Source: Spirosoma radiotolerans (GTDB taxonomy: Bacteria > Bacteroidota > Bacteroidia > Cytophagales > Spirosomataceae). Taken from it: DNA of 64,000 nt. The position numbers were made by a program, and so were the translations under genes. A model generated the notes under the pieces. That model was not told the DNA's origin and ran no database searches. It saw only the letters and a list, made by a program, of their open reading frames with translations. Below are positions 1 through 64,000 of this stretch, one piece after another. Within the stretch, counting starts at the first letter, position 1; the number at the start of each line of letters is the position of its first letter. Where the stretch lies: the NCBI RefSeq assembly GCF_000974425.1, contig NZ_CP010429.1:6030501-6094500 (forward strand). The letters are read 5' to 3'.

Positions 1-72
1 GCTGGCGTCTGGGTAAACCGGGAACTGATTGAGGAGGGTTTATCCGCTCGCCCTGTACAGGCAATTGGTTGA
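1..72 (+). CDS. C-terminal fragment of an unidentified protein
   Basis: Frame 1 is open from the window edge and ends at TGA (70-72), giving 23 residues ending in LSARPVQAIG. The stretch has normal protein-like composition and lies just ahead of a convergent gene, so it is probably the tail of a plus-strand gene that starts outside the window. Too short to assign a family. Confidence 0.45.
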   Translation, partial: AGVWVNRELIEEGLSARPVQAIG

Positions 73-115
73 GCATCCGAAATCAGACCATCAACCAACC
101 CAGTTTACGGGTCCG

Positions 116-571
116 TTACCGGCGCTTCATCAGGATATAGGCGCCAGCAGTTATCAATCCTCCAAATAGATACCAGCCAACCGTCATAGCGGCCGTGGCC
201 GTTGTGCGGCTGCTGGGCGCCGTTCCTAAACCCATTGGGCCGGGCAGCGCTACGGCACCAACGCCCGCAGCCAGTCCTAAAGCCGCTCCAGTCAGTAACG
301 CATCTTTTGGTTTAGCCAGCCCAATTAAGCTGTAATAGATTGCGTTGGAAACAATATCACCGCCCAATGCCCAGTCATGCAGTTCATCGTCGGCGGGTGG
401 CTCCTCATCAACCTTGTTCATCACTTTTTTGATGGCGCGCATGCCCAGAATGTCGGCACGGGGCGCTTCTGGAATAAACTGACGGGCCGTTTCGTGGAGA
501 GCTGTCAGTGCACAGGCACCCGCCAAACCACTGCCCAGGGATTGCAGGATAGTTTTGTTTATATCGGTCAT
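116..571 (-). CDS. small predicted membrane protein, function unknown
   Basis: A 151-residue protein with about four hydrophobic segments: residues ~12-27 (Gly/Ala-rich), ~73-85, ~91-115 (very Ala/Gly-rich) and ~127-147, ending in a positively charged tail MKRR. A charged loop at ~35-70 contains the acidic stretch DEEPPADDELHD. The layout suggests an inner-membrane protein of the kind often annotated as hypothetical in Spirosoma-like genomes. It is transcribed away from the GH43 gene that starts 60 bp further right, so the two may share a divergent promoter region. No catalytic motif is visible and no function is proposed. Confidence 0.7.
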   Translation of the reverse strand: MTDINKTILQSLGSGLAGACALTALHETARQFIPEAPRADILGMRAIKKVMNKVDEEPPADDELHDWALGGDIVSNAIYYSLIGLAKPKDALLTGAALGLAAGVGAVALPGPMGLGTAPSSRTTATAAMTVGWYLFGGLITAGAYILMKRR

Positions 572-630
572 AGGTGCTTAACTTGTAAGCCTGTGCAAAT
601 GTTAATGACCCTCCTAAACCTGACCATTCC

Positions 631-2478
631 GTGCGATTCCTATTCTCATTTTTCCTGCTGATCGGCATTCTTCTTTTCGGTATCCAGCCAGCAGTTGGGC
701 AGCAGAAACCAAGCGTGGCCCGACCAAGCGTGGCCCGTACGTATTGCAATCCGATGGATATTAGTTATCGGTACAATTTCGAGCAGTTGAATGAAAAGAT
801 TTCTTACCGCTCCGGGGCCGACCCGGTCATTATCAACCACAAAAACGAGTACTACCTTTTTGTAACTATACAGGGTGGCTGGTGGCACTCGAAAGATTTA
901 GTGAACTGGCGGTACATTGTCCCCGACAAATGGCCGATGGAGGATATGTGCGCCCCGGCGGCTCTTTCCGTCCGCGACACGATGTACCTGTTTCAGTCCA
1001 CATTTGAGCAACGCCCTATTTTTTATTCGACAGAACCGGAGAAAGGAAAACTCAAATTTCTGAATCGCTGGATGCCACGTCTACCCAAAGATATTGGCCC
1101 CTGGGACCCGGCCTTGTTCCACGACGATGACACCGACAAATGGTATATGTACTGGGGCTCATCGAACGTATACCCGCTTTTTGGGGCTGAGCTGGACAAA
1201 AAACGCAACCTGACGTATGCCGGAAATAATCCGGCAGAATCGTACAAGGCTATGCTCTGGCTCGATCCGTACAAACATGGCTGGGAACGCTTCGGCCCCA
1301 ATCACTCGGACCCATTCAAGCCATTTATGGAAGGTGCCTGGATGACCAAGTATAAAGGCACTTATTACCTGCAGTACAGCGCTCCGGGCACAGAATACAA
1401 TGTATACGGTAACGGTACCTATGTAAGTAAAGACCCGCTGGGCCCGTTCGAATATGCGCCATACAACCCCATTGCCTACAAACCGGGCGGGTTTGCTACG
1501 GGCTGCGGGCACGGCAACACGTTTCAGGACAATTTCGGTAATTACTGGAACACAGGCACGACCTGGATTGGTCATAACTGGGGCATGGAACGACGTATTG
1601 TGATGAATCCGGCCGGCTTTGACAAAGACAATCAGTTGTTTGTCAACACGCGGTTCGGTGATTTTCCGCACTACCTGGCCACAAAAGCCGGGCAGAATAG
1701 CGACGAACTATTTACAGGCTGGATGCTCCTTTCCTACCGCAAACCAGCGGTTGCTTCGTCTACGTTCAAAGCATCGGCCGTCGATAGCCTGTCGGCCGAT
1801 AAAACGACGGACGAAAATCCGCGAACGTTCTGGGTAGCGGCTCAGAATAAACCCGGCGAAACCCTAACCCTCGACCTGGGTGCCGAACGCGACGTTCGGG
1901 CGGTGCAGGTGGACTACATTGATTATCGCCAAACCATTTATGATTCCGATTCGACGGTGTACACGCAGTTCAAAATACTAACCTCGACGGATAACAAAAA
2001 GTGGACAGTCGTCGCCGACCTGACCGATACGGCAGAACGCAAAGAGCCCAAACGCGACCGGGCCTGCGCTTATATGGAACTGGAAAAACCAGCTCGGGCA
2101 CGCTATGTGCGTTATGAACATGGGTATGTAGCCGGATCGCATTTGGCCATTAATGCGTTTCGGGTATTTGGCAATGGCTTGGGAAAGGCCCCAGCTACCC
2201 CCGCATCCTTAACGGTCAAACGACAGAAAGACCAGCGCAATGCCGATCTTTCCTGGAGCAAAGTGCCGGGCGCAGTGGGCTATAACATACGCTGGGGCAT
2301 TGCTCCTGATAAACTTTATCAAACGTATCAGTTCTGGAACGACCAGCCAAATACATTCGAGTTACGGGCGCTGAATGTTGGCGTACCCTATTACTTTGCC
2401 ATCGAAGCCTTTGACGAAAACGGCGTATCGACATTAAGCAACGTGATTGATGATGGTTCTGGATTAGGCAAGAAGTGA
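631..2478 (+). CDS. secreted glycoside hydrolase family 43 enzyme with discoidin and FN3 domains
   Basis: Hydrolyses arabinose- or xylose-containing side chains of plant polysaccharides, acting outside the cytoplasm. The start is GTG at 631; residues 1-23 form a signal peptide ending near AVGQQ. The five-bladed GH43 catalytic domain occupies ~55-365. The expected three acidic residues are visible: Asp64 in GADPV (base), Asp159 in WDPALF (pKa modulator) and Glu234 in MEGAW (acid). Residues ~370-515 look like an F5/8 type C (discoidin) carbohydrate-binding domain with LTLDLG and ARYVRYE, and ~520-610 like a fibronectin type III domain. A short tandem repeat (PSVARPSVAR) lies just after the signal peptide. 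With the GH127 gene at 5409 it suggests arabinan or arabinoxylan use. Family is firm; substrate is inference. Confidence 0.9.
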   Translation: MRFLFSFFLLIGILLFGIQPAVGQQKPSVARPSVARTYCNPMDISYRYNFEQLNEKISYRSGADPVIINHKNEYYLFVTIQGGWWHSKDLVNWRYIVPDKWPMEDMCAPAALSVRDTMYLFQSTFEQRPIFYSTEPEKGKLKFLNRWMPRLPKDIGPWDPALFHDDDTDKWYMYWGSSNVYPLFGAELDKKRNLTYAGNNPAESYKAMLWLDPYKHGWERFGPNHSDPFKPFMEGAWMTKYKGTYYLQYSAPGTEYNVYGNGTYVSKDPLGPFEYAPYNPIAYKPGGFATGCGHGNTFQDNFGNYWNTGTTWIGHNWGMERRIVMNPAGFDKDNQLFVNTRFGDFPHYLATKAGQNSDELFTGWMLLSYRKPAVASSTFKASAVDSLSADKTTDENPRTFWVAAQNKPGETLTLDLGAERDVRAVQVDYIDYRQTIYDSDSTVYTQFKILTSTDNKKWTVVADLTDTAERKEPKRDRACAYMELEKPARARYVRYEHGYVAGSHLAINAFRVFGNGLGKAPATPASLTVKRQKDQRNADLSWSKVPGAVGYNIRWGIAPDKLYQTYQFWNDQPNTFELRALNVGVPYYFAIEAFDENGVSTLSNVIDDGSGLGKK

Positions 2479-2492
2479 CAGGTGCGGGGATA

Positions 2493-2516
2493 GGCGTGAG
2501 GCTGGAGCCTCGCGCC
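2493..2516. repeat. REP-like palindrome, single hairpin
   Basis: A near-perfect inverted repeat with core GAGGCTGGAGCCTC flanked by GGCGT and GCGCC, directly after the GH43 gene. The same unit forms the outer arms of the larger elements at 3115, 43339, 49549 and 52004. May act as a transcript 3' end stabiliser. Confidence 0.75.
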
Positions 2517-2581
2517 ATCAGCGCCATACTAACGCTAAAGGAACTCATTATCCACAATCCTGGATTTAATACAGAAAGACG

Positions 2582-3091
2582 ATGACACTTTCTTTCCGAA
2601 ACGATCAGCCGGAAGTGGCCATTAACGTCCTTCGGGAAGTTGGCCAATGGCTTGTCGACAATGATCGCGAACTCTGGAATGTTGACGAACTCACCGCTGA
2701 AAACCTGTTGGATGAATACACCACAAACAATCTGTATGTGATGTACGCCGACCAGAACAGCGGAGTGGAGCCAGAACCGGCAGCGGTTTTTATTCTACAA
2801 TGGGAAGACCCGCTTTACTGGCCTGAGGTACCAGCTAACACCTCGGGCTTTATTCACAAACTCGCGATCCGGCGACCGTTCAAGGGACAAAATTTATTCG
2901 CAGAAATCATTAACTTCTGTCGGGAGGAGTGTCTGAAACGCGGTATCAAAACTTTACAGCTCGAAACCGATGCCACGCGGCCCAAGCTGATGCAGTTCTA
3001 CGAACGGTATGGTTTTCAATCAACGTACCAACGCGTTGTTCATGAATTTGGCCAGTCTTTTCTGTGTCAGTTTTATATCCTGACATTTTAA
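2582..3091 (+). CDS. GNAT-family N-acetyltransferase
   Basis: A 169-residue single-domain protein of the GCN5-related acetyltransferase fold, which moves an acetyl group from acetyl-CoA to an amine. Visible are the strand FIHKLAIRRPFKGQNL, which corresponds to motif A although the usual Q/R-x-x-G-x-G/A pyrophosphate loop is represented only by the weaker RRPFKGQN, and the C-terminal helix-strand LMQFYERYGFQ that closes the acetyl-CoA site in the family. The acceptor substrate cannot be told. It stands alone between two palindromic repeats, so it is probably its own transcription unit. Confidence 0.85.
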   Translation: MTLSFRNDQPEVAINVLREVGQWLVDNDRELWNVDELTAENLLDEYTTNNLYVMYADQNSGVEPEPAAVFILQWEDPLYWPEVPANTSGFIHKLAIRRPFKGQNLFAEIINFCREECLKRGIKTLQLETDATRPKLMQFYERYGFQSTYQRVVHEFGQSFLCQFYILTF

Positions 3092-3114
3092 TGAGTGAGG
3101 AGGAATGAAGTTGA

Positions 3115-3249
3115 GATGGCGCGAAGCTCTTGCTTTGTGCCTATTATTACCCGGCCTCCGGCCGGTTTGTTAACAATTGAAAATACCTTCGCTCATGAAC
3201 GGCCAGAGGCCGGATAATAGTGGGCACGAAGCAAGAGCTTCGCGCCATC
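3115..3249. repeat. 135-bp composite REP/BIME-like inverted repeat
   Basis: The outer arms begin GATGGCGCGAAGCTC and end with the complement GAGCTTCGCGCCATC; each arm is itself a hairpin. Inside are two further palindromes of the type CCGGCCTCCGGCCGG and CGGCCAGAGGCCGG next to TATTATT/ATAATA. The centre is an AT-rich 30-nt spacer. Same plan as the elements at 43339-43444 and 52004-52129. Confidence 0.85.
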
Positions 3250-3277
3250 GGTGCCATTAGTTTAGAAACCTTTTTGT

Positions 3278-4537
3278 ATGCCAATCCGCCGGCCTGCCCG
3301 CGATTATCGTTTAGTACATATTTATGCCATTATTTTTATTGATGTCATAGTAGGTTCGGCTGTAGGGCCCATTTTGCCGGAATTTGTCAAGGGCCTGCAA
3401 CGGCCTCAGCTATGGCTGGCAGTGGGTACGGCGCTCTTTCTGGGGATGCAACTGTTCTCGGCACCATTGCTGGGGAAACTATCTGATGGCTATGGCCGAC
3501 GACCTATTTTCATCATTTCGGCAGTTGGTACATTTCTTGCGGACTGCCTGCTGCTGCCGGTCCGGGTCGGTTATTATTTCGCCAACCGGATAAGCGATGG
3601 GACCACAAACGGCATGTACGCCACTGTCCGGTCGGCCATTACGGACATTTCACCCAAAGAAAGCCTGTTTAAAAACCTGGGGATCGAGGGAGCTATTATT
3701 TCGCTTGGCTTTGTGATCGGTCCGGCTGCATCAGGGCTGTTGCTCACAACCTTCGATGTTGTGCAGGGCAGCCAGGCCAGGGTCGTGGCGATTATGGCCG
3801 TTAGCCTGTCGGGCCTGAATATGGTTCTGAGCTGGCTCCTGCGCGAAACCCATCCTAATCCGCCGGGACGGTCCGACGCTTCGGTTGAAACAGCCGCGCT
3901 GAAAACCGAACTGGTTCAAGCACTGAATGTACATACGCTCTGGACACGCCTGCTGGCCAAGGATCGGCAATACAATGGCCTGAAGAAACTGGTCATGATG
4001 CAGTTGGCACTTACGCTCAGCACCGGTTATTATTTCTACTTTGTCACCTTCGTTAGTTTTGGGGCATTACAAATGGATGCCAAGGGTATCTCCTATTTCT
4101 TCATGTATTTTGGCGCGCTGAGCGTCGTCATCAGCTATGTATTTTATACCTACATCGCCGACCGGATCAACCAGCGACGGGGTATTTTCTGGCTTGCGCT
4201 GCTGGGCGTTCCCATTTTAGGTGGCTATGGTCTGGTCGGCACGTCAATGGTTTGGCTGTATGTTCTGGTCACCATCGATTGCCTGACGTTCTCGCTCATT
4301 CAGGGGTTGATTGAGGGGCTGATGGCACAGTTGACGACAGATGAAGACCGGGGCGAAATCTTCGGGACTAACCAGGCCCTGCAAGGGGTAGCCAGTTTTG
4401 TAACAACACTCGTCTTCGGCGGGTTATCTCTGCTCGACTTACGGCTGCCTTTCGTGTGGTTTGCCGCCTGCTTATCGGTGGTGGCGTGGCTGGCCTGGGA
4501 ACGGCACTACATTCCTGGCACACAGATGCGTCAATGA
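3278..4537 (+). CDS. MFS transporter, TetA-like drug exporter group
   Basis: A 419-residue inner-membrane protein with about 12 hydrophobic segments, so a complete major facilitator. The cytoplasmic loop between helices 2 and 3 carries the MFS signature as GKLSDGYGRRP (residues ~66-76), matching the motif-A GxLaDrxGrkp of the TetA/drug:H+ antiporter group, and ITDISPKESLFKNLG resembles the TetA loop after helix 4. The protein probably exports a small hydrophobic compound in exchange for protons. The substrate is unknown and nothing nearby suggests antibiotic resistance. It is followed after 62 bp by a DUF2071 gene on the same strand, so the two may be co-transcribed. Confidence 0.87.
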   Translation: MPIRRPARDYRLVHIYAIIFIDVIVGSAVGPILPEFVKGLQRPQLWLAVGTALFLGMQLFSAPLLGKLSDGYGRRPIFIISAVGTFLADCLLLPVRVGYYFANRISDGTTNGMYATVRSAITDISPKESLFKNLGIEGAIISLGFVIGPAASGLLLTTFDVVQGSQARVVAIMAVSLSGLNMVLSWLLRETHPNPPGRSDASVETAALKTELVQALNVHTLWTRLLAKDRQYNGLKKLVMMQLALTLSTGYYFYFVTFVSFGALQMDAKGISYFFMYFGALSVVISYVFYTYIADRINQRRGIFWLALLGVPILGGYGLVGTSMVWLYVLVTIDCLTFSLIQGLIEGLMAQLTTDEDRGEIFGTNQALQGVASFVTTLVFGGLSLLDLRLPFVWFAACLSVVAWLAWERHYIPGTQMRQ

Positions 4538-4599
4538 AGGAGAAACTATTCAGGCCATCTCCACACACGCATCCGTTTCCGTATTAACAACCGTTCTGA

Positions 4600-5319
4600 A
4601 TGGCTACTACCTTTTTAAGCGCCGAGTGGCGAAACCTGATCTTTGCCAACTACGCCCTGAATCGGAGCGTATTGGAGCCGCTGGTTCCCTATGGCACCGA
4701 GCTGGACGAATTTAATGGTATTTGTTACGGAAGCCTGGTCGGGTTTTATTTCCAGCGGGTGAAATTATTGGGCCGTATACCGGTGCCCTTTCACACGGAA
4801 TTTGAAGAGTTCAATCTTCGTTTTTATGTTCGACGCAAAACCGAGACCGGCTGGAAACGAGGTGTTGTTTTTGTTAAAGAGATTGTCCCCAAATTAGCTA
4901 TTTCGCTGGTGGCCAATACACTTTACGGCGAACCGTATGCAACCCACCCGATGCGCCACCGTTGGGAAACCGACGGGCAAACACAGCATATTCGCTACGA
5001 ATGGGAAGTCGGCTCAACCTGGAATCACATTGAGGTAAACGCCGATCAACAGGGGCACCCGTTGGTAGCCGACGGTGAAGAGGCCTTCATTACGGAGCAT
5101 TATTGGGGCTATACCCGTCGGGGCGTCCATCGTACTTCGGAGTATGAAGTCGTACATCCGACCTGGTCAATCTTCCCCGTAAATACTTACGACGTGCATT
5201 GCGATATAGAGCAATTGTACGGCCGCCAGTTTGCGCCCTTTTTCGAGCAACCGCCCCGTTCGATCTTTCTCGCCGATGGTTCAGCCGTGACGATAAAGTC
5301 AGGGGCAGCGGTTGTCTGA
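4600..5319 (+). CDS. DUF2071 (YqjF-like) protein
   Basis: A 239-residue cytoplasmic protein of the YqjF/DUF2071 family. The N-terminal FLSAEWRNLIFANYALNRSV followed by LEPLVPYGTELDEFNG corresponds to the family's typical W-x-x-L-x-x-x-N-Y start and 'L-x-x-x-x-P-x-G-x-x-L' block, and FNLRFYVRR...GVVFVKEIVP is the conserved central strand region. The family has no established biochemical role; structural relatives are START-like lipid-binding folds. It follows the MFS gene on the same strand with 62 bp between. No membrane segment or signal peptide is seen. Confidence 0.85.
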   Translation: MATTFLSAEWRNLIFANYALNRSVLEPLVPYGTELDEFNGICYGSLVGFYFQRVKLLGRIPVPFHTEFEEFNLRFYVRRKTETGWKRGVVFVKEIVPKLAISLVANTLYGEPYATHPMRHRWETDGQTQHIRYEWEVGSTWNHIEVNADQQGHPLVADGEEAFITEHYWGYTRRGVHRTSEYEVVHPTWSIFPVNTYDVHCDIEQLYGRQFAPFFEQPPRSIFLADGSAVTIKSGAAVV

Positions 5320-5362
5320 TGATCAGGCTACTACTCCTCGGTCTGTGTCCTCACGGACCGTA

Positions 5363-5405
5363 TACCCGAATGGTGCCAGGCCAGAGCCTGGCGCCATTCG
5401 GGTAT
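5363..5405. repeat. REP-like hairpin between convergent genes
   Basis: Perfect-looking stem from TACCCGAATGG through TGCCAGG, loop CCAGAG, to CCTGGCGCCATTCGGGTA. It sits between the 3' end of the DUF2071 gene and the 3' end of the GH127 gene and probably ends transcription or stabilises both 3' ends. The CCAGG/CCTGGCGCCAT core is a variant of the unit at 2493. Confidence 0.75.
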
Positions 5406-5408
5406 GCG

Positions 5409-7463
5409 CTAATCCCTTTTTCGCAATACGGGGAACTGAGAAATTCGAAGCGTCGTACAACCGTATGGAACCAGAATAACCTCCTCTTCCTCTTTTTCGG
5501 TCACCATACCATAAGTGATGCTGTAAGGAATGGGACCTGCCATTTCGTTGTACAATTGCCAGGAGGGGATTCGCCGGGCTTTCAGGCGGATTTCGCTGGG
5601 TACATTTTCCAGATTCCACGGATAGTTAGCCACTTGTTTGGCCTGCGTTACCTTAATGGACTGCTCCATTTTAGCATCCGGAACATCTACCAGTCCGTAG
5701 TTCCAGGGCGTGGTGGGGCGAACTTCAAAATATTGTTTTCCATAATCGATAGGGTCCTTGTCGTTAACCACTTTTTTCCATTCTTCCCCTACTTTAAGTG
5801 CATAGGTCAACGGGCCGCGCTCTACCGAGATTGAATTCTCGTACCACTGATTTTTGAAGACGTGCATGGGTAATGAAAGCTCTACAACATCGCCTGATTT
5901 CCACTCACGGGATACCACAATAATTTGATTACCAGCCGACTCCTTCCAGCGTTTACCATTTACAGAAACAGTCGCTTTTGCACACCAGGCGGGAATTCGC
6001 AGGTGAAAGGGAAACGCAACCGACTTTACTTTTTCATCGGTTGTCAATGTAAACTTTATAGTTTCGCGGAATGGGTAGTCTGTCTCCTCCACAAATTTTA
6101 CTTCTGTACCATTTCCCACAAACGCCCTGACCTCGCTGGGCGAATACAACAAGGCTGCCAGCCCCCTGTCAGGTCGCCCCGGCGCACCGGTAGCATACCA
6201 GAGGTTCTGGGTAAACTTGGGCCAGCCCTGATGCATGTTCGAAGTGCAGCAGGGATAGCCGGTGAGCAAACCGATGCACCCATCCGTGCCACCGTGATTG
6301 ACATCAAAATTCCGGATGTGGCGCGTAAGCTGTACCTGATTAGCCTGCTGAAAATACTGGCGACCCATAAAATCGTCGCTAATCTGCGCGGGCAGGGCGT
6401 TGAACGCGATTTTTTCCAACTGGTCGGCGTAGGCAACACCGCCTGTAATACCGAGCATACTTTCCAGGCTGAACATCATTTCCACAGCCGTGCACAATTC
6501 TGATCCCTGCGTCGGGTTGTTGCCGTGCAGTGCTTCGTCGCCCCCGTACAAACCGTGCGCCATGCCATTGTATCGGCGAATATCGGCCATGCCCTTGTTG
6601 ACTGCCTGTAAGTATTTCGGGTCGGCATGGTGCTGGTAATAAATGAGTGGTTCCTTAATGCCCTGGGCCAGATTCACGCAGTGTATACTTCCCTCCTGCG
6701 ATAAGAAATTGGTATTCAGAAAGCCATCCGTATAATCAAACGTTTGCTTATGCAGCAGATCAGCCAGTTTGAGCAGGAAAGCATCACCCGTTATGTTGTA
6801 TAGCCAGTAAACGACCATCAGGTTATCACCACCCCGGTAGCGTGCCCAGAATGTCCAATGGTCGAGCGGATGAATCGGTAGCTGTTGCAACTGGTATTTG
6901 AAATAACGAGTCATCAAGCTGATCACCCGCTGATCGCCGGTTGCGGAATAATATTGCTTCAGGATTTTAAGCATCACCATCTTAGGCCACCAATCCTGAC
7001 AGTTGTCGCGTTGAACACCGGCTTCCTGGGGGTAGTCTTTCAGGGGGCCGAAATAGCCATTAGGCTGTTGGCTGGCAATGGCCCATTCTACCCAGGGTTT
7101 GGTTTTGGCAATCAGTTCCTGATCATCCAGCAGGTAGGCCAGCGGCAACAGCCCATCAATCCAGTAGGGCCCACGCTCCCACTGATCGCCATCTCCACCG
7201 AGCCAGCCATTGCGCGGGCCCATCACAAGCGGATACAGTTCGTCAAGATGACCCGAAGCTCCATTTTTTTGCCGAACCAGCATTTCCTTTAACCAGCCCT
7301 GTGCTTTGATAGCCCCTAAAGGTAATTCGATATAGGGATTGGGCCGCAGGGGTTTGCGGTTGTTGATGTACCCCGCAAATGGGTTTTTCTTTATGGCTTC
7401 AGGCTGAGCATGGGCATGGTTGACAATGGCAAAACAAATCAGCAACAGAGAAATTATTCGCAT
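5409..7463 (-). CDS. secreted GH127-type beta-L-arabinofuranosidase
   Basis: Removes beta-L-arabinofuranosyl residues from plant glycans or hydroxyproline-linked arabinans in the periplasm or outside. Residues 1-19 are a signal peptide (MRIISLLLICFAIVNHAHA). The former DUF1680 (alpha/alpha)6 barrel follows, with DQWERGPYWIDGLLPLAYL near residue 94. The zinc-thiolate centre known from the family is complete: Glu322 and Cys324 in SELCTAVEM and Cys405-Cys406 in GYPCCTSNMH, where the first Cys of the CC pair is the family nucleophile. Glu310 in GGDEALHG is a candidate acid/base. Length (684) fits GH127/GH146. It ends with TAG inside the repeat region. It faces the GH43 side of the cluster, consistent with arabinan degradation. 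Confidence 0.9.
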   Translation of the reverse strand: MRIISLLLICFAIVNHAHAQPEAIKKNPFAGYINNRKPLRPNPYIELPLGAIKAQGWLKEMLVRQKNGASGHLDELYPLVMGPRNGWLGGDGDQWERGPYWIDGLLPLAYLLDDQELIAKTKPWVEWAIASQQPNGYFGPLKDYPQEAGVQRDNCQDWWPKMVMLKILKQYYSATGDQRVISLMTRYFKYQLQQLPIHPLDHWTFWARYRGGDNLMVVYWLYNITGDAFLLKLADLLHKQTFDYTDGFLNTNFLSQEGSIHCVNLAQGIKEPLIYYQHHADPKYLQAVNKGMADIRRYNGMAHGLYGGDEALHGNNPTQGSELCTAVEMMFSLESMLGITGGVAYADQLEKIAFNALPAQISDDFMGRQYFQQANQVQLTRHIRNFDVNHGGTDGCIGLLTGYPCCTSNMHQGWPKFTQNLWYATGAPGRPDRGLAALLYSPSEVRAFVGNGTEVKFVEETDYPFRETIKFTLTTDEKVKSVAFPFHLRIPAWCAKATVSVNGKRWKESAGNQIIVVSREWKSGDVVELSLPMHVFKNQWYENSISVERGPLTYALKVGEEWKKVVNDKDPIDYGKQYFEVRPTTPWNYGLVDVPDAKMEQSIKVTQAKQVANYPWNLENVPSEIRLKARRIPSWQLYNEMAGPIPYSITYGMVTEKEEEEVILVPYGCTTLRISQFPVLRKRD

Positions 7464-7608
7464 AAACGGCGCGTTGGTCAGGGGCTACAATAAGGGCAGT
7501 TCCGGCAAATTATACTCCGTTCAGATCAGCTACTCGCTCGCCCGATAGCCCGACTTGCAAACTCGCGTTCCAGACTGTAGCTTTAACGGTATTCCTACCC
7601 CAATTTCT

Positions 7609-8142
7609 ATGCGTCCCGTTTCGCTCCTGATCCTGCTTTTGCTGGCAGGCCTGACAAGTTGCCAGTCCAGTTCCCAGCCCGAGCCGGTCCAATACAGTGT
7701 GCCGACAGAGGTAGAACTTTTTGTTAAATCATTTCGGGACGAAGCAAAAAAACGAAACAATCCCGTTTCAACGAATAACCTGATTATTACCTTCGGAACG
7801 GCCGTAGGCGAGGATATTTGTGGCGAGTGCCAGTTAGAAAATGGAAAAACACCCCGTATCACGCTTAACAGCGATGCGTTTTGCTGGCAGCAAGCCAGTC
7901 AGTATGAACGGGAGTGTCTGGTTTTTCATGAGCTTGGGCACTGCCTGCTCACAAGGGCACACAAAACAGACAAATTCCCGAATGGAGCCTTTGCCAGTCT
8001 GATGAATCCCAACGATGTGACCGTCTATGCCACTTGCCGCTACCCAATTGGTAATGATGATTGCGACAGACGCCCGCGCCGGGACTATTACATCGATGAG
8101 CTTTTCGATGCCGGCACTCCAACACCCGCATGGGGTAAATAA
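7609..8142 (+). CDS. lipoprotein with HExxH metallopeptidase-like motif
   Basis: The start at ATG 7609 is preferred because it gives a clean lipoprotein signal, MRPVSLLILLLLAGLTSCQ, with lipobox LTSC; the longer frame from 7555 adds an implausible leader. The mature part (~160 residues) contains FHELGHCLLTRAH, an HExxH zinc-binding motif with a later His seven residues on, and SLMNP, which resembles the Met-turn of metzincins. The spacing (HExxH-x6-H) is one longer than the classical metzincin HExxHxxGxxH, so family membership is uncertain. Four Cys in ICGECQ and CRYPIGNDDC could form disulfides. Probably a membrane-anchored zinc protease of unknown substrate. Confidence 0.75.
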   Translation: MRPVSLLILLLLAGLTSCQSSSQPEPVQYSVPTEVELFVKSFRDEAKKRNNPVSTNNLIITFGTAVGEDICGECQLENGKTPRITLNSDAFCWQQASQYERECLVFHELGHCLLTRAHKTDKFPNGAFASLMNPNDVTVYATCRYPIGNDDCDRRPRRDYYIDELFDAGTPTPAWGK

Positions 8143-8147
8143 TCGAT

Positions 8148-11100
8148 TTATTGAACATGAAGTAAAGCGGCCCCAACCACAGGTCGCCCATCAGCCGTGA
8201 TACCCTGCACAACGACCCGTATTGTTCGGACAACATCCGACAACGGAAACATCAGCTGGCTGTGCCCCTGGCTATCGGTTTGTAGCTGCGGCTTCCAGTA
8301 TAATACATCCCGACGATCAATGTGCCCCGATGGTGCTTCGGCTGTGGCTTCATAACGGGGCACATAAAACTCCCGCTGAACCGATGGATAACCAATAACC
8401 TGTATGGGCCTCATCCCTGCTCTTTCTTCCTTTTTCTCCTGACCAGGCCGGAACCGTTTTGAGTAAAAAGCAATAACCCCATTACCCCCGCGAATACCGT
8501 AGGTACCCGCCGTGGTTCCGTTTTTCAGGACCTCGATCCGATCAATATCACCGGGACTGAAGGACAATAGAGCGGTCCCGTCATTGTCCTGTATCGACAT
8601 GCCATCCATCAGAAACAACGGCTGCGGACTGCTAACCAAGCTACCCACACCCCGAATAATTACCTGATACCCACCTGACTGATTCTGATTTACCGAAACA
8701 CCCGCTACCTTACCCCGAATCATCTCATATAGGTTTGTATAGCGGGGTGATTTATCATCGAACACGAGCGTGGCATCAGCATTGCTGTGCAGGCTCATCC
8801 GCTCCACATAATCCGGGCGTTCGTTCGGCTTTCTTGCCCGTACGGTCACTTCTTTTAACAGTTTAGCGGTTTTGTCGCGGTACAGGTCTGCATCACTTTC
8901 CTGACGGATTCGGGCTGCATCCAGTTGAGCACGCAGGGTAACCCAATCAGGAAGAGCACGAATCGTATCGGGCTCCCAGGAGGTTTCTGGCCCTTCGAGC
9001 ACCAGGTGGGCCTCTTTCGCTGAAATGTCCTTCAATTGCCGATCCGTAATCTGAGTCATTAGTTTAAGCGTGTCGGCAATGGCAAAACCCGCCAGCCGAA
9101 ACCGTCCCCGCTCGTCGGCTCCGGCCGACCGGACAAACGACTGCCCGGATGCGGTAGACGCCACCATGACCTGAGCTCCAGCTATCGGTTGATTTTTCGC
9201 ATTCAGTACCCGGCCCATCAGCGATACGCCACCGAGCAATTCGGTATCCGGCGTACCGCTCACCCGTCGCCAGCCCTGGGTTAAGAGCAGGTCATCCAAC
9301 GCCCGGCGGGTTTCCAGTGAATTTGTCTGAACGTATTGATTGGGTTGCTCCACCCGGCCCCGCAGTTCACCTGTTAGCAGAAGGTGTGTATGAATCGTAG
9401 CCGAAGCCGTGTCGGAAGGGACCTGCCCCACATCGGTGATAGACGCCGATAGAGCCGCTACCACAGGCAGTCCGTCATCATTTAAGTTAACGCTCAGAAT
9501 CGCCTGCTCCCGCGGTTGGTAGTGGGCTTTATTCAAGCCAAGTATCACCCGCACAGGAGGCACTCGTTCGGGGATAAACACCAGCCGTTCGGCTTGCGGG
9601 CGAGCTGTGGCGTCGTAAAGCGTGATCTGGTTGAGCCCCGCAGGCAGTGCAGCCGTCGGCAGGCTTACCCGCGCCATCCCATTTTCGAGCAGAATTTTCC
9701 GCTGGTCGACCAGTCGCCCCTGCTGTTGAATGACAATGTAAACCGAATCTTTTGCGGGTTTATTCGTACCAATAATACCAAGGGCCACTCGGTTGGTATC
9801 AGTCACCACATCGGCCGACAGCGTGAGTCCTTCCTGGTCAGCCATGGGCAACGGCACCAACTGATGCATGTCATTATACAGGACTTCCGCATAATACTTA
9901 CGACCCGCCACGGGCGTCATCACAAGGCTGCCTATTCCTACGGCATTGGTCGTGAATTTTATAATCTCCTGCCCTTCCTCATTCACAATCCGGCCCGGTA
10001 TTAGAAGCCCGTGCCCATCTGGCTGCGTGATTTTAACGCCCAGCCGGGCGGGTAATCCGACCAGCCAGCGCCCACCTTCGGGCAAAACCTGCACATCCAC
10101 TGCCTTCCGGGCCGTATCGACCACTTTAGCGGCTGCGCCCTGGAGTATGTTATAGACCGCAATTGACCGGTCAAAGGCGGGTCGGCGTTGACCATCGTCC
10201 TCATCGGTGTATGCCCTCAACCGATATGTACCGGTGGTCAGCGAATCGGACAACCGAAAATTGCCGACAGCGCGTCCATCCAGCACCCGTAGCCACTGGT
10301 GCTGTACGAGCTTTCCGGAAGCGGTTAGCAGATCAGCATGAATGGCGGTTTCGCCCAGTGGTCGGCGATTGGTTGCAGCATCCAGCACGTAAGCACTAAG
10401 CCAGAGTCGGTCACCAGTCGCGTATAAAGGTTTGTCGGTATGCAGAAACACAACCGGTGCCAGGGTCTTGAACCGGTCATTAAACGCCGTAGCAATTCGA
10501 TTCATACGGGCATCGGGCGGCATGAATTTCCCCTGCGTAGCAACAGGTACACCCGTTGTGATTGGGTCCGCATCGGCAGGATTTGGCGTCCAGTCGGCAG
10601 GCAGCATCGTCGACAGGCGATCATCGGCCAGCGAGCCCTGCATTTCGGCGCCCAGAGGGAGTGTGACCGTTCCGTCGATCGTCATCTCCAATTGCCCGGC
10701 CGGCAGCACGATCTGCGAGTAAGCGTAACGTGCATCCAGGTAAGGCGAATAGAGGGATGTGGCATTGGTATAAAAAACTACCAGCGGGCGGCTCGAAACC
10801 AGCCGTCGTTCGGAGGGTAATCGCCCCGGCTGAATCAGTTCGCTTACGCGCAATGGTTTCAGGCGACCATTCACTGACCCATACAGGGTAGTTCGGTTTT
10901 CCCGATTTCGGGCGATCGGCACGACCAGATCTTCCTGATAGACCAGAAAGCCCTCTTTCTCATAGGTGCTGTCGATCAGGCTGGCCATCAAGTGCCGGGT
11001 CGATCCTTTGTAGGCTCTCATCCGGTTGCGTCGAAAGCGGTTAGCCTGTCGCTCATCGGTGGCTTTCAATTCTTCGAAACGAGTGGCCCCGGCATAATAA

Positions 11101-11681
11101 ACTTTCTGCGACGTTCCGTCAAAATAGAGCAAATCGTACCAAAGCCGATAACCTAAGGCCTGATTTTCAATGACGAGTGGCTCGCTGGCGGTTGCTTTCA
11201 GATGAGTATCCTCTACATGAAAACTCAGAGCATCGGCATTCATGATCTGGCACTGGCCGCCAAAGGGTTCACCAAGTAATTGCCGTTTAAACTGCCGGAG
11301 GTGTTGCTGCCACTTTTTTGGATTCCCCCGAACCGTAACGGTGGCCAGTGTCTGGTCACTTGGTTTCAGCCGAAAACTAGCTTTATTATCGGGGCTGGCA
11401 TCCAGCCGGAAGATGCGCCGATGGGGTTGATACCCGATGAAGGAAGCCACCACCTCAACCGTGCCGAGGGGAACCCCCGACAGGGAATAATAGCCCTGCT
11501 CATTGGTGACGGTGCCACGGGTCGTGCCGTTCAGGTAGACATTGGCAAACGGCATTGGTTTCCCCGTCGATGCATCGGTCACATACCCGGTAAGCATCGT
11601 TGTGGTTTGTGCCCAAGTAATCGTACTCAGCCAGGTTAGCAGACAGGTGGTCAACCAAACGATAGCGCGCTGACGATTCAT
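8148..11681 (-). CDS. giant secreted protein: CarboxypepD-like, MG2-like and TonB-plug domains, no barrel
   Basis: A 1177-residue protein with a signal peptide (1-24, ending TWAQ). A carboxypeptidase-like regulatory domain lies at ~29-115 (VTDASTGKPMPFANVYL). A macroglobulin MG2-like domain starts at ~409 (VFLHTDKPLYATGDRLWLSAYVLD). A second regulatory beta-sandwich is near ~820 (VLNAKNQPIAGAQVMV). A TonB-receptor plug domain lies at ~945-1073 (MIRGKVAGVSVNQ, IRGVGS, DRIEVLKNG). The tail PLSDVVRTIRVVVQGITADG resembles the conserved strand of alpha-2-macroglobulin proteins. No 22-strand outer-membrane barrel follows the plug, so this is not a transporter. Proteins of this plan are frequent in Cytophagales and have no settled function; scaffold or surface protease trap are possibilities. 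Confidence 0.8.
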   Translation of the reverse strand: MNRQRAIVWLTTCLLTWLSTITWAQTTTMLTGYVTDASTGKPMPFANVYLNGTTRGTVTNEQGYYSLSGVPLGTVEVVASFIGYQPHRRIFRLDASPDNKASFRLKPSDQTLATVTVRGNPKKWQQHLRQFKRQLLGEPFGGQCQIMNADALSFHVEDTHLKATASEPLVIENQALGYRLWYDLLYFDGTSQKVYYAGATRFEELKATDERQANRFRRNRMRAYKGSTRHLMASLIDSTYEKEGFLVYQEDLVVPIARNRENRTTLYGSVNGRLKPLRVSELIQPGRLPSERRLVSSRPLVVFYTNATSLYSPYLDARYAYSQIVLPAGQLEMTIDGTVTLPLGAEMQGSLADDRLSTMLPADWTPNPADADPITTGVPVATQGKFMPPDARMNRIATAFNDRFKTLAPVVFLHTDKPLYATGDRLWLSAYVLDAATNRRPLGETAIHADLLTASGKLVQHQWLRVLDGRAVGNFRLSDSLTTGTYRLRAYTDEDDGQRRPAFDRSIAVYNILQGAAAKVVDTARKAVDVQVLPEGGRWLVGLPARLGVKITQPDGHGLLIPGRIVNEEGQEIIKFTTNAVGIGSLVMTPVAGRKYYAEVLYNDMHQLVPLPMADQEGLTLSADVVTDTNRVALGIIGTNKPAKDSVYIVIQQQGRLVDQRKILLENGMARVSLPTAALPAGLNQITLYDATARPQAERLVFIPERVPPVRVILGLNKAHYQPREQAILSVNLNDDGLPVVAALSASITDVGQVPSDTASATIHTHLLLTGELRGRVEQPNQYVQTNSLETRRALDDLLLTQGWRRVSGTPDTELLGGVSLMGRVLNAKNQPIAGAQVMVASTASGQSFVRSAGADERGRFRLAGFAIADTLKLMTQITDRQLKDISAKEAHLVLEGPETSWEPDTIRALPDWVTLRAQLDAARIRQESDADLYRDKTAKLLKEVTVRARKPNERPDYVERMSLHSNADATLVFDDKSPRYTNLYEMIRGKVAGVSVNQNQSGGYQVIIRGVGSLVSSPQPLFLMDGMSIQDNDGTALLSFSPGDIDRIEVLKNGTTAGTYGIRGGNGVIAFYSKRFRPGQEKKEERAGMRPIQVIGYPSVQREFYVPRYEATAEAPSGHIDRRDVLYWKPQLQTDSQGHSQLMFPLSDVVRTIRVVVQGITADGRPVVGAALLHVQ

Positions 11682-11741
11682 AGAGACATCCGTGACAAAT
11701 CAATCGAAGAAGACAAAACCTAAGTGTTTTTACTCACGTTG

Positions 11742-12041
11742 TCAAGCACTTACGGCTTCCAGTTTTTCGGCGGAGAAAGCCACAGCCCGTTCGGCAAAAA
11801 GAACCTTCGTCGCGGCCCAGGTCGTACGAAACAACTCGCTCTGGCGATAGGCTTCCAGTGCGTCGGCTGACTCCCACAGGCTGTAGGTTATTCGAACGTT
11901 AGGCTGGTTGGGGTCACGCAGTAAGTCAAGCTGGCGATTGCCGGGAAAATTGCGAATACGCTGTTTGGAGCGATCAAAAATGGCATGAAAGTCAGCAAGT
12001 TTATCTTCCTGAAACGTCATGCGAACAATACGGATAAGCAT
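11742..12041 (-). CDS. antibiotic biosynthesis monooxygenase (ABM) domain protein
   Basis: A 99-residue single-domain protein with the ferredoxin-like ABM fold: MLIRIVRMTFQEDKLADFHAIFD, then NFPGNRQLDLLRDPNQPN and TYSLWESADALEAYRQSELFRTTW, which is the family's typical 'W-x-s-x-e-A-l-x-x-h-x-x-S-x-h-f' block. Such proteins work as dimers on quinones or heme, or have signal-degrading roles; the substrate here cannot be deduced. It runs away from the aldo/keto reductase gene, with an inverted repeat between them. Confidence 0.85.
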   Translation of the reverse strand: MLIRIVRMTFQEDKLADFHAIFDRSKQRIRNFPGNRQLDLLRDPNQPNVRITYSLWESADALEAYRQSELFRTTWAATKVLFAERAVAFSAEKLEAVSA

Positions 12042-12063
12042 AATTTATAAAACTTAGTTTGTT

Positions 12064-12133
12064 GTTTGTGGTTCGTTGTTTGATGTTTGCAAGACCGTTT
12101 GTCTTTTCAAACGACAAACTACGAACCACAAAC
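12064..12133. repeat. intergenic inverted repeat, AT-rich family
   Basis: Arms GTTTGTGGTTCGT (12064-12076) and ACGAACCACAAAC (12121-12133) are perfect complements and continue inward imperfectly. The element is built from repeated GTTTG/GTTGTTTG words. It lies between divergent genes and is similar in plan, not sequence, to the element at 13128. Confidence 0.75.
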
Positions 12134-12146
12134 GATAAACCCTGTT

Positions 12147-13118
12147 ATGAATTACCGCACATTTGGCCGCACTGGCTGGAAAATCTCTGAAATTGGCTAT
12201 GGCATGTGGGGCCTGGCCGGTTGGACTGGCTCCGACAAAGAGGAAGTCTTACGCGCCCTGCAACGGGCTGTTGACCTGGGCTGCAATTTTTTCGATACCG
12301 CCTGGGCCTATGCCGATGGCGTCAGTGAAGAAATCCTGAACCAATTGCTGAAAAACAATCCCGACAAGCAATTGTATGCAGCCACCAAGATTCCGCCCAA
12401 AAACCGGCAGTGGCCGTCAAAACCAGAGTCCAAACTAGCCGATGTTTTTCCGGCGGATTACATTGTTGAATACACGGAAAAAAGCCTGAAAAACCTCGGT
12501 GTCGAAACGATTGATCTCCAGCAATTTCACGTTTGGGAAGATGCCTGGTCCGATCAGGACGAATGGAAGGAAGCCATTACAAAACTATCCCAGCAGGGCA
12601 AGGTTCGGGCCTGGGGGCTGTCAGTGAATCGTTGGGAGCCGGACAACAGCTTAAATACGATCCGGACAGGGCTTATCGACGCGGTTCAGGTCATTTATAA
12701 CATCTTCGATCAGAACCCCGAAGATAACCTGTTTCCGCTCTGCCGTGAACTGAATATTGGTATCATTGCCCGCGTTCCCTTCGACGAAGGCACACTGACT
12801 GGGACCTTCACGAAAGAAACAACCTTTCCGGCCAGCGACTGGCGGTCGACGTATTTCGTTCCTGAAAACCTCAACAGCAGTGTCGACCATGCCGACGCCC
12901 TACGGCCACTTATTCCGGACGGTATGAGCATGCCTGAAATGGCGCTTCGCTTTATCCTGAGTAACCCCGATGTCCATACGACTATTCCGGGCATGCGCCA
13001 GATTCGGAACGTAGAAGCTAACATTGCCGCCAGCGACGGCAACGGATTATCGACGGAATTATTACGTGAACTAAAAGGACACCGCTGGGACCGGACGCCA
13101 ACCGAGTGGAGCCAGTAA
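12147..13118 (+). CDS. aldo/keto reductase
   Basis: NAD(P)H-dependent reductase of aldehydes or ketones with a TIM-barrel fold. ATG 12147 is chosen over the upstream 12087 start because MNYRTFGRTGWKISEIGYGMW is the typical start of the family and the extra 20 residues are encoded by the inverted repeat. The catalytic tetrad is visible: Asp50 and Tyr55 (FFDTAWAY), Lys81 (AATKI) and His128 (QQFHVW). The end RHIRNVEANIAAS-like stretch (PGMRQIRNVEANIAASDG) is the cofactor-binding loop. 323 residues is normal. The substrate is unknown; the neighbouring two-component genes are probably a separate unit. Confidence 0.92.
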   Translation: MNYRTFGRTGWKISEIGYGMWGLAGWTGSDKEEVLRALQRAVDLGCNFFDTAWAYADGVSEEILNQLLKNNPDKQLYAATKIPPKNRQWPSKPESKLADVFPADYIVEYTEKSLKNLGVETIDLQQFHVWEDAWSDQDEWKEAITKLSQQGKVRAWGLSVNRWEPDNSLNTIRTGLIDAVQVIYNIFDQNPEDNLFPLCRELNIGIIARVPFDEGTLTGTFTKETTFPASDWRSTYFVPENLNSSVDHADALRPLIPDGMSMPEMALRFILSNPDVHTTIPGMRQIRNVEANIAASDGNGLSTELLRELKGHRWDRTPTEWSQ

Positions 13119-13127
13119 TAGGGCCTA

Positions 13128-13193
13128 CGGTTTTCGGTATATGGTTTACAGTTAACGGCCCTTCGTAAACCGAAAACCGTATACCGAAAACCG
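13128..13193. repeat. inverted repeat built from CGGTTTTCGGTATA words
   Basis: Arm 13128-13149 (CGGTTTTCGGTATA, then TGGTTTAC) pairs with 13165-13193, which holds the complement with one extra CGGTTTTCGG unit. It occupies nearly the whole gap between the aldo/keto reductase stop and the response regulator start at 13202. Confidence 0.8.
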
Positions 13194-13201
13194 CACAATC
13201 C

Positions 13202-13885
13202 ATGAAAATACTCTTAATTGAAGACGAGCCCGCGTTACAAATTGCCGTTCAGCAGTACCTGGCAGGTGAAGGATACACCGTAACAACGGCAAATACATAC
13301 CGGCAGGGCGCTGAAAAAGCCCATGATTATGATTACGACTGCTTAATCATTGACCTAATGCTTCCCGATGGAAATGGTCTCGATCTGGTGCGGGAATTAA
13401 AAAGCCGCCAGTCAACGGCAGGCATTATTGTCGTCACGGCCAAAGACGCGCTTATGGATAAGCTAACCGGCCTCGACGCCGGGGCCGACGATTACCTGAC
13501 CAAACCATTCCACCTGCCTGAACTCAACGCCCGGCTTCGGTCGGTGCTGCGCCGTCGGTTGTTTGGCGGGCAGGCGCACATAAGTGCGGGTGAGCTTAAA
13601 CTCTGGCCTGATCAACAACGCGTCAGTGTGCAGGATGCCGATGTTAAGCTAACGGGAAAAGAATATGACCTGCTCCTTTTTCTGGTCACAAATGCTGACC
13701 GGCTCCTATCTAAATCAGCTATCGCCGAACACGTTTGGGGCGACGCAATGGATGTTGCCGACTCGCACGAGTTCCTGTATACACACGTTAAAAACCTACG
13801 CCGGAAGCTCATCCTGGCGGGCTGCCCCGACTACATTCAGACCCGTTATGGGGCAGGCTATCTCTTTTCGACCCGTTTGCCATGA
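13202..13885 (+). CDS. OmpR/PhoB-family response regulator
   Basis: A 227-residue transcription factor with a receiver domain (1-120) and a winged-helix DNA-binding domain (~128-225). The phosphorylation site is Asp51 in LIIDLMLPDGNG, with the acidic pocket in IEDEP, the switch Thr in VVTAKD and Lys in LTKPFHLPEL. The C-terminal VKLTGKEYDLLLFLV...HVKNLRRKL...YIQTRYGAGYLF is the OmpR-type trans_reg_C pattern. The stop overlaps the histidine kinase start by 4 nt (ATGA), so the two are translationally coupled partners. The TonB receptor that follows 100 bp after the kinase is the obvious regulatory target. Confidence 0.93.
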   Translation: MKILLIEDEPALQIAVQQYLAGEGYTVTTANTYRQGAEKAHDYDYDCLIIDLMLPDGNGLDLVRELKSRQSTAGIIVVTAKDALMDKLTGLDAGADDYLTKPFHLPELNARLRSVLRRRLFGGQAHISAGELKLWPDQQRVSVQDADVKLTGKEYDLLLFLVTNADRLLSKSAIAEHVWGDAMDVADSHEFLYTHVKNLRRKLILAGCPDYIQTRYGAGYLFSTRLP

Positions 13886-15168
13886 GCCTGCTGAGCCAGA
13901 CTGCCCGCTATTTGCTGATCACAGCGTTTACTATTGCGTTGGTCGGCGCCGTAGGCTTTTATACGCTCATTCACCGAAAAATTCGGTATGAAGTAGATGA
14001 GATTCTGACGACTCAAGTCAAACAAACAGCCTTACGACTTCAGAAGTATCCCCTCGCCCAACTTACGGACTGGGATAATAACCCCCGAATTGAACGGGTA
14101 ACCTTCACAAAAAAGCCAACGTTTTCAGATATCACCATCCTGGATTCTCTGGATAGCAACAAACCCATTCCTATTCGGCAGTTGCAGGAAACTGTTTCGG
14201 TTAACGGGCAAATTTATCTGGTAACGATTCAACAACCGTACTACGAGTTCAGTGAGTTGACGCGCGAAATCTCTATAGGTGTGATCCTCTGCTTTCTGAT
14301 TCTGGTAGCTGTGTCTGTGGTTGTTGGTTTGGGTTTATCCCGACGATTGTGGGAACCCTTCTACACCACTATCGACCAGCTTAGTAGCGTTCGACTCGAT
14401 TCGGGGGTGGAGCCGGTGTTTCCGGAAAATACGATCCGGGAGTTCGGTTTACTGAACCGATCGCTGGGCGAGTTGACGCAAAAGCTCCGTCGTCAATTTT
14501 CATTGCAGAAACAGTTCACCGAGAATGCGTCGCACGAGCTACAAACACCCCTGGCCGTTGCCTCGGCGGAGCTGGATTTTCTGATGCAGTCGGAACACCT
14601 GACCGAAAACGATCACGCTCACCTGCAACGGGCCACGGATGCCCTCGGTCGGCTCAGTCACCTGAATCGGTCGCTGCTGTTGCTTACACAGGTAGAAAAT
14701 AACCAGTTTGCCAGCGACGAACTAGTCAACCTAAGTGAACTGGTCAATCAATTCACGGAGGAATACACGCCGTTTTTTCAGCACAAGAACATGGCTGTTC
14801 TTCAAAAGATTGCGCCTGATGTTTCGCTAAAAATGAATCGGCAGTTAGCGGTCGTCCTTCTCACGAACCTCCTGAAAAATGCGGCCCGGCACGGAGGCAG
14901 GAAAAGTGATAAAACAAGCAGCTACATTGACATTGAGCTAACCCCTAAAGCTTTAACTATACAGAACACTGGCGAACCACTGCCCTTTGCCGATAACCAG
15001 TTATTTCATCGGTTCGTTAAGAATCCCGCCCGCCCCGACTCGACAGGCTTGGGTCTGGCCCTGGTCAAACAGATTTGTGACCGCTATCATTTGCCGCTAA
15101 TGTACCAGTACGATACCAATAAGGGTACGCATGAATTCAAGATTGGGCTATTGCAGAAACGGGCGTAA
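13882..15168 (+). CDS. sensor histidine kinase
   Basis: A 428-residue membrane kinase, partner of the overlapping response regulator. Two membrane segments at ~10-30 and ~130-152 enclose a periplasmic sensor region of ~100 residues. The HisKA dimerisation helix has the phospho-acceptor His218 in ENASHELQTPLA. The ATPase domain shows the N box (LLTNLLKNAARHGG), a weak G1 region and the G2 box STGLGLALVKQIC. The sensor region has no recognisable ligand motif. The position directly before a TonB receptor suggests it senses a nutrient or metal status that sets receptor level. Confidence 0.92.
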   Translation: MSLLSQTARYLLITAFTIALVGAVGFYTLIHRKIRYEVDEILTTQVKQTALRLQKYPLAQLTDWDNNPRIERVTFTKKPTFSDITILDSLDSNKPIPIRQLQETVSVNGQIYLVTIQQPYYEFSELTREISIGVILCFLILVAVSVVVGLGLSRRLWEPFYTTIDQLSSVRLDSGVEPVFPENTIREFGLLNRSLGELTQKLRRQFSLQKQFTENASHELQTPLAVASAELDFLMQSEHLTENDHAHLQRATDALGRLSHLNRSLLLLTQVENNQFASDELVNLSELVNQFTEEYTPFFQHKNMAVLQKIAPDVSLKMNRQLAVVLLTNLLKNAARHGGRKSDKTSSYIDIELTPKALTIQNTGEPLPFADNQLFHRFVKNPARPDSTGLGLALVKQICDRYHLPLMYQYDTNKGTHEFKIGLLQKRA

Positions 15169-15272
15169 CCACGAAAAAAGCGGCAAGATTCATACCGCCC
15201 CTTGGCCAGGTAGCCCTTTCTTCAAATTCTCTCCATAATTCCGCCCGAAACTTGCAGGCAAATCATTCACTG

Positions 15273-17477
15273 ATGAAAAATCTCTTTTTTATTGGCTTGC
15301 TCCTGCTGGGCATTGGCTCTGCATTTGGTCAGGCCAATCGCGTCATTCGGGTAGAAGATAGCCTGACCCACGAACCCATTATTGCAGCCACCGTACGTAC
15401 AGCTATCAGACCAATCATTGGAGCGGTTACCAACGCGGCCGGCATTGCGATCATTGCTAACTTACCGGCTACGATTAACGCCCTAACAGTTAGTGCCGTC
15501 GGCTATGAAACGGAATCATTCCCAATATCGACTACAGCCGATACGCTCGTTTTTCGGCTTCATAGCGAGGATGCCTCCCTCGACGAAGTGACCGTAACCG
15601 CTACCCGCACCAACTCCCGAATTGAGGATCTGCCCATTAAAGTCGAAGTCTTGGGCCAGGAAGATATGGATGAAGAAAGCGCCGTTGTACCGGGTAACGT
15701 GAGTAGCATTCTGGGCGACATTTCGATTATTCATATCCAGCGGACATCGGCTGTAAATGGCAACCAGGCCATCCGAATGCAGGGTCTTGACCCCAAATAC
15801 ACGCAAATTCTGCGCGACGGATTGCCGCTATACGAAGGCTTCTCCGGGAACCTGGGCGTCCTACAGATTCCACCGCTGGATTTGAAGCAGGTCGAAATAG
15901 TTAAAGGCTCGGTGTCGACACTCTATGGCGGGGGCGCGATCGGCGGTATGATCAATATTGTGTCAAAATCGCCTACCTCTGAAAAACCAACCTTTACGGC
16001 CCTGTTGAATCACTCGGGTCTGAAAGAGAATAACCTGAATGCCTATTACTCCCAACGCTATGGGAAAACAGGCCTGACCCTATTCTCGGGTTACACCGAC
16101 CAGGCAGCCGTCGACGTCACCAACGATGGTTATACCGACAGCCCGCAGATCAAACAGTTCAATTTTCACCCCAAGTTTTTCTACAACCCATCGGATCAGA
16201 CGCGGGTAAACATCGGGTATTCGTTTACTAACGAACATCGGGAAGGCGGCTATCTGGCGGCTCTGGAAGGCACGCTGCCCAACGCTTATCGGAACATCAC
16301 GGACTTACAACGGCATACCGTTGATTTTGACGCGACGCATAGCACATCGCCACGCAACGCGCTGACACTGAAAGGGGCAGTGAGTACATTTCACCGCCAA
16401 AACACCGATTACCAGAAACTATCCGATGGGCGGCAGTCGTCAATTTATCTTGAAGGCAATGACCTTGTCCGATTTGGGCAACATCAGCTTATTGTTGGGG
16501 GGAATCTGACCGTTGAAGCCTTCCGCAAAAAACCAGACAGCACCCGGTTGGTCGATTACACGTACCAAACCATTGGCGGATTCGTGCAGGACGACTGGCA
16601 GTTGGGCGATAAAATAGCATTGCAGGCAGGACTTCGTTTCGATCACCACAATACGTTTGGTAACTTTCTGTTGCCTCGCCTGTCCGTCAAGCTGAAGCCA
16701 GCCGATCCGTGGACCGTACGGGTAAGTGTTGGAACGGGCTACAAAACTCCGAATCTGTTTGTAAACCAGACACCCGGCGCGTTAAATGTCAGTCTGATTT
16801 TTCCCCGCCTGCTGCCTATCGACGTAGCCACGGTGAAAGCCGAAAAATCTGTGGGGGCCAACATGGACATTGCCTACTCGAAAACATTCGAAAGTGGTGT
16901 CTCGCTGCAAGTTGATCAGGCCTTTTACTATACCTATGTCAACTCACCGGTAGTGTCGGCCTTTGCCAGTACATCGAGTAACCTGGGCGCCTATACGCAG
17001 TTGATCAACGCGCCCTATAACCTCTTTAGTGTCGGGACGGATACGTACGTCCGGCTCGAATACAAAGACTACGAATTGTACCTGGGTTACAACCATACCC
17101 TCGCCCGGCGCGACGGGCAATCCAGCTCAGGCCCCACCGATACGAGTTACCTCCCCCTTGCTCCACAAGACAAATTTTCGACTACGTTGGCCTGGGAAAA
17201 TGAACATTTCCGATTTGGTATCGAGACGGCGTATGTTGGTTCGCAATACCTCTACAACAACCAGAAAGTGGCGAACTACTGGTTCTTTGCCGGAGCCGCC
17301 GAATACCACTACAACGAACACTGGCGGCTGGTGCTAAACGCCGAAAACCTCTTTAACATCAAACAGGCCAATTTCGAAACGGTTGTCAGCGGTCCCATCA
17401 CTCAGCCTACGTTCCGCCCGATCTGGGCACCGTTAGAGGGGAGAATCGTGAATCTGGCGTTGAAATACACGTTGTGA
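15273..17477 (+). CDS. TonB-dependent outer-membrane receptor
   Basis: Energy-coupled importer of a metal complex or other large nutrient. ATG 15273 (MKNLFFIGLLLLGIGSAFGQ) gives a perfect signal peptide, better than the upstream start at 15252. After it come a CarboxypepD-like domain (~22-100), a plug domain (~108-225, with MQGLDPKYTQILRDGLPLYEGFSGN and VEIVKGSVSTLYGGGAIGGMINIVSK) and a C-terminal beta barrel ending ...NLALKYTL with a terminal aromatic-containing strand. 734 residues and the plug sequence place it with siderophore/cobalamin-type receptors (CirA/FepA-like) more than with SusC. The preceding two-component pair is probably its regulator. Confidence 0.9.
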   Translation: MKNLFFIGLLLLGIGSAFGQANRVIRVEDSLTHEPIIAATVRTAIRPIIGAVTNAAGIAIIANLPATINALTVSAVGYETESFPISTTADTLVFRLHSEDASLDEVTVTATRTNSRIEDLPIKVEVLGQEDMDEESAVVPGNVSSILGDISIIHIQRTSAVNGNQAIRMQGLDPKYTQILRDGLPLYEGFSGNLGVLQIPPLDLKQVEIVKGSVSTLYGGGAIGGMINIVSKSPTSEKPTFTALLNHSGLKENNLNAYYSQRYGKTGLTLFSGYTDQAAVDVTNDGYTDSPQIKQFNFHPKFFYNPSDQTRVNIGYSFTNEHREGGYLAALEGTLPNAYRNITDLQRHTVDFDATHSTSPRNALTLKGAVSTFHRQNTDYQKLSDGRQSSIYLEGNDLVRFGQHQLIVGGNLTVEAFRKKPDSTRLVDYTYQTIGGFVQDDWQLGDKIALQAGLRFDHHNTFGNFLLPRLSVKLKPADPWTVRVSVGTGYKTPNLFVNQTPGALNVSLIFPRLLPIDVATVKAEKSVGANMDIAYSKTFESGVSLQVDQAFYYTYVNSPVVSAFASTSSNLGAYTQLINAPYNLFSVGTDTYVRLEYKDYELYLGYNHTLARRDGQSSSGPTDTSYLPLAPQDKFSTTLAWENEHFRFGIETAYVGSQYLYNNQKVANYWFFAGAAEYHYNEHWRLVLNAENLFNIKQANFETVVSGPITQPTFRPIWAPLEGRIVNLALKYTL

Positions 17478-17486
17478 TGGGAGAGA

Positions 17487-17640
17487 AACCTATGATATAG
17501 GATGTATGATATATGACCCGAGGGCTGTGAGAACACAGCCCTTTGTGCTGGATGGTTATGCCGTTGCTGACGCTCATGAGGGCTGCGAAGACACAGCCCT
17601 CGGAATGGAACTACATATCCTACATCATACATCCTATACC
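17487..17640. repeat. nested inverted repeat: AT-rich arms around GC-rich hairpins
   Basis: The outer arms hold TATAGGATGTATGAT and its complement ATCATACATCCTATA; inside are CCGAGGGCTGTG/CACAGCCCTCGG, with extra copies of GGGCTGTG-N4-CACAGCCC on each side. It fills the gap between the convergent TonB receptor and glycosidase-like gene, and may end transcription of both. Confidence 0.8.
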
Positions 17641-17659
17641 CTCCATCTCACCTCCTTCT

Positions 17660-19678
17660 TCATTCGACTACCAGCACCGAGTGCACGGCTAGTTCGGGTA
17701 CGATTACCGTGGCGATTCCATTGGCGTAACGAATGGGTAACGACTTATTTTCGGGTTGCTGAATGATGCGGGCGGGTTTCTTGTCTGTGCGCAGCCGAAC
17801 GGTCAGGTTCGTAAGGGGTGGCACTTCATCGTAGGTAAACACTTGCGGATCAGCATGGCGACCGCCGGTGTTGATCAGATTTACGGCCAGTTGGCTGCCT
17901 TGCCGGTTCAGGACAACATGGACCAAATGCGAACCACTCACCTCCACTACTGGCTTTGGCAACAACGGCCGAGTCAGTGACGCGATGAAATCACGAAGTT
18001 TGGCCGATTGGTGCTTTGTATAATCCCGGCTCAAGTCGGCGTACACCGCCGTTAGTTTCCCCTGACCGAAAGTCGTTTCCGTAGCGATGATGCCCGGTGC
18101 CGGGTCACCGGGTTCCGAGTTGAGAAACTGGCCGATGGGCTTTGTCGCTGCCCCGACAATACGCACAGATTGAAACGGACCCGTTAATATGACGGATGCC
18201 CCATTTAGAATCACCCATTTTGGATTGGACGCTTGTTGATTGATGGCCTCAAGACCCAGTTCCGTCGCGAGCGAGCGAGTGGTTTGGGCACCTATTAACA
18301 GTAAGTGCCCACCTTGCCGGGCATAGTCGAGCAGTTCGCGCCGGAACGCCGGATCGAGCGAATCCTGTTGCGATACGACAATAACCGGATATTGGCTCAT
18401 TCGGCCCCGCAGGTGTTGTTCAGCCAGCACGTCGACGGGTAATTGAGCGTCCAGAAGCGCCGTTAATACACCACTGATTCGTTGTGTCTGGCCATTGCCG
18501 AAAAGGGATTGGTTGAAAGCGCTTACTGTCGCATTTGCATACAGTATGGCAATCTGCGGCACAGGAGCGCTACCCGCACAAAACGGTTGCCGGGCTCTCA
18601 CAAAGCGACTCAATACCGCCATAGTGGATAGGTCCCGCAGCGAAAGGGAGGCATCCCGACGTTGCTGATAATAGGCCTGAAACCCGCCCCCAAGCGAAAT
18701 GATTTCGGCTGCTTCCTGCATCAGGTGAACAGCCGACTTCTGATCGCCCTGGCGTTGCACCGGATTGAACTCGTACCAGAAACTCCACGACATTAAATCC
18801 CAGGGTTTACGATAAAGCTGGCCCTGCGCGGCCATAATCCGGCCTTCCAGGGCGGCCGAGTTGACACTGTTGCTCGGCGTCAGGTCGCCCGACAGAAAGT
18901 CGACGTTTGTCTGAATAGGTTGGGGCATCATGGACGAATACGCCCAGTTCGACGCGATCCGGAACGTTGGCCGATGGCGGTGTACAGCATCGATATAATG
19001 CCCCATGTACTGGATAAAGGATCGGCGGGCAAAGTCTTTAAAGGCCCCATAGGTAGCCTCTTTATCCGTCTGTGGCACCGCTTGTATACCTGTTTCGGTC
19101 CGGAACTTTGCCAAAGCCGTGGGCGAATAATCGAGCACCGTTGCCCAGCACTCCCCATCGACCCATACACCATCGGCCCCATTGTCAGCCAATTCATTGA
19201 GTTGTGGAATCAATAGCGAATCGACATAAGGACCATGGACGGAAGTCTTCAGTGCATTAATGGTGCCATCCGCTTTCTGTGCCGCCCAGTTTGGGTGTTT
19301 GACCAATGCGGCCTCATCGTATACACCCGAATAATGCAGGTAAAGACCTACGCCATGTTTTCGCGTAACAGATCTATAGAATGCCAGTGGATCGTTGACG
19401 ATATGTGGAGCCACTGTCGCCGTCGCTACTTTTGACGGATAGCTCGACACGCCCGGATGTCCTTTACAATCGACCTGAATAAAGTCGGGTTTGACCGCCG
19501 TCAACAGTGAATCAAGCGTCCGTTCGGATAAGTTTCGCCCGATCAGCGAATCGCTGGCAACGGCATGAAAATCAAAATGAAGGCCGAAATACCGCTGTGA
19601 GGAAGAGGGACTTACCGACGATTGGGCAAGTACCTGAAAAGTGGAGAGAAAGATAAGTAGTACGGGCAGTGCCTTCAT
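17660..19678 (-). CDS. secreted TIM-barrel glycosidase-like protein
   Basis: A 672-residue secreted protein (signal peptide 1-18, ending QVLAQ). The N-terminal ~370 residues look like a (beta/alpha)8 barrel: RYFGLHFDFHA, KPDFIQVDCKGHPGVSSY, GVGLYLHYSGVYD and GADGVWVDGECWATV, the last with a possible acidic catalytic pair. Residues ~385-505 resemble the class I glutamine-amidotransferase-like domain of beta-galactosidases (IAILYANAT, YPVIVVSQQDSLDP, GGHLLLIGAQTT). A C-terminal beta domain follows. The plan recalls GH42 beta-galactosidases and related putative fucosidases, but no exact family is assigned. It adds to the saccharolytic theme of the first 20 kb. Confidence 0.7.
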   Translation of the reverse strand: MKALPVLLIFLSTFQVLAQSSVSPSSSQRYFGLHFDFHAVASDSLIGRNLSERTLDSLLTAVKPDFIQVDCKGHPGVSSYPSKVATATVAPHIVNDPLAFYRSVTRKHGVGLYLHYSGVYDEAALVKHPNWAAQKADGTINALKTSVHGPYVDSLLIPQLNELADNGADGVWVDGECWATVLDYSPTALAKFRTETGIQAVPQTDKEATYGAFKDFARRSFIQYMGHYIDAVHRHRPTFRIASNWAYSSMMPQPIQTNVDFLSGDLTPSNSVNSAALEGRIMAAQGQLYRKPWDLMSWSFWYEFNPVQRQGDQKSAVHLMQEAAEIISLGGGFQAYYQQRRDASLSLRDLSTMAVLSRFVRARQPFCAGSAPVPQIAILYANATVSAFNQSLFGNGQTQRISGVLTALLDAQLPVDVLAEQHLRGRMSQYPVIVVSQQDSLDPAFRRELLDYARQGGHLLLIGAQTTRSLATELGLEAINQQASNPKWVILNGASVILTGPFQSVRIVGAATKPIGQFLNSEPGDPAPGIIATETTFGQGKLTAVYADLSRDYTKHQSAKLRDFIASLTRPLLPKPVVEVSGSHLVHVVLNRQGSQLAVNLINTGGRHADPQVFTYDEVPPLTNLTVRLRTDKKPARIIQQPENKSLPIRYANGIATVIVPELAVHSVLVVE

Positions 19679-19836
19679 TTCCAGTCGATTGGTTGCAATA
19701 ACAGGAAGGGAAATAAAGCCAAAGATTACTGTTTAGCCTTTTGAGGAACGCGCACGAAACGTAAGATAAAATTATCTTGAGATGATTTCATCTTACTCTA
19801 TCTCTCTGTCCGTGAGGATAGGACCATGAAATTAGT

Positions 19837-19872
19837 GATGTAGGGTATATTCTATATCATACACCCTACATC
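19837..19872. repeat. hairpin GATGTAGGGT...ACCCTACATC
   Basis: Arms GATGTAGGGTATA and TACACCCTACATC pair with one mismatch around a TTCTATATCA loop. The sequence is related to the outer arms of the element at 17487 (TAGGATGTATGATATA words). It lies at the 3' end of the SDR gene and may terminate it. Confidence 0.65.
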
Positions 19873-19881
19873 CTCTATCAA

Positions 19882-20604
19882 TCAATATTCCTGACTCAGC
19901 GGGTGGACCATGAACTCGTCGATGACTACATGAGCGGGACGGCTAACGATAAACAGCATTGACTCGGCCATATCTTCGCTTTGTAGCCAGCCTTTTGAGG
20001 TTTCATGCCCGTGGCCTTTTTCGTGGAAATGAGAATCGACCAGCCCCGAATAAACACCTGTCACTTTGATACCGAACGAACGAACTTCTTTACGCAGCGC
20101 ACCCATAAAGGCTTCCTGTGCATACTTGCTGGCGGTGTATAACGACCCACCGGCAAAGGTCCGCTTGGCTACGTCGGAGGCTACCACCACGATATGCCCG
20201 GACCCCTGCGCTTTGAGGGTGGGCAATGCCGCTTTGGTCAGTACAAACGTCCCTTTCACATTGGTCGCCATTAGGGCATCCCATTCCTCAACCGTGATTT
20301 CGTCTACATTTTTAAATACGCCATAGCCTGCATTGTTGATCACCACATCGATACGGTTGAAGTGGTCGAGGGCTGTTTGAACAACGGCAGCCATGTCCGA
20401 TTCACTGGCAACATCACCCGCGACAGCAACGATTTTGCCCCGAACATGCCCTTCTGTTGCTTCTTTTTCGAGTTGGCTCAGATCATCGGCGCTACGGGCG
20501 GTAACGACTACATTGGCGCCATGCTGCGCTAACAGTAAGGCTGTTGCCCGACCAATTCCCCGCGACGCGCCCGAAATGATAATGGTTTTGTTTTCTACGT
20601 TCAT
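19882..20604 (-). CDS. SDR-family oxidoreductase
   Basis: A 240-residue NAD(P)-dependent short-chain dehydrogenase with a Rossmann fold. The cofactor loop GASRGIGRA is at ~12-20, NNAG at ~91-94, and the catalytic Ser143, Tyr156 and Lys160 are in VVVASD and SLYTASKYA. The protein is of the classical type; Arg37 in TARSADD suggests NADP preference. The substrate is unknown. The long upstream gap (20605-20828) contains GCAAAG/CGCGAAGG-type repeats and an AT-rich divergent promoter region toward the His-rich small protein. Confidence 0.92.
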   Translation of the reverse strand: MNVENKTIIISGASRGIGRATALLLAQHGANVVVTARSADDLSQLEKEATEGHVRGKIVAVAGDVASESDMAAVVQTALDHFNRIDVVINNAGYGVFKNVDEITVEEWDALMATNVKGTFVLTKAALPTLKAQGSGHIVVVASDVAKRTFAGGSLYTASKYAQEAFMGALRKEVRSFGIKVTGVYSGLVDSHFHEKGHGHETSKGWLQSEDMAESMLFIVSRPAHVVIDEFMVHPLSQEY

Positions 20605-20828
20605 AGGATTAATTTTCTACCCGCAAAGGTCGCGAAGGTTCGCGCAAAGTTTGCAAAGAAGTTTTCTTACGTCAAGATACACACTTCTCATTGACCATGA
20701 TCGTATTGACCGTTAGGGCCGTTCGATCAAAGTAGAAAATTTTTAGACTCGTCTAAAACTATTCAAATTATCAGTTCGTATATTTGACGGTATAACATCT
20801 GCCTTTCTGCCAACTAAGCTGGTATTCA

Positions 20829-21197
20829 ATGATTGATTGGCTCCATATGAATCGGTTGCGCGTAGCCCGCTTGCTGCTTGGCCTGTTTCTGGCTATGTGG
20901 CTCAATGGGGTTGTGTTTCGCCACGCGCACCGGTTGTCAGATGGCCGATTAATTGTTCACGCTCACCCTTACTGGCCTTTCGGGAAGGGTCCGATTTTAC
21001 CCAATACCCATACTGCTCAGGAAATCCTGCTGCTCGATCTGGCCGCGCATTTACCTGTCGTTGTCAGTAGCTTTTTTGCGTTCCTATTTCTTCTCAGAAC
21101 GCATTTACGGCCGGTTTTTCTGTTCACCGACCGCCTTTTTCAGTCCTATTCGCCGTTCCGTTGCTTCTCACACCGGGGTCCGCCTGTCGTTGGCTAA
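20829..21197 (+). CDS. small His-rich membrane protein preceding a TonB receptor
   Basis: A 122-residue protein with two hydrophobic segments (~12-30 and ~75-97) separated by a loop rich in His: FRHAHRLSDGRLIVHAHPYW and NTHTAQE. The paired H-x-H motifs (HAH twice) could bind Zn, Cu or Ni at the periplasmic face. It precedes a TonB receptor by 84 bp on the same strand, and small HAH proteins of this type commonly precede receptors in Bacteroidota, so a role in metal sensing or uptake is inferred. MNRLRVARLL (20847) is an alternative start. No known domain name is assigned. Confidence 0.7.
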   Translation: MIDWLHMNRLRVARLLLGLFLAMWLNGVVFRHAHRLSDGRLIVHAHPYWPFGKGPILPNTHTAQEILLLDLAAHLPVVVSSFFAFLFLLRTHLRPVFLFTDRLFQSYSPFRCFSHRGPPVVG

Positions 21198-21281
21198 TTT
21201 CCTGATTTTGCACGCACTGGTTTCACAACCAGTGGTTTTCGTTGCATTCTGTTGAAATAATCCATCAAACGATACCCCTTA

Positions 21282-23756
21282 ATGAAATTAGTTTTCCTGT
21301 TGATTAGTCTCGGACTAACCGAGGGTTATGCTTATGCACAACCCACCCCCAATCGCATCATTCGTGGATCGGTCACCGATGCCGATACGCGCAAACCAAT
21401 CCCGTTCGGCAACGTAAGCCTTAGCGGCCTGAATAAAGGGGCGCTTACCGACGCCCGTGGGCAATTTTCATTGTCGATAAAAGCCGATTCGCTCCCCCAT
21501 TCACTTGTTGTTTCCTGCATCGGCTACAAATCAGACACGATCGCGATTGGCCCGGGAAACGACGTATATACGGCAACGCTACTGCCCGTTGTCAATGCCC
21601 TGAACGAGGTCGTTGTTACTGGAGTTACACGGGGCACGCTGCTTCGGCAAAACCCGGTTGCCATTCTGGCCATTTCCCACAAGTCCATCGAAACAACGGC
21701 CAGCAGCAACATTATTGACGTACTGGTCAAAAATGCCCCCGGTCTGAATGCCGTAAAAACCGGGCCTAACATCTCAAAACCATTTATTCGTGGCCTGGGC
21801 TATAACCGGGTACTTACGCTCTACGACGGCGTCCGGCAGGAGGGCCAGCAATGGGGTGATGAGCATGGCGTGGAAGTCGACAACTACAACATCGACCGGG
21901 CCGAAGTGATTAAAGGACCCGCCAGTTTGATGTATGGCTCCGATGCCTTGGCAGGGGTTGTTAGTATGCTGCCGATGTACCCGAAAGATACGGAAGGCAG
22001 AATCAAAGTGGGGCTGGTTACGGAATACCAGTCGAATAACCGGCTCCTGGGTGAGTCGATCAGCCTGGCATCGGGTGGATCGCGCTGGGCCTGGAACATG
22101 CGCGGATCGATTCGGACGGCCACCAACTACCAGAATAAGGTTGACGGGCGGGTTTACAATACGGGCTTCTCGGAACGGACCTTAACGACCATGCTTGGGT
22201 ACTCAGGGCATAAGGGCTACACTCGGTTTGGGGCTTCGCTGTACGACAATTTGCAGGGCATTCCCGACGGAAGCCGCGACTCCCTCACGCGGCAGTTTAC
22301 GCGCCAGGTAGCCGAAGCCGATCTGGACGATATAAAAAATCGCCCCATCGTTCCGGCCAGCGAACTAGCCTCGTATCGCCTGAGCCCCCTACACCAGCGG
22401 ATTCAGCATTACCGGCTGCACACCAACAACCATTATCAAGTTGGTAACGGCGAAATTGATGTGTTGCTGGCTTTTCAGCAAAACATCCGCCGGGAGTATA
22501 ACCACCCCACGCAGCCCGACCAGGCCGGTTTATTTGTGCGGCTCAATACGTTTAACTATGGCCTGCGGTACAACCTGCCCAACCTGGGCCAGCTGGCCTC
22601 CACCATTGGCGTCAATGGCATGGCACAGTCCAATAAAAACAAAAATGGAACGGCGTTTCCTATTCCTGACTACCGACTGTTTGATGTGGGCACTTTCGTC
22701 TTCCTCAAATACCAGGCCGAAAAACTGACCCTGAGTGGCGGGCTTCGTTACGACAAACGTCAATTGCGGGGTGATGACTTTTACGTTCGTACCGATCCCA
22801 GAACGGGTTTTGACCAACATGCGACCCTGCCCGACACGACTGGTGCCACCCTTCAGTTTCCCCAGCTTAAGCAATCGTTTACGGGTATTTCGGCCAGTGT
22901 TGGCGTAACGTATGAATTCTCCGAAAAGCTGGCCTTAAAAGCCAACATTGCACGGGGTTATCGGGCACCCAGCATCACCGAAATTGCGTCGAATGGTCTC
23001 GATCCTGGTGCACACATTGTGTACATCGGCAACCGGAATTTCAAGCCTGAGTTCAGCCTCCAGGAAGACATTGGTCTGACCGCTACCTTCCCCGATGTCA
23101 ACGTGAGTGTCAGCGTCTTCAATAATTTTATCGAGAACTACATTTCGCTCTCCCAGTTGGTCGATGACCAGGGCGAACCGGTGGTGATTGTACCGGGCAA
23201 CAAAACCTACCAGTATCAGCAATCATCCGCGCAGTTATACGGTTTCGAAACGCAGTTTAGCCTGCACCCAACCGCCTGGCGCGGCTTCAGCTTAGACAAC
23301 AGCGTCGTCGTCGTTTATGGCTATAACCGGGGCGTTCGTTATACCGATGCAGGCACCAATGGTGAGTATTTACCGTTCATTCCGCCCCTACGGGTGTCGA
23401 CGGGCGTGAGTCAGGCGCTGCCGATGAAACGGCAATGGCTTTCGGACGTAACGATCAAAGCCGATGTCGATTACAATGCCCGGCAGGACCGGTACTTGGG
23501 TCTGAACAATACGGAAACGGCTACGGCGGCTTACACACTCGTGAATGCGGGAATCGACGGACTTGTTCGCGTGGGGAAAGACAAACCCGGCCTCCGAGTC
23601 TTGTTCCAGGTCAACAACCTGTTCGACGTAGCCTACCAATCCAACCTGAGCCGGTTGAAGTATTTCGAGTACTTTACGCAGTCACCCAACGGGCGTCTGG
23701 GTATGTTCGGTATGGGCCGAAATATATGCCTGAAGCTGACCATTCCGTTTAATTGA
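21282..23756 (+). CDS. TonB-dependent receptor, probable metal uptake
   Basis: An 824-residue outer-membrane receptor. A signal peptide ends near YAYAQ; a CarboxypepD-like domain follows (~25-110, VTDADTRKPIPFGNVSL); the plug at ~118-230 includes PFIRGLGYNRVLTLYDGVRQEGQQWGDEHGVEVD and AEVIKGPASLMYGSDALAGVV; the barrel ends GRNICLKLTIPFN. The DEHGVEVDNYNIDRAEVIKGP segment is typical of receptors of the ZnuD/heme-copper group. The His-rich neighbour upstream supports metal uptake; which metal is not determinable from sequence. A perfect hairpin follows its stop. Confidence 0.9.
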   Translation: MKLVFLLISLGLTEGYAYAQPTPNRIIRGSVTDADTRKPIPFGNVSLSGLNKGALTDARGQFSLSIKADSLPHSLVVSCIGYKSDTIAIGPGNDVYTATLLPVVNALNEVVVTGVTRGTLLRQNPVAILAISHKSIETTASSNIIDVLVKNAPGLNAVKTGPNISKPFIRGLGYNRVLTLYDGVRQEGQQWGDEHGVEVDNYNIDRAEVIKGPASLMYGSDALAGVVSMLPMYPKDTEGRIKVGLVTEYQSNNRLLGESISLASGGSRWAWNMRGSIRTATNYQNKVDGRVYNTGFSERTLTTMLGYSGHKGYTRFGASLYDNLQGIPDGSRDSLTRQFTRQVAEADLDDIKNRPIVPASELASYRLSPLHQRIQHYRLHTNNHYQVGNGEIDVLLAFQQNIRREYNHPTQPDQAGLFVRLNTFNYGLRYNLPNLGQLASTIGVNGMAQSNKNKNGTAFPIPDYRLFDVGTFVFLKYQAEKLTLSGGLRYDKRQLRGDDFYVRTDPRTGFDQHATLPDTTGATLQFPQLKQSFTGISASVGVTYEFSEKLALKANIARGYRAPSITEIASNGLDPGAHIVYIGNRNFKPEFSLQEDIGLTATFPDVNVSVSVFNNFIENYISLSQLVDDQGEPVVIVPGNKTYQYQQSSAQLYGFETQFSLHPTAWRGFSLDNSVVVVYGYNRGVRYTDAGTNGEYLPFIPPLRVSTGVSQALPMKRQWLSDVTIKADVDYNARQDRYLGLNNTETATAAYTLVNAGIDGLVRVGKDKPGLRVLFQVNNLFDVAYQSNLSRLKYFEYFTQSPNGRLGMFGMGRNICLKLTIPFN

Positions 23757-23758
23757 CC

Positions 23759-23791
23759 GTGAACCAAACAGCTTCTGTCTGTTTGGTTCAC
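23759..23791. terminator. bidirectional terminator-like hairpin
   Basis: Perfect 13-bp arms GTGAACCAAACAG and CTGTTTGGTTCAC around a 7-nt loop, between the convergent TonB receptor and DUF1905 genes. No long T run follows, so Rho-independent termination is inferred from the stem and position. Confidence 0.7.
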
Positions 23792-23795
23792 CCTG

Positions 23796-24311
23796 TCACT
23801 TCTTGAAATGCCGGATCATTTGGCCAAAACTGAGGCCCATGGCTAGTCCCATAACGGCTTGAGTCAGTCGTTTGGTTTTGGTCTCGATCGTTTTAGCGTC
23901 TTCGATCCAGTTGCTGAAATAGACTTGATGCCCGCGACTTAACGTCTGGAAATACGCCTGTGCCGCCGGATCATCGTTCAGGCAGGCGAGCAAATCGGCG
24001 GAGATCGGCATGGGCGAATCATCAACTTCCAGGTCAACCCGAACCGTAGCACCGGCTTCCTTCCGAATACCCCGGCGCATGGTCGCGTTGACGGGCATGA
24101 TAAACCCGCCTTCCACATCACCAGACCGGCCCATGGGAAGGAGAGCCACCAGGCTGATGGGGTAATGATCCAGCGTTCCTTTCACCCGAAACGATGTTTT
24201 CTGGCCGGGTTTGATGGCTTCGGTTATATCGAGCGGAATGTCGATGTACGTCCAGCCGGTTTTTTCGCCTTTCGCGTCGAACTTTTGAAGAATGGTGGTA
24301 AACGTAGGCAT
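23796..24311 (-). CDS. DUF1905 plus YdeI/OmpD-associated domain protein
   Basis: A 171-residue cytoplasmic protein. The N-terminal ~90 residues match DUF1905, with GWTYIDIPLDITEAIKPG and PVNATMRRGIRKEAG, a small beta-barrel often seen beside OmdA-type domains. The C-terminal part (~105-171, DLLACLNDDPAAQAYFQTLSRGHQVYFSNWIEDAKTIETKTKRL) is the YdeI/OmpD-associated (bacteriocin protection) helical domain. The biochemical role is not established. It begins 4 bp after the stop of the WYL regulator, so the two form an operon. Confidence 0.87.
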   Translation of the reverse strand: MPTFTTILQKFDAKGEKTGWTYIDIPLDITEAIKPGQKTSFRVKGTLDHYPISLVALLPMGRSGDVEGGFIMPVNATMRRGIRKEAGATVRVDLEVDDSPMPISADLLACLNDDPAAQAYFQTLSRGHQVYFSNWIEDAKTIETKTKRLTQAVMGLAMGLSFGQMIRHFKK

Positions 24312-24315
24312 GGTC

Positions 24316-25407
24316 TTAGGCGTTTACATGATACCGGGCCAGCGTGGCTTCCAGCGATGCCTTGATCTCCTGTACTAAACTGGCGGGTTCCAGCACTGTC
24401 AGGTGCTCGCCGTAGCTCCGCAGGTGCATGAGCAGATCGCGGTTGGGCGCCAGTCGTAAGCGCACAATGCATTCAGTGTCGGTGTCGCTGATCACTTCCT
24501 GGGTCTGGTGAATTGGCTTGGCTTTCACGTAGCGACCAAAGAGCGGACTGAACGAAAGAATGATGTTTTCGACGGGTCCGTGACTATCGGTAATCCCGTA
24601 AATGTGCTCGAACAGGTCGCTTACATTGGCCAGAATTGCGGGAGGAACATCGCAGGGATCGTCCAGCAGTTCGAGTTCGCTCATGCGGTCGAGCGCAAAC
24701 GTTTTCTCGCCCCCGCTCACGGCATCATACCCGATCACGTACCAGCTGTCGGCCACTTCCCGCAGCAGAATTGGGTGCAGAATGCGCAGCTTTGGCCGAT
24801 CCATCAGCGCGAGAACCGGATTGGCCGACTTGCCCTTCCGCGTCGTTCTTCCCGTCGCGACGGCGGATACGTCTTCATATTTCAGGTAGCGAAACGCCAC
24901 CTGTCGACTCTGATTGACCGCCCGAATGAGCATTGGCACAAACTGCCGGTTACCGCCCAGAATTTTCTCTTCCACATACACAATTCGGCGCGAGGTTGAC
25001 GGGGCCGCCCTATCGTCACTTTTCACCTCGCGAATAATGTCCAGACTTTGCCGCACTTTCTGCAAAGCATTTGTCAATTCATCGGCAACCGTGGCACCCT
25101 GGGTAGCGGCTAATACCTCGCGGGCATAGTCGAGCGCTTCCATGTCTTCGGGCGCGAGCATCAAATTCAGCAACCGAAACTGCGGATTGCTGTAATAATA
25201 GCCATTGGCTCGTTTGTCATACTCGATGGGCGCGTCATGGTCTTCTCGCATCCGCTGGATGTCTTTTTCGAGCGACGAAATGGACCGGATGCCGCATTTG
25301 TCCTGGCACAGTTCAAAGAGCTGCTGTTTGGAATAACGGCGCGGGTACCGACTGATGATTTCGTCGATGAGCCGGTAGCGCTGGAAAGCAGAGCGGGTTA
25401 TGGGCAT
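24316..25407 (-). CDS. WYL-domain transcriptional regulator
   Basis: A 363-residue DNA-binding protein with an N-terminal winged helix (~10-75, SKQQLFELCQDKCGIRSISSLEKDIQRMRED), a WYL domain (~165-270, with VAFRYLKYE and DSWYVIGYDAVSGGEKTFALDRM) and a C-terminal WCX-like extension. WYL domains bind a ligand, in some cases nucleic acid, and BrxR/CapW-type WYL proteins control phage-defence operons. The gene is divergent from the PARP-like module, with a 143-bp gap containing CGTAA-N5-TTACG, a plausible binding site. The downstream DUF1905 gene is in the same operon. Regulation of the module is inference. Confidence 0.9.
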   Translation of the reverse strand: MPITRSAFQRYRLIDEIISRYPRRYSKQQLFELCQDKCGIRSISSLEKDIQRMREDHDAPIEYDKRANGYYYSNPQFRLLNLMLAPEDMEALDYAREVLAATQGATVADELTNALQKVRQSLDIIREVKSDDRAAPSTSRRIVYVEEKILGGNRQFVPMLIRAVNQSRQVAFRYLKYEDVSAVATGRTTRKGKSANPVLALMDRPKLRILHPILLREVADSWYVIGYDAVSGGEKTFALDRMSELELLDDPCDVPPAILANVSDLFEHIYGITDSHGPVENIILSFSPLFGRYVKAKPIHQTQEVISDTDTECIVRLRLAPNRDLLMHLRSYGEHLTVLEPASLVQEIKASLEATLARYHVNA

Positions 25408-25490
25408 GGTGAGGAATGATGAATTATGAATGAACGATCCGTTCAGGTCTATGCAAAGTAGACGAAAGTTTTTTCAAATAAAAAGAAGGC

Positions 25491-25505
25491 CGTAAATAGA
25501 TTACG
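25491..25505. promoter_or_regulatory. palindrome CGTAA-N5-TTACG overlapping a promoter
   Basis: CGTAAATAGATTACG lies 45 nt before the ATG of the first paralog gene and overlaps TACGTTTT, which matches the Bacteroidota -7 box TAnnTTTG loosely. A T6 run starts 22 nt upstream of it. The same arrangement recurs at 27335, so this is a candidate operator for a shared regulator. Confidence 0.65.
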
Positions 25506-25550
25506 TTTTGGGGGATATACTTTTGAAGCGGACATTACATAGACTATATC

Positions 25551-25946
25551 ATGACTCATACACAGCGTCCGTACTCAAACACCCCGGCTTACACGCCCCG
25601 CCCGTCGCTTTCGACCCGGCAATTAGTAGACCTCGAACTGGGCCTGTTTCTGCTTCAGCAGATACATCCCAGTGCACCACCAACGGCCTTACCGGCCCTG
25701 CTTCGGCCCGACGATGCCCGTTGGCCGAGCCTGTCGACCCGACAGAAAAAATACCTGAACAGAGGACGCCTTTTGCTGGCTCACTTTGCCAACAGCCTCC
25801 ACTGGCAAGCGTTATTGGATGCTTACGCGGCCGCTCCGACGCACCGACTGGCTTATGACCTAAGCCGCGATTACAGCCATTTCTCGGAGAAAACTGTTGG
25901 TTTTTCCCGCAATCGGCTGGGTGTATTACGCAAAATGCTGGCCTGA
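25551..25946 (+). CDS. unknown protein, paralog A of the PARP-like module
   Basis: A 131-residue protein of no family I recognise. After a Pro-rich start it has a predicted helix RQLVDLELGLFLLQQIHPSA, then PPTALPALL, a helical STRQKKYLNRGRLLLAHF and a C-terminal SRNRLGVLRKMLA. It is clearly related to the 150-residue protein at 27404: both share VELGL/LELGL-(F/Y)LL, APP-x3-LP-x-LL, RQ-x3-L-x2-(A/G)R-(I/L)LLA and a basic R-x-G-(V/M) end. No signal peptide or membrane segment. It is the first gene after a palindromic promoter and is followed by the PARP-like gene 42 bp later. Confidence 0.7.
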   Translation: MTHTQRPYSNTPAYTPRPSLSTRQLVDLELGLFLLQQIHPSAPPTALPALLRPDDARWPSLSTRQKKYLNRGRLLLAHFANSLHWQALLDAYAAAPTHRLAYDLSRDYSHFSEKTVGFSRNRLGVLRKMLA

Positions 25947-25988
25947 TCCTGACCGTATCCAATGCCCTCGACTCAAAATCTACGAACG

Positions 25989-26792
25989 ATGAAACGCATG
26001 ATGATGATCGCCGAAAACAATAACAAATACTACGAAATGCGGGAGAAAGAAGACGCCACGTTCGATGTGTACTATGGCCGTGTGGGTGGCTTTCGGAGCA
26101 AGGCTACGCATCCAATAACGCAGTGGGATCAAAAAGTTCGGGAGAAGAAAGCAAAAGGCTATACGCTTTGGACCACTTCGCCTGACGAAGCAAAGCCCGC
26201 TACACCCGCCGAAAGCATGAAACTGACGATTGAGCCAGTAACCGACAGCCACGTATTGTCGCTCATCAAACGCATGATGGGTGCCGGCGCGAACCGATTA
26301 GAAAGTGCATTTACGGTGCGGCATGCCATCAACGACGCCGTTTTCAACACCTATGTCCGGCAACAGAAAAATCGCAAAACGGTAGCGTTATGGCACACGA
26401 ATCGCCGTGACAACTGGCTGTCTATGTTGAAAACAGACCCGACGCTTAGTCCGGCCAATGCCATCAATACAGAAAAGGCATCGGGCTACGGCATCCACTT
26501 CGTCGACCAACTTAGCCAGTTGCCTGACGACTCCCAGCAGGGATCTTTATGGACAAACAGACAGGCCAATGACGATTATCAGGCCATTTATGAGGTGCAT
26601 GTTGGTGAACAGCTGGAGCTATCTCAACAGGAAATCAGGCATGTACAGTTAACGGCCGACGTTCTCAAGTACAAAGACACCCAATATGATTCGGTATTTG
26701 TGCGCCAGCGTTCAGGTCTGCCAAAGAACGAATTCATTGTTTACAACCCGGCCCAATGTACGCTTCGATACATTGTCAAAATCAAGGCATAA
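25989..26792 (+). CDS. WGR-domain PARP-like ADP-ribosyltransferase
   Basis: Predicted to move ADP-ribose from NAD+ onto protein or nucleic acid. ATG 25989 is preferred because MKRMMMIAENNNKYYEM is a typical WGR start. Residues ~5-65 form the WGR domain (FDVYYGRVGGF in place of WGR-x-G). The catalytic part (~100-267) mirrors the PARP1 core: LWHTN (His136, for WHGS), GYGIHFVD (for GIYFAD) and NEFIVYNPAQCTLRYIVKI (Glu248, for NEYIVYDIAQ). The H-Y-E triad is thus H136-H170-E248, with the middle Tyr replaced by His and the Gly after the first His replaced by Thr. The regulatory helical domain is mostly absent. Activity, mono- or poly-, is uncertain. Confidence 0.85.
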   Translation: MKRMMMIAENNNKYYEMREKEDATFDVYYGRVGGFRSKATHPITQWDQKVREKKAKGYTLWTTSPDEAKPATPAESMKLTIEPVTDSHVLSLIKRMMGAGANRLESAFTVRHAINDAVFNTYVRQQKNRKTVALWHTNRRDNWLSMLKTDPTLSPANAINTEKASGYGIHFVDQLSQLPDDSQQGSLWTNRQANDDYQAIYEVHVGEQLELSQQEIRHVQLTADVLKYKDTQYDSVFVRQRSGLPKNEFIVYNPAQCTLRYIVKIKA

Positions 26793-26793
26793 G

Positions 26794-27045
26794 ATGGAGA
26801 TACAACGCAAAAAACTGGACCCACTGGTCGTCCGCTTCATCGCAACGACGCTTATTCTGGCCGAAGGCAGTACCACCACACTGGCCGTAAAAAATGCGCT
26901 GCGCCAACGTGGTTACGAAGCCCGGCAGGCCGATGTGTCGCAATGGCTATTCGTGATCAGTCTTTGGGAAAACTGGACCATCGACGATAACAACGGCAAA
27001 TTTCGGGTGTTCCACTTTCCGAGGTTCGCCCCCTCGTTGCAATGA
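26794..27045 (+). CDS. small winged-helix-like protein
   Basis: ATG 26794 starts one nucleotide after the PARP-like stop, so the two are translationally coupled; the longer frame from 26686 would overlap the PARP-like gene by over 100 nt. The 83-residue product has RFIATTLILAEG, TTTLAVKNALRQRGYEARQADVSQWLFVIS and a beta-hairpin-like ENWTIDDNNGKFRVFHF. A helix-turn-helix followed by a wing fits this layout. I know no named family. It might be a DNA-binding partner or a regulator of the ADP-ribosyltransferase. Confidence 0.7.
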   Translation: MEIQRKKLDPLVVRFIATTLILAEGSTTTLAVKNALRQRGYEARQADVSQWLFVISLWENWTIDDNNGKFRVFHFPRFAPSLQ

Positions 27046-27403
27046 GACTCTTTATCATCCTTTTTCTGGCAGGTGTATGCAGACGGTGTATCCGTCTCTG
27101 CGTACACCTGCACTTACATACCGTAATCCACAACACTCCGCCACGGCGTACGCTTGCCCCTGTACGAAAGTAAGCCAACCCAATGGCACAGCCGTCTGGC
27201 AACGGGATCCGCTGTCCGCAGAAACGACTATCGTGACTGCGGACAGCGGCTTTTATTTTGTACCAGTCGGTTCGCCATTTCCCGGCGAAAGACCTTCTGA
27301 AAATAATTGATGTTTTTTTTTACGGAAAGAGTACAACGTAAAAAGATTACGTTCTTGTAGTAGTAGATTTGATTCAACAACAAGAACAATAAACACAAAT
27401 ACG
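27046..27403. other. intergenic region with two hairpins and a repeated promoter
   Basis: No gene seen. A hairpin at 27070-27110 (CAGGTGTA/TACACCTG ends) follows the small gene's stop. A second at 27209-27249, arms CCGCTGTCCGCAG and CTGCGGACAGCGG, is followed by CTTTTATTTT and looks like a Rho-independent terminator. The right part holds the promoter and palindrome of paralog B. Confidence 0.65.
27335..27353. promoter_or_regulatory. palindrome AACGTAA-N5-TTACGTT before paralog B
   Basis: AACGTAAAAAGATTACGTT is a perfect 7-5-7 inverted repeat ending 50 nt before the ATG of paralog B. A T-run starts 24 nt upstream of the CGTAA. The core CGTAA-(A)-(A/T)AGA-TTACG is the same as at 25491. Two genes with the same site at the same distance suggest one regulator. 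Confidence 0.7.
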
Positions 27404-27856
27404 ATGAACACTCTTCTCTCCACCCCCCGTGTTTCCCGCCCGGCCCTTGCCAGTCTTCTACACTGGCAGGAGCCACTGGCGACCCGGCTGCGCTTTCGGC
27501 ACGCGTTACCCGGCATGGTAGCCAACCGACTGCTCAATGTGGAGCTGGGACTTTACTTACTGGCCGAACTGGTTCCAATGGCACCGCCCCAGGTTTTGCC
27601 TGATTTATTGACGGGTCACGGCTCTGTTTACCGGAACCGGCCAATCTGGTCGCCCCGGCAGCACCGCGCCTTGAGCCAGGCCCGTATCCTGCTGGCCCCT
27701 TACATGGACCGCACTGCCTGGTACAATGCGCTGGCCAAATACGCCAGTCTGCCCTTGGAATTGCGGACCTACAATTCGCAGGGCACCCTCCGCACCGACG
27801 TGAGTGGATATCTGCTGCGGGAGCGGGTCGGGATGTTTGCGAAGGCTGTGGCGTAG
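27404..27856 (+). CDS. unknown protein, paralog B of the PARP-like module
   Basis: A 150-residue protein, paralog of the one at 25551. Corresponding blocks are NRLLNVELGLYLLAELVPMAPPQVLPDLL, WSPRQHRALSQARILLAPY and LLRERVGMFAKAVA. It has ~20 extra N-terminal residues (RPALASLLHWQEPLATRLRF). It ends with TAG, which shows that TAG is an ordinary stop in this genome. It has its own promoter with the shared palindrome, so it appears to be co-regulated with, but not co-transcribed with, the PARP-like gene. No function is known. Confidence 0.7.
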   Translation: MNTLLSTPRVSRPALASLLHWQEPLATRLRFRHALPGMVANRLLNVELGLYLLAELVPMAPPQVLPDLLTGHGSVYRNRPIWSPRQHRALSQARILLAPYMDRTAWYNALAKYASLPLELRTYNSQGTLRTDVSGYLLRERVGMFAKAVA

Positions 27857-27919
27857 AAGTTGTTCATGACCGGGATAGTTTTTATTCGAATTCACCAATT
27901 CACTTAACCGTATTTGACC

Positions 27920-28270
27920 ATGACATTTCTATCTCTAGAACCCTTTATCCCTTCAGGAACTGATTTTAACAAAGCCAGGCAATTTTTCCAGGCACTCGGG
28001 TTCACAATCAATTGGGATGTGGGTGATTACGTAGGTTTTGAGCGAGATGGATGTAAATTCATTTTACAGAACTACACCAACGCCGAGTTTGCTGAAAACC
28101 TGATGCTGAATGTGCGGATCAGCAACGCCGACGAATTCTGGCAGGAAATAACGGAAAAGCAACTACCCGAAACGTTTGGTATCCGAGTCAGCAAACCAAC
28201 CGACCAACCCTACGGCCGGGAAGTGAATGTAATCGATCTGGCTGGTGTCTGCTGGCATTTTGTGTCGTAG
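27920..28270 (+). CDS. VOC-superfamily (glyoxalase/bleomycin-resistance-like) protein
   Basis: A 116-residue single-domain protein of the vicinal oxygen chelate fold: FIPSGTDFNKARQFFQALGFTINWDVGDYVGFERDGCKFILQ and a second beta-alpha-beta half ending EVNVIDLAGVCWHF. ATG 27920 is used because the TTG at 27914 lies only two codons earlier. Members bind a metal or sequester antibiotics. The usual glyoxalase I metal ligands are not all present, so glyoxalase activity is not claimed. Confidence 0.85.
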   Translation: MTFLSLEPFIPSGTDFNKARQFFQALGFTINWDVGDYVGFERDGCKFILQNYTNAEFAENLMLNVRISNADEFWQEITEKQLPETFGIRVSKPTDQPYGREVNVIDLAGVCWHFVS

Positions 28271-28509
28271 GCCTGTTGGTTTTCTGGTAGCGATTTGAAG
28301 CAGAAACCCCAGCAACGGATAATTGGTCTGACGGCTCCGCGACGTTACGTAATCAGGTGCTTAGTAGTTGACCCGTTCGTTGATCGCCCGCACTTGCGAG
28401 CGGTAAGTTGGGTTTACGTTCAAGATAGGCGACAACCGTATCGAAACCATCGATGAGCAGGGAAGAGGAGAAGTCGTATGGAGTAGGCAAGGGAAATTGG
28501 CAAGCTGTT

Positions 28510-29643
28510 CTATTCGGCTAAAATTGCGTATAATTCCCGATTGATAAAGTAATGATTGCCGCTCACCGTTTTTCGCTCCAACACGCCTAGTTCAACCAAC
28601 TTATTCAGATAGTCACGGGCTGTATTCTCCGCGTACGTTCGATCTTCGGTCAAGTGCCGAATCCGTGTGACCGGTTGAGTAAATATTTTCTGTGCCAGCT
28701 GATCAGGCCGACGAATACCTTTCTGACTGGCCATGATTGCCAATACAGCATCGCGTGCGGCTATGATTCGATTGATTTTTTCGTAGGTCAGATTGGCCGT
28801 CTGCTCTACTGCTCTGAGCATATACAATAACCAGGTCTGCCAGTCTCCCCGTTGCGAAACCCCGGCCAATGCAGAGTAATATTCATCTTTATGATCAACG
28901 ATATAGCGACTTAGATATAAGATTGGATAATCTAATAACCCTTTTTGGGTTAGATAATGGATATTAAAAACACGACCGGTGCGACCATTTCCATCTCTGA
29001 ATGGGTGGATAGCCTCAAACTGAAAGTGCCCAATAGCCATCTTTACTAACGGATCGATTCGGTAAGTCTGATCATCATTCAGGAAGTTTACCAAATTGGA
29101 CAGTTTAGCTTCTAAAACACCCTGTCCTCGTGGTGGCGTATATACAGGCTTACCGGCATTAGGCCCACTCCCACCCTGACGGATATACACTTGTGAGAAG
29201 GCTGGTCGGAATCCTTCACCCGACTGCTTAATCTCCTGAAACGTTTGAATGAAATAATCTAGGGTAAAGCGATTCTGATCCTGCAAGTGGTAATAGCCTT
29301 TCCACAAAGCCTCTCTATAGCGAAGTATTTCTTTGGTAGGTTCAGAAATTTGTTCAACAGTCGTCTCACTGAACGCCCGATACAGTTCATCATCGGTCGT
29401 AAATATATTTTCAATGGCACTGGAATCCTTTGCTTCCTGTAAACTGATGGAGTTAATCAACAGTCCTTGCTTAGGAATTGCCACACTACGTCCCTGCAAA
29501 CGACCCAAAGCCTCTTTAGCCTGCCCTAACTGCTCAAAAACAGCAACCGTCCGATACAAATCAGGATGAATCGGTAAATCGGGTAACGCATTCCAGGGTA
29601 CACTTCGATCTGGATTTATTTGATAAAGCGGTTGGTCAGCCAT
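28510..29643 (-). CDS. Fic-family AMPylase with N-terminal inhibitory helix
   Basis: Transfers AMP, or another phospho-group, to a protein side chain. The catalytic loop is intact: HPFRDGNGRTGR. An inhibitory (S/T)xxxE(G/N) motif occurs in the N-terminal part as SSAIEN, which marks a class II Fic with an intramolecular inhibitory helix. The C-terminal ~90 residues look like a winged helix (AQKIFTQPVTRIRHL, YLNKLVELGVLERK). ATG 29643 is chosen over a GTG three codons earlier. It is the last gene of the minus-strand block behind the methylase, HerA and NurA genes, but a strong inverted repeat separates it from nurA, so it may be transcribed separately. Confidence 0.93.
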   Translation of the reverse strand: MADQPLYQINPDRSVPWNALPDLPIHPDLYRTVAVFEQLGQAKEALGRLQGRSVAIPKQGLLINSISLQEAKDSSAIENIFTTDDELYRAFSETTVEQISEPTKEILRYREALWKGYYHLQDQNRFTLDYFIQTFQEIKQSGEGFRPAFSQVYIRQGGSGPNAGKPVYTPPRGQGVLEAKLSNLVNFLNDDQTYRIDPLVKMAIGHFQFEAIHPFRDGNGRTGRVFNIHYLTQKGLLDYPILYLSRYIVDHKDEYYSALAGVSQRGDWQTWLLYMLRAVEQTANLTYEKINRIIAARDAVLAIMASQKGIRRPDQLAQKIFTQPVTRIRHLTEDRTYAENTARDYLNKLVELGVLERKTVSGNHYFINRELYAILAE

Positions 29644-29654
29644 TAAAATCACCC

Positions 29655-29753
29655 TTTTTTAAGGTTAGCTAGGCAAATGTACCTTAAAAATGACGTCATC
29701 GGTAGTGGCTAACCTTAAAAGTTGACTTTTTTAAGGTTAGCCACTACCGATGA
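29655..29753. promoter_or_regulatory. 25-bp inverted repeat and direct repeats before the Fic gene
   Basis: Arms 29696-29720 and 29729-29753 are perfect 25-bp complements (ends TCATCGGTAGTGG and CCACTACCGATGA) around an 8-nt loop. The word TTTTTTAAGGTTAGC occurs at 29655-29669 and again at 29727-29741. Seen from the minus strand, the stem is a possible nurA terminator, and the repeats are a possible operator for fic. Confidence 0.75.
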
Positions 29754-29772
29754 CATTAAAACTACACGCTTA

Positions 29773-31152
29773 TTAGCGGTGACTTATACCTGCTTTTGCA
29801 ATTAGATCAAGTACTTTACCACCCGGCACAAGGCTTATTGAAGCATGGCGATGGGCTAAAGCAACGGGCACAATCGCATTATCATATAGATCAAGTTCAA
29901 AGTGGCGAATTAGGTCACAGGCCCTCTCAATCAACGATCCGTAATTGCTTAATTCTACTTTAGCTTTCGAGAAAGCTGTTCGTCCTCCTAACCCACTTTT
30001 CACTTCAAATGGATAAGGTAAAGCAAAATTAAAGATGCGCCCTCTTTCTGTCTTAAACAGAAAATCTTGCCCATAATACGACTCATAACCAAAATCCTCA
30101 GTGGCTTTGTCGCTCCCTGTTATGTATTTATGCCGGTACTCATCATCAATCACCCGAATGACTCCCGGTGGAAGAAATTTTTCCAGTAATCGGGCATGAT
30201 CCATAACTATACCTGTTTTTTGTAACCCCATGATTAAAAGGGGATCGAAGCCCAACGACTGAAGCTTTTGGTTAGCCCTATAAATCAGTTTCATAATTCT
30301 TGGCTGCCACTTAGCAGGCTCACCGAAGAGCGCTAAAGGCCCATCCATCACGAAAGCAACCTTACCTAACGATGCAGGATCAGCTTCAATCAATTCTGTG
30401 ATGAAGGCAACCAGCAATAAATGCTCAACGGCATTCATCATACGCGTCATTGCACTTGTATTATTTCCGAAGTCGCTTATCCCCTCATGAAGACGAAGTG
30501 CGTCTGTTGCATAAATAATAGATCCACAAGCTTTACAAGTATGTGTTTGTTGTTGTGGCGTAAATACAAAATCTTCAACCAATGACTCACATGAGTGCGA
30601 TGGACAAGTCTTGATTCTTATTTTACCATCATTGAGTGCAAATAAGGTTTCGGTCAGCACCATTTTATTTGCTTCATCGCGTCGGTTTGCAGTAAGTTGG
30701 TCATATACGGCATGACGAAAGCCATCGCGAACATTAGCTGCTCCTTTGTAGCATACATTGCTCCCTGGCATTACGAAAGTAATTGGTTTCGCATTGCGAT
30801 GCATATCTGCTACTTTGAATGGATCAACGAAACGCGAACCAGGAGCAATTAATTCAGCATATTTATCCATCACAATCAGCACATGACTCACTTTAATAAA
30901 GCCAAGCTGTGTACTAGGCAGTTTATCATTAACAGGGGTATCACTCTTGCTTGCATCGGAAGCAACTACGAACCTTGGCAGTCGTGAAGGATCACCTGAT
31001 GGAGCGGGCATAAATGATGAAGCCATACTCTCTGCTTCCTCATCAGAAGGAGGCTTCAAATACTCACAATTTTGTAAAAAGTTTTGAACATCTGGATTTC
31101 GAACAAAATCAGAATGCCCACCTTTACCGGCCGTTTGATTACTGTAAGGCAT
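29773..31152 (-). CDS. nurA: NurA-like nuclease with zinc-ribbon insertion
   Basis: Predicted 5'-3' nuclease of the NurA family, which forms a ring that works with the HerA ATPase on DNA ends. The two conserved acidic blocks are visible: Asp66 in FVVASDASKS and Asp270 in AFVMDGPLALFG. A zinc-ribbon insertion lies between them, Cys183/Cys188 in CPSHSC and Cys206/Cys209 in CKAC. A conserved tail is PVALAHRHASIS near residue 430. The start ATG overlaps the HerA stop by 1 nt (TAATG), showing tight coupling with herA. The gene is AT-richer than the rest of the window, consistent with recent acquisition. Confidence 0.85.
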   Translation of the reverse strand: MPYSNQTAGKGGHSDFVRNPDVQNFLQNCEYLKPPSDEEAESMASSFMPAPSGDPSRLPRFVVASDASKSDTPVNDKLPSTQLGFIKVSHVLIVMDKYAELIAPGSRFVDPFKVADMHRNAKPITFVMPGSNVCYKGAANVRDGFRHAVYDQLTANRRDEANKMVLTETLFALNDGKIRIKTCPSHSCESLVEDFVFTPQQQTHTCKACGSIIYATDALRLHEGISDFGNNTSAMTRMMNAVEHLLLVAFITELIEADPASLGKVAFVMDGPLALFGEPAKWQPRIMKLIYRANQKLQSLGFDPLLIMGLQKTGIVMDHARLLEKFLPPGVIRVIDDEYRHKYITGSDKATEDFGYESYYGQDFLFKTERGRIFNFALPYPFEVKSGLGGRTAFSKAKVELSNYGSLIERACDLIRHFELDLYDNAIVPVALAHRHASISLVPGGKVLDLIAKAGISHR

Positions 31153-33206
31153 TAGATTTTACCGTTCTGTGAGTTAATTTTTATGATTTCTTCTTTAATC
31201 TCACTCGGTGTAAATCGGTTGATTTGAGTTGGAATCACAAACGGAGCGGATAGCGTTTTTATACGGGCAAAACCTACATCCTGTGCAGATTTTAGTGAAC
31301 GTAGAAAATCACCGAAATCATAAAATTTGCCTAATGACCTTAACTCATCATCGTTATTCAAGTGAGTAACAAACCAATTTTCCGTATTAGCCAAGATGTT
31401 AGGGTGTACAGAGGACGGTTCTTGGGTAGCGTAAACGAAAGCGATTTTTGCCTTTGCCCCTTCTTTCGCAATTCTTGGCCAGGTATCAGTTAGTTTTGCA
31501 TCCCTACCAATCAGGTTGTGTGCCTCCTCGACGTAAATAACAATATTTATCGGCTGTGCTCCACTATTAAGTACGTCAAATTGTCGATTAAAAACGGCTA
31601 CTGCCACTCGTTTAGACAATGTTTCACGTATTGATACAGGACCAGCCGAAAGGTCAAGAATTACAATTTGTCCATCATATAGTAAGCCTAAAATTTCCTG
31701 TACTACGTCACCTTGACGAGAATTTGAGTGATAATCAACATACTCTTGTAGCTGTCGATAACCACGAATATATGTTCCGCCTGAACTCTCATTTACAAGT
31801 ATATTTAGATAGGCTTCTAATGAGCTATCAACCCAACCACGGCCGCTACTTGACGGCAAGGGAGAAGCACGGTTGACTTGTCTAGCTGCTGTAAACCAAA
31901 CTGTAGCCTGATCAAGCGTTAGTTGATAAAACTGTTGATTATTTCCTCGTGATATTGTGGAAGGGAAATCTGCTGGTAGTTGTACCTGAACAAGGTTAAC
32001 GACTTGCTGACTTACGGGAAATTCAACTTTGAAATTTTTGGGAGATGGATAATGCGCGGCATGTAGTACACAGTAAAAAACAGCTCTCCTAACCTGCCAT
32101 CTATTATGTGGACTATGCTCTCTTGGATCCGGTTCATCCAGGGAACTTGTAAGAAATGTTGTAATATCTTGAGCATTACCGCGTGTTTCTCTTGATAATT
32201 GCTCAAGTAGCCCTAGTGCAATATTAGGCTGTTCGTAGAAATTAATTCGTAAATCACGAAAATGTTGTCTATCTGGAGTGTCAATTGCTCTATAACAGAC
32301 TGTATTACTAAACACATCTGCGATTGAGCTGCCATCATCTTGCGAAGTAGCATTTGCATATTCGCCATTAATATCGAAAATAAGCTGTCCTATCTTGATA
32401 CCGTCTGTCAAAGCTGCTAGAGCTACGGCTGATACCGTAGTTTTCACAGTGTTCGATTTCCCTGTACGGGTCATACCAAGTACAGCGGTACGTCTTGCCA
32501 GAAAATCAGAAGGCTGAATCTGTACGTCAACTAAATCTTCAGTTTTCGCGCGATGCATACGGGCGGTAGACGTGTATCGAACTGTACCAATGTTAATAGG
32601 AGACGGAATACTGTTAAAACCAGCTTTACGTGAATCATCCTCAGCCTTTTGCTTTACTTCAGGATTAACATGGTTAACAATTGTCTTGAGGGCATTGCCC
32701 ATAGGCTTGTAAGCACGTAAGCGAGACAATGTCATAAAATTCTCAATATCACTACCTAAACGCAGTTTACCATCTTGCATGTAGAATGTTCCAAGAATAC
32801 GGCATCGCAAACCGCCCGTCTGTAGTTCAGCATGAGTGATTGGGTCCATGCCATCGTTTATATCGCCCGGCAACTTTTCATCAGCAGTGCGTCGCTGGTG
32901 ATGCTCAATACGAGTTCTTACAAAATCCCCATCTTGTGGCAAACTAGCTGGCTCAAGAACTCGTAACAGCAACACTTCTTTGTCTATATTATCGGCATTG
33001 TGAAACTTTTCGGGATTAAAGCCAGCGGCTATCAAAAAAGAATTATGCGGAATGCCATCAACTCCGTGTTTCCATGCATCATTCGTCAGTACTAGTACCT
33101 CATCGAAACGCATCCCATATACGTACCCAACAAAGGTCTTGTTAAAATCACCCAATAATTTTACTAAATCGTTGTCACCAGCAATCTGATTAAGATGGTT
33201 AAGCAT
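31152..33206 (-). CDS. herA: HerA-like DNA translocase ATPase
   Basis: A 684-residue FtsK/HerA-superfamily P-loop ATPase, probably a hexameric ring that pumps DNA into the partner nuclease. The N-terminal ~160 residues fit a HAS barrel. Walker A is GMTRTGKSNT (~244-253) and Walker B is IVIYVEEAHNLIGRD (~554-568), with an expected sensor region AFVYATQEPSSVHPNI and the C-terminal DDELRSLGKFYDF typical of HerA. It begins 28 bp after the methylase stop and its stop overlaps the nurA start by one nucleotide. Gene order dam-herA-nurA is unlike the usual archaeal repair operons and more like restriction or defence modules. Confidence 0.9.
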   Translation of the reverse strand: MLNHLNQIAGDNDLVKLLGDFNKTFVGYVYGMRFDEVLVLTNDAWKHGVDGIPHNSFLIAAGFNPEKFHNADNIDKEVLLLRVLEPASLPQDGDFVRTRIEHHQRRTADEKLPGDINDGMDPITHAELQTGGLRCRILGTFYMQDGKLRLGSDIENFMTLSRLRAYKPMGNALKTIVNHVNPEVKQKAEDDSRKAGFNSIPSPINIGTVRYTSTARMHRAKTEDLVDVQIQPSDFLARRTAVLGMTRTGKSNTVKTTVSAVALAALTDGIKIGQLIFDINGEYANATSQDDGSSIADVFSNTVCYRAIDTPDRQHFRDLRINFYEQPNIALGLLEQLSRETRGNAQDITTFLTSSLDEPDPREHSPHNRWQVRRAVFYCVLHAAHYPSPKNFKVEFPVSQQVVNLVQVQLPADFPSTISRGNNQQFYQLTLDQATVWFTAARQVNRASPLPSSSGRGWVDSSLEAYLNILVNESSGGTYIRGYRQLQEYVDYHSNSRQGDVVQEILGLLYDGQIVILDLSAGPVSIRETLSKRVAVAVFNRQFDVLNSGAQPINIVIYVEEAHNLIGRDAKLTDTWPRIAKEGAKAKIAFVYATQEPSSVHPNILANTENWFVTHLNNDDELRSLGKFYDFGDFLRSLKSAQDVGFARIKTLSAPFVIPTQINRFTPSEIKEEIIKINSQNGKI

Positions 33207-33234
33207 AGGATTGGATAGAATTAAAAATAAAAGA

Positions 33235-34218
33235 TCAAAAGGTTTCGGTTACTAAAAGCCTTTCTGCAATTGGTATTCTGAGAGGGCCATCAACGCCCGT
33301 GAAAGCCGCATCAAGCGGTCCTATTATAGTTAGTCCTACATGTGGTCTTCGTTCATTTTGGACAGGCTGTTGCGGTAAGATATGATTACTAAAAACGAGT
33401 TCTCGTCCTACAAAACTTGCTCCACCTATTGGATGAGTAGAATAGGTCTGGTCCATTACCCGACCATCGATACCATCAAGATTTTCATAGAGCGAGCGTA
33501 CCTCTGGAGCATCATCGTAGGACAACAACCACGGCGAGTCTAATTGTCTTAAAAAATTGCGCATTTTCCGATGCGCCTTTTCATCAAGTAGATGGCCATA
33601 TAATTGTTCAGCTCGGTGGTAGTAAGGTGGATCAAGATAGAGGTATGAATTGTTTATTCTGTTGTAGCGAGTACAGAATTTCCTCCAATCAACACTGTCC
33701 GTTCTTTCAACCTGCATTCGTAAATCATTTAGCTTAAGAATTTTTTCAATTAGTTTGCCTCGGTTAAAACGAACATCAAGAGTTCTGTTCACTTGTCCCC
33801 AGCCACCAATTGGGCCTGCTTTATGAATAATTCCGTTAAAGCTCGTACGATTTAGAAAAAGACATTTCCATGCAGCTTCTCTGACATTATTTGGTTGCAG
33901 GTTTTTCTGACGACGCCATTCTTCTAAGGAGATATCGACTGACTCAATCTGCCGAATGAGCCATTCCAAATCGTCTCTTGACCTACGTCCCTTACCAAAA
34001 ACAATTTTCCAAAAGCTGGACACGAGCGGATCTATATCGTTGATAGCTATCCGTTGAACTTTCTTAGCTTCTAACAGAGCAATTGAAACACCAGCTCCAC
34101 CACAAAATGGCTCAGCAAACACCTCAACGGGGTTTTCTAAAAGAGATAATGCTGATAGAATAAATTTAGTAAAGCGGGTCTTACCCCCTGGATAGCGTAA
34201 TGGTGATGTAGAAGTCAT
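33235..34218 (-). CDS. D12-class DNA adenine methyltransferase (Dam-like)
   Basis: S-adenosylmethionine-dependent N6-adenine methylase, 327 residues. Motif order is that of the alpha class: PLRYPGGKTRF, FAEPFCGGAGVSIALL (SAM binding), then LYLDPPYYHR (catalytic DPPY). The recognition site is not readable from sequence; relatives recognise GATC, which is frequent in this window. It heads the methylase-HerA-NurA operon, the natural place for a self-protecting methylase. A 9-3-9 palindrome lies 41 bp upstream of its start. Base composition is lower in GC than flanking genes. Confidence 0.9.
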   Translation of the reverse strand: MTSTSPLRYPGGKTRFTKFILSALSLLENPVEVFAEPFCGGAGVSIALLEAKKVQRIAINDIDPLVSSFWKIVFGKGRRSRDDLEWLIRQIESVDISLEEWRRQKNLQPNNVREAAWKCLFLNRTSFNGIIHKAGPIGGWGQVNRTLDVRFNRGKLIEKILKLNDLRMQVERTDSVDWRKFCTRYNRINNSYLYLDPPYYHRAEQLYGHLLDEKAHRKMRNFLRQLDSPWLLSYDDAPEVRSLYENLDGIDGRVMDQTYSTHPIGGASFVGRELVFSNHILPQQPVQNERRPHVGLTIIGPLDAAFTGVDGPLRIPIAERLLVTETF

Positions 34219-34258
34219 TAATAAAGGAACAGGAATCTTCAGGTATAAACTTATCAGT

Positions 34259-34279
34259 AGAAGAACACAGTGTTCTTCT
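34259..34279. promoter_or_regulatory. 9-3-9 palindrome upstream of the methylase operon
   Basis: AGAAGAACA, spacer CAG, TGTTCTTCT: a perfect inverted repeat 40 bp before the methylase ATG (34218, minus strand). Upstream on the minus strand, TAAAATTTG preceded by TTG about 17 nt earlier resembles a Bacteroidota promoter. The site is placed like an operator for a repressor or controller protein, but no controller gene is adjacent. Confidence 0.55.
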
Positions 34280-34390
34280 GTTACCTAAAATATTTTCACA
34301 TCATCAAATTTTACTTTTAAAAAGCCTTCACAACCATCTTTATATCACAAATTGTAACGTTGACATGACGGAATTAGCGAAATGACATCT

Positions 34391-34699
34391 TCACTCATAA
34401 ATAGCTGTTTTTGTCCGCTCAAGCATGGCAATGAAGTATGGGTTTTTCAACGACCGCTCCGTAACCAGATCGACCGGACGTTTCAAGACCGTTTCCAGGG
34501 CGTGCGCAATGGTAAAGTAATTGTCTCCATATTGGATGGGATCCAGCGTGTCGTCGAAAGCAATCAATAGATCGATGTCACTAGCGTCGTTGAATTGTTC
34601 TGTACAAACAGAGCCAAATGCATAGGCCCTCTTGACGCCATTTGCGCGCAAAATTTGAGTAACGACGGGCAGTTTATTCGCTAGCGTGGCGTTGATCAT
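34391..34699 (-). CDS. orphan MNT-type nucleotidyltransferase
   Basis: A 102-residue minimal nucleotidyltransferase: AYAFGSVCTEQFNDASDIDLLIAFDD contains the GS-x9-(D/S)D-x-D motif and PVDLVTERSL the third acidic strand. MntA-type proteins act as antitoxins by adding AMP to partner HEPN toxins. No HEPN gene lies next to it: the 172 bp to the methylase gene hold no ORF of that length and the other side is a histidine kinase. So it is an orphan, or its partner is elsewhere. It is on the same strand as the defence genes. Confidence 0.87.
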   Translation of the reverse strand: MINATLANKLPVVTQILRANGVKRAYAFGSVCTEQFNDASDIDLLIAFDDTLDPIQYGDNYFTIAHALETVLKRPVDLVTERSLKNPYFIAMLERTKTAIYE

Positions 34700-34735
34700 G
34701 TCAATGGGTTTTGGCTGTAAGTATAACGAAACTCC

Positions 34736-36103
34736 TCAGAACGTCAGGCTAAACGTGCTGCCCTCGCCGGGTTTGGAGTCGGCGGTGAGCTGGCCGTTGT
34801 GGAGTTGCATGATCTGACGGGAAAGGCTTAGCCCAATGCCTGAGCCGGTCTTCTTGGTCGTGTAGAAGGGAATGAAAATCTGCTCCAGCGCTTCGGGTTC
34901 AATACCAGCGCCGTTGTCGGCAACGCGGATCACGACACGCGGCCCAATGGCTTCAGCGTCGATATGAATGGCTGGGTTCGGTGTTTTACCCAGACTTTCT
35001 ACGGCGTTTTTGATCAGGTTCAGCAGCACCATTTCGATCTGGGCAGCATCGGCCCGAATGGCCAGGTTTGGCGAAGCTACCGAACTAGAAATGTTATGCT
35101 TTTGTGCATCGGAGTGAACGAGATGAACCACATTCCGGATCAACTGTTCAACCGATACGTCGGCAAAAACCGGCTGCGGAATGGTCGTAAAATGCCGGTA
35201 AGCGTCCACAAACTGCATGATACCCGCCCCCCGTTGCTCAATGGTCATAAGGGCGTCACGCAGGTCGTTGACCGATTCAGCCACAACTGCCGGAAACCTG
35301 GCGGCTTCATTAGACTCCTCATCAGACGAAGACAGGGGGAGCAAATCCGTTTCGACAATGTCGCGCATGGTACCCGCCAACGACACAATGGGTGTAATGG
35401 AGTTCATGATCTCGTGCCGCAAGACTTTCGTCAGGTTTTGCCAGGCATCGAGTTCGCGTTGTTGTAGCTCACTGCGAATGTTCTGCATAGACACTACCGT
35501 TACCAGCCGCCCCCGCAGTCGAACGGACGTACAGCGAACCGACAGTTCCCCATCGGCACCGGTCTGGTAAGATACAGGTGTCGACGAGGTCGTAGACGAG
35601 CGGAGTACGTCGGCCAGATCAGCGTGGGTCGCGTTGAGGTCGTTGAGTGTACGAAGCCGGTAAATGCCCAGCAACCGAAGAGCCGTTTGGTTAACCAGCT
35701 CTACCTGCCCGGTCGCATCAAACGTCAGTAGACCAACACTGACGTGCTGCACAATCGTGTTGACATAGTGCAAGTTGGCTTCTTTTTCGGCCCGCGCCTG
35801 CCGGAAAGCGTCGAGCACCTCGTTGAACTGATCGTTCAGTTCATGAAACGATGCCCCCAGGTTACTATCAGCCCGAAAGGCAACGGCAAAGTCGGAGTAA
35901 CGAACCGACTCCAGAAACCGGGTCAATTTCCGGTTCAGGCTAGTCACATACCGATACAGATTGATCGTCAGAAACAGATCAAAAAGAATCAACGGGAAGA
36001 TCAGCAGGCTGTTTACTTCCTGAGTGTGCAGGTAAGTAATCACGCCGGTAAGGCCAACTATACCAGCAATTCGCCAGCCTATACCGAGCGCAAATCGATC
36101 CAT
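34736..36103 (-). CDS. NtrB/NtrY-like sensor histidine kinase
   Basis: ATG 36103 gives MDRFALGIGW and lies one nucleotide after the desaturase stop; the 20-residue extension of the longer frame overlaps that gene. Two membrane segments (~10-25 and ~32-50) are followed by a HAMP-like linker (~55-105), a PAS domain (~110-215, VGLLTFDATGQVELVNQTALRLLG) and HisKA with His230 in VLRHEIMNSITPI. The ATPase domain has LLNLIKNAVESLG, RVADNGAGIEPE and TGSGIGLSLSRQIM. The 'LRHEIMN' box is typical of NtrY/NtrB partners of sigma54 activators. The NtrC-type regulator at 38508 is its probable partner; coupling with the desaturase hints at an envelope signal. Confidence 0.9.
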   Translation of the reverse strand: MDRFALGIGWRIAGIVGLTGVITYLHTQEVNSLLIFPLILFDLFLTINLYRYVTSLNRKLTRFLESVRYSDFAVAFRADSNLGASFHELNDQFNEVLDAFRQARAEKEANLHYVNTIVQHVSVGLLTFDATGQVELVNQTALRLLGIYRLRTLNDLNATHADLADVLRSSTTSSTPVSYQTGADGELSVRCTSVRLRGRLVTVVSMQNIRSELQQRELDAWQNLTKVLRHEIMNSITPIVSLAGTMRDIVETDLLPLSSSDEESNEAARFPAVVAESVNDLRDALMTIEQRGAGIMQFVDAYRHFTTIPQPVFADVSVEQLIRNVVHLVHSDAQKHNISSSVASPNLAIRADAAQIEMVLLNLIKNAVESLGKTPNPAIHIDAEAIGPRVVIRVADNGAGIEPEALEQIFIPFYTTKKTGSGIGLSLSRQIMQLHNGQLTADSKPGEGSTFSLTF

Positions 36104-36104
36104 A

Positions 36105-37082
36105 TTAGCCGGCAATCCAACTAAATGGATATTCAAGCGCAGGCACCTTGGTGCGTTCGGCAATCCGGCGCAGACGGGCAGGTAACGCCATCACATAGTC
36201 GCGGGCGCGTTGACCGGCATCGTTGAGGTCAGTGATCGCATCCACTTTCCAATCGACCAGTAAGGCTTCGGCAATTTCGATATAGTCGTAGGTAGTGTAA
36301 ACGCCCAGCCGCTGAGCCGCATCGGAGAAGTGACTGAATGTCTGGCCGATTTTAACCCCGCTTTCGCGGAGAAAATGAGCTGGCATCACAATCTTTTTGC
36401 GCATCATATCTTCAAAGGCAAGCATCATTTCAGAGGGGTCTACCTCGAAAATCTGCCGGACAAAATCTTTATACGCTTTGGCGTGGCGCATCTCGTCGGA
36501 TGCGATGACTCCGCATATTTTCGACAACTGATTGCAACCGGCCTGCTTGGCCAGCGTAGCCGTGCGACGGTGCGACACATTTGTGGCTAGCTCCTGAAAC
36601 GACGTATAAACGAAGTTACGATAGGGATCTCTACCGGTTCCAATGTCGAAACCATCGGCAATCAGGTACTGCGTAGACACTTCCATCGCCCGCATATTAA
36701 CCCGCCCCGACAGGTACAGAAACTTGTTCAGCAGATCGCCATGGCGGTTCTCTTCGGCGGTCCAGCTACGAATCCAGCGGGTCCATGCTGTTGTGCTACC
36801 CTGCTCAACGCCCTCCATGTCCATCAGCCACGATTCATAAGTCGGCAAGGCTTCTTCTGTAATGGTATCACCTACCAGCACAGCTACGTAGTCGTAGGAG
36901 AGCTCGCGGGTACTTTCGCGGAGTAATTTTACTTCATCCAGAAAGGACTCCTTTGTTGTGTCGGGCAGCAGATCGGCGGGTTGCCAGTTGGTCTCGATAG
37001 GTTTAAGGAATTCATCTATAGACGCGTCGATTTTTTCACCGACGAATCGCATTACATCCAAACGTGTGCCAGATAAGATCAT
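36105..37082 (-). CDS. acyl-ACP desaturase (diiron, FA_desaturase_2 family)
   Basis: Introduces a double bond into acyl-ACP using a carboxylate-bridged diiron centre, O2 and electrons from ferredoxin. The two EXXH-type ligand sets are present: EENRHGD at ~110 and DEMRHA at ~190, with further Glu ligands in LLNKFLYL-preceding and SFQELATNVSHRRT segments. 325 residues is typical for the soluble family. The stop is one nt before the start of the histidine kinase (TAAtATG). A 162-bp gap separates it from the divergent plsC-like gene. The clustering suggests control of membrane fluidity. Confidence 0.92.
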   Translation of the reverse strand: MILSGTRLDVMRFVGEKIDASIDEFLKPIETNWQPADLLPDTTKESFLDEVKLLRESTRELSYDYVAVLVGDTITEEALPTYESWLMDMEGVEQGSTTAWTRWIRSWTAEENRHGDLLNKFLYLSGRVNMRAMEVSTQYLIADGFDIGTGRDPYRNFVYTSFQELATNVSHRRTATLAKQAGCNQLSKICGVIASDEMRHAKAYKDFVRQIFEVDPSEMMLAFEDMMRKKIVMPAHFLRESGVKIGQTFSHFSDAAQRLGVYTTYDYIEIAEALLVDWKVDAITDLNDAGQRARDYVMALPARLRRIAERTKVPALEYPFSWIAG

Positions 37083-37244
37083 GTATAGGTAACGAAGAAA
37101 CGAGTCAATTTATCCCAGTATCTAACAAAGTTCGGCTAAAAGAGCCGATGTTTTAAATTAGTGTTCATTTTTCTTCCCGACTATAGTATACTCAGTATTA
37201 ATTTTAGGGCTTAAAGTATTAGTATATCGACGGCTACTGCCTGT

Positions 37245-37985
37245 ATGAAGAAACTTTTAGATTATATAGTAAGCTGTATCTACCTCATTTATTTTGGGTT
37301 AGTGTTATGTATTTTTCACGTAGCACAAGCAATTGCCTTCAATTTACTTGGTCGCCCGGCGCACAAAAAAGTAGTCGACTGGATGAACGCCAGCATCGCT
37401 TATGGTTGGTATCTGACAGGTAGTACCATTAGCTTTCGCCAATTAACCGACCTCCCCACAGATCGACCAATTATTTTCGTAGCCAATCACCAGAGCATGT
37501 TCGATATTTCGCCCATTATCTGGTTTCTGCGTCGGCACACGCCCACCTTCGTTTCTAAAGTTGAACTCGCGTATGGCATTCCGGGGGTGTCTTATAACCT
37601 GCGCAAAAGTGGCGCGGCTCTCATTGATCGTAAAGATCCCAAACAGGCCATTGTCGAAATCGCCCGGTTAGGTAAGCTTATTCAACAGGAGAACCTTTCT
37701 GCTATGATTTTTCCCGAGGGAACCCGCTCCGCTTCGGGTCAGATGCGCCCCTTCGTGACGGGTGGGGTGGCTACATTGCTTAAACGGGCACCGGCTGCCC
37801 TTGTTGTCCCGATTGCCATTCGGGGAACGGGCCATTTCAACCCCAAAGGCCTGTTTCCGCTCCGGTCCTTTTCCAAAATGTCGTGGCGTGTATTACCGGG
37901 TATCGAACCCAATGGCCGCCCCGCCGACGAAGTTGTCAAACTAGCGCAGGAGGCAATCGTTGCCGAATTAAGCAAGCTTCACTAA
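37245..37985 (+). CDS. plsC: 1-acyl-sn-glycerol-3-phosphate acyltransferase (PlsC-like)
   Basis: Acylates lysophosphatidic acid to phosphatidic acid in membrane lipid synthesis. The catalytic H-x4-D motif is NHQSMFD and the glycerophosphate-binding motif is FPEGTRS. Membrane anchors are at ~5-30 (YIVSCIYLIYFGLVLCIF). The 246-residue length is standard. It is divergent from the acyl-ACP desaturase, from which it is separated by an AT-rich 162-bp region that must hold both promoters. The pair supply and incorporate unsaturated acyl chains, so co-regulation is likely but not shown. Confidence 0.93.
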   Translation: MKKLLDYIVSCIYLIYFGLVLCIFHVAQAIAFNLLGRPAHKKVVDWMNASIAYGWYLTGSTISFRQLTDLPTDRPIIFVANHQSMFDISPIIWFLRRHTPTFVSKVELAYGIPGVSYNLRKSGAALIDRKDPKQAIVEIARLGKLIQQENLSAMIFPEGTRSASGQMRPFVTGGVATLLKRAPAALVVPIAIRGTGHFNPKGLFPLRSFSKMSWRVLPGIEPNGRPADEVVKLAQEAIVAELSKLH

Positions 37986-38063
37986 ACTTCTGTACAGTAC
38001 TAACCTGAGAAGACAAGCCTAGTAAATAGTATTATATATATTTACGAAATTTTCATTGACATC

Positions 38064-38495
38064 ATGAATCCAGACAAAAGACTCGACTAGATCGAACCCG
38101 TTCTGGCTGATGTAGCGCTGAAAACTGACCGTCTCATTGAATCGAACGGACAGATTCTTGAGATTGCTACCCGTGCCGATACCAATGCGAAGCTCGCAGC
38201 AAAAGGCATTGCCGATCTCACAATCGAGATGCGTCAACAGTTTGGACAACAACAGAATCAAATCGACCTGCTTCGAACAGAGATGAATGGCCGCTTTGAA
38301 CAGGTCGATGCCCGATTTGAGCAGGTCGATAGCCGATTTGAATAGATTGATAGCCGGTTAGAACAACTCAGTGACGAGCAGGCCAAACTACGTCAGGAAA
38401 TGAAAGAAGGGTTCCACGATGTGAATCAAAAATTCACCCAAGTCACACAGACCCAGCAACAGATTTTGACGCTGTTACTGGATCGATTAAAATAA
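38064..38495 (+). pseudogene. coiled-coil protein gene with two in-frame amber codons
   Basis: From ATG 38064 to TAA 38493-38495 the frame reads 143 codons of regular coiled coil (RFEQVDARFEQVDSRFE, EQLSDEQAKLRQEM, FTQVTQTQQQILTLLL) interrupted only by TAG at codon 9 (38088) and codon 94 (38343). Both TAG stand where the repeat predicts Gln (RLD-x-IEP and FE-x-IDSRLEQ), that is CAG changed to TAG. No frameshift is seen. It is therefore a recently inactivated gene, unless amber codons are read through, which is doubtful as TAG ends real genes here. Function unknown; coiled-coil proteins of this kind are often membrane- or partner-binding. Confidence 0.7.
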
Positions 38496-38507
38496 GCTGG
38501 CTCTGTA

Positions 38508-39878
38508 TTATAAGCCAAACTTCTCCAGTCGGCGATATAGCGCTTGCCGCGACACGCCTAATTCGCGTGCTACATCGGTGATGCTACCCCGGTGTTTTTG
38601 CATCGCCTGCTGAATCAATTGCCGTTCCATATCTTCCAGTTGAAGGGTCTCATTCACGGGCGAAGCAGCATTTCCATCTTTCCGGAAAACAAAATTAGCA
38701 GGCTCAAGCAGTGTTCCCGAGCCTCCTTCAGGCCGGGCCAGTATAACGGCCCGCTCAACAGCATGCTGTAACTCCCGAACATTGCCCGGCCAGCGGTACT
38801 GCTTCATTTCAGCCAGCAGCGCCGGGCTTAATCCAGACACCGGTCGGTTGTATTGCTTAGCGTACTTTTTCAGGAAATAATCGGCTAATAGACCAATGTC
38901 AGATGGCCGTTCGCGTAAGGGAGGCAAATGTAGTTCAATTGTATTGATCCGATACAGCAAATCCTGCCGAAATCCCCGTTCGGCTACCCGTTCGGCCAGA
39001 TCAGCGTTGGTGGCACAAATGAGCCGCACATCCAGCGCACGGGCTTTGTTCGACCCTACCCGCGTTACCTGCCGCTGCTGAAGTACGGTTAATAGTCTCG
39101 CCTGTTGCGAAGGCGTCAGATTACCAATTTCATCCAGGAAAATAGTGCCGCCATTGGCCTCTTCAAAGCGCCCGGCCCGGTCGTCGCGGGCATCGGTAAA
39201 GGCCCCCTTCACATGGCCGAACAATTCACTCTCGAACAGGCTTTCGGTCAGCGCACCCACGTCGACGCTCACAAACGGCTTGTCGCGCCGGTTGGAATGC
39301 TCATGAATCGCCCGCGCAATCAAATCTTTACCAGTACCATTTTCGCCTAAAATCAAGACGTTGGCATCTGTTGGGGCCACTTGCTCGACCGTTTCCAGAA
39401 TGGGGCGCATGGCGCTGCCAATGATGGTTGTACTCCCGGCGCTACCTTTCTTACGAGTCGTTTTCTGGCTGTCTTCCCGTTCCTCAACTTCCTCCTTTTT
39501 TCCGTTAACCGCTCCACGAATGGTATCCAAAAACTTATCATTCTGCCAGGGTTTCAGCACGAAATCAACTGCACCAGCCTTGATGGCCCGTACAGCCATT
39601 TCTACATCGCCATACGCAGTGAACAAAACTACACGCGCTTTGGGATCAATATCCAGAATACGATCGAGCCAGGCAAACCCCTCACGGCCACTACTCACAT
39701 CGCGCTGAAAGTTCATGTCGAGCACAATGGCATCGTAGCGATTATTATTGAGGAGAAAAGGCAGCTTTTCAGGGTTTTTCTCGATGTCTACCGCGCCCAC
39801 ATGCCGTTTTAGCAACAGCCGGGCCGCCAGTAGTACGTCGGGATCATCATCGACAAGTAAGAGTTTAGCATCTTGCAT
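38508..39878 (-). CDS. NtrC-family sigma54-dependent response regulator
   Basis: A 456-residue activator of RNA polymerase with sigma54. The receiver has Asp54 in IVLDMNF. The AAA+ domain has Walker A GENGTGKD, Walker [11 protein letters not shown] and the sigma54-contacting loop as GAFTDA (the usual GAFTGA with Asp in place of Gly, a variant seen in some activators). The Fis-type HTH at the C terminus is [23 protein letters not shown]. Its kinase is probably the NtrB-like protein at 34736. It is the most likely activator of the sigma54-like promoters at 41969 and 63837 that precede the ABC efflux genes. Confidence 0.93.
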
Positions 39879-39956
39879 AGATCAAAGATAGAATAGAGAA
39901 CGAATTGTTGCACGCCGGTTCCGATTCAACAACGAATTACGGTTTTCTTACGTACT

Positions 39957-39985
39957 TTGACCGTTAAAAGTCGTTAAGCGGTCAA
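39957..39985. promoter_or_regulatory. inverted repeat TTGACCG-N15-CGGTCAA
   Basis: A perfect 7-bp inverted repeat with a 15-nt spacer in the 236-bp divergent gap between the NtrC-type regulator and the glycosyltransferase gene. It is a candidate regulatory site or part of a promoter; a 7-bp match alone is weak. Confidence 0.4.
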
Positions 39986-40114
39986 TATTGTCAGTAGGTG
40001 GAGTATAAGCGGTATAAGGTTCATGACCCGGCTGACTACTCACCCGCTACCTGGTCCTCCGGCAATAAACGAACGCGCCTGCTACCCATTCGGGCAGCTC
40101 TACATTGACAAAAA

Positions 40115-41842
40115 ATGACCGACACGTATCCTCCTTTTGATAACCGCTGGTTTTACGCCCTTGTAGCCGTCGGTGTATTTCTGAACGCCACGGGTTTGTT
40201 TCCACCCATAATGGAATTAGATAGTGCGCTCTATGCCTGCATTGCCAAGCAAATGGCCCAAACCGGTGATTTCGTAAATCTTTACGCTGTAGGCAGCGAC
40301 TGGCTCGACAAGCCGCATTTTCCGTTCTGGGTAGCTGCCGCAAGCTTCCGGATCTTTGGCATTAACACATTTGGTTACAAGTTTCCAGCACTCCTGTTTT
40401 TTCTGGGCAGCGTACTGTATACGTATAAATTCACCCGCCTGACCTATTCAAAGCTAACGGCGCAAGTAGCAACCCTGGTTCTTCTGACCGCCTTCCACGG
40501 CGTTCTGTCGAACAGCGACGTCCGGGCAGAACCATATTTGATGCCGCTCATTATCGGGCCGGTGTATCATTTCTACCGGGTGTTTCTGGGCGACAGACGA
40601 TATGCGCTTCACTTGGTTATTGGTGCCTTCCTGACCGCATGCGCCCTGATGACCAAAGGTATTTTTGTGCTTATTCCGATTGGTGGCGGTTTAGTCCTGC
40701 ATTGGCTACTGACGGGCCATTGGCGGGAGTTACTCAAACCTCGCTGGTATATTGCGGTCGTCTTATCGTTTGCCTTTACCCTGCCCGAAATTTACTGCCT
40801 CTATCAGCAGTTCGACCGGCACCCGGAAAAAGTGGTTTTTGGGGCTAAAGGTGTGTCGGGTGTTCAGTTCTTTTTCTGGGACAGCCAGTTCGGGCGATTC
40901 TTTAATACGGGCCCGATCAAAGGCGAAGGCGACAAGTTTTTCTTTGTTCACACGCTGCTCTGGGCATTTTTACCCTGGTCATTGCCTTTGTATGTGGGCG
41001 TCGGAAGGCAGATTATGGGCCTGGTCAAACGAAAAAACGGCGCGCTCCCGTCGGATTCGCTGGAATATGTTTCGCTGGGTTCCGGGTTGCTTACATTTGT
41101 CTTGTTTTCGTTGTCGGGGTTTCAATTGCCCCACTATATGAACATTGTTTTTCCATTTTATGCCGTTATAACCGCCCAATTTCTGGTTAATCTGAACATA
41201 GCCAGCTTACGAAAGTGGACGGTTGGGCAGACCATCATCGGCTTGGCCATTGCGGGTATTGCCGTTGCCTTGCTGGTGCTGGTTCAACCGGCCGGATTAA
41301 TCAGTGGCTTGGTTTGGGTAGCGGTCATTACGCTCAGCACGTTCAGTATCTTTCGAAAAAATAGCCTCTTGTCCTTATCGGGGCGGATGATCGGCTCAAT
41401 GCTGGTGCTGGCGGGCACGCTGAATCTGTTTTTATATCCAACATTCCTGCGTTATCAGGCGGGCATGGCAACTGCCGACTATGTAAACGCAGATGCCAAA
41501 CTGGCCAGGCGTCCTACGGTGCTTTATGAACCGGGGACAGGCGTTGGTGGCGGCAGTTTCTGGACGTATGAGTTTTACGCGCATGCACCTACTGTATACG
41601 CCCGTTCAGACACTGCCATGCGGATGCAAGTACAGAAGGCCCCTCAGCAAGTATTCACGACCGCCGAGTATGCCGATTCGCTGGAGAGTCATGGCTTTGA
41701 AGTAAAGCCGCTGGCCATGTTTCCCTATTTCCACGTCAGTCAGTTGACGTATGACTTTATGAATCCCGATACCCGTGCCAAAACACTGTCACCCTATGTT
41801 TTGGTAGAAGTGAGGGCAAACAATGAGGGAGTGAAAGAGTGA
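40115..41842 (+). CDS. ArnT/GT39-like membrane glycosyltransferase
   Basis: A 575-residue membrane enzyme of the GT-C type that transfers a sugar from a polyprenyl-phosphate donor to a protein or lipid. The first external loop has the expected acidic motif, MELDSALYACIAKQMAQTGDFVN, and the following DKPHFPFWVAAASFRIFG resembles the conserved ArnT 'D-K-P-P-L' loop. About 10-12 hydrophobic helices follow, then a C-terminal periplasmic domain of ~140 residues. A lipid A aminoarabinose function is possible but cannot be separated from other GT39 roles. It follows the NtrC-type regulator on the opposite strand. Confidence 0.87.
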   Translation: MTDTYPPFDNRWFYALVAVGVFLNATGLFPPIMELDSALYACIAKQMAQTGDFVNLYAVGSDWLDKPHFPFWVAAASFRIFGINTFGYKFPALLFFLGSVLYTYKFTRLTYSKLTAQVATLVLLTAFHGVLSNSDVRAEPYLMPLIIGPVYHFYRVFLGDRRYALHLVIGAFLTACALMTKGIFVLIPIGGGLVLHWLLTGHWRELLKPRWYIAVVLSFAFTLPEIYCLYQQFDRHPEKVVFGAKGVSGVQFFFWDSQFGRFFNTGPIKGEGDKFFFVHTLLWAFLPWSLPLYVGVGRQIMGLVKRKNGALPSDSLEYVSLGSGLLTFVLFSLSGFQLPHYMNIVFPFYAVITAQFLVNLNIASLRKWTVGQTIIGLAIAGIAVALLVLVQPAGLISGLVWVAVITLSTFSIFRKNSLLSLSGRMIGSMLVLAGTLNLFLYPTFLRYQAGMATADYVNADAKLARRPTVLYEPGTGVGGGSFWTYEFYAHAPTVYARSDTAMRMQVQKAPQQVFTTAEYADSLESHGFEVKPLAMFPYFHVSQLTYDFMNPDTRAKTLSPYVLVEVRANNEGVKE

Positions 41843-41883
41843 ACGAGCGGCCTGGCATGACGCTCCAACGTGCGTGAGCACTA

Positions 41884-41915
41884 AAAGCGGACAAGATTCG
41901 TCCGAAAGCGGACAA
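41884..41915. promoter_or_regulatory. upstream activating sites, CGGAC half-sites
   Basis: AAAGCGGACAA occurs twice, at 41884 and 41905, 21 bp apart. GTCCG-AAAG-CGGAC (41900-41913) is a perfect palindrome with 4-nt spacer. The array ends 55 bp before the -24-like TGG at 41969. The same palindrome and spacing occur at 63748-63782. Confidence 0.7.
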
Positions 41916-41968
41916 TTAAAGAAGAGGAATAGAGCCTAACATACTGACTATCAGAAACAGTCTCCAAC

Positions 41969-41987
41969 TGGCATGACTATTGGCACA
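41969..41987 (+). promoter_or_regulatory. sigma54-like -24/-12 element
   Basis: TGGCATGACTATTGGCACA resembles the sigma54 consensus TGGCACG-N4-TTGCA, but with one extra base between GG and GC. The element at 63837 has the same unusual spacing. It lies 97 nt before the adaptor ATG at 42085. Confidence 0.55.
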
Positions 41988-42084
41988 TGGCTTTATAGCG
42001 AATGAGATTCGAGCCTGGCCCTGCTTGTTCACGGCAACGGTGTCCCGCTCTTTCACCCTTTCACTCTTTCGCGCTTTAATAGTA

Positions 42085-43332
42085 ATGGATCGCGTCTTAC
42101 CTAAACGTTTCTGGACAACCCAACGCCTGGCTATTTTTGGAGGTGGCGTATTGGTTATAAGCTTGTTAGCTTACACATTCCTCTTCGCCGATCGGCGGTC
42201 GAAGCTTAATGTTGAAAAAGATAAAATCACCGTTTCAGCAGTCTCAACAGGACCATTTGAAGATTTCATTGCCGTAACGGGTGTTGTGCAACCGCTAAAA
42301 ACAATCCGGCTCGATGCCATTGAAGGGGGCTACGTCACCCAAAAACTCGTTGAAGGGGGGAATACGGTCAAGCAGGGTGAAGTCTTGTTAAAACTTGAAA
42401 ACCAAAGCCTGAAGCTAAGTTTTTTGCAATCCGAAACCGAAGCCAACCGACTCGTCAATGACCTGCAAAATACCCGTCAGCGAATTCAGATCGAACGATT
42501 TACGTTGCGCAAAACCCTGGCAGATGTAGATGCCCAGATTTCTCAGGCGAAAGATACCTACGACCGGCAGGAAAAGTTATACAAAGACAAAGTCGTGTCG
42601 GAAGAAGACTATCTGAAAGCGAAACGCGCTTACGAGCGATTGACAGCCCAGCGTACCATTGAAATCGAAACGCAAAAGTATCAGGAAGAAAACGCGAAAT
42701 TTCAGATTAAACAACTGGAAGGCACGCTGCAACGTACCCAACGAAATGTGGCTCTTTGGCAGCAGACACTCGATAACCTGGTGGTAAAAGCACCGGTGTC
42801 AGGGCAACTATCCAGCATTGATGTAGAAGTTGGTTCAAATATTAACCGGGGCCAGAACATCGGCCAGATTGATGACCTGAATGGGTTCAAAATGCGGGTT
42901 GGCATTGATGAACACTACATTAGCCGGGTCTTCGCCGGCTTGAAAGGTTCGTTTGAATTCAACGGAAAAATGCACGAACTTGAAATCAAGCGGGTCTATC
43001 CCGAAGTAAAGAGCGGCCGGTTTGAAGTGGATATGACGTTTGTGAACGGCACGCCCCAGGGTATCAAGCGCGGCCAGTCGTCGCCCATTCAGTTGGAATT
43101 AGGAAAGGCGGCTAAAGCGACCCTGATTCCCGTTGGCGGTTTCTTCTCCGATACGGGTGGCAACTGGGTGTACGTAGTCGATAAGTCGGGGAAACGGGCG
43201 GTCAAGCGTCAGATTACCCTGGGCCGCAAAAACCCGGAATTTTATGAAGTACTGGACGGCCTGCAACCCGGCGAACAGGTGATTACCAGCAGTTATGAGA
43301 ATTTTGGCGATAACGAAGTTTTAGAATTTTAA
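42085..43332 (+). CDS. MacA-like periplasmic adaptor (HlyD family)
   Basis: Links an inner-membrane exporter to an outer-membrane channel. ATG 42085 gives MDRVLPKRF followed by a transmembrane anchor (~12-30); the longer frame lacks support. Residues ~60-110 begin the biotinyl-lipoyl-like domain (VQPLKTIRLDAIEGGYVTQKLVEGGNTVKQGEVLLKLEN). A long coiled coil covers ~110-240, and a beta-barrel region follows (VVKAPVSGQLSSIDVEVGSNINRGQNIGQI). It is followed by an ABC ATPase and FtsX permeases, the MacAB-type arrangement. Upstream lies the predicted activator site and sigma54-like promoter. Confidence 0.9.
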   Translation: MDRVLPKRFWTTQRLAIFGGGVLVISLLAYTFLFADRRSKLNVEKDKITVSAVSTGPFEDFIAVTGVVQPLKTIRLDAIEGGYVTQKLVEGGNTVKQGEVLLKLENQSLKLSFLQSETEANRLVNDLQNTRQRIQIERFTLRKTLADVDAQISQAKDTYDRQEKLYKDKVVSEEDYLKAKRAYERLTAQRTIEIETQKYQEENAKFQIKQLEGTLQRTQRNVALWQQTLDNLVVKAPVSGQLSSIDVEVGSNINRGQNIGQIDDLNGFKMRVGIDEHYISRVFAGLKGSFEFNGKMHELEIKRVYPEVKSGRFEVDMTFVNGTPQGIKRGQSSPIQLELGKAAKATLIPVGGFFSDTGGNWVYVVDKSGKRAVKRQITLGRKNPEFYEVLDGLQPGEQVITSSYENFGDNEVLEF

Positions 43333-43338
43333 AAAATA

Positions 43339-43444
43339 GATGGCGTGAGGCTCCAGCCTCGCGCCGTTTATTACCCGGCTTCCAGCCGGACTTTTGGCCA
43401 GAGGCCGAGGAATAACAGGCACGAGGCTGGAGCCTCACGCCATC
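43339..43444. repeat. 106-bp composite REP/BIME-like inverted repeat
   Basis: Outer arms GATGGCGTGAGGCTC and GAGCCTCACGCCATC, each a hairpin with core GAGGCTCCAGCCTC; inside are CCCGGCTTCCAGCCGG and GGCCAGAGGCC. It fills the gap between the adaptor and the ABC ATPase genes, so it may modulate expression of the downstream ATPase from the adaptor transcript. Confidence 0.85.
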
Positions 43445-43471
43445 CCATCCGGTTCAGACAAACTTTTCACT

Positions 43472-44149
<678 letters not shown>

Positions 44150-44167
44150 GATGCTCGAAAAGAGGGG

Positions 44168-44527
44168 TTACAGAAATGTGCTTAAGTCTACCTGCAACAC
44201 CTCCGAGAACGATGAATGGGTAGCCACTCCGCCATCGCCAAGCTGGTAGCGGAGCTACTGCTGCGTTTTGTAGTTAAAGACGAAGCCTTCATGAATACCA
44301 TACAGTTCGCCATCAATTAGATTAATAATCTTTTCAAGATCGCCATTGGCTCCGCGTGTCTGACAAATTTCAATGATCACGGGCGTCTAGTCGGTCTGGA
44401 TATCGAACAGGATTAAATCAGGTGTGGGGCTTGTGTATTCACCGAGCATTGTCTCTGGCATTGGAGCATCGACACCGTCGTCATGAACCATAAACTTTTC
44501 AGCTCGGGGATCTGGATAATTTATCAT
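44168..44527 (-). pseudogene. unknown protein gene with two in-frame amber codons
   Basis: The minus frame from ATG 44527 to TAA 44170-44168 reads 119 codons: MINYPDPRAEKF..., TPDLILFDI, PVIIEICQTRGANGDLEKIINL, YGIHEGFVFNYKT and HSSFSEVLQVDLSTFL. It is interrupted only by TAG at codon 47 (44389-44387) and codon 91 (44257-44255). The segments PDLILFD and VIIEI are in a spacing that recalls a PD-(D/E)xK-like fold, but I do not assign a family. Trp (TGG) or Gln (CAG) could be the lost residues. No frameshift is seen. It lies on the opposite strand between the ABC ATPase and the first permease. Its homologs are unknown to me. Confidence 0.65.
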
Positions 44528-44585
44528 TAGCAGCTATTGTCTACGTGTTTACGATTTTGGTATATCAAATTTAGCCGAAACCACC

Positions 44586-46973
44586 ATGTTCCGCAACTAC
44601 CTCAAAATTGCCGTTCGGAGTTTAATGAAAAGTAAACTCTATTCGGGTATCAATGTCTTTGGTTTGGCACTGGGCATGGCTTGCAGCCTGCTAATTGGTC
44701 TTTGGGTAAAGGACGAATTGAGCTATGACCGTTTTCTGCCTGATGCGGAACGGATCCACTACGTGCGGGTCAATTTTCCGTACAATGGCGAAACGGTAAC
44801 GAACTTCGTAACACCCGGTCCGCTGCAGGAAGCCATAGCGCAGGATGTGCCAGAGGTAGCCGCAACGACGAAGATTAACTTCGCCAATGAGACGCTGATT
44901 AAAGTGGGCGAGAAAGCGGCCAAAGAAAAAGGCCATTATGCGAGCGACAATTTTTTTGGCGTCTTCGACTTACCGGTTATCTACGGTAATCCCAAAACGG
45001 CTTTAGCTCAAACCAACCAGATTATTATCACCCAGAAACTAGCGGAAAAGTATTTCCCGAATGGGCTGGCTTTAGGCAAAACGCTGCAACTCGACAACAA
45101 CAAATTCTACGTTGTCGGAGCCGTCATTGCCAATTTACCCACTACCTCTACGCTACAGTTTGACTGGCTGGTTAACTGGAAGCAACACCAGCAGGATTGG
45201 ATGAAAACCTGGGGCAACAATTCATTCCAGACCTTTGTCCGCCTGAAACCCAACACAACACAGGCGCAGGCAGAAGCCGCTATGGCCAGTATTTACCCTC
45301 GTTTTGCGGGAAAAAATTTCGCGACAGGGCGGCCAACCCTCCAGCCAATAACCGATCTGCATCTTTACGGTGAATACAAAAATGGACAGCCAGTGGGCGG
45401 TCGAATTGAGTATGTCCGTATATTCTCTGTTGTAGCGCTGTTTATTCTGCTCATCGCCTGCATCAACTTCATGAACCTGGCCACGGCTCGTTCGTCGGAG
45501 CGGGCCAAGGAGGTAGGTGTCCGGAAAGTGGTGGGGGCGCTGCGGTCGTCGTTGATCGGGCAGTTTATGAGCGAATCGATTATCATGAGCCTATTGGCTG
45601 TGATACTGGCGATTGGATTTGTCTGGATGCTTTTACCCACCTTCAACACCCTCTTCGAAAAGCAGCTGACGCTTGGTGCAACCGATCCGTCGCTATGGAT
45701 CAGTATTCTGGTACTGGTGCTGATTACGGGTATTCTGTCCGGTAGTTACCCAGCCTTCTTTTTATCCTCGCTCCAGCCGATCAAAATCCTGAAAGGAAAC
45801 GGAGCACCGTCACGGCTCCAGTTCGGTTCCGGTCCGGCCCTGTTCCGGCGGGTGCTAGTCGTTTTTCAGTTCTCGTTGTCCATCTTCCTGATTGTGGGTA
45901 TGTTGGCTATTGGGCGGCAGATGAATTATCTGCGCACGAAAAACCTTGGCCTCGACCGCGAGAACGTGGTGTACATCCCGCTGGAGGGTGAAATTGCCCA
46001 ACCCAAAAAGGTGGAAGCTTTCCGGCAGGAAGTGATGCGGAAGCCAACCGTAGCGTCTGCCACAACGACCATGTCGCTGCCGGTCAACGTGCAAAGTACC
46101 TCCGGCGATTTAAGATGGGCGGGAAAAGACCCCAAACTGGAAACCAGTGTGGCCTGCATGTTTGTAGGGGGCGACTTTATGCGCACCATGAACATCAAAC
46201 TAGCCGCTGGCCGTGATTTCAGCGTAGACAGCCCCGCCGATTCGGCCAATTACATCATCAATGAAGCGACGGCCAAACTGATGAGCGAATCCACGCCGGG
46301 TATGAAAAACCCAGTTGGCAAAGAGGTTACGTTCTGGATGGGCAAAGGTCAGATTATCGGGGTTATGAAAGACTTTCACCTGAACTCGCTGCATCAGGCG
46401 ATCAGCCCATTGATTCTTTGCTTCGACAGCCGGAATACGAGTTATCTGCTGGTGAAAACCCGACCCGGACAAACCCGGCAGGCCATTAGTGATCTTGAGC
46501 AACTCGCTAAGCAATTCAACCCGAATTATCCGTTCAATTACCACTTTGTGGATGAGGAGTACGAGAATCTCTACCGGAGTGAGCAACAGGTGAACACACT
46601 TGTCAACTACTTCGGTATGCTGGCGATCCTGATTTCGTGTTTGGGCCTGTTTGCGCTGGCGGCCTTCACCGCTGAACAACGGACTAAAGAAATCGGCGTA
46701 CGAAAAGTGCTGGGCGCATCGGTTGCCAATATCGTTGGGTTACTTTCCAAAGACTTTTTGAAATTAGTCCTGATTGCTCTTGTCCTGGCCACACCACTGG
46801 CGTGGTGGGCCCTTGGAAAATGGCTTGATACCTTTGTTTATCGCGCAGACCTGACCTGGTGGATTTTTGGTATAGCCGGTACGCTGGCCGTTCTGATCGC
46901 GTTCCTGACAGTGAGTTATCAAAGCATCAAAGCCGCCCTGATGAACCCGGTAACGAGTTTGCGATCAGAATAA
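44586..46973 (+). CDS. FtsX/MacB-type ABC permease 1
   Basis: A 795-residue inner-membrane permease of the double MacB plan: a helix at ~20-42 (GINVFGLALGMACSLLIGLWV), a periplasmic MacB core domain, an FtsX unit of three helices (~285-400, with ERAKEVGVRKVVGALRSSL), a second periplasmic domain and a final FtsX unit (~670-790, RTKEIGVRKVLGASVANIVGLLSKDFLKLVLIALVLATPLAWW). It ends SIKAALMNPVTSLRSE, shared by all permeases here. It probably forms part of a mechanotransmission-type exporter driven by the ATPase at 43472, from which a pseudogene separates it. Confidence 0.9.
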   Translation: MFRNYLKIAVRSLMKSKLYSGINVFGLALGMACSLLIGLWVKDELSYDRFLPDAERIHYVRVNFPYNGETVTNFVTPGPLQEAIAQDVPEVAATTKINFANETLIKVGEKAAKEKGHYASDNFFGVFDLPVIYGNPKTALAQTNQIIITQKLAEKYFPNGLALGKTLQLDNNKFYVVGAVIANLPTTSTLQFDWLVNWKQHQQDWMKTWGNNSFQTFVRLKPNTTQAQAEAAMASIYPRFAGKNFATGRPTLQPITDLHLYGEYKNGQPVGGRIEYVRIFSVVALFILLIACINFMNLATARSSERAKEVGVRKVVGALRSSLIGQFMSESIIMSLLAVILAIGFVWMLLPTFNTLFEKQLTLGATDPSLWISILVLVLITGILSGSYPAFFLSSLQPIKILKGNGAPSRLQFGSGPALFRRVLVVFQFSLSIFLIVGMLAIGRQMNYLRTKNLGLDRENVVYIPLEGEIAQPKKVEAFRQEVMRKPTVASATTTMSLPVNVQSTSGDLRWAGKDPKLETSVACMFVGGDFMRTMNIKLAAGRDFSVDSPADSANYIINEATAKLMSESTPGMKNPVGKEVTFWMGKGQIIGVMKDFHLNSLHQAISPLILCFDSRNTSYLLVKTRPGQTRQAISDLEQLAKQFNPNYPFNYHFVDEEYENLYRSEQQVNTLVNYFGMLAILISCLGLFALAAFTAEQRTKEIGVRKVLGASVANIVGLLSKDFLKLVLIALVLATPLAWWALGKWLDTFVYRADLTWWIFGIAGTLAVLIAFLTVSYQSIKAALMNPVTSLRSE

Positions 46974-46993
46974 TATTGTCTGTCATCGTCGTC

Positions 46994-47083
46994 GTAGAGC
47001 CGCAAGTATGCGGCTCATATGCGTCAGCAATTTATACGTAACAAACCATCCTTCTGTAGAGCCGCCTACTTGCGGCTCTACAG
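46994..47083. repeat. hairpin pair of GTAGAGCCGC words
   Basis: GTAGAGCCGCAAGTATGCGGCTC and, after an AT-rich spacer, CTGTAGAGCCGCCTAC/TTGCGGCTCTACAG form two hairpins and together an inverted repeat. It lies between permeases 1 and 2. The sequence family differs from the GAGGCT elements. Confidence 0.8.
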
Positions 47084-47120
47084 AAGGAATTCATTTTAAA
47101 CAAATTTAGCAGGAACACTC

Positions 47121-49538
47121 ATGTTCAGCAATTACCTCAAAATTGCCCTACGTACTCTCTGGAAACACCGTACGCACACGCTGATCAACATCGTTGGGTT
47201 GTCGGTAGCGTTTGGTACATGTGTGTTGCTTTTTTTGACCGCTACGTTTGAGTTCTCCTACGACTCGTTCCATGCGGATGCCGACCGAATATTCCGGCTC
47301 AACTTTCTCTCCTCCAACCGCGATGGCACAGCCGACAAAGGGGCGACCATGCCCTACCCGATTTCACCGGCCCTGAAAGCTGAGTTTCCAGAGGTTGACG
47401 GTGTTACCCGCTTTTTCGACCGAAGTGCGAGCGTTCGGCGGGGCGGCCAAACGTTTGGCAAAGATGTCAGAATGGTCGATCCTGATTTCCTGCGCATGTT
47501 CACGTTCCCGTTTCAGAAGGGTAATCCTAAAACGGCAATGAATAGCCTGAGCGACATTGTCATTAGCGAAAAAATGGCGCAGGACGTTTTCGGAAAAGAA
47601 GATCCCATTGGGAAACCGCTTCAGCTGCGGTTGAACGACAACTGGCAGGCTTTTATCGTGACGGGTGTCATGAGCAATGCGCCCAAAAATTCCACCTTCG
47701 ATTTCGATGCGTTGATTCGCAGTGACAATGCTTCGGATTATCAGGAAAACAAAACCCGCTGGGACCACGGCAATCATGATGTGTATATCAAGCTGAAAGC
47801 CGGAACCGATCCGCAAACGCTCCAGCGTCGGACGCAGGCCTTTATAGAAAAATATTTTGCCCAGGAAATTAAAGATCAGCAGAAGCAGGGCTACCCCAAA
47901 AATGAATTGGGCTTTCAGAAAAGCCTGCTGCTGGAACCCCTGCGGGAGGTCCATTTCAATACGGAAACGACACATGGCCAGGGCATTAGCCGGGCTTATG
48001 TGTACACACTATTGCTGGTTGGCTTGTTTATATTAGCCATTGCCTGTATCAATTTTATTAACCTGACCATTGCCCAATCGCTCTCGCGGGCTCGGGAAGT
48101 GGGCGTCCGCAAATCGCTGGGCGCCAGGCGGGGGCAGTTGTTCGGGCAGATCTGGGGCGAAACACTGTTGCTCTGCCTGACCGCTCTTTTCATTGGTCTG
48201 GGGCTAGCTTATGCGAGTTTGCCTACGTTTAACCGACTCTTCCGAAGCCATCTGGCGCTGACCGACTTCCTGAATACAAGTACGTTACTGGCAACGGGAT
48301 TGGGCTTTTTGCTTATTTCGCTGATAGCCGGGGGTTACCCATCCTGGTTTGTGACGCGTTTCAATGCCGTGGAGGTACTGAAAGGCCGCGTGAAAGTGAG
48401 TCGGCCCGGCTTGTTACGTAATTCACTTATTGTGAGCCAGTTTACGATTGCCTGTCTGCTCATTGTTTGCACCATCATCGTTCACCAGCAAATTGCCTAC
48501 CTGCAGCAGAAACCCATGGGGCTGGCCAAAGAACAGGTGGTCAGTATTCCGGTAGGGGGCGAACTTAACGGCGAAGTAGCCCTGAAAGCCATGCGCGACC
48601 GGCTGGCCAACCAACCCAACATTACCGCCGTATCGGGGTCGGGTGTGAACATTGGCGCGGGCCTGGATAATAGTTCGTTCCGGATGGTATTCGGTTTTCT
48701 TTACGGCAAACGCGATATCACCTGCGACTGGTTACGAATAGACACCGATTACCTGAAAACAATGGGCATTAAACTGGTGCAGGGCCGTGATTTCAGCACC
48801 GACTTCAGCACCGATACGAGTTCAGCCGTGCTGATTACGCAAAGCATGGCAAAGGCATTGGGCGAAGCCAATCCCGTTGGCAAGTACATTAAGCCCGACA
48901 ACAAATCGTTTCAGATCGTTGGCGTCGTCTCGGACTTCAACCTGTATTCGTTGCATCAGAAAGCCAAACCGATTGCCCTGCAGATGCAGTCAAAAAACCC
49001 AATCCAGTATATTCTGGTCCGCGTCAATCCGCAAAACCTGATGGGCGCGATGGACATCATCAAGAGCGCCTGGAAAACGATTGCCCCCAAGCAGGAATTC
49101 ATCGGGTCATTTCTGGATGAAAACACCGAGCGCTGGTATAAAAAGGAACAGCGGCTGGCAACCATCTTCTCCTCGGCAGCTGGCATTGCCATCTTGCTGT
49201 CTTGTATGGGTTTGTTTTCCATCGCCCTGATCTCGATTCAGCAGCGGACCAAAGAGATTGGCGTTCGCAAAGTGCTGGGTGCCAGCATACCTAACCTTGT
49301 GGTCTTGATCTCCAAAGATTTCCTGAAGCTGGTTGTGGTTGCTATTGTTATAGCCAGCCCAATTGCCTGGTATGCCATGAACACCTGGCTGGCCGACTTC
49401 GCCTATAAAATTGACATTGCGTGGTGGGTATTTGCGCTGGCGGGTTTACTGGCCATGGGCATTGCGTTTGTAACGGTGAGTTTCCAAAGCATAAAAGCCG
49501 CCCTCATGAATCCAGTGAAGAGTTTACGAAGCGAGTAA
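47121..49538 (+). CDS. FtsX/MacB-type ABC permease 2
   Basis: An 805-residue permease of the same plan as the one at 44586: N-terminal helix HTLINIVGLSVAFGTCVLLFL, first periplasmic domain, FtsX unit with LSRAREVGVRKSLGARRGQLFG, second periplasmic domain and a last unit QRTKEIGVRKVLGASIPNLVVLISKDFLKL ending SIKAALMNPVKSLRSE. The last 80 nt including a few bases past the stop are almost identical to those of permease 3 (one mismatch), far above what the protein requires, suggesting gene conversion or recent duplication. Confidence 0.9.
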   Translation: MFSNYLKIALRTLWKHRTHTLINIVGLSVAFGTCVLLFLTATFEFSYDSFHADADRIFRLNFLSSNRDGTADKGATMPYPISPALKAEFPEVDGVTRFFDRSASVRRGGQTFGKDVRMVDPDFLRMFTFPFQKGNPKTAMNSLSDIVISEKMAQDVFGKEDPIGKPLQLRLNDNWQAFIVTGVMSNAPKNSTFDFDALIRSDNASDYQENKTRWDHGNHDVYIKLKAGTDPQTLQRRTQAFIEKYFAQEIKDQQKQGYPKNELGFQKSLLLEPLREVHFNTETTHGQGISRAYVYTLLLVGLFILAIACINFINLTIAQSLSRAREVGVRKSLGARRGQLFGQIWGETLLLCLTALFIGLGLAYASLPTFNRLFRSHLALTDFLNTSTLLATGLGFLLISLIAGGYPSWFVTRFNAVEVLKGRVKVSRPGLLRNSLIVSQFTIACLLIVCTIIVHQQIAYLQQKPMGLAKEQVVSIPVGGELNGEVALKAMRDRLANQPNITAVSGSGVNIGAGLDNSSFRMVFGFLYGKRDITCDWLRIDTDYLKTMGIKLVQGRDFSTDFSTDTSSAVLITQSMAKALGEANPVGKYIKPDNKSFQIVGVVSDFNLYSLHQKAKPIALQMQSKNPIQYILVRVNPQNLMGAMDIIKSAWKTIAPKQEFIGSFLDENTERWYKKEQRLATIFSSAAGIAILLSCMGLFSIALISIQQRTKEIGVRKVLGASIPNLVVLISKDFLKLVVVAIVIASPIAWYAMNTWLADFAYKIDIAWWVFALAGLLAMGIAFVTVSFQSIKAALMNPVKSLRSE

Positions 49539-49548
49539 TGTCGTATTG

Positions 49549-49578
49549 GATGGCACGAGGCTCGGGCCTCGCGCTATC
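49549..49578. repeat. REP-like hairpin between permeases 2 and 3
   Basis: GATGGCACGAGGCTC-GGGCCTCGCGCTATC: single copy of the unit that forms the arms of the composite elements. It lies 14 bp before the start of permease 3. Confidence 0.75.
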
Positions 49579-49591
49579 AAAGCCCAAAAGT

Positions 49592-51994
49592 ATGATCCAG
49601 AACTACCTCCGAATTGCGGTTCGAAACTTGTGGAGAAACAAGGTTTTCTCCAGCATCAATATTGTTGGGCTGGCCGTAGGTCTGGCCTCGTGCCTATTGC
49701 TGTTCATGTACATCACCCATGAACTGAGCTACGACGATTTTCAGCAGAAAGCCGACCGAATTGTGCGCGTAACCATGGAGTACAGCATGGAGGGTAAGGT
49801 CGCCAAAATCCCGCAAACGGGTACCAAAGTCGTGAAAGAATTTGGGCGGCAGTTTCCCGAAATAGAATCGGGCGTGCGGCTCATTAACCGGGATGGAGTT
49901 GTCAATACCGGCGACCGGCAGTTCAGCGAAAAACGGATCGTCTTCGCCGATTCGGCTTTCTTTACCCTGTTTTCATTCCCGCTCCTGAAAGGCAATGCCC
50001 AAACGGCACTGGCTGCCCCAAACCTAGTTGTGCTGTCGGAGAGCACAGCCCGCAAATACTTCGGCGACGAGAATCCGGTGGGTAAAACGATTCGCATCAA
50101 TACGGGCGGGTCGTTTCGGGATTATGCCGTTACGGGCGTTGTGAAAGACAGTCCCGCTAATTCGCAGATCAAATACGACCTGCTGACGTCGTTTCTAACG
50201 CTGCCCGCAGCAAAAAACGAAGAGTGGTTCTCGTCCAATTACGCCACTTATCTACTGCTTCGTAAACCCGAAGCCATGACCCCTTTACAGGCCAAAATTC
50301 CGGGCTTCATGAAAACACAGTTCGGGAAAGAGGAAATGTCGGCGGGGGGTTACCTGACGTATAATCTGGAGCCGCTGCGTCGGGTGCATTTGTATTCGCA
50401 GGTTGAGGGCAGCTTCGAACCCAACGGCGACCTGACCTACATCTATATTTTCGGGTCGATAGCTCTGCTCATTCTGCTGATTGCCTGCGTCAACTACGTC
50501 AATCTGGCTACCTCGCGGGCGGTGGAGCGCGCGCAGGAAGTGGGCGTACGGAAAGTGATGGGTGCCATGCGCGGGCAACTCTTCGGGCAGTTCATTGGCG
50601 AATCGGTGATTGTTACGTCCATTGCGCTGGTGCTGGCCTTGTTGCTGGCGGCATTGGCGTTGCCGGTATTCAACGACCTGTCGGACCGGCAGTTTTCAGT
50701 TAGCAGTTGGTTCGAACCCCGCAACCTCCTGCTTCTGGTAGGTATTGGCCTGGTTGTCAGCTTGATCGCAGGCAGTTATCCGGCCCTGGTACTGACGCGG
50801 TTTGAGCCGGTACGCGTCCTGAAAGGGCATCTGAAAACCGCTGGAGCGGGTCAGTTTCGGCGGGCGCTGATTGTCTTTCAGTTTGCCATTACCGCCTTCC
50901 TCATCATCAGCACCTTGCTGGTTCGCAACCAGTTGGCCTTTGTGCAACAAAAGAAATTAGGCTACAGCAAAGACCATGTGCTGATGCTTCCCGTTGATAA
51001 GCAGGTCAATGAGAAAATAGCGGCCATAAAAAGTGAGTTCCGGCAAAATGCGGATGTTCAACATGTATCACTGGCATCTGATTCGCCGGTATTTGTGGAA
51101 GGCGGGTATGGGATGCGCAGTGCTAACATGGCGGCCGATCAGCGGAAAATGGTAGCCGGACTGACCATCGATGAAGATTACGTACCCACGATGGGTTTAC
51201 AACTGATTGCGGGCAGCAACCTGAATGCCGCCGACATGGACCGTATCTCGCGCACGGATAATGACAGCCTCACCCGAAGTCGGTTTATTCTCAACGAGGC
51301 CGCCGTAAAAGAACTTGGCTGGACACCCCAGCAAGCCATTGGTCAGTGGCTGGATATGAATGGGCGACTGGGCGAAATAAAAGGCGTTGTGGCCGATTTT
51401 CACTTCGCGTCGATGAAGCAGAAAATTGGCCCACTGGTTCTTTTTCCGCAGAATGGCGGTGAGATTCTGCTGGTTAAACTATCGGGCAGTCAGTTGCCCA
51501 ACACGCTCCGATTTCTGGAAAGCAAATGGCGGACACTCATCCCCGACCGGCCCTTTTCCTACGAATTTATGGATGAAGAGTTCAGCAAGCTCTACGCTGC
51601 CGAAACAAGAACCGGACTCATTTTTAGCATTTTTTCGTTCCTATCCATCTTTCTGGCCTGCCTGGGCCTGTTTGGCTTATCGGCCTATACAACGGCGCAG
51701 CGCACCAAAGAGATTGGCGTTCGGAAAGTGCTCGGCGCCAGTGTCTTCAGTATTGTTGGTTTACTCTCTAAAGACTTTTTAAAGCTCGTTCTGATTGCGC
51801 TTTTAGTGGCTTCTCCCCTTGCCTGGTACGCCATGAGCCAGTGGCTGAACGACTTCGCCTACAAAATCAACATCGAGTGGTGGGTTTTTGCGATGGCGGG
51901 GTTACTGGCTGTGGGCATCGCGTTTGTAACGGTGAGTTTCCAAAGCATAAAAGCCGCCCTCATGAATCCGGTGAAGAGTTTACGAAGCGAGTAA
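49592..51994 (+). CDS. FtsX/MacB-type ABC permease 3
   Basis: ATG 49592 (MIQNYLRIAVRNLWRNKVFS) is chosen because it matches the start of the other permeases; the longer frame from 49421 overlaps permease 2 by 118 nt. The 800-residue protein has the same two-domain plan with ERAQEVGVRKVMGAMRGQLFG and QRTKEIGVRKVLGASVFSIVGLLSKDFLKL. It has high nucleotide identity with permease 2 around its 3' end and is separated from it by one REP-like hairpin. Probably co-transcribed with its neighbours. Confidence 0.9.
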   Translation: MIQNYLRIAVRNLWRNKVFSSINIVGLAVGLASCLLLFMYITHELSYDDFQQKADRIVRVTMEYSMEGKVAKIPQTGTKVVKEFGRQFPEIESGVRLINRDGVVNTGDRQFSEKRIVFADSAFFTLFSFPLLKGNAQTALAAPNLVVLSESTARKYFGDENPVGKTIRINTGGSFRDYAVTGVVKDSPANSQIKYDLLTSFLTLPAAKNEEWFSSNYATYLLLRKPEAMTPLQAKIPGFMKTQFGKEEMSAGGYLTYNLEPLRRVHLYSQVEGSFEPNGDLTYIYIFGSIALLILLIACVNYVNLATSRAVERAQEVGVRKVMGAMRGQLFGQFIGESVIVTSIALVLALLLAALALPVFNDLSDRQFSVSSWFEPRNLLLLVGIGLVVSLIAGSYPALVLTRFEPVRVLKGHLKTAGAGQFRRALIVFQFAITAFLIISTLLVRNQLAFVQQKKLGYSKDHVLMLPVDKQVNEKIAAIKSEFRQNADVQHVSLASDSPVFVEGGYGMRSANMAADQRKMVAGLTIDEDYVPTMGLQLIAGSNLNAADMDRISRTDNDSLTRSRFILNEAAVKELGWTPQQAIGQWLDMNGRLGEIKGVVADFHFASMKQKIGPLVLFPQNGGEILLVKLSGSQLPNTLRFLESKWRTLIPDRPFSYEFMDEEFSKLYAAETRTGLIFSIFSFLSIFLACLGLFGLSAYTTAQRTKEIGVRKVLGASVFSIVGLLSKDFLKLVLIALLVASPLAWYAMSQWLNDFAYKINIEWWVFAMAGLLAVGIAFVTVSFQSIKAALMNPVKSLRSE

Positions 51995-52003
51995 TGTCGA
52001 CGC

Positions 52004-52129
52004 GATGGCGCAAGACTCGGGCCTTGTGTCTACTATTTTCCGGCCTCTGGCCGGTATGCAACTAAGTTATTTATAATACCGGCCAGAGGCCGGAAAATAA
52101 TAGACATAAGGCTAGAGCCTTGCGCCATC
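52004..52129. repeat. 126-bp composite REP/BIME-like inverted repeat
   Basis: Outer arms GATGGCGCAAGACTC and GAGCCTTGCGCCATC; inner palindromes CCGGCCTCTGGCCGG and CCGGCCAGAGGCCGG next to TATTTT/AAAATAATA. It has the same architecture as 3115-3249, with an AT-rich centre, and starts 9 bp after the permease 3 stop. Confidence 0.85.
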
Positions 52130-52182
52130 AAGATGAACAGGTCCCGTATTTAACTCTTGACCAGTGCGGTTGCACTCTTTAT

Positions 52183-54621
52183 ATGTTACATAACTACCTT
52201 AAAATTGCGCTTCGGAATCTGGCCAAACATAAAGCCAACACAGCTATCAACATAGCCGGTTTAGCCATCGGTATGGCTTGCTGTCTGCTCATTGTGCTCT
52301 ACGTGGCCGACGAACTGAGTTACGATCAGCACTGGTCGAACGGCGAGCGTGTCTACCGTATGGCGCTTGAGCGCCGGTATCCGGGCCGCAGTACTAAATA
52401 CGCCGTTATTCCCCCTTCGTACGCGCAATCGGTCAAGAAAGAAATTCCTGAAATCGAGCAGACTACCCGTGTATTTAGTTTTGGCAATAACAACGACCCG
52501 GTTCTCTTTAAGATTGACGGCCGCACGGTTGAAGAGCGGGGTGTACAAGGTGTCGATTCGACCTTTTTCCAGGTCTTTCAGGTGCCTTTTCTGCGTGGCC
52601 AGGCCGAGCGGGCACTGACCCGCCCCAACACGGTTGTACTGACCCAAAGCACCGCGGCTCGCTTATTCGGGTCTGCCAATCCAGTAGGCAAAGTGCTGGA
52701 AATCGTGCAGGGGCCGAAGCTGGAGGTGACAGGCATTTGTGCCGATCCAGTCCATAATACTCATTTCACATTTAATTTTCTGGTATCGGCGCGGGGACCG
52801 GAACCCGAACAGCCCAATCATATTGGTTTCTCGGCTTACACCTATTTACTGCTGAAACCGAATACCAGCCCCGAAACGGTTGAGGCCAAATTGCCTGCCG
52901 TAGTCGAAAAATACGCAGCAGGCGAAGTAGAGCGTACATTTGGGGTTTCTTACCGTGACTATATAAAGGCGGGCAACGGCTATTTCTATTTTCTCCAGCC
53001 ACTGCGCAGTATTCACCTCGATTCGCACCTCGAAGTTGAACAACAGGCCAACGGTAGCCGCTCACTGGTTTCTATCTTCTCCATTATTGCGGCTTTCGTG
53101 TTGCTGATTGCCTGCATCAATTTCATGAATCTATCTACGGCCCGTTCGTCGGAGCGGGCGCGGGAGGTAGGCATTCGTAAATCGCTTGGTTCGACAACTA
53201 ATCAACTTGCGGCTCAATTTCTGACCGAATCGGTTCTGCTTAGCTTGTTTAGCCTGATCGTGGCTTTAGTGCTGGTTGTTACCTTACTGGCTCCATTCAA
53301 TACATTGGCGGGCAAAGCTCTTACCCTGCTGTCGCTGGTACGCTGGCAAACGCTGCCGTTGTTATTTGGAGGAGCCATTGCCGTTGGCCTGCTGGCGGGC
53401 AGCTATCCGGCGGGTGTACTCTCGGCCTTCGAGCCAATTAAAGTCCTGAAAGGTAAGTTTTCTTCCACCCGACAGGGCCATTTGTTACGGAATGGACTGG
53501 TGGTCTTTCAGTTTGCCATATCTGTGCTACTGATCGTGAGTACGATTGTCGTATTCAGTCAACTGGCGTTTATTCAGCAGAAAGAGTTAGGCTTCACGAA
53601 AGAATCGGTTCTTAAGCTAAAGGGTGCCGGATTTCTGGATAAAAACACAGAAGCCTTTAAGCAGGAGATTACTAAACTGGCTGGCGTTGCCAGCGTGGGA
53701 GGAACGAGCAGCGCCCCCGGCGAAGAAGGATTTTTCGGGATTACCTTCCGAAAAAATGGCGAGAATGAAACCATTACGGGCAAAGGGTGCGTGGTTGATG
53801 AACAATACCTGCAAACATTACGGATGAGTATGCTGGCCGGGCGCCCGTTTACCCGCCAGTTCGACGATTCGCTGTCGGTGATTCTCAATGAGGAAGCAGC
53901 CCGCCAAATAGGGCTGACAGATCCCGTTGGCAAGCAAATTACCAGTCCCGATAATTTTTCAACTCGGGGTGGTCCGCCTGTCACTTACACCATCGTCGGC
54001 GTCGTCCAAAATTTTCATTTTGGCTCACTGCACGAGCGCATCAGTCCGCTGTTTATCCTGAATGACCGGCTTTTCCGTCGGGTCGACAATGAGCTGGCGG
54101 TACGGATACAGGCCGATGCGCCAGCCTCCGTCGTCAGCCAGATCGAACGCGTCTGGAAGCAATACCTACCCGATCAACCCTTTCATTACTCGTACCTCGA
54201 CGCTGACTGGAGCGCCTTGTACAAGTCGGAGCAGGTCGCCCAACGAATTTTTGGGGTGTTTGCCTTGTTGGCGATCTTTATCGCCTGCATGGGTCTGCTG
54301 GGGCTTGCTATGTACGTGATCCGCCTTCGGACAAAAGAGATTGGGATTCGAAAAACGCTTGGCGCGTCCATACCCGGTCTGGTGGCGCTGCTCTCCAAAG
54401 ACTTCCTGAAACTTGTCCTGATGGCCATCATCATTGCGTCGCCTGTTGCGTGGTATGCCATGGATCGCTGGCTGCAGGATTTCGCCTACCGAATCGACAT
54501 TGAATGGTGGGTTTTCGTGGTAGCCGGTTTCCTGGCAATCGGTATTGCCGTACTCACGGTGAGCTTCCAAAGCATCAAGGCGGCCCTGATGAATCCGATC
54601 AAAAGTTTACGATCGGAATAA
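52183..54621 (+). CDS. FtsX/MacB-type ABC permease 4
   Basis: ATG 52183 (MLHNYLKIALRNLAKHKANTAIN) matches the family; the longer frame starts within the repeat. The 812-residue protein has the usual plan, with ERAREVGIRKSLGSTTNQLAAQF and RTKEIGIRKTLGASIPGLVALLSKDFLKLVLMAIIIASPVAWYAMDRW. It ends SIKAALMNPIKSLRSE. It closes the first group of four permeases; a SnoaL-like and a DUF4249 gene separate it from the second group. Confidence 0.9.
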   Translation: MLHNYLKIALRNLAKHKANTAINIAGLAIGMACCLLIVLYVADELSYDQHWSNGERVYRMALERRYPGRSTKYAVIPPSYAQSVKKEIPEIEQTTRVFSFGNNNDPVLFKIDGRTVEERGVQGVDSTFFQVFQVPFLRGQAERALTRPNTVVLTQSTAARLFGSANPVGKVLEIVQGPKLEVTGICADPVHNTHFTFNFLVSARGPEPEQPNHIGFSAYTYLLLKPNTSPETVEAKLPAVVEKYAAGEVERTFGVSYRDYIKAGNGYFYFLQPLRSIHLDSHLEVEQQANGSRSLVSIFSIIAAFVLLIACINFMNLSTARSSERAREVGIRKSLGSTTNQLAAQFLTESVLLSLFSLIVALVLVVTLLAPFNTLAGKALTLLSLVRWQTLPLLFGGAIAVGLLAGSYPAGVLSAFEPIKVLKGKFSSTRQGHLLRNGLVVFQFAISVLLIVSTIVVFSQLAFIQQKELGFTKESVLKLKGAGFLDKNTEAFKQEITKLAGVASVGGTSSAPGEEGFFGITFRKNGENETITGKGCVVDEQYLQTLRMSMLAGRPFTRQFDDSLSVILNEEAARQIGLTDPVGKQITSPDNFSTRGGPPVTYTIVGVVQNFHFGSLHERISPLFILNDRLFRRVDNELAVRIQADAPASVVSQIERVWKQYLPDQPFHYSYLDADWSALYKSEQVAQRIFGVFALLAIFIACMGLLGLAMYVIRLRTKEIGIRKTLGASIPGLVALLSKDFLKLVLMAIIIASPVAWYAMDRWLQDFAYRIDIEWWVFVVAGFLAIGIAVLTVSFQSIKAALMNPIKSLRSE

Positions 54622-54796
54622 AGACAGACCCGGCGTTCATGCGTATCTGAACCGCAAGACCACGTCTAGAACAACTTAGCCGTTGTAGTCTTCTCAAGAA
54701 AACCTGTCAAAATCTCAATCGATACCGACGCTCAACCGATGAAAACCTGGCTTAGCTTTGACTCATTCAATCCTGTCTCAAACCGTTTACTAAGCC

Positions 54797-55144
54797 ATGG
54801 ACTATCAACCCATTCTTCGTCAGCTTTATCTGGATTTTAATGCCCGCCATATTGATGCCGTCCTGGCCCATATGCACACCGATGTGGCCTGGCCCAACGG
54901 GTGGGAAGGTGGCTATGTAGCTGGCCATGATGAGGTACGCGCTTATTGGTTACGCCAATGGCAACAAATCAATCCTACGGTAGAGCCGCTCTCGTTTGAG
55001 ATAAAGCCTGGTGGTCAGATTGCGGTAAAGGTTCACCAGGTCATCAGAGATTTAAGTGGACAGATAGTGAGCGATGGTCAAATCAATCATGTCTACCGCT
55101 TTGAGAATGGGAAAGTACGGACAATGGTTATTGAACATGCATAA
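54797..55144 (+). CDS. SnoaL/NTF2-like small protein
   Basis: A 115-residue protein of the NTF2-like cone fold: MDYQPILRQLYLDFNARHIDAVLAHMHTDVAWPNGWEGGY (the typical helix-helix-DV-W block), then an antiparallel sheet with VKVHQVIRDLSGQIVSDGQINHVYRFENGKVRTMVI. Such domains act as polyketide cyclases, isomerases or simple binding proteins; no active-site residue identifies one. It starts 175 bp after permease 4, so it may be its own unit. Confidence 0.87.
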   Translation: MDYQPILRQLYLDFNARHIDAVLAHMHTDVAWPNGWEGGYVAGHDEVRAYWLRQWQQINPTVEPLSFEIKPGGQIAVKVHQVIRDLSGQIVSDGQINHVYRFENGKVRTMVIEHA

Positions 55145-55214
55145 GTGGCTGTTGACACTTATTCATTGAGCAGAGCTACTAGTAGACGAACAGTAAGGCA
55201 CTTACACAACAAAA

Positions 55215-56531
55215 TTAGTCTCGCCAGCCTTCAGGTCTATAAGGTGTTTTGCTATTACTGGGCGCACAGACGGCAGTTGGTGGACGGGGAGGACTACTGA
55301 TCAGGTAAAGTTCAGGTTGATAGGGAGGGGATGGCTCTGGCTTAGGCTGGCGGAGATTCAGCGCAAAGAATAATTCGGCTCCCAACAGCATGGATGGGTT
55401 GGCAGGGTCGGAATTCCCTAACGAACGGCCTGATACGTCTTTTCGATCGAGCCAGTAACGGCTGGTTGAAACCGCCGATGCTGTAAAATAGCCTACTGCC
55501 CCTTCCCGGTGATTTGCTGCATTTAATACGTTACCAATCAGTGCCGTGGGTGGCGTATCAGCTAAGCCGCCTGTATTTTGAGTCTGTTGCTGAAACAGGT
55601 GAAAATACCGGTAGGCATCAGCCGTTAATGAACTTTGGCGAATTTCGGCTAAGCAGGCGGCCTGCTGATAGAATGGGATATTCGCTACTTTACGAGCCAA
55701 TACGTGTCCGCCATTACTGAATTGATCATCGAAAACGTTGGTGTTATGGCTATAAATAATTTCCCAGCACTGGCTTCGGCAATTGTAGTCATACAAATAT
55801 TCGGGTAACGGGTTTTTTTTAGAGTAAGGCGGGGGTGTCAATTCATAGTAGCAATCTTCCAGCAAGTCCGTGTTAGTGGATGTATAGTAGTAGATATTGC
55901 CTATATCGCCCTGCTGCGTCAAGTCAGCTTTAACAGTAAAGATCGAATAAATGCCTTGGTAACAGGTTTTACACCATTCCTGTCTTTCCCAAAGTTTCCA
56001 GTCCCAACGGTAGAAATTGCGCTCGTTGACCGGGTCGGTAAAGTCAATGTATAGCTCGTGCCCTGCCGTATAGAAGTTCCCAATAGGGGGCGAAATGGCT
56101 CTAGGATTAAAGCGTGAGCTGACTTTATCAATCGCAGGCACCGGTTGCATAATTTGCTGGCTGGATATGTACCGAGTGCCGTTTTGGAGGGTAAAGCGGA
56201 GTTGATAGGCATGACCTACCTGCCCCCGAAAATCGTTGGGTAATTGATAAGTGCCATCCACCGTTTCGTGGCAGCTAATAATTTGAGAAGAATCAATAAC
56301 TACTTCAACGCTCGCCCTGGTAATGGGTGTTGTACCAAATCGTCCTGTCAAAGGATCGGATTTAGATCGATTCAAGAGGATCAACTGGGGTTCGGCTAAG
56401 TTGGTTATAGAGCCATCCACTACAATTAAGTCGACGGTGCCCCGTAGCGATAAGTCTTCAGGATCGACACAACTCACTGACAGAATGAGACTGGTCAACC
56501 AAACAAACAAGAGCAGGCCAGCTGAGCGCAT
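55215..56531 (-). CDS. DUF4249 lipoprotein
   Basis: ATG 56531 gives MRSAGLLLFVWLTSLILSVSC, a lipoprotein signal with lipobox LSVSC. The mature 418 residues fit the DUF4249 family found in Bacteroidota, often next to TonB receptors: VDLIVVDGSITNLAEPQLILLNRSKS, VEVVIDSS and GTYQLPNDFRGQVGHAYQLRFTLQNG form the N-terminal beta-sandwich region, and several Cys pairs (CKTC, CYYELTPPPYS, CRSQCW) lie in the middle. A role as a surface partner of a receptor is suggested for the family, but no receptor gene is next to this one. It is on the strand opposite to the permeases. Confidence 0.87.
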   Translation of the reverse strand: MRSAGLLLFVWLTSLILSVSCVDPEDLSLRGTVDLIVVDGSITNLAEPQLILLNRSKSDPLTGRFGTTPITRASVEVVIDSSQIISCHETVDGTYQLPNDFRGQVGHAYQLRFTLQNGTRYISSQQIMQPVPAIDKVSSRFNPRAISPPIGNFYTAGHELYIDFTDPVNERNFYRWDWKLWERQEWCKTCYQGIYSIFTVKADLTQQGDIGNIYYYTSTNTDLLEDCYYELTPPPYSKKNPLPEYLYDYNCRSQCWEIIYSHNTNVFDDQFSNGGHVLARKVANIPFYQQAACLAEIRQSSLTADAYRYFHLFQQQTQNTGGLADTPPTALIGNVLNAANHREGAVGYFTASAVSTSRYWLDRKDVSGRSLGNSDPANPSMLLGAELFFALNLRQPKPEPSPPYQPELYLISSPPRPPTAVCAPSNSKTPYRPEGWRD

Positions 56532-57107
56532 ATAACAGGCTGAGTAGACTAAGTAAAACAAAAAAGTCTGGTTGTTCTACTTTATAGGGACTATTTCTCA
56601 ATTCCGCCCATAAAGCGCTATGCCTAGCATAGTGCCACTTACCACAGTCTATTCCAACACGTGTTGCCCAGTCGTGGTCTATCCAGAAAAGCATTTCTAG
56701 GAAGCGCTGGGCAGAAAGCCAAATCGGGGATTTTTGGGTAGATGCATCACTATTCGACCCCGCCACATGGCCTGATTCCGAACTGAGGAGATTAGGTACC
56801 TGCTTTTAATGAACCACATCGGACCGCCGAAGCGGAGTCACAGAAAACACAGAGGTTTTTGAGATTTACTTTTCGTGCATGGCCCTCAGTGTTTTCTATG
56901 CCTTTGTGGTTCCTTCCTTTTTTGGAACTTGCTGTAGTATACGTGAAGTCAATTTATTCAAAATCAACACAACCGAAAAGCTTAACATTTTTTAACGCAC
57001 TGTAATTCAGGCAAGAATCCAAACAAAAGGCGATAGTTAATACCTTCACGGCAGCAAATCCCTTCTTGGTGCTAATCAATAAGTGCTACGCCTAAACCGG
57101 TTGACTC
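56532..57107. other. intergenic region, 576 bp, with one inverted repeat
   Basis: No convincing gene. An inverted repeat (AGAAAACACAGAGG 56842-56855 and CCTCAGTGTTTTCT 56884-56897, one mismatch) is visible. The minus-strand open frame of about 100 codons across 56458-56766 has low protein-likeness and overlaps the DUF4249 signal region. The right end must hold the promoter for permease 5. Confidence 0.5.
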
Positions 57108-59525
57108 ATGCTTCAGAATTACATAAAAATCGCGCTACGCAACCTGCTCCGGCGTCGGTTCTACGCTCTGGTTACGCTACTCGGCCTAACGGTTGGTATT
57201 ACGTTTCTGTTGCTAATTGGCAACTACATTCTAGGCGAACTAGCCGTTAACAAAACCTTGCGCCATGGTTCTCAGCAGTACCTTGTGCAAAGCCGATGGA
57301 AAGAGCCAGGTATGGGCATGGACATAACCACGCTGGCGCCCATTGGCCCCACGCTCAAGGAGCGATACCCAACGCTGGTAGCCAATTATTACCGGTTTTA
57401 CGGTGTCACAGCCATTGTGTCGAAAGACCAGAATCACTTTAGAGAACAAATCCAGGTTGGCGACTCAACCCTACTCTCCATGTTCGGCTTTCCGCTGGAC
57501 TATGGCGATCCAAACACGGCACTTCTGGCCCCTAATTCAATCGTTATTACGGCCGCACTGGCTCAAAAATATTTCGGTAAAACCGATGTGCTTCGCCAGC
57601 AACTAACGGTACAGACGCCGGCAAGTGGCAAGCAGGTATTTACCATTACGGGCATCCTGAAAGAACTACCTTTTAACAGCGTCACCAACCTGTTATCGCT
57701 GCCCGATCAGGTGTTTATTCCGATGCGTAACGTTGGTTATTTTATGCCGGAAGCCGCTATGCGCTCCTGGCAGAATCAGTATATTCCTACTTATCTGGAG
57801 TTACAGCCGGGCATAACCGCCGACCAGCTAACTCAACCCATTACCCAAACGCTGGCTACGTATGCCCCTCCCGGTTTTAAAGAAAACCTGACCGCTTACC
57901 TCAGCCCTCTATCAACAGTATACCTGAAGGCAAACGCTGGTTTGGTTGAAAAAATGGTATTTACACTGGCCGTTATTGGGCTCTTCATTCTGCTGATGGC
58001 CGTGGTCAATTTCGTGAATATTACCATCGGCATGTCAGCTACGCGGTTGCGGGAAATTGGGGTTAGGAAAGTGCTGGGTGGCCTTAAAAAGCAGGTAATT
58101 GCTCAGTTTCTGGTCGAAGCGCTTCTCTTAACCGCGGGCGCTACGGTGCTGGCCTTAGGCGGCTATGAACTGTTTCGATCGAGCTTCGCGGCTTTGCTCG
58201 ACAAACCAATACCGTCGGTAATAAGCTGGTCGCCTTACGCCTTCCTGGCGGTCATGATACTGGCGTTAGCCATTGGCTTACTGGCTGGTAGCTATCCGGC
58301 TTTTGTGCTGTCCGGGCTGCCTTCTGTCGATTCACTGAAAGGTAAGCTGACGGCATCGGTGCAAAAGGGCATCGGCTTTCGCCGGGCGTTGATTGTGTTT
58401 CAATTCACGGTGGCCATCCTGGTTTTTGTGGGCGCTGTAGTGATTGGCCGACAGGTTTCTTTTTTCTTCAGCAAAGATTTAGGCTACCAGAAAGAGCAAA
58501 TCCTGACCGTGTCGTCGGTGCCCCGAGACTGGTCGCGGGAGGGCGTACAGCGAATGGAAGGTGTGCGACACCAACTGGCGCGCATTCCTGGTGTGAGCCA
58601 TGTGAGTCTTTCGTTTGAAATTCCCGATGGCCGAACGAGCGGTAGTGGTCGCCTGTTTCCACAGGGGCGCGACAGCACGCAGGCCATCGTTGCTGAGGTG
58701 CTGACGACCGACGAGCAATTTGCGAAAACGTATGGTCTGCGCGTTCGGGAAGGAGCCTATTTCACCGCCAATCCGGGTGATTCCCTGAACGTTGTGTTGA
58801 ATGAAGCCGCTGCACGGGCGTTGGGATGGGGCAACCCGGCAAAGGCGATTGATCAATTGGTGCGGTTTCAGGGTAACAACCGGCGGTATCGAGTGAGTGG
58901 CGTTCTCACCGATTTTCACTTCGGCTCTCTCCACCAAACGATCAAACCCCTTATCTTCCTCAACAACCGCAGCAACCCTATTTACCGCTACTTTTCGTTT
59001 AAGATCGCGGCTGGCTCTGGCCGATTACCTGAAACGGTAGCAGCCGTTGGACACGAGTGGGCGCGCCTGTTCCCCGATGCCCCGTTCGATTACGCCTTCA
59101 TGGACGACACGCTTCAGAAACTCTATAAGATCGAGATTCAATTACAGAAGGCATCGCGGCTGGCTACTACACTTGCGCTGCTCATCGTTTTGCTGGGTGT
59201 ACTGGGGCTGGTTTCGCTGAACGTGACCCAGCGGACCAAGGAGATCGGTATCCGGAAAGTGCTGGGGTCATCGACTTTGGGTATCGTCAACCTGTTTATG
59301 AAGGAGTTTGTCCTGATCCTGCTGATTGCCAATGGTATCGCCTGGCCAATCGCGTATTATCTGTTGGGTGACTGGCTTACTCATTTTGCTTACCGCACGG
59401 AGCTGTCCTGGTGGCCGTTTGCATGGGTAGCTGGTTGTCTGGCTTTGCTGACGGCGCTGGTTGTCAGCACCCAGACGATCAGAGCAGCCCTGGCCAATCC
59501 GGTAACGAGCTTGCGCAGTGAATGA
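57108..59525 (+). CDS. FtsX/MacB-type ABC permease 5
   Basis: An 805-residue permease starting MLQNYIKIALRNLLRRRFYALVTLLGLTVGITFLLLIG. FtsX units at ~285-400 (TRLREIGVRKVLGGLKKQVIAQF) and ~670-790 (QRTKEIGIRKVLGSSTLGIVNLFMKEF), with two periplasmic domains. The C terminus TIRAALANPVTSLRSE departs slightly from the SIKAALMNPVKSLRSE of the others, so it is the more divergent paralog. Its stop overlaps the earliest possible start of permease 6 (ATGA at 59522), so the two are coupled. Confidence 0.9.
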   Translation: MLQNYIKIALRNLLRRRFYALVTLLGLTVGITFLLLIGNYILGELAVNKTLRHGSQQYLVQSRWKEPGMGMDITTLAPIGPTLKERYPTLVANYYRFYGVTAIVSKDQNHFREQIQVGDSTLLSMFGFPLDYGDPNTALLAPNSIVITAALAQKYFGKTDVLRQQLTVQTPASGKQVFTITGILKELPFNSVTNLLSLPDQVFIPMRNVGYFMPEAAMRSWQNQYIPTYLELQPGITADQLTQPITQTLATYAPPGFKENLTAYLSPLSTVYLKANAGLVEKMVFTLAVIGLFILLMAVVNFVNITIGMSATRLREIGVRKVLGGLKKQVIAQFLVEALLLTAGATVLALGGYELFRSSFAALLDKPIPSVISWSPYAFLAVMILALAIGLLAGSYPAFVLSGLPSVDSLKGKLTASVQKGIGFRRALIVFQFTVAILVFVGAVVIGRQVSFFFSKDLGYQKEQILTVSSVPRDWSREGVQRMEGVRHQLARIPGVSHVSLSFEIPDGRTSGSGRLFPQGRDSTQAIVAEVLTTDEQFAKTYGLRVREGAYFTANPGDSLNVVLNEAAARALGWGNPAKAIDQLVRFQGNNRRYRVSGVLTDFHFGSLHQTIKPLIFLNNRSNPIYRYFSFKIAAGSGRLPETVAAVGHEWARLFPDAPFDYAFMDDTLQKLYKIEIQLQKASRLATTLALLIVLLGVLGLVSLNVTQRTKEIGIRKVLGSSTLGIVNLFMKEFVLILLIANGIAWPIAYYLLGDWLTHFAYRTELSWWPFAWVAGCLALLTALVVSTQTIRAALANPVTSLRSE

Positions 59526-59542
59526 TTTACACAAATCCATTT

Positions 59543-61945
59543 ATGCTACGTTCATACGTTACAATCGCCCTTCGGAACCTCCGCTCCCAGCTTATATATA
59601 CGTTGCTGACTATCATTGGCCTGTCCGTTGGGATGGTGGGTGGACTACTGATTTTTCTGTTCCTGCGCCATCATGTAAGCATCGACCGGCACCATGCTAA
59701 TCTGGACCGACTTTTCAGAATAAACACAGACCTTCACCTGGCCGATGGCTCCATTGAGTACAATCCGGAAGCACCCCTGCCTATGGCCGCAACACTCCGG
59801 AAAGATTATCCGCAGGTGGAACAGGCGGCATTCCTGATCATGAACCGGGAGTTAACCGTTCAGGTCAGGCGGACGGCAATGGGACAGTCTGCTCCGTTGC
59901 GTTTTCTCGAACACAAAGGCACGGGCCAGGTTGAGCCGGAATGGTTCGACATACTCGATTATACATGGCTGCAGGGTAACCCCAAAACCGCCCTTCGTCA
60001 GCCCAACAGCGCGGTGCTGATCCAATCGTGGGCAAGGCGATATTTCGGGAACGCCGATCCAATTGGGCAGACCCTAACCATCAATAATCAAACGGAGGTA
60101 ACCATCACGGGCGTTGTGGCCGACCCACCGCCCATGACCGACACGAATCTGGGGTTGTTTATTTCGATGGCTACGTTAAAGCAAATCGATCCCGCGTATG
60201 AGGAAACCAACTGGGGATTTCTTAACAGCACCAACCGGCTATATGTCAGGCTCAAAGATCCGGAAGCGGCCCTGAGTCTTGAAAAAGCATTCCCGGCGTT
60301 AGCCCGGAAGCAATACGGCGCAGAGGCAAAATTCTATCAGTTTCACACGCAGCCTTTACGAGACATTCACGTCGACGTGAAGCGGGGTGGCGAAACGATT
60401 CGTGCTTCGATGATCTGGTCGCTGGGCATCATTGGTGTGTTATTGATTGTGGCGGCCTGCATCAACTTCATCAATCTGGCCACGGCCCAGGCGCTCCGAC
60501 GGGGTAAAGAGGTTGGCGTTCGCAAAACGCTGGGCAGTTCACGGAGTCAGTTAGTCGGCCAGTTTCTTCTCGAAACAAGCCTGATCGTTTTAGCCTCTGC
60601 CACGCTGGCGCTGCTGCTGGTGGCACTGCTGCTTCCCTCCTTCACGGATTGGGTTCAGACACCGCTAACGTTACAGATCGACCCATCTACGTCCCTGTTC
60701 ATCGGCTTGCTATTGGTGATCATTATGCTGCTGGCGGGTGGCTATCCGGCCGCTGTTCTGTCGGGCGTTTCGCCCTGGGCTGCGCTGAGAGGAAAGCTTA
60801 CGGGTGTTTCGGGGCGGGGTTTTACCGTACGGCGGGTGCTGGTTGTCACGCAGTTTGTCGTTTGTCAGTCGCTCATTATCGGAGCGTTGGTCGTGGCAAA
60901 TCAGATTCGATACATACAGCAGGCCGATCTGGGCTTTCAGAAAGAAAATGTCGTGCTTGTATCAGTACCAGCCAATCAAAAGGCCCGGCAGGAAGCGTTC
61001 AAGAAGCAGATCTCGCAGTATTCCGACATTGTGTCGGTCAGTTTAAGCCACCGCCCTCCATCGAGTGATCAGTTGTTTGGCGGCTCCTTTAAATTTAACG
61101 GGAGCAACGAGTGGGTTCTTTTTCCCGTTCGGGACCGGCTGGCCGATGCCGACTACGTCCGAACGTACGGCTTAAAACTGGTAGCCGGTCGTAATATAGT
61201 GCCCAGCGACACCGTCCAGGAATACCTGATTAATGAAACGCTGGCTCACCAGCTTGGCTTCAGCAACCCACAGCAGATCCTGGGCAAAAAACTCCAGTAC
61301 TATTCCTCGCCCGTTCCGCTACCCATTGTTGGCGTGGTGAAAGATTTTCATCAGAAATCACTTCGGGAGGCCATAGGACCTTGTTTAATCGCCAGTAAAG
61401 CTGATTGGTATGCCCGAGCGGGTATCCGAATCTCGGGGCATAATCCAGCGCAGACACTCCAGCGAATCCGGCAAACGTGGCAGCAACTATTCCCGAATGA
61501 AGTGTTTGAATACCAGTTTATGGACGAACAAGTGGCCCGGTTTTACCAAACCGAATCGCTCCTTGCCCGGCTCATCAACGCCTTTACCGGCATGGCTATT
61601 CTGATCTGTTGCCTAGGTTTATACGGGTTAGTCCTGCACAGTGTCGGCCAGCGTATCAAAGAGATTGGTATTCGCAAAGTGCTCGGCGCATCGGTCGTCA
61701 GCATCGTAGCCCTTCTCTCAAAAGATTTCGTCAAACTGGTTGTCATTGCCCTTCTGCTGGCCTCCCCCCTTGCCTGGTGGACCATGACTAACTGGTTGCA
61801 GGATTTTGCCTACCGGATTGACATTGGCTGGTGGGTATTTGTGCGGGCGGGTCTGCTGGCTATCGGGATTGCCCTGCTAACGGTGAGTTTCCAGAGCATC
61901 AAAGCGGCCCTGATGAATCCGGTCAAAAGTTTGCGGTCTGAGTAA
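59543..61945 (+). CDS. FtsX/MacB-type ABC permease 6
   Basis: ATG 59543 (MLRSYVTIALRNLRSQLIYTLL) matches the family start; an in-frame ATG at 59522 overlaps the permease 5 stop and is also possible. The 800-residue protein has the full plan: RRGKEVGVRKTLGSSRSQLVGQF and QRIKEIGIRKVLGASVVSIVALLSKDFVKLVVIALLLASPLAWW, ending SIKAALMNPVKSLRSE. It forms the second group with permease 5. Confidence 0.9.
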   Translation: MLRSYVTIALRNLRSQLIYTLLTIIGLSVGMVGGLLIFLFLRHHVSIDRHHANLDRLFRINTDLHLADGSIEYNPEAPLPMAATLRKDYPQVEQAAFLIMNRELTVQVRRTAMGQSAPLRFLEHKGTGQVEPEWFDILDYTWLQGNPKTALRQPNSAVLIQSWARRYFGNADPIGQTLTINNQTEVTITGVVADPPPMTDTNLGLFISMATLKQIDPAYEETNWGFLNSTNRLYVRLKDPEAALSLEKAFPALARKQYGAEAKFYQFHTQPLRDIHVDVKRGGETIRASMIWSLGIIGVLLIVAACINFINLATAQALRRGKEVGVRKTLGSSRSQLVGQFLLETSLIVLASATLALLLVALLLPSFTDWVQTPLTLQIDPSTSLFIGLLLVIIMLLAGGYPAAVLSGVSPWAALRGKLTGVSGRGFTVRRVLVVTQFVVCQSLIIGALVVANQIRYIQQADLGFQKENVVLVSVPANQKARQEAFKKQISQYSDIVSVSLSHRPPSSDQLFGGSFKFNGSNEWVLFPVRDRLADADYVRTYGLKLVAGRNIVPSDTVQEYLINETLAHQLGFSNPQQILGKKLQYYSSPVPLPIVGVVKDFHQKSLREAIGPCLIASKADWYARAGIRISGHNPAQTLQRIRQTWQQLFPNEVFEYQFMDEQVARFYQTESLLARLINAFTGMAILICCLGLYGLVLHSVGQRIKEIGIRKVLGASVVSIVALLSKDFVKLVVIALLLASPLAWWTMTNWLQDFAYRIDIGWWVFVRAGLLAIGIALLTVSFQSIKAALMNPVKSLRSE

Positions 61946-61988
61946 GATTCGCAACGGCACAGTTATCAGGCAATCGAATTAGTCTGGA

Positions 61989-62330
61989 TCAACTTGCCAA
62001 TTTCATTATTACATCACTAATCCGACGGCGGGAAACGAGTAACTCCAGCCCGTCGTCCAGACGCAAAAGCATGGTTTTTGGTCCTGTTCGAATTAATTCG
62101 TCAACATGAGCAGGATTGATTAATGCAGATTTGTTAACCCGAATAAAATTGGGAATTTGCTCTTCAAAATATCTCAATGTTTGAGCAACCATCAAAATTT
62201 TTGAGCTATCAGCAAAATGAATAATTGTGTAATTCCCATTACCTTCTAATCTGATCATCCTCTGTGTATCTTGAGGATCTTTGTAACCTGGAATGAGCAC
62301 AAAACCTGTCTGCATCGGCTGTTTTATCAT
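61989..62330 (-). CDS. LytTR DNA-binding domain protein
   Basis: A 113-residue protein, mostly a LytTR domain (RMIRLEGNGNYTIIHFADSSKILMVAQTLRYFEEQIPNFIRVNKSALINPAHVDELIRTGPKTMLLRLDDGLELLVSRRRISDVI). The N-terminal receiver domain usual in LytR/AgrA regulators is absent, so it is a stand-alone DNA-binding protein. ATG 62330 is preferred; the frame is open up to 62444, but its 38-residue extension has no domain. It is convergent with permease 6. Confidence 0.88.
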   Translation of the reverse strand: MIKQPMQTGFVLIPGYKDPQDTQRMIRLEGNGNYTIIHFADSSKILMVAQTLRYFEEQIPNFIRVNKSALINPAHVDELIRTGPKTMLLRLDDGLELLVSRRRISDVIMKLAS

Positions 62331-62729
62331 GTACTTGCTGAAGAATAGTTTTAACGTGATGAATAATTGACCAAGGCTAAAAAAGTCTATACTGACTCTA
62401 CCAAAACTTAAGTTTAATGTAGCAAAAAAACATTTTTCAAACATCAGCTTAAACCAAGCGAACTAAATATAGCTCATTGCATTTTGTTTATAAGTTTACA
62501 ATCTTGATACAATGACCGAAGACAAATAAAGCCACAAAAGGCAAGGAACTACGTTTATGATAATAAGAAAAATCGAGTTTAGCAGCTGGCCTATTTCTTT
62601 GCATTAGATGGGTAAATGAACACATTGGTTTAACCGGCGAAGTGTTACAGACCAAACATTTTAAAAAAATATAGGTTGTAATTGTCAACAGTCAACCAAT
62701 TAATCGTTCACTCTCTATCACAAAAAACC
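62331..62729. other. AT-rich gap between LytTR and small membrane protein genes
   Basis: Contains the possible N-terminal extension of the LytTR protein (to 62444) and then an AT-rich stretch with no protein-like frame. Divergent promoters are expected here; no clear repeat or RNA was seen. Confidence 0.45.
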
Positions 62730-62897
62730 ATGGGCAATCTCCTGTATACCATCGCTGTCATTCTCATTATCATCTGGTTACTAGGCTTCCTGGGCGTTTT
62801 AGGCGCGGGTATTGCTACTAGCGGACTTATTCATATCCTGCTGGTAATTGCGGTTATAGCCATTATTTTGCGGTTAATCCAGGGCAGAGGGATATAG
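62730..62897 (+). CDS. lmo0937-family small membrane protein
   Basis: A 55-residue protein with two membrane helices joined by a Gly turn: MGNLLYTIAVILIIIWLLGFLG and GLIHILLVIAVIAIILRL, ending IQGRGI. This is the lmo0937/DUF5670 pattern, common in many bacteria and of unknown function, often induced by stress. ATG 62730 is used because the upstream 62682 start adds an unrelated Ser/Gln stretch. Ends in TAG. A strong hairpin follows after 41 bp. Confidence 0.9.
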   Translation: MGNLLYTIAVILIIIWLLGFLGVLGAGIATSGLIHILLVIAVIAIILRLIQGRGI

Positions 62898-62938
62898 TAG
62901 GCCGTTTGGTCATTACCTCGTTTTTCTTGCTTCTTTTC

Positions 62939-63002
62939 TTACTGTTTTTATCTGCTTTTATCCAGCTATTTATGGCTAACTAAAAGCAGATAAAAACAGT
63001 AA
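62939..63002. terminator. bidirectional terminator hairpin
   Basis: Perfect arms of about 21 bp, 62939-62960 and 62981-63002, with ends CTGTTTTTATCTGC and GCAGATAAAAACAG and a 20-nt loop. It lies between the 3' ends of the small membrane protein gene and the response regulator gene, with T-rich sequence on both sides. Confidence 0.8.
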
Positions 63003-63058
63003 TTATATCGTTTTTTCCTAAACGAAAGCGCGAATGGTTTACGAATTAATTGACTTCC

Positions 63059-63502
63059 TCAAGATAGAGTTACGGTCCAGAGCCAGTACTCTTTTATCAT
63101 TTGAAAATGATTTTCCCACTCTTCCAAATTTAAAGGTTTCCCCATAAACGAATGAGCGCCTAGCTGATAGGCTCTATTGACAAGAGACTGGTCCTGTTTA
63201 GTATTTAAAATGATAACCGGAAGAAGCGGATAGCAAATTCGAATCTCCTTTAGCAAAGCAAAACCGTGAATTGTTTTTGGCAGACTGAGGTCAAGAAGAA
63301 GTAGCTTGGGAAAATCTTCCTTTTGGTTAAATGAATGCCTCAGAAAAGAGAGCGCTTCCTGCGTTGTGGCCGCAAAAGTAGGTTCGGCCTGTGGGATTTT
63401 TGTTCGCAAGCAGTATCCAATCAATAATTGATGATCTTTATTTTTATCTACCACCAAAAGAGGGATACTACTCCTTTGGTGGAACATCTTTTCAGACTCC
63501 AT
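63059..63502 (-). CDS. stand-alone receiver-domain protein
   Basis: A ~147-residue single receiver domain: PLLVVDKNKDHQLLIGYCL, then LLLLDLSLPKTIHGFALLKEI with the phosphorylation Asp, VIILNTKQD with the switch Thr, and GKPLNLEEWENHF with the Lys. The first acidic pair is DK rather than DD, so phosphorylation chemistry may be altered. No output domain follows, as in CheY/Spo0F-type relay proteins. ATG 63502 (MESEKMFHQ) is chosen; 63550 and 63487 are alternatives. No kinase is adjacent. Confidence 0.85.
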   Translation of the reverse strand: MESEKMFHQRSSIPLLVVDKNKDHQLLIGYCLRTKIPQAEPTFAATTQEALSFLRHSFNQKEDFPKLLLLDLSLPKTIHGFALLKEIRICYPLLPVIILNTKQDQSLVNRAYQLGAHSFMGKPLNLEEWENHFQMIKEYWLWTVTLS

Positions 63503-63747
63503 ACGATTAAAACTAGTTGTTGAGTACTGCTCTATGCCATCAAGACACACGTTATAAATTCACTAAAAAAAGAATGAAATCTATATAGCAAGACTACTAC
63601 CAAAATCTGTAGGAAATCTGTAGAAAGTTCAGAAATCAATAAAGGCCCACCGTATGTAACTTTACCAAGAAATAGACAACCATCCGTTGGCTTAGCAGGT
63701 CAATCGGTCCTCATTATTGTACAGGCTACCGGCCTGTAACTCTGCAT

Positions 63748-63782
63748 GTCCGCAACTGTACGTACAGCGTCCGTTTGCGGAC
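63748..63782. promoter_or_regulatory. upstream activating sites before permease 7
   Basis: GTCCG at 63748 and 63769 (21 bp apart) and the palindrome GTCCG-TTTG-CGGAC at 63769-63782, with an additional perfect palindrome CTGTACGTACAG between them. The array ends 54 bp before the TGG of the element at 63837. Geometry is nearly that at 41884-41915. Confidence 0.7.
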
Positions 63783-63836
63783 ACTTCCTAAGCCCACCCC
63801 AAACAAAGTTTATTGATAATCAAACGGTTATCTTTC

Positions 63837-63855
63837 TGGTACGGCATTTGGCATA
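63837..63855 (+). promoter_or_regulatory. sigma54-like -24/-12 element before permease 7
   Basis: TGGTACGGCATTTGGCATA fits TGGCACG-N4-TTGCA with the same extra base as the element at 41969, and ends 34 nt before the permease 7 ATG. Confidence 0.6.
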
Positions 63856-63889
63856 TTGATTTGTTGTGCCATATAAGACCTGTCCAGTT

Positions 63890-64000
63890 ATGATACGTAA
63901 TTACCTGCTCATCGCTTTCCGCAACTTGCGCAAACACAAAGCATTTAGCGTCATTAATATGGCTGGCGTTGCGGTTGGACTTGCCTGCTTCCTACTGATT
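63890..64000 (+). CDS. FtsX/MacB-type ABC permease 7, cut by the window edge
   Basis: The first 37 codons (MIRNYLLIAFRNLRKHKAFS, then VINMAGVAVGLACFLLI) match the N-terminal helix of the other permeases. The gene runs off the right end. It begins a new unit with its own predicted activator sites and sigma54-like promoter, so it may be regulated together with the adaptor gene at 42085. Confidence 0.85.
   Translation, partial: MIRNYLLIAFRNLRKHKAFSVINMAGVAVGLACFLLI

Follow-up and report, generated by a model that had tools for sequence, protein, structure and literature searches.

The HerA translocase and the NurA nuclease were first known as a DNA end-resection pair, for which a repair function was proposed in archaea and Deinococcus. 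TdpABC, a phosphorothioation-based system, contains the HerA-type TdpA, the NurA-type TdpB and the phosphorothioation enzyme TdpC, and HerA occurs in several known defence systems. In T. kodakarensis, six HerA surrounding the DNA and two NurA form a complex that cuts both strands; an antiviral role has been proposed for it, and the repair role of HerA-NurA is questioned even in this species (PMC12977600). PD-Lambda-5 is a compact prophage system combining RM and Abi (Vassallo 2022, PMC9519451).

The locus described here lies in a stretch of 64,000 nucleotides from Spirosoma radiotolerans (the window, meaning the whole stretch analysed), and consists of genes for a DNA methylase, a HerA and a NurA (Table 1), all intact, closely packed and on the minus strand. 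A preliminary description had placed an adenine methylase, herA and nurA in close order with a 1-nt herA/nurA overlap, exactly as the ORF coordinates have it, with base 31152 common to herA and nurA and 28 nt between the methylase gene and herA. No Rfam family was found in 27800-36200. The palindrome upstream of the methylase start, whose arm length was equalled in 4 of 500 shuffles, is a possible operator; no operator common to the D12 methylases was found upstream of them, and because this palindrome was not seen upstream of the others, it remains a weak part of the description.

Table 1. Positions of the cassette, its genes and the upstream palindrome in the window.
Feature	Position	Strand	Details
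Inserted cassette	29742..34384	-	4,643 bp; gene content limited to the triple; GC 41.6%
nurA, NurA-family nuclease with zinc-ribbon-like insert	29773..31152	-	459 aa; homologues match PF09376; AF2 model matches TdpB
herA, HerA-family DNA-pumping ATPase	31152..33206	-	684 aa; Walker A and B intact; Pfam DUF87, 1.3e-11
D12-class adenine-N6 DNA methylase gene	33235..34218	-	327 aa; DPPY motif; Pfam PF02086, 5.6e-20
Perfect palindrome, 10-bp arms, AGAAGAACAC-T-GTGTTCTTCT	34259..34279	.	upstream of methylase start

The methylase matches the PADLOC family PD-Lambda-5_B (1.4e-66), and its nearest solved chain is 7m6b (1.9e-36, family profile). GATC specificity cannot be assigned to it, as the Dam/DpnM loop is not conserved. 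HerA retains its motifs (Walker A GMTRTGKS, and YVEEAH) and has its best profile match in TdpA (1.3e-28; next best 7.7e-15); TdpA is also the best fold match of its AF2 model (pLDDT 86.8) and accounts for the top six fold matches, at a sequence identity of only about 18%. Sequence searches of Pfam, PADLOC, NCBIfam and PDB gave no direct match for the window NurA. Its identity is nevertheless settled, because 14 of 56 homologues match NurA (PF09376, best 9e-33) and a confident AF2 model (pLDDT 90.3) matches solved NurA structures, with TdpB (8wfd_G, 3.8e-10) as the best Foldseek match, followed by the NurA of Deinococcus, Sulfolobus and Thermococcus. Among homologues, NurA D66 is invariant and D270 nearly so.

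The triple is probably a horizontally moving, RM-like anti-invader system, in which the methylase marks and HerA-NurA destroys unmarked DNA. The D12 methylase would mark adenines of the host DNA, and a HerA hexamer would pump duplex DNA into a NurA dimer, which would destroy DNA without the methyl mark, following the logic of TdpAB with base methylation replacing backbone phosphorothioation. Methylation activity, its gating of the nuclease and any anti-phage or anti-plasmid effect of the triple are inferred, as is, by homology, a complex of six HerA and two NurA. Degradation could be triggered by an unmethylated tract, by one common unmethylated motif, or by an independent signal such as DNA ends.

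The triple is the insert, because homology to the genus relatives L099 and L103 stops at 29741, and homology to L105, L106 and L112 resumes at 34385-34388, at about the fifth codon of a hepT gene beside mntA. The AT-rich composition noted previously is evident against the 51-52% GC around the cassette (52.1% and 51.0% in the flanks). The two ends of the insert share no repeat, direct or inverted, of at least 8 bases. The insertion interrupted hepT: the mntA-like nucleotidyltransferase antitoxin gene (34391-34699) is intact, but the cassette leaves only about the first five codons of its partner hepT (34385-34398), and L105 and L106 have a full-size hepT. The genes flanking this site (27404-27856 and 34736-36163) are present in 36 of 36 genus genomes. 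In the relatives examined, the DNA between them is variable, about 5-27 kb long, and encodes a type I methylase, Wadjet JetC and JetD, PtuA/PtuB, and IetS-like and Ppl-like proteins, among others. The same hotspot in relative G023 contains, in opposite orientation, another version of the cassette with an SPPF-class methylase, HerA and NurA. This copy is probably inactive, to judge by its reading frames, because a frameshift or stop divides its HerA (L005:11165-13273) between two ORFs.

Other features of the hotspot lie beside the cassette. The gene at 28510-29652 encodes a SoFic-type Fic adenylyltransferase (PADLOC SoFic, 5.6e-102); L099, a relative lacking the triple, also has it, which makes it a separate hotspot gene. 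Fic and MntA were rejected as cassette parts, both lying outside the insert and being present in genus relatives that lack the triple. Between nurA and fic, a perfect inverted repeat of 26 bp around an 8-nt loop (29695-29754) spans the left insert boundary, and the motif TTTTTTAAGGTTAGC is found again upstream of fic, perhaps as a fic operator or terminator. Relatives L099 and L110 contain four-gene sets (L099:4017-10150, L110:7143-13291) that include a large, roughly 1,100-aa ATPase and have a Wadjet-like layout; two proteins of the L099 set (the large ATPase and the product of the last gene) matched no PADLOC model, and a divergent system in the same hotspot is possible.

One stringent scan of species genomes, with an alignment of two HerA sequences as query, found relatives of HerA at 75 loci spread over at least 11 bacterial phyla (23 in Pseudomonadota, 20 in Bacteroidota, 15 in Cyanobacteriota, plus others); some of these come from metagenome bins, which may be assigned to the wrong taxon. 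Distribution is sparse, with NurA in 2 of 36 genus genomes and 13 of 396 genomes of a phylum sample. Seventy loci gave a usable HerA and NurA, counting the window and taking L006 and L081 as a single record; of these, 62 have a DNA methylase within 1.5 kb of the pair, of SPPF/SPPY class in 44 and D12 class in 18. As for the other eight, a large methylase lies further upstream in the operon in three from cyanobacteria (L049, L054, L057), the methylase of L040 is truncated by the contig end, L034 and L035 are doubtful, and L048 and L085 have none nearby. In the three cyanobacterial loci a UvrD-like helicase, a large N6 methylase and an 877-aa protein lie directly upstream of HerA-NurA, a putative larger modification module. 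The arrangement of methylase, HerA and NurA is not due to chance, because it recurs across phyla, and none of 130 control proteins matched a PADLOC methylase. The search for the triple in other genomes proposed in the preliminary description thus finds HerA-NurA with a methylase across phyla and, the window genes being intact, excludes the case that would have refuted it, a triple found in one strain only and with broken genes.

The combination is also carried by mobile elements, including a Vibrio temperate phage, where HerA and NurA lie beside the integrase with a type II methylase on the opposite strand, and a haloarchaeal plasmid (HerA, NurA and methylase). Together with the clean insert in a defence hotspot, this fits the suggested horizontal acquisition of a modification-plus-nuclease defence cassette. 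Phages often encode D12 methylases of this type (311 records), the methylase lies on the opposite strand or downstream in some loci, and rare loci lack it, as would also be expected if the methylase were anti-restriction or mobile-element-protective and merely travelled with HerA-NurA, itself an independent defence reading another signal, such as DNA ends. An association in 62 of 70 loci across deep divergence and with two methylase classes, and the close methylase-herA spacing in the window, make such co-travel unlikely.

Several loci extend into a second known system. PtuA-PtuB directly follow NurA in the same operon in 15 of the 70 loci (L006, which forms one record with L081, L052, L056, L064, L066 and ten others), with a 4-nt overlap in 14, giving a five-gene operon of methylase, HerA, NurA, PtuA and PtuB. 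Twenty of 130 proteins neighbouring the loci are PtuA or PtuB. These neighbours matched 164 PADLOC families, compared with 24 matched by 130 control proteins (E<1e-15), no family being matched by more than one control; the families are redundant, so the ratio is rough, and the controls are mostly from Bacteroidota. HerA-NurA could still be a DNA-end processing (repair) complex to which the adjoining methylase is incidental or regulatory, in keeping with its first description as an end-resection pair and with the annotation of NurA as a break-repair nuclease on some plasmids. This is very improbable for a cassette that is sparse and mobile rather than core, that has defence neighbours, and whose methylase partner is kept across phyla and re-acquired, the more so as the repair role is doubted even in T. 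kodakarensis (PMC12977600).

HerA and NurA behave as one module and the methylase as another. Identities of HerA and NurA correlate (r=0.91), while those of HerA and methylase correlate weakly in the D12 loci (r=0.24); the two proteins of the pair evolve jointly, and the methylase is exchanged. Loci L021 and L022, for example, have HerA 86% and NurA 85% identical, with methylases 32% identical and on opposite sides of the pair. In a quick tree, whose long branches limit detail, the methylase switches class once and changes its position seven times. When 59 methylase-swapped pairs are set against 33 unswapped ones with the same mean HerA identity, the difference stays within 5 points in every 40-residue window of HerA and ranges from -3 to +8 in those of NurA, where the swapped pairs are, if anything, the more similar. 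Thus no HerA-NurA segment tracks the methylase, a result that is only indicative since the pairs are not independent, and that counts, together with the two loci lacking any nearby methylase, against the defence reading given above.

Methylase residues ~121-150 are better conserved than the rest (up to 60% identical in L021/L022), so the exchanged methylases may keep one common target, and G135, G138, G139 and Q142 are invariant across the D12 family. These observations favour conventional site-specific restriction, with HerA-NurA, or its complex with the methylase, cutting one unmethylated motif common to the family's D12 methylases, which would explain why HerA-NurA need not co-vary. That HerA and NurA lack a type II endonuclease and any recognisable target-recognition domain, and that a sister clade is served by an unrelated methylase class, makes this doubtful. 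A further, tentative suggestion is that HerA-NurA is a sequence-independent dsDNA shredder, switched off when any suitable site is methylated; the methylase would hence be exchangeable, even for an unrelated one, and in Bacteroidota the shredder would be wired to Septu as a second line. If true, this principle would be distinct from restriction types I-IV. Natural pairs with HerA-NurA about 85% identical and different methylases make the reading of methylation by the pump-nuclease directly testable.

Defence based on self/non-self modification, as originally proposed, is therefore supported, its functions remaining inferred, because a methylase is found in 62 of 70 loci across phyla, TdpA and TdpB are the nearest kin, the triple is a clean hotspot insert and is carried as phage or plasmid cargo, it extends into PtuA-PtuB among defence neighbours, and it is sparsely distributed with its catalytic motifs kept. 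The triple is widespread, to judge by the 75 loci of a single stringent scan, and was not described as a system in the literature found (subscription papers and preprints were outside the search, and an earlier mention of the operon is not excluded), and neither PADLOC nor NCBIfam names it as one.

Compared with known systems, the cassette meets the methylase criterion of type II restriction-modification (D12 family, DPPY), but not that of a cognate site-specific endonuclease, as no endonuclease profile matched and no segment co-varies with the methylase. Although its methylase belongs to the PD-Lambda-5_B family, only B was matched in PADLOC; the cassette lacks PD-Lambda-5_A, and its nuclease module is HerA-NurA. 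Septu (PtuAB) is joined to 15 of the 70 related loci, but absent from the window locus. With SIR2-HerA (Nezha) and DUF4297-HerA, to which the cassette had earlier been compared, it shares a HerA-type motor and an effector; they are not its nearest kin, since TdpAB is closer by profile and fold, the effector is NurA (no SIR2 or DUF4297 effector gene was matched in Pfam or PADLOC), and a methylase is present. A NurA-fold nuclease adjoining HerA satisfies the definition of a HerA-NurA family pair, and families and fold are those of the archaeal and Deinococcus end-resection complex, but the cassette is accessory, mobile and methylase-linked rather than a core repair pair. The closest resemblance is to TdpABC (PDB 8wet, 8wfd and 8y1k), with which the cassette shares both a TdpA-type motor (by profile and fold) and a TdpB-type nuclease (best fold match 8wfd_G), as well as the logic of a modification enzyme combined with HerA-NurA. 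It differs in having a HerA longer by about 100 residues, a NurA with a zinc-ribbon-like insert, and a DNA base methylase as modification enzyme; nothing but the methylase, HerA and NurA is encoded in the insert, and TdpC is missing. The triple is thus best read as a modification-linked HerA-nuclease defence variant, with a methylase in place of the phosphorothioation enzyme. If true, bacterial HerA-NurA, a pair of doubtful repair function, would gain a role in defence, and modification-gated defence by HerA-NurA would reach beyond the phosphorothioation-based Tdp system to ordinary DNA methylation.
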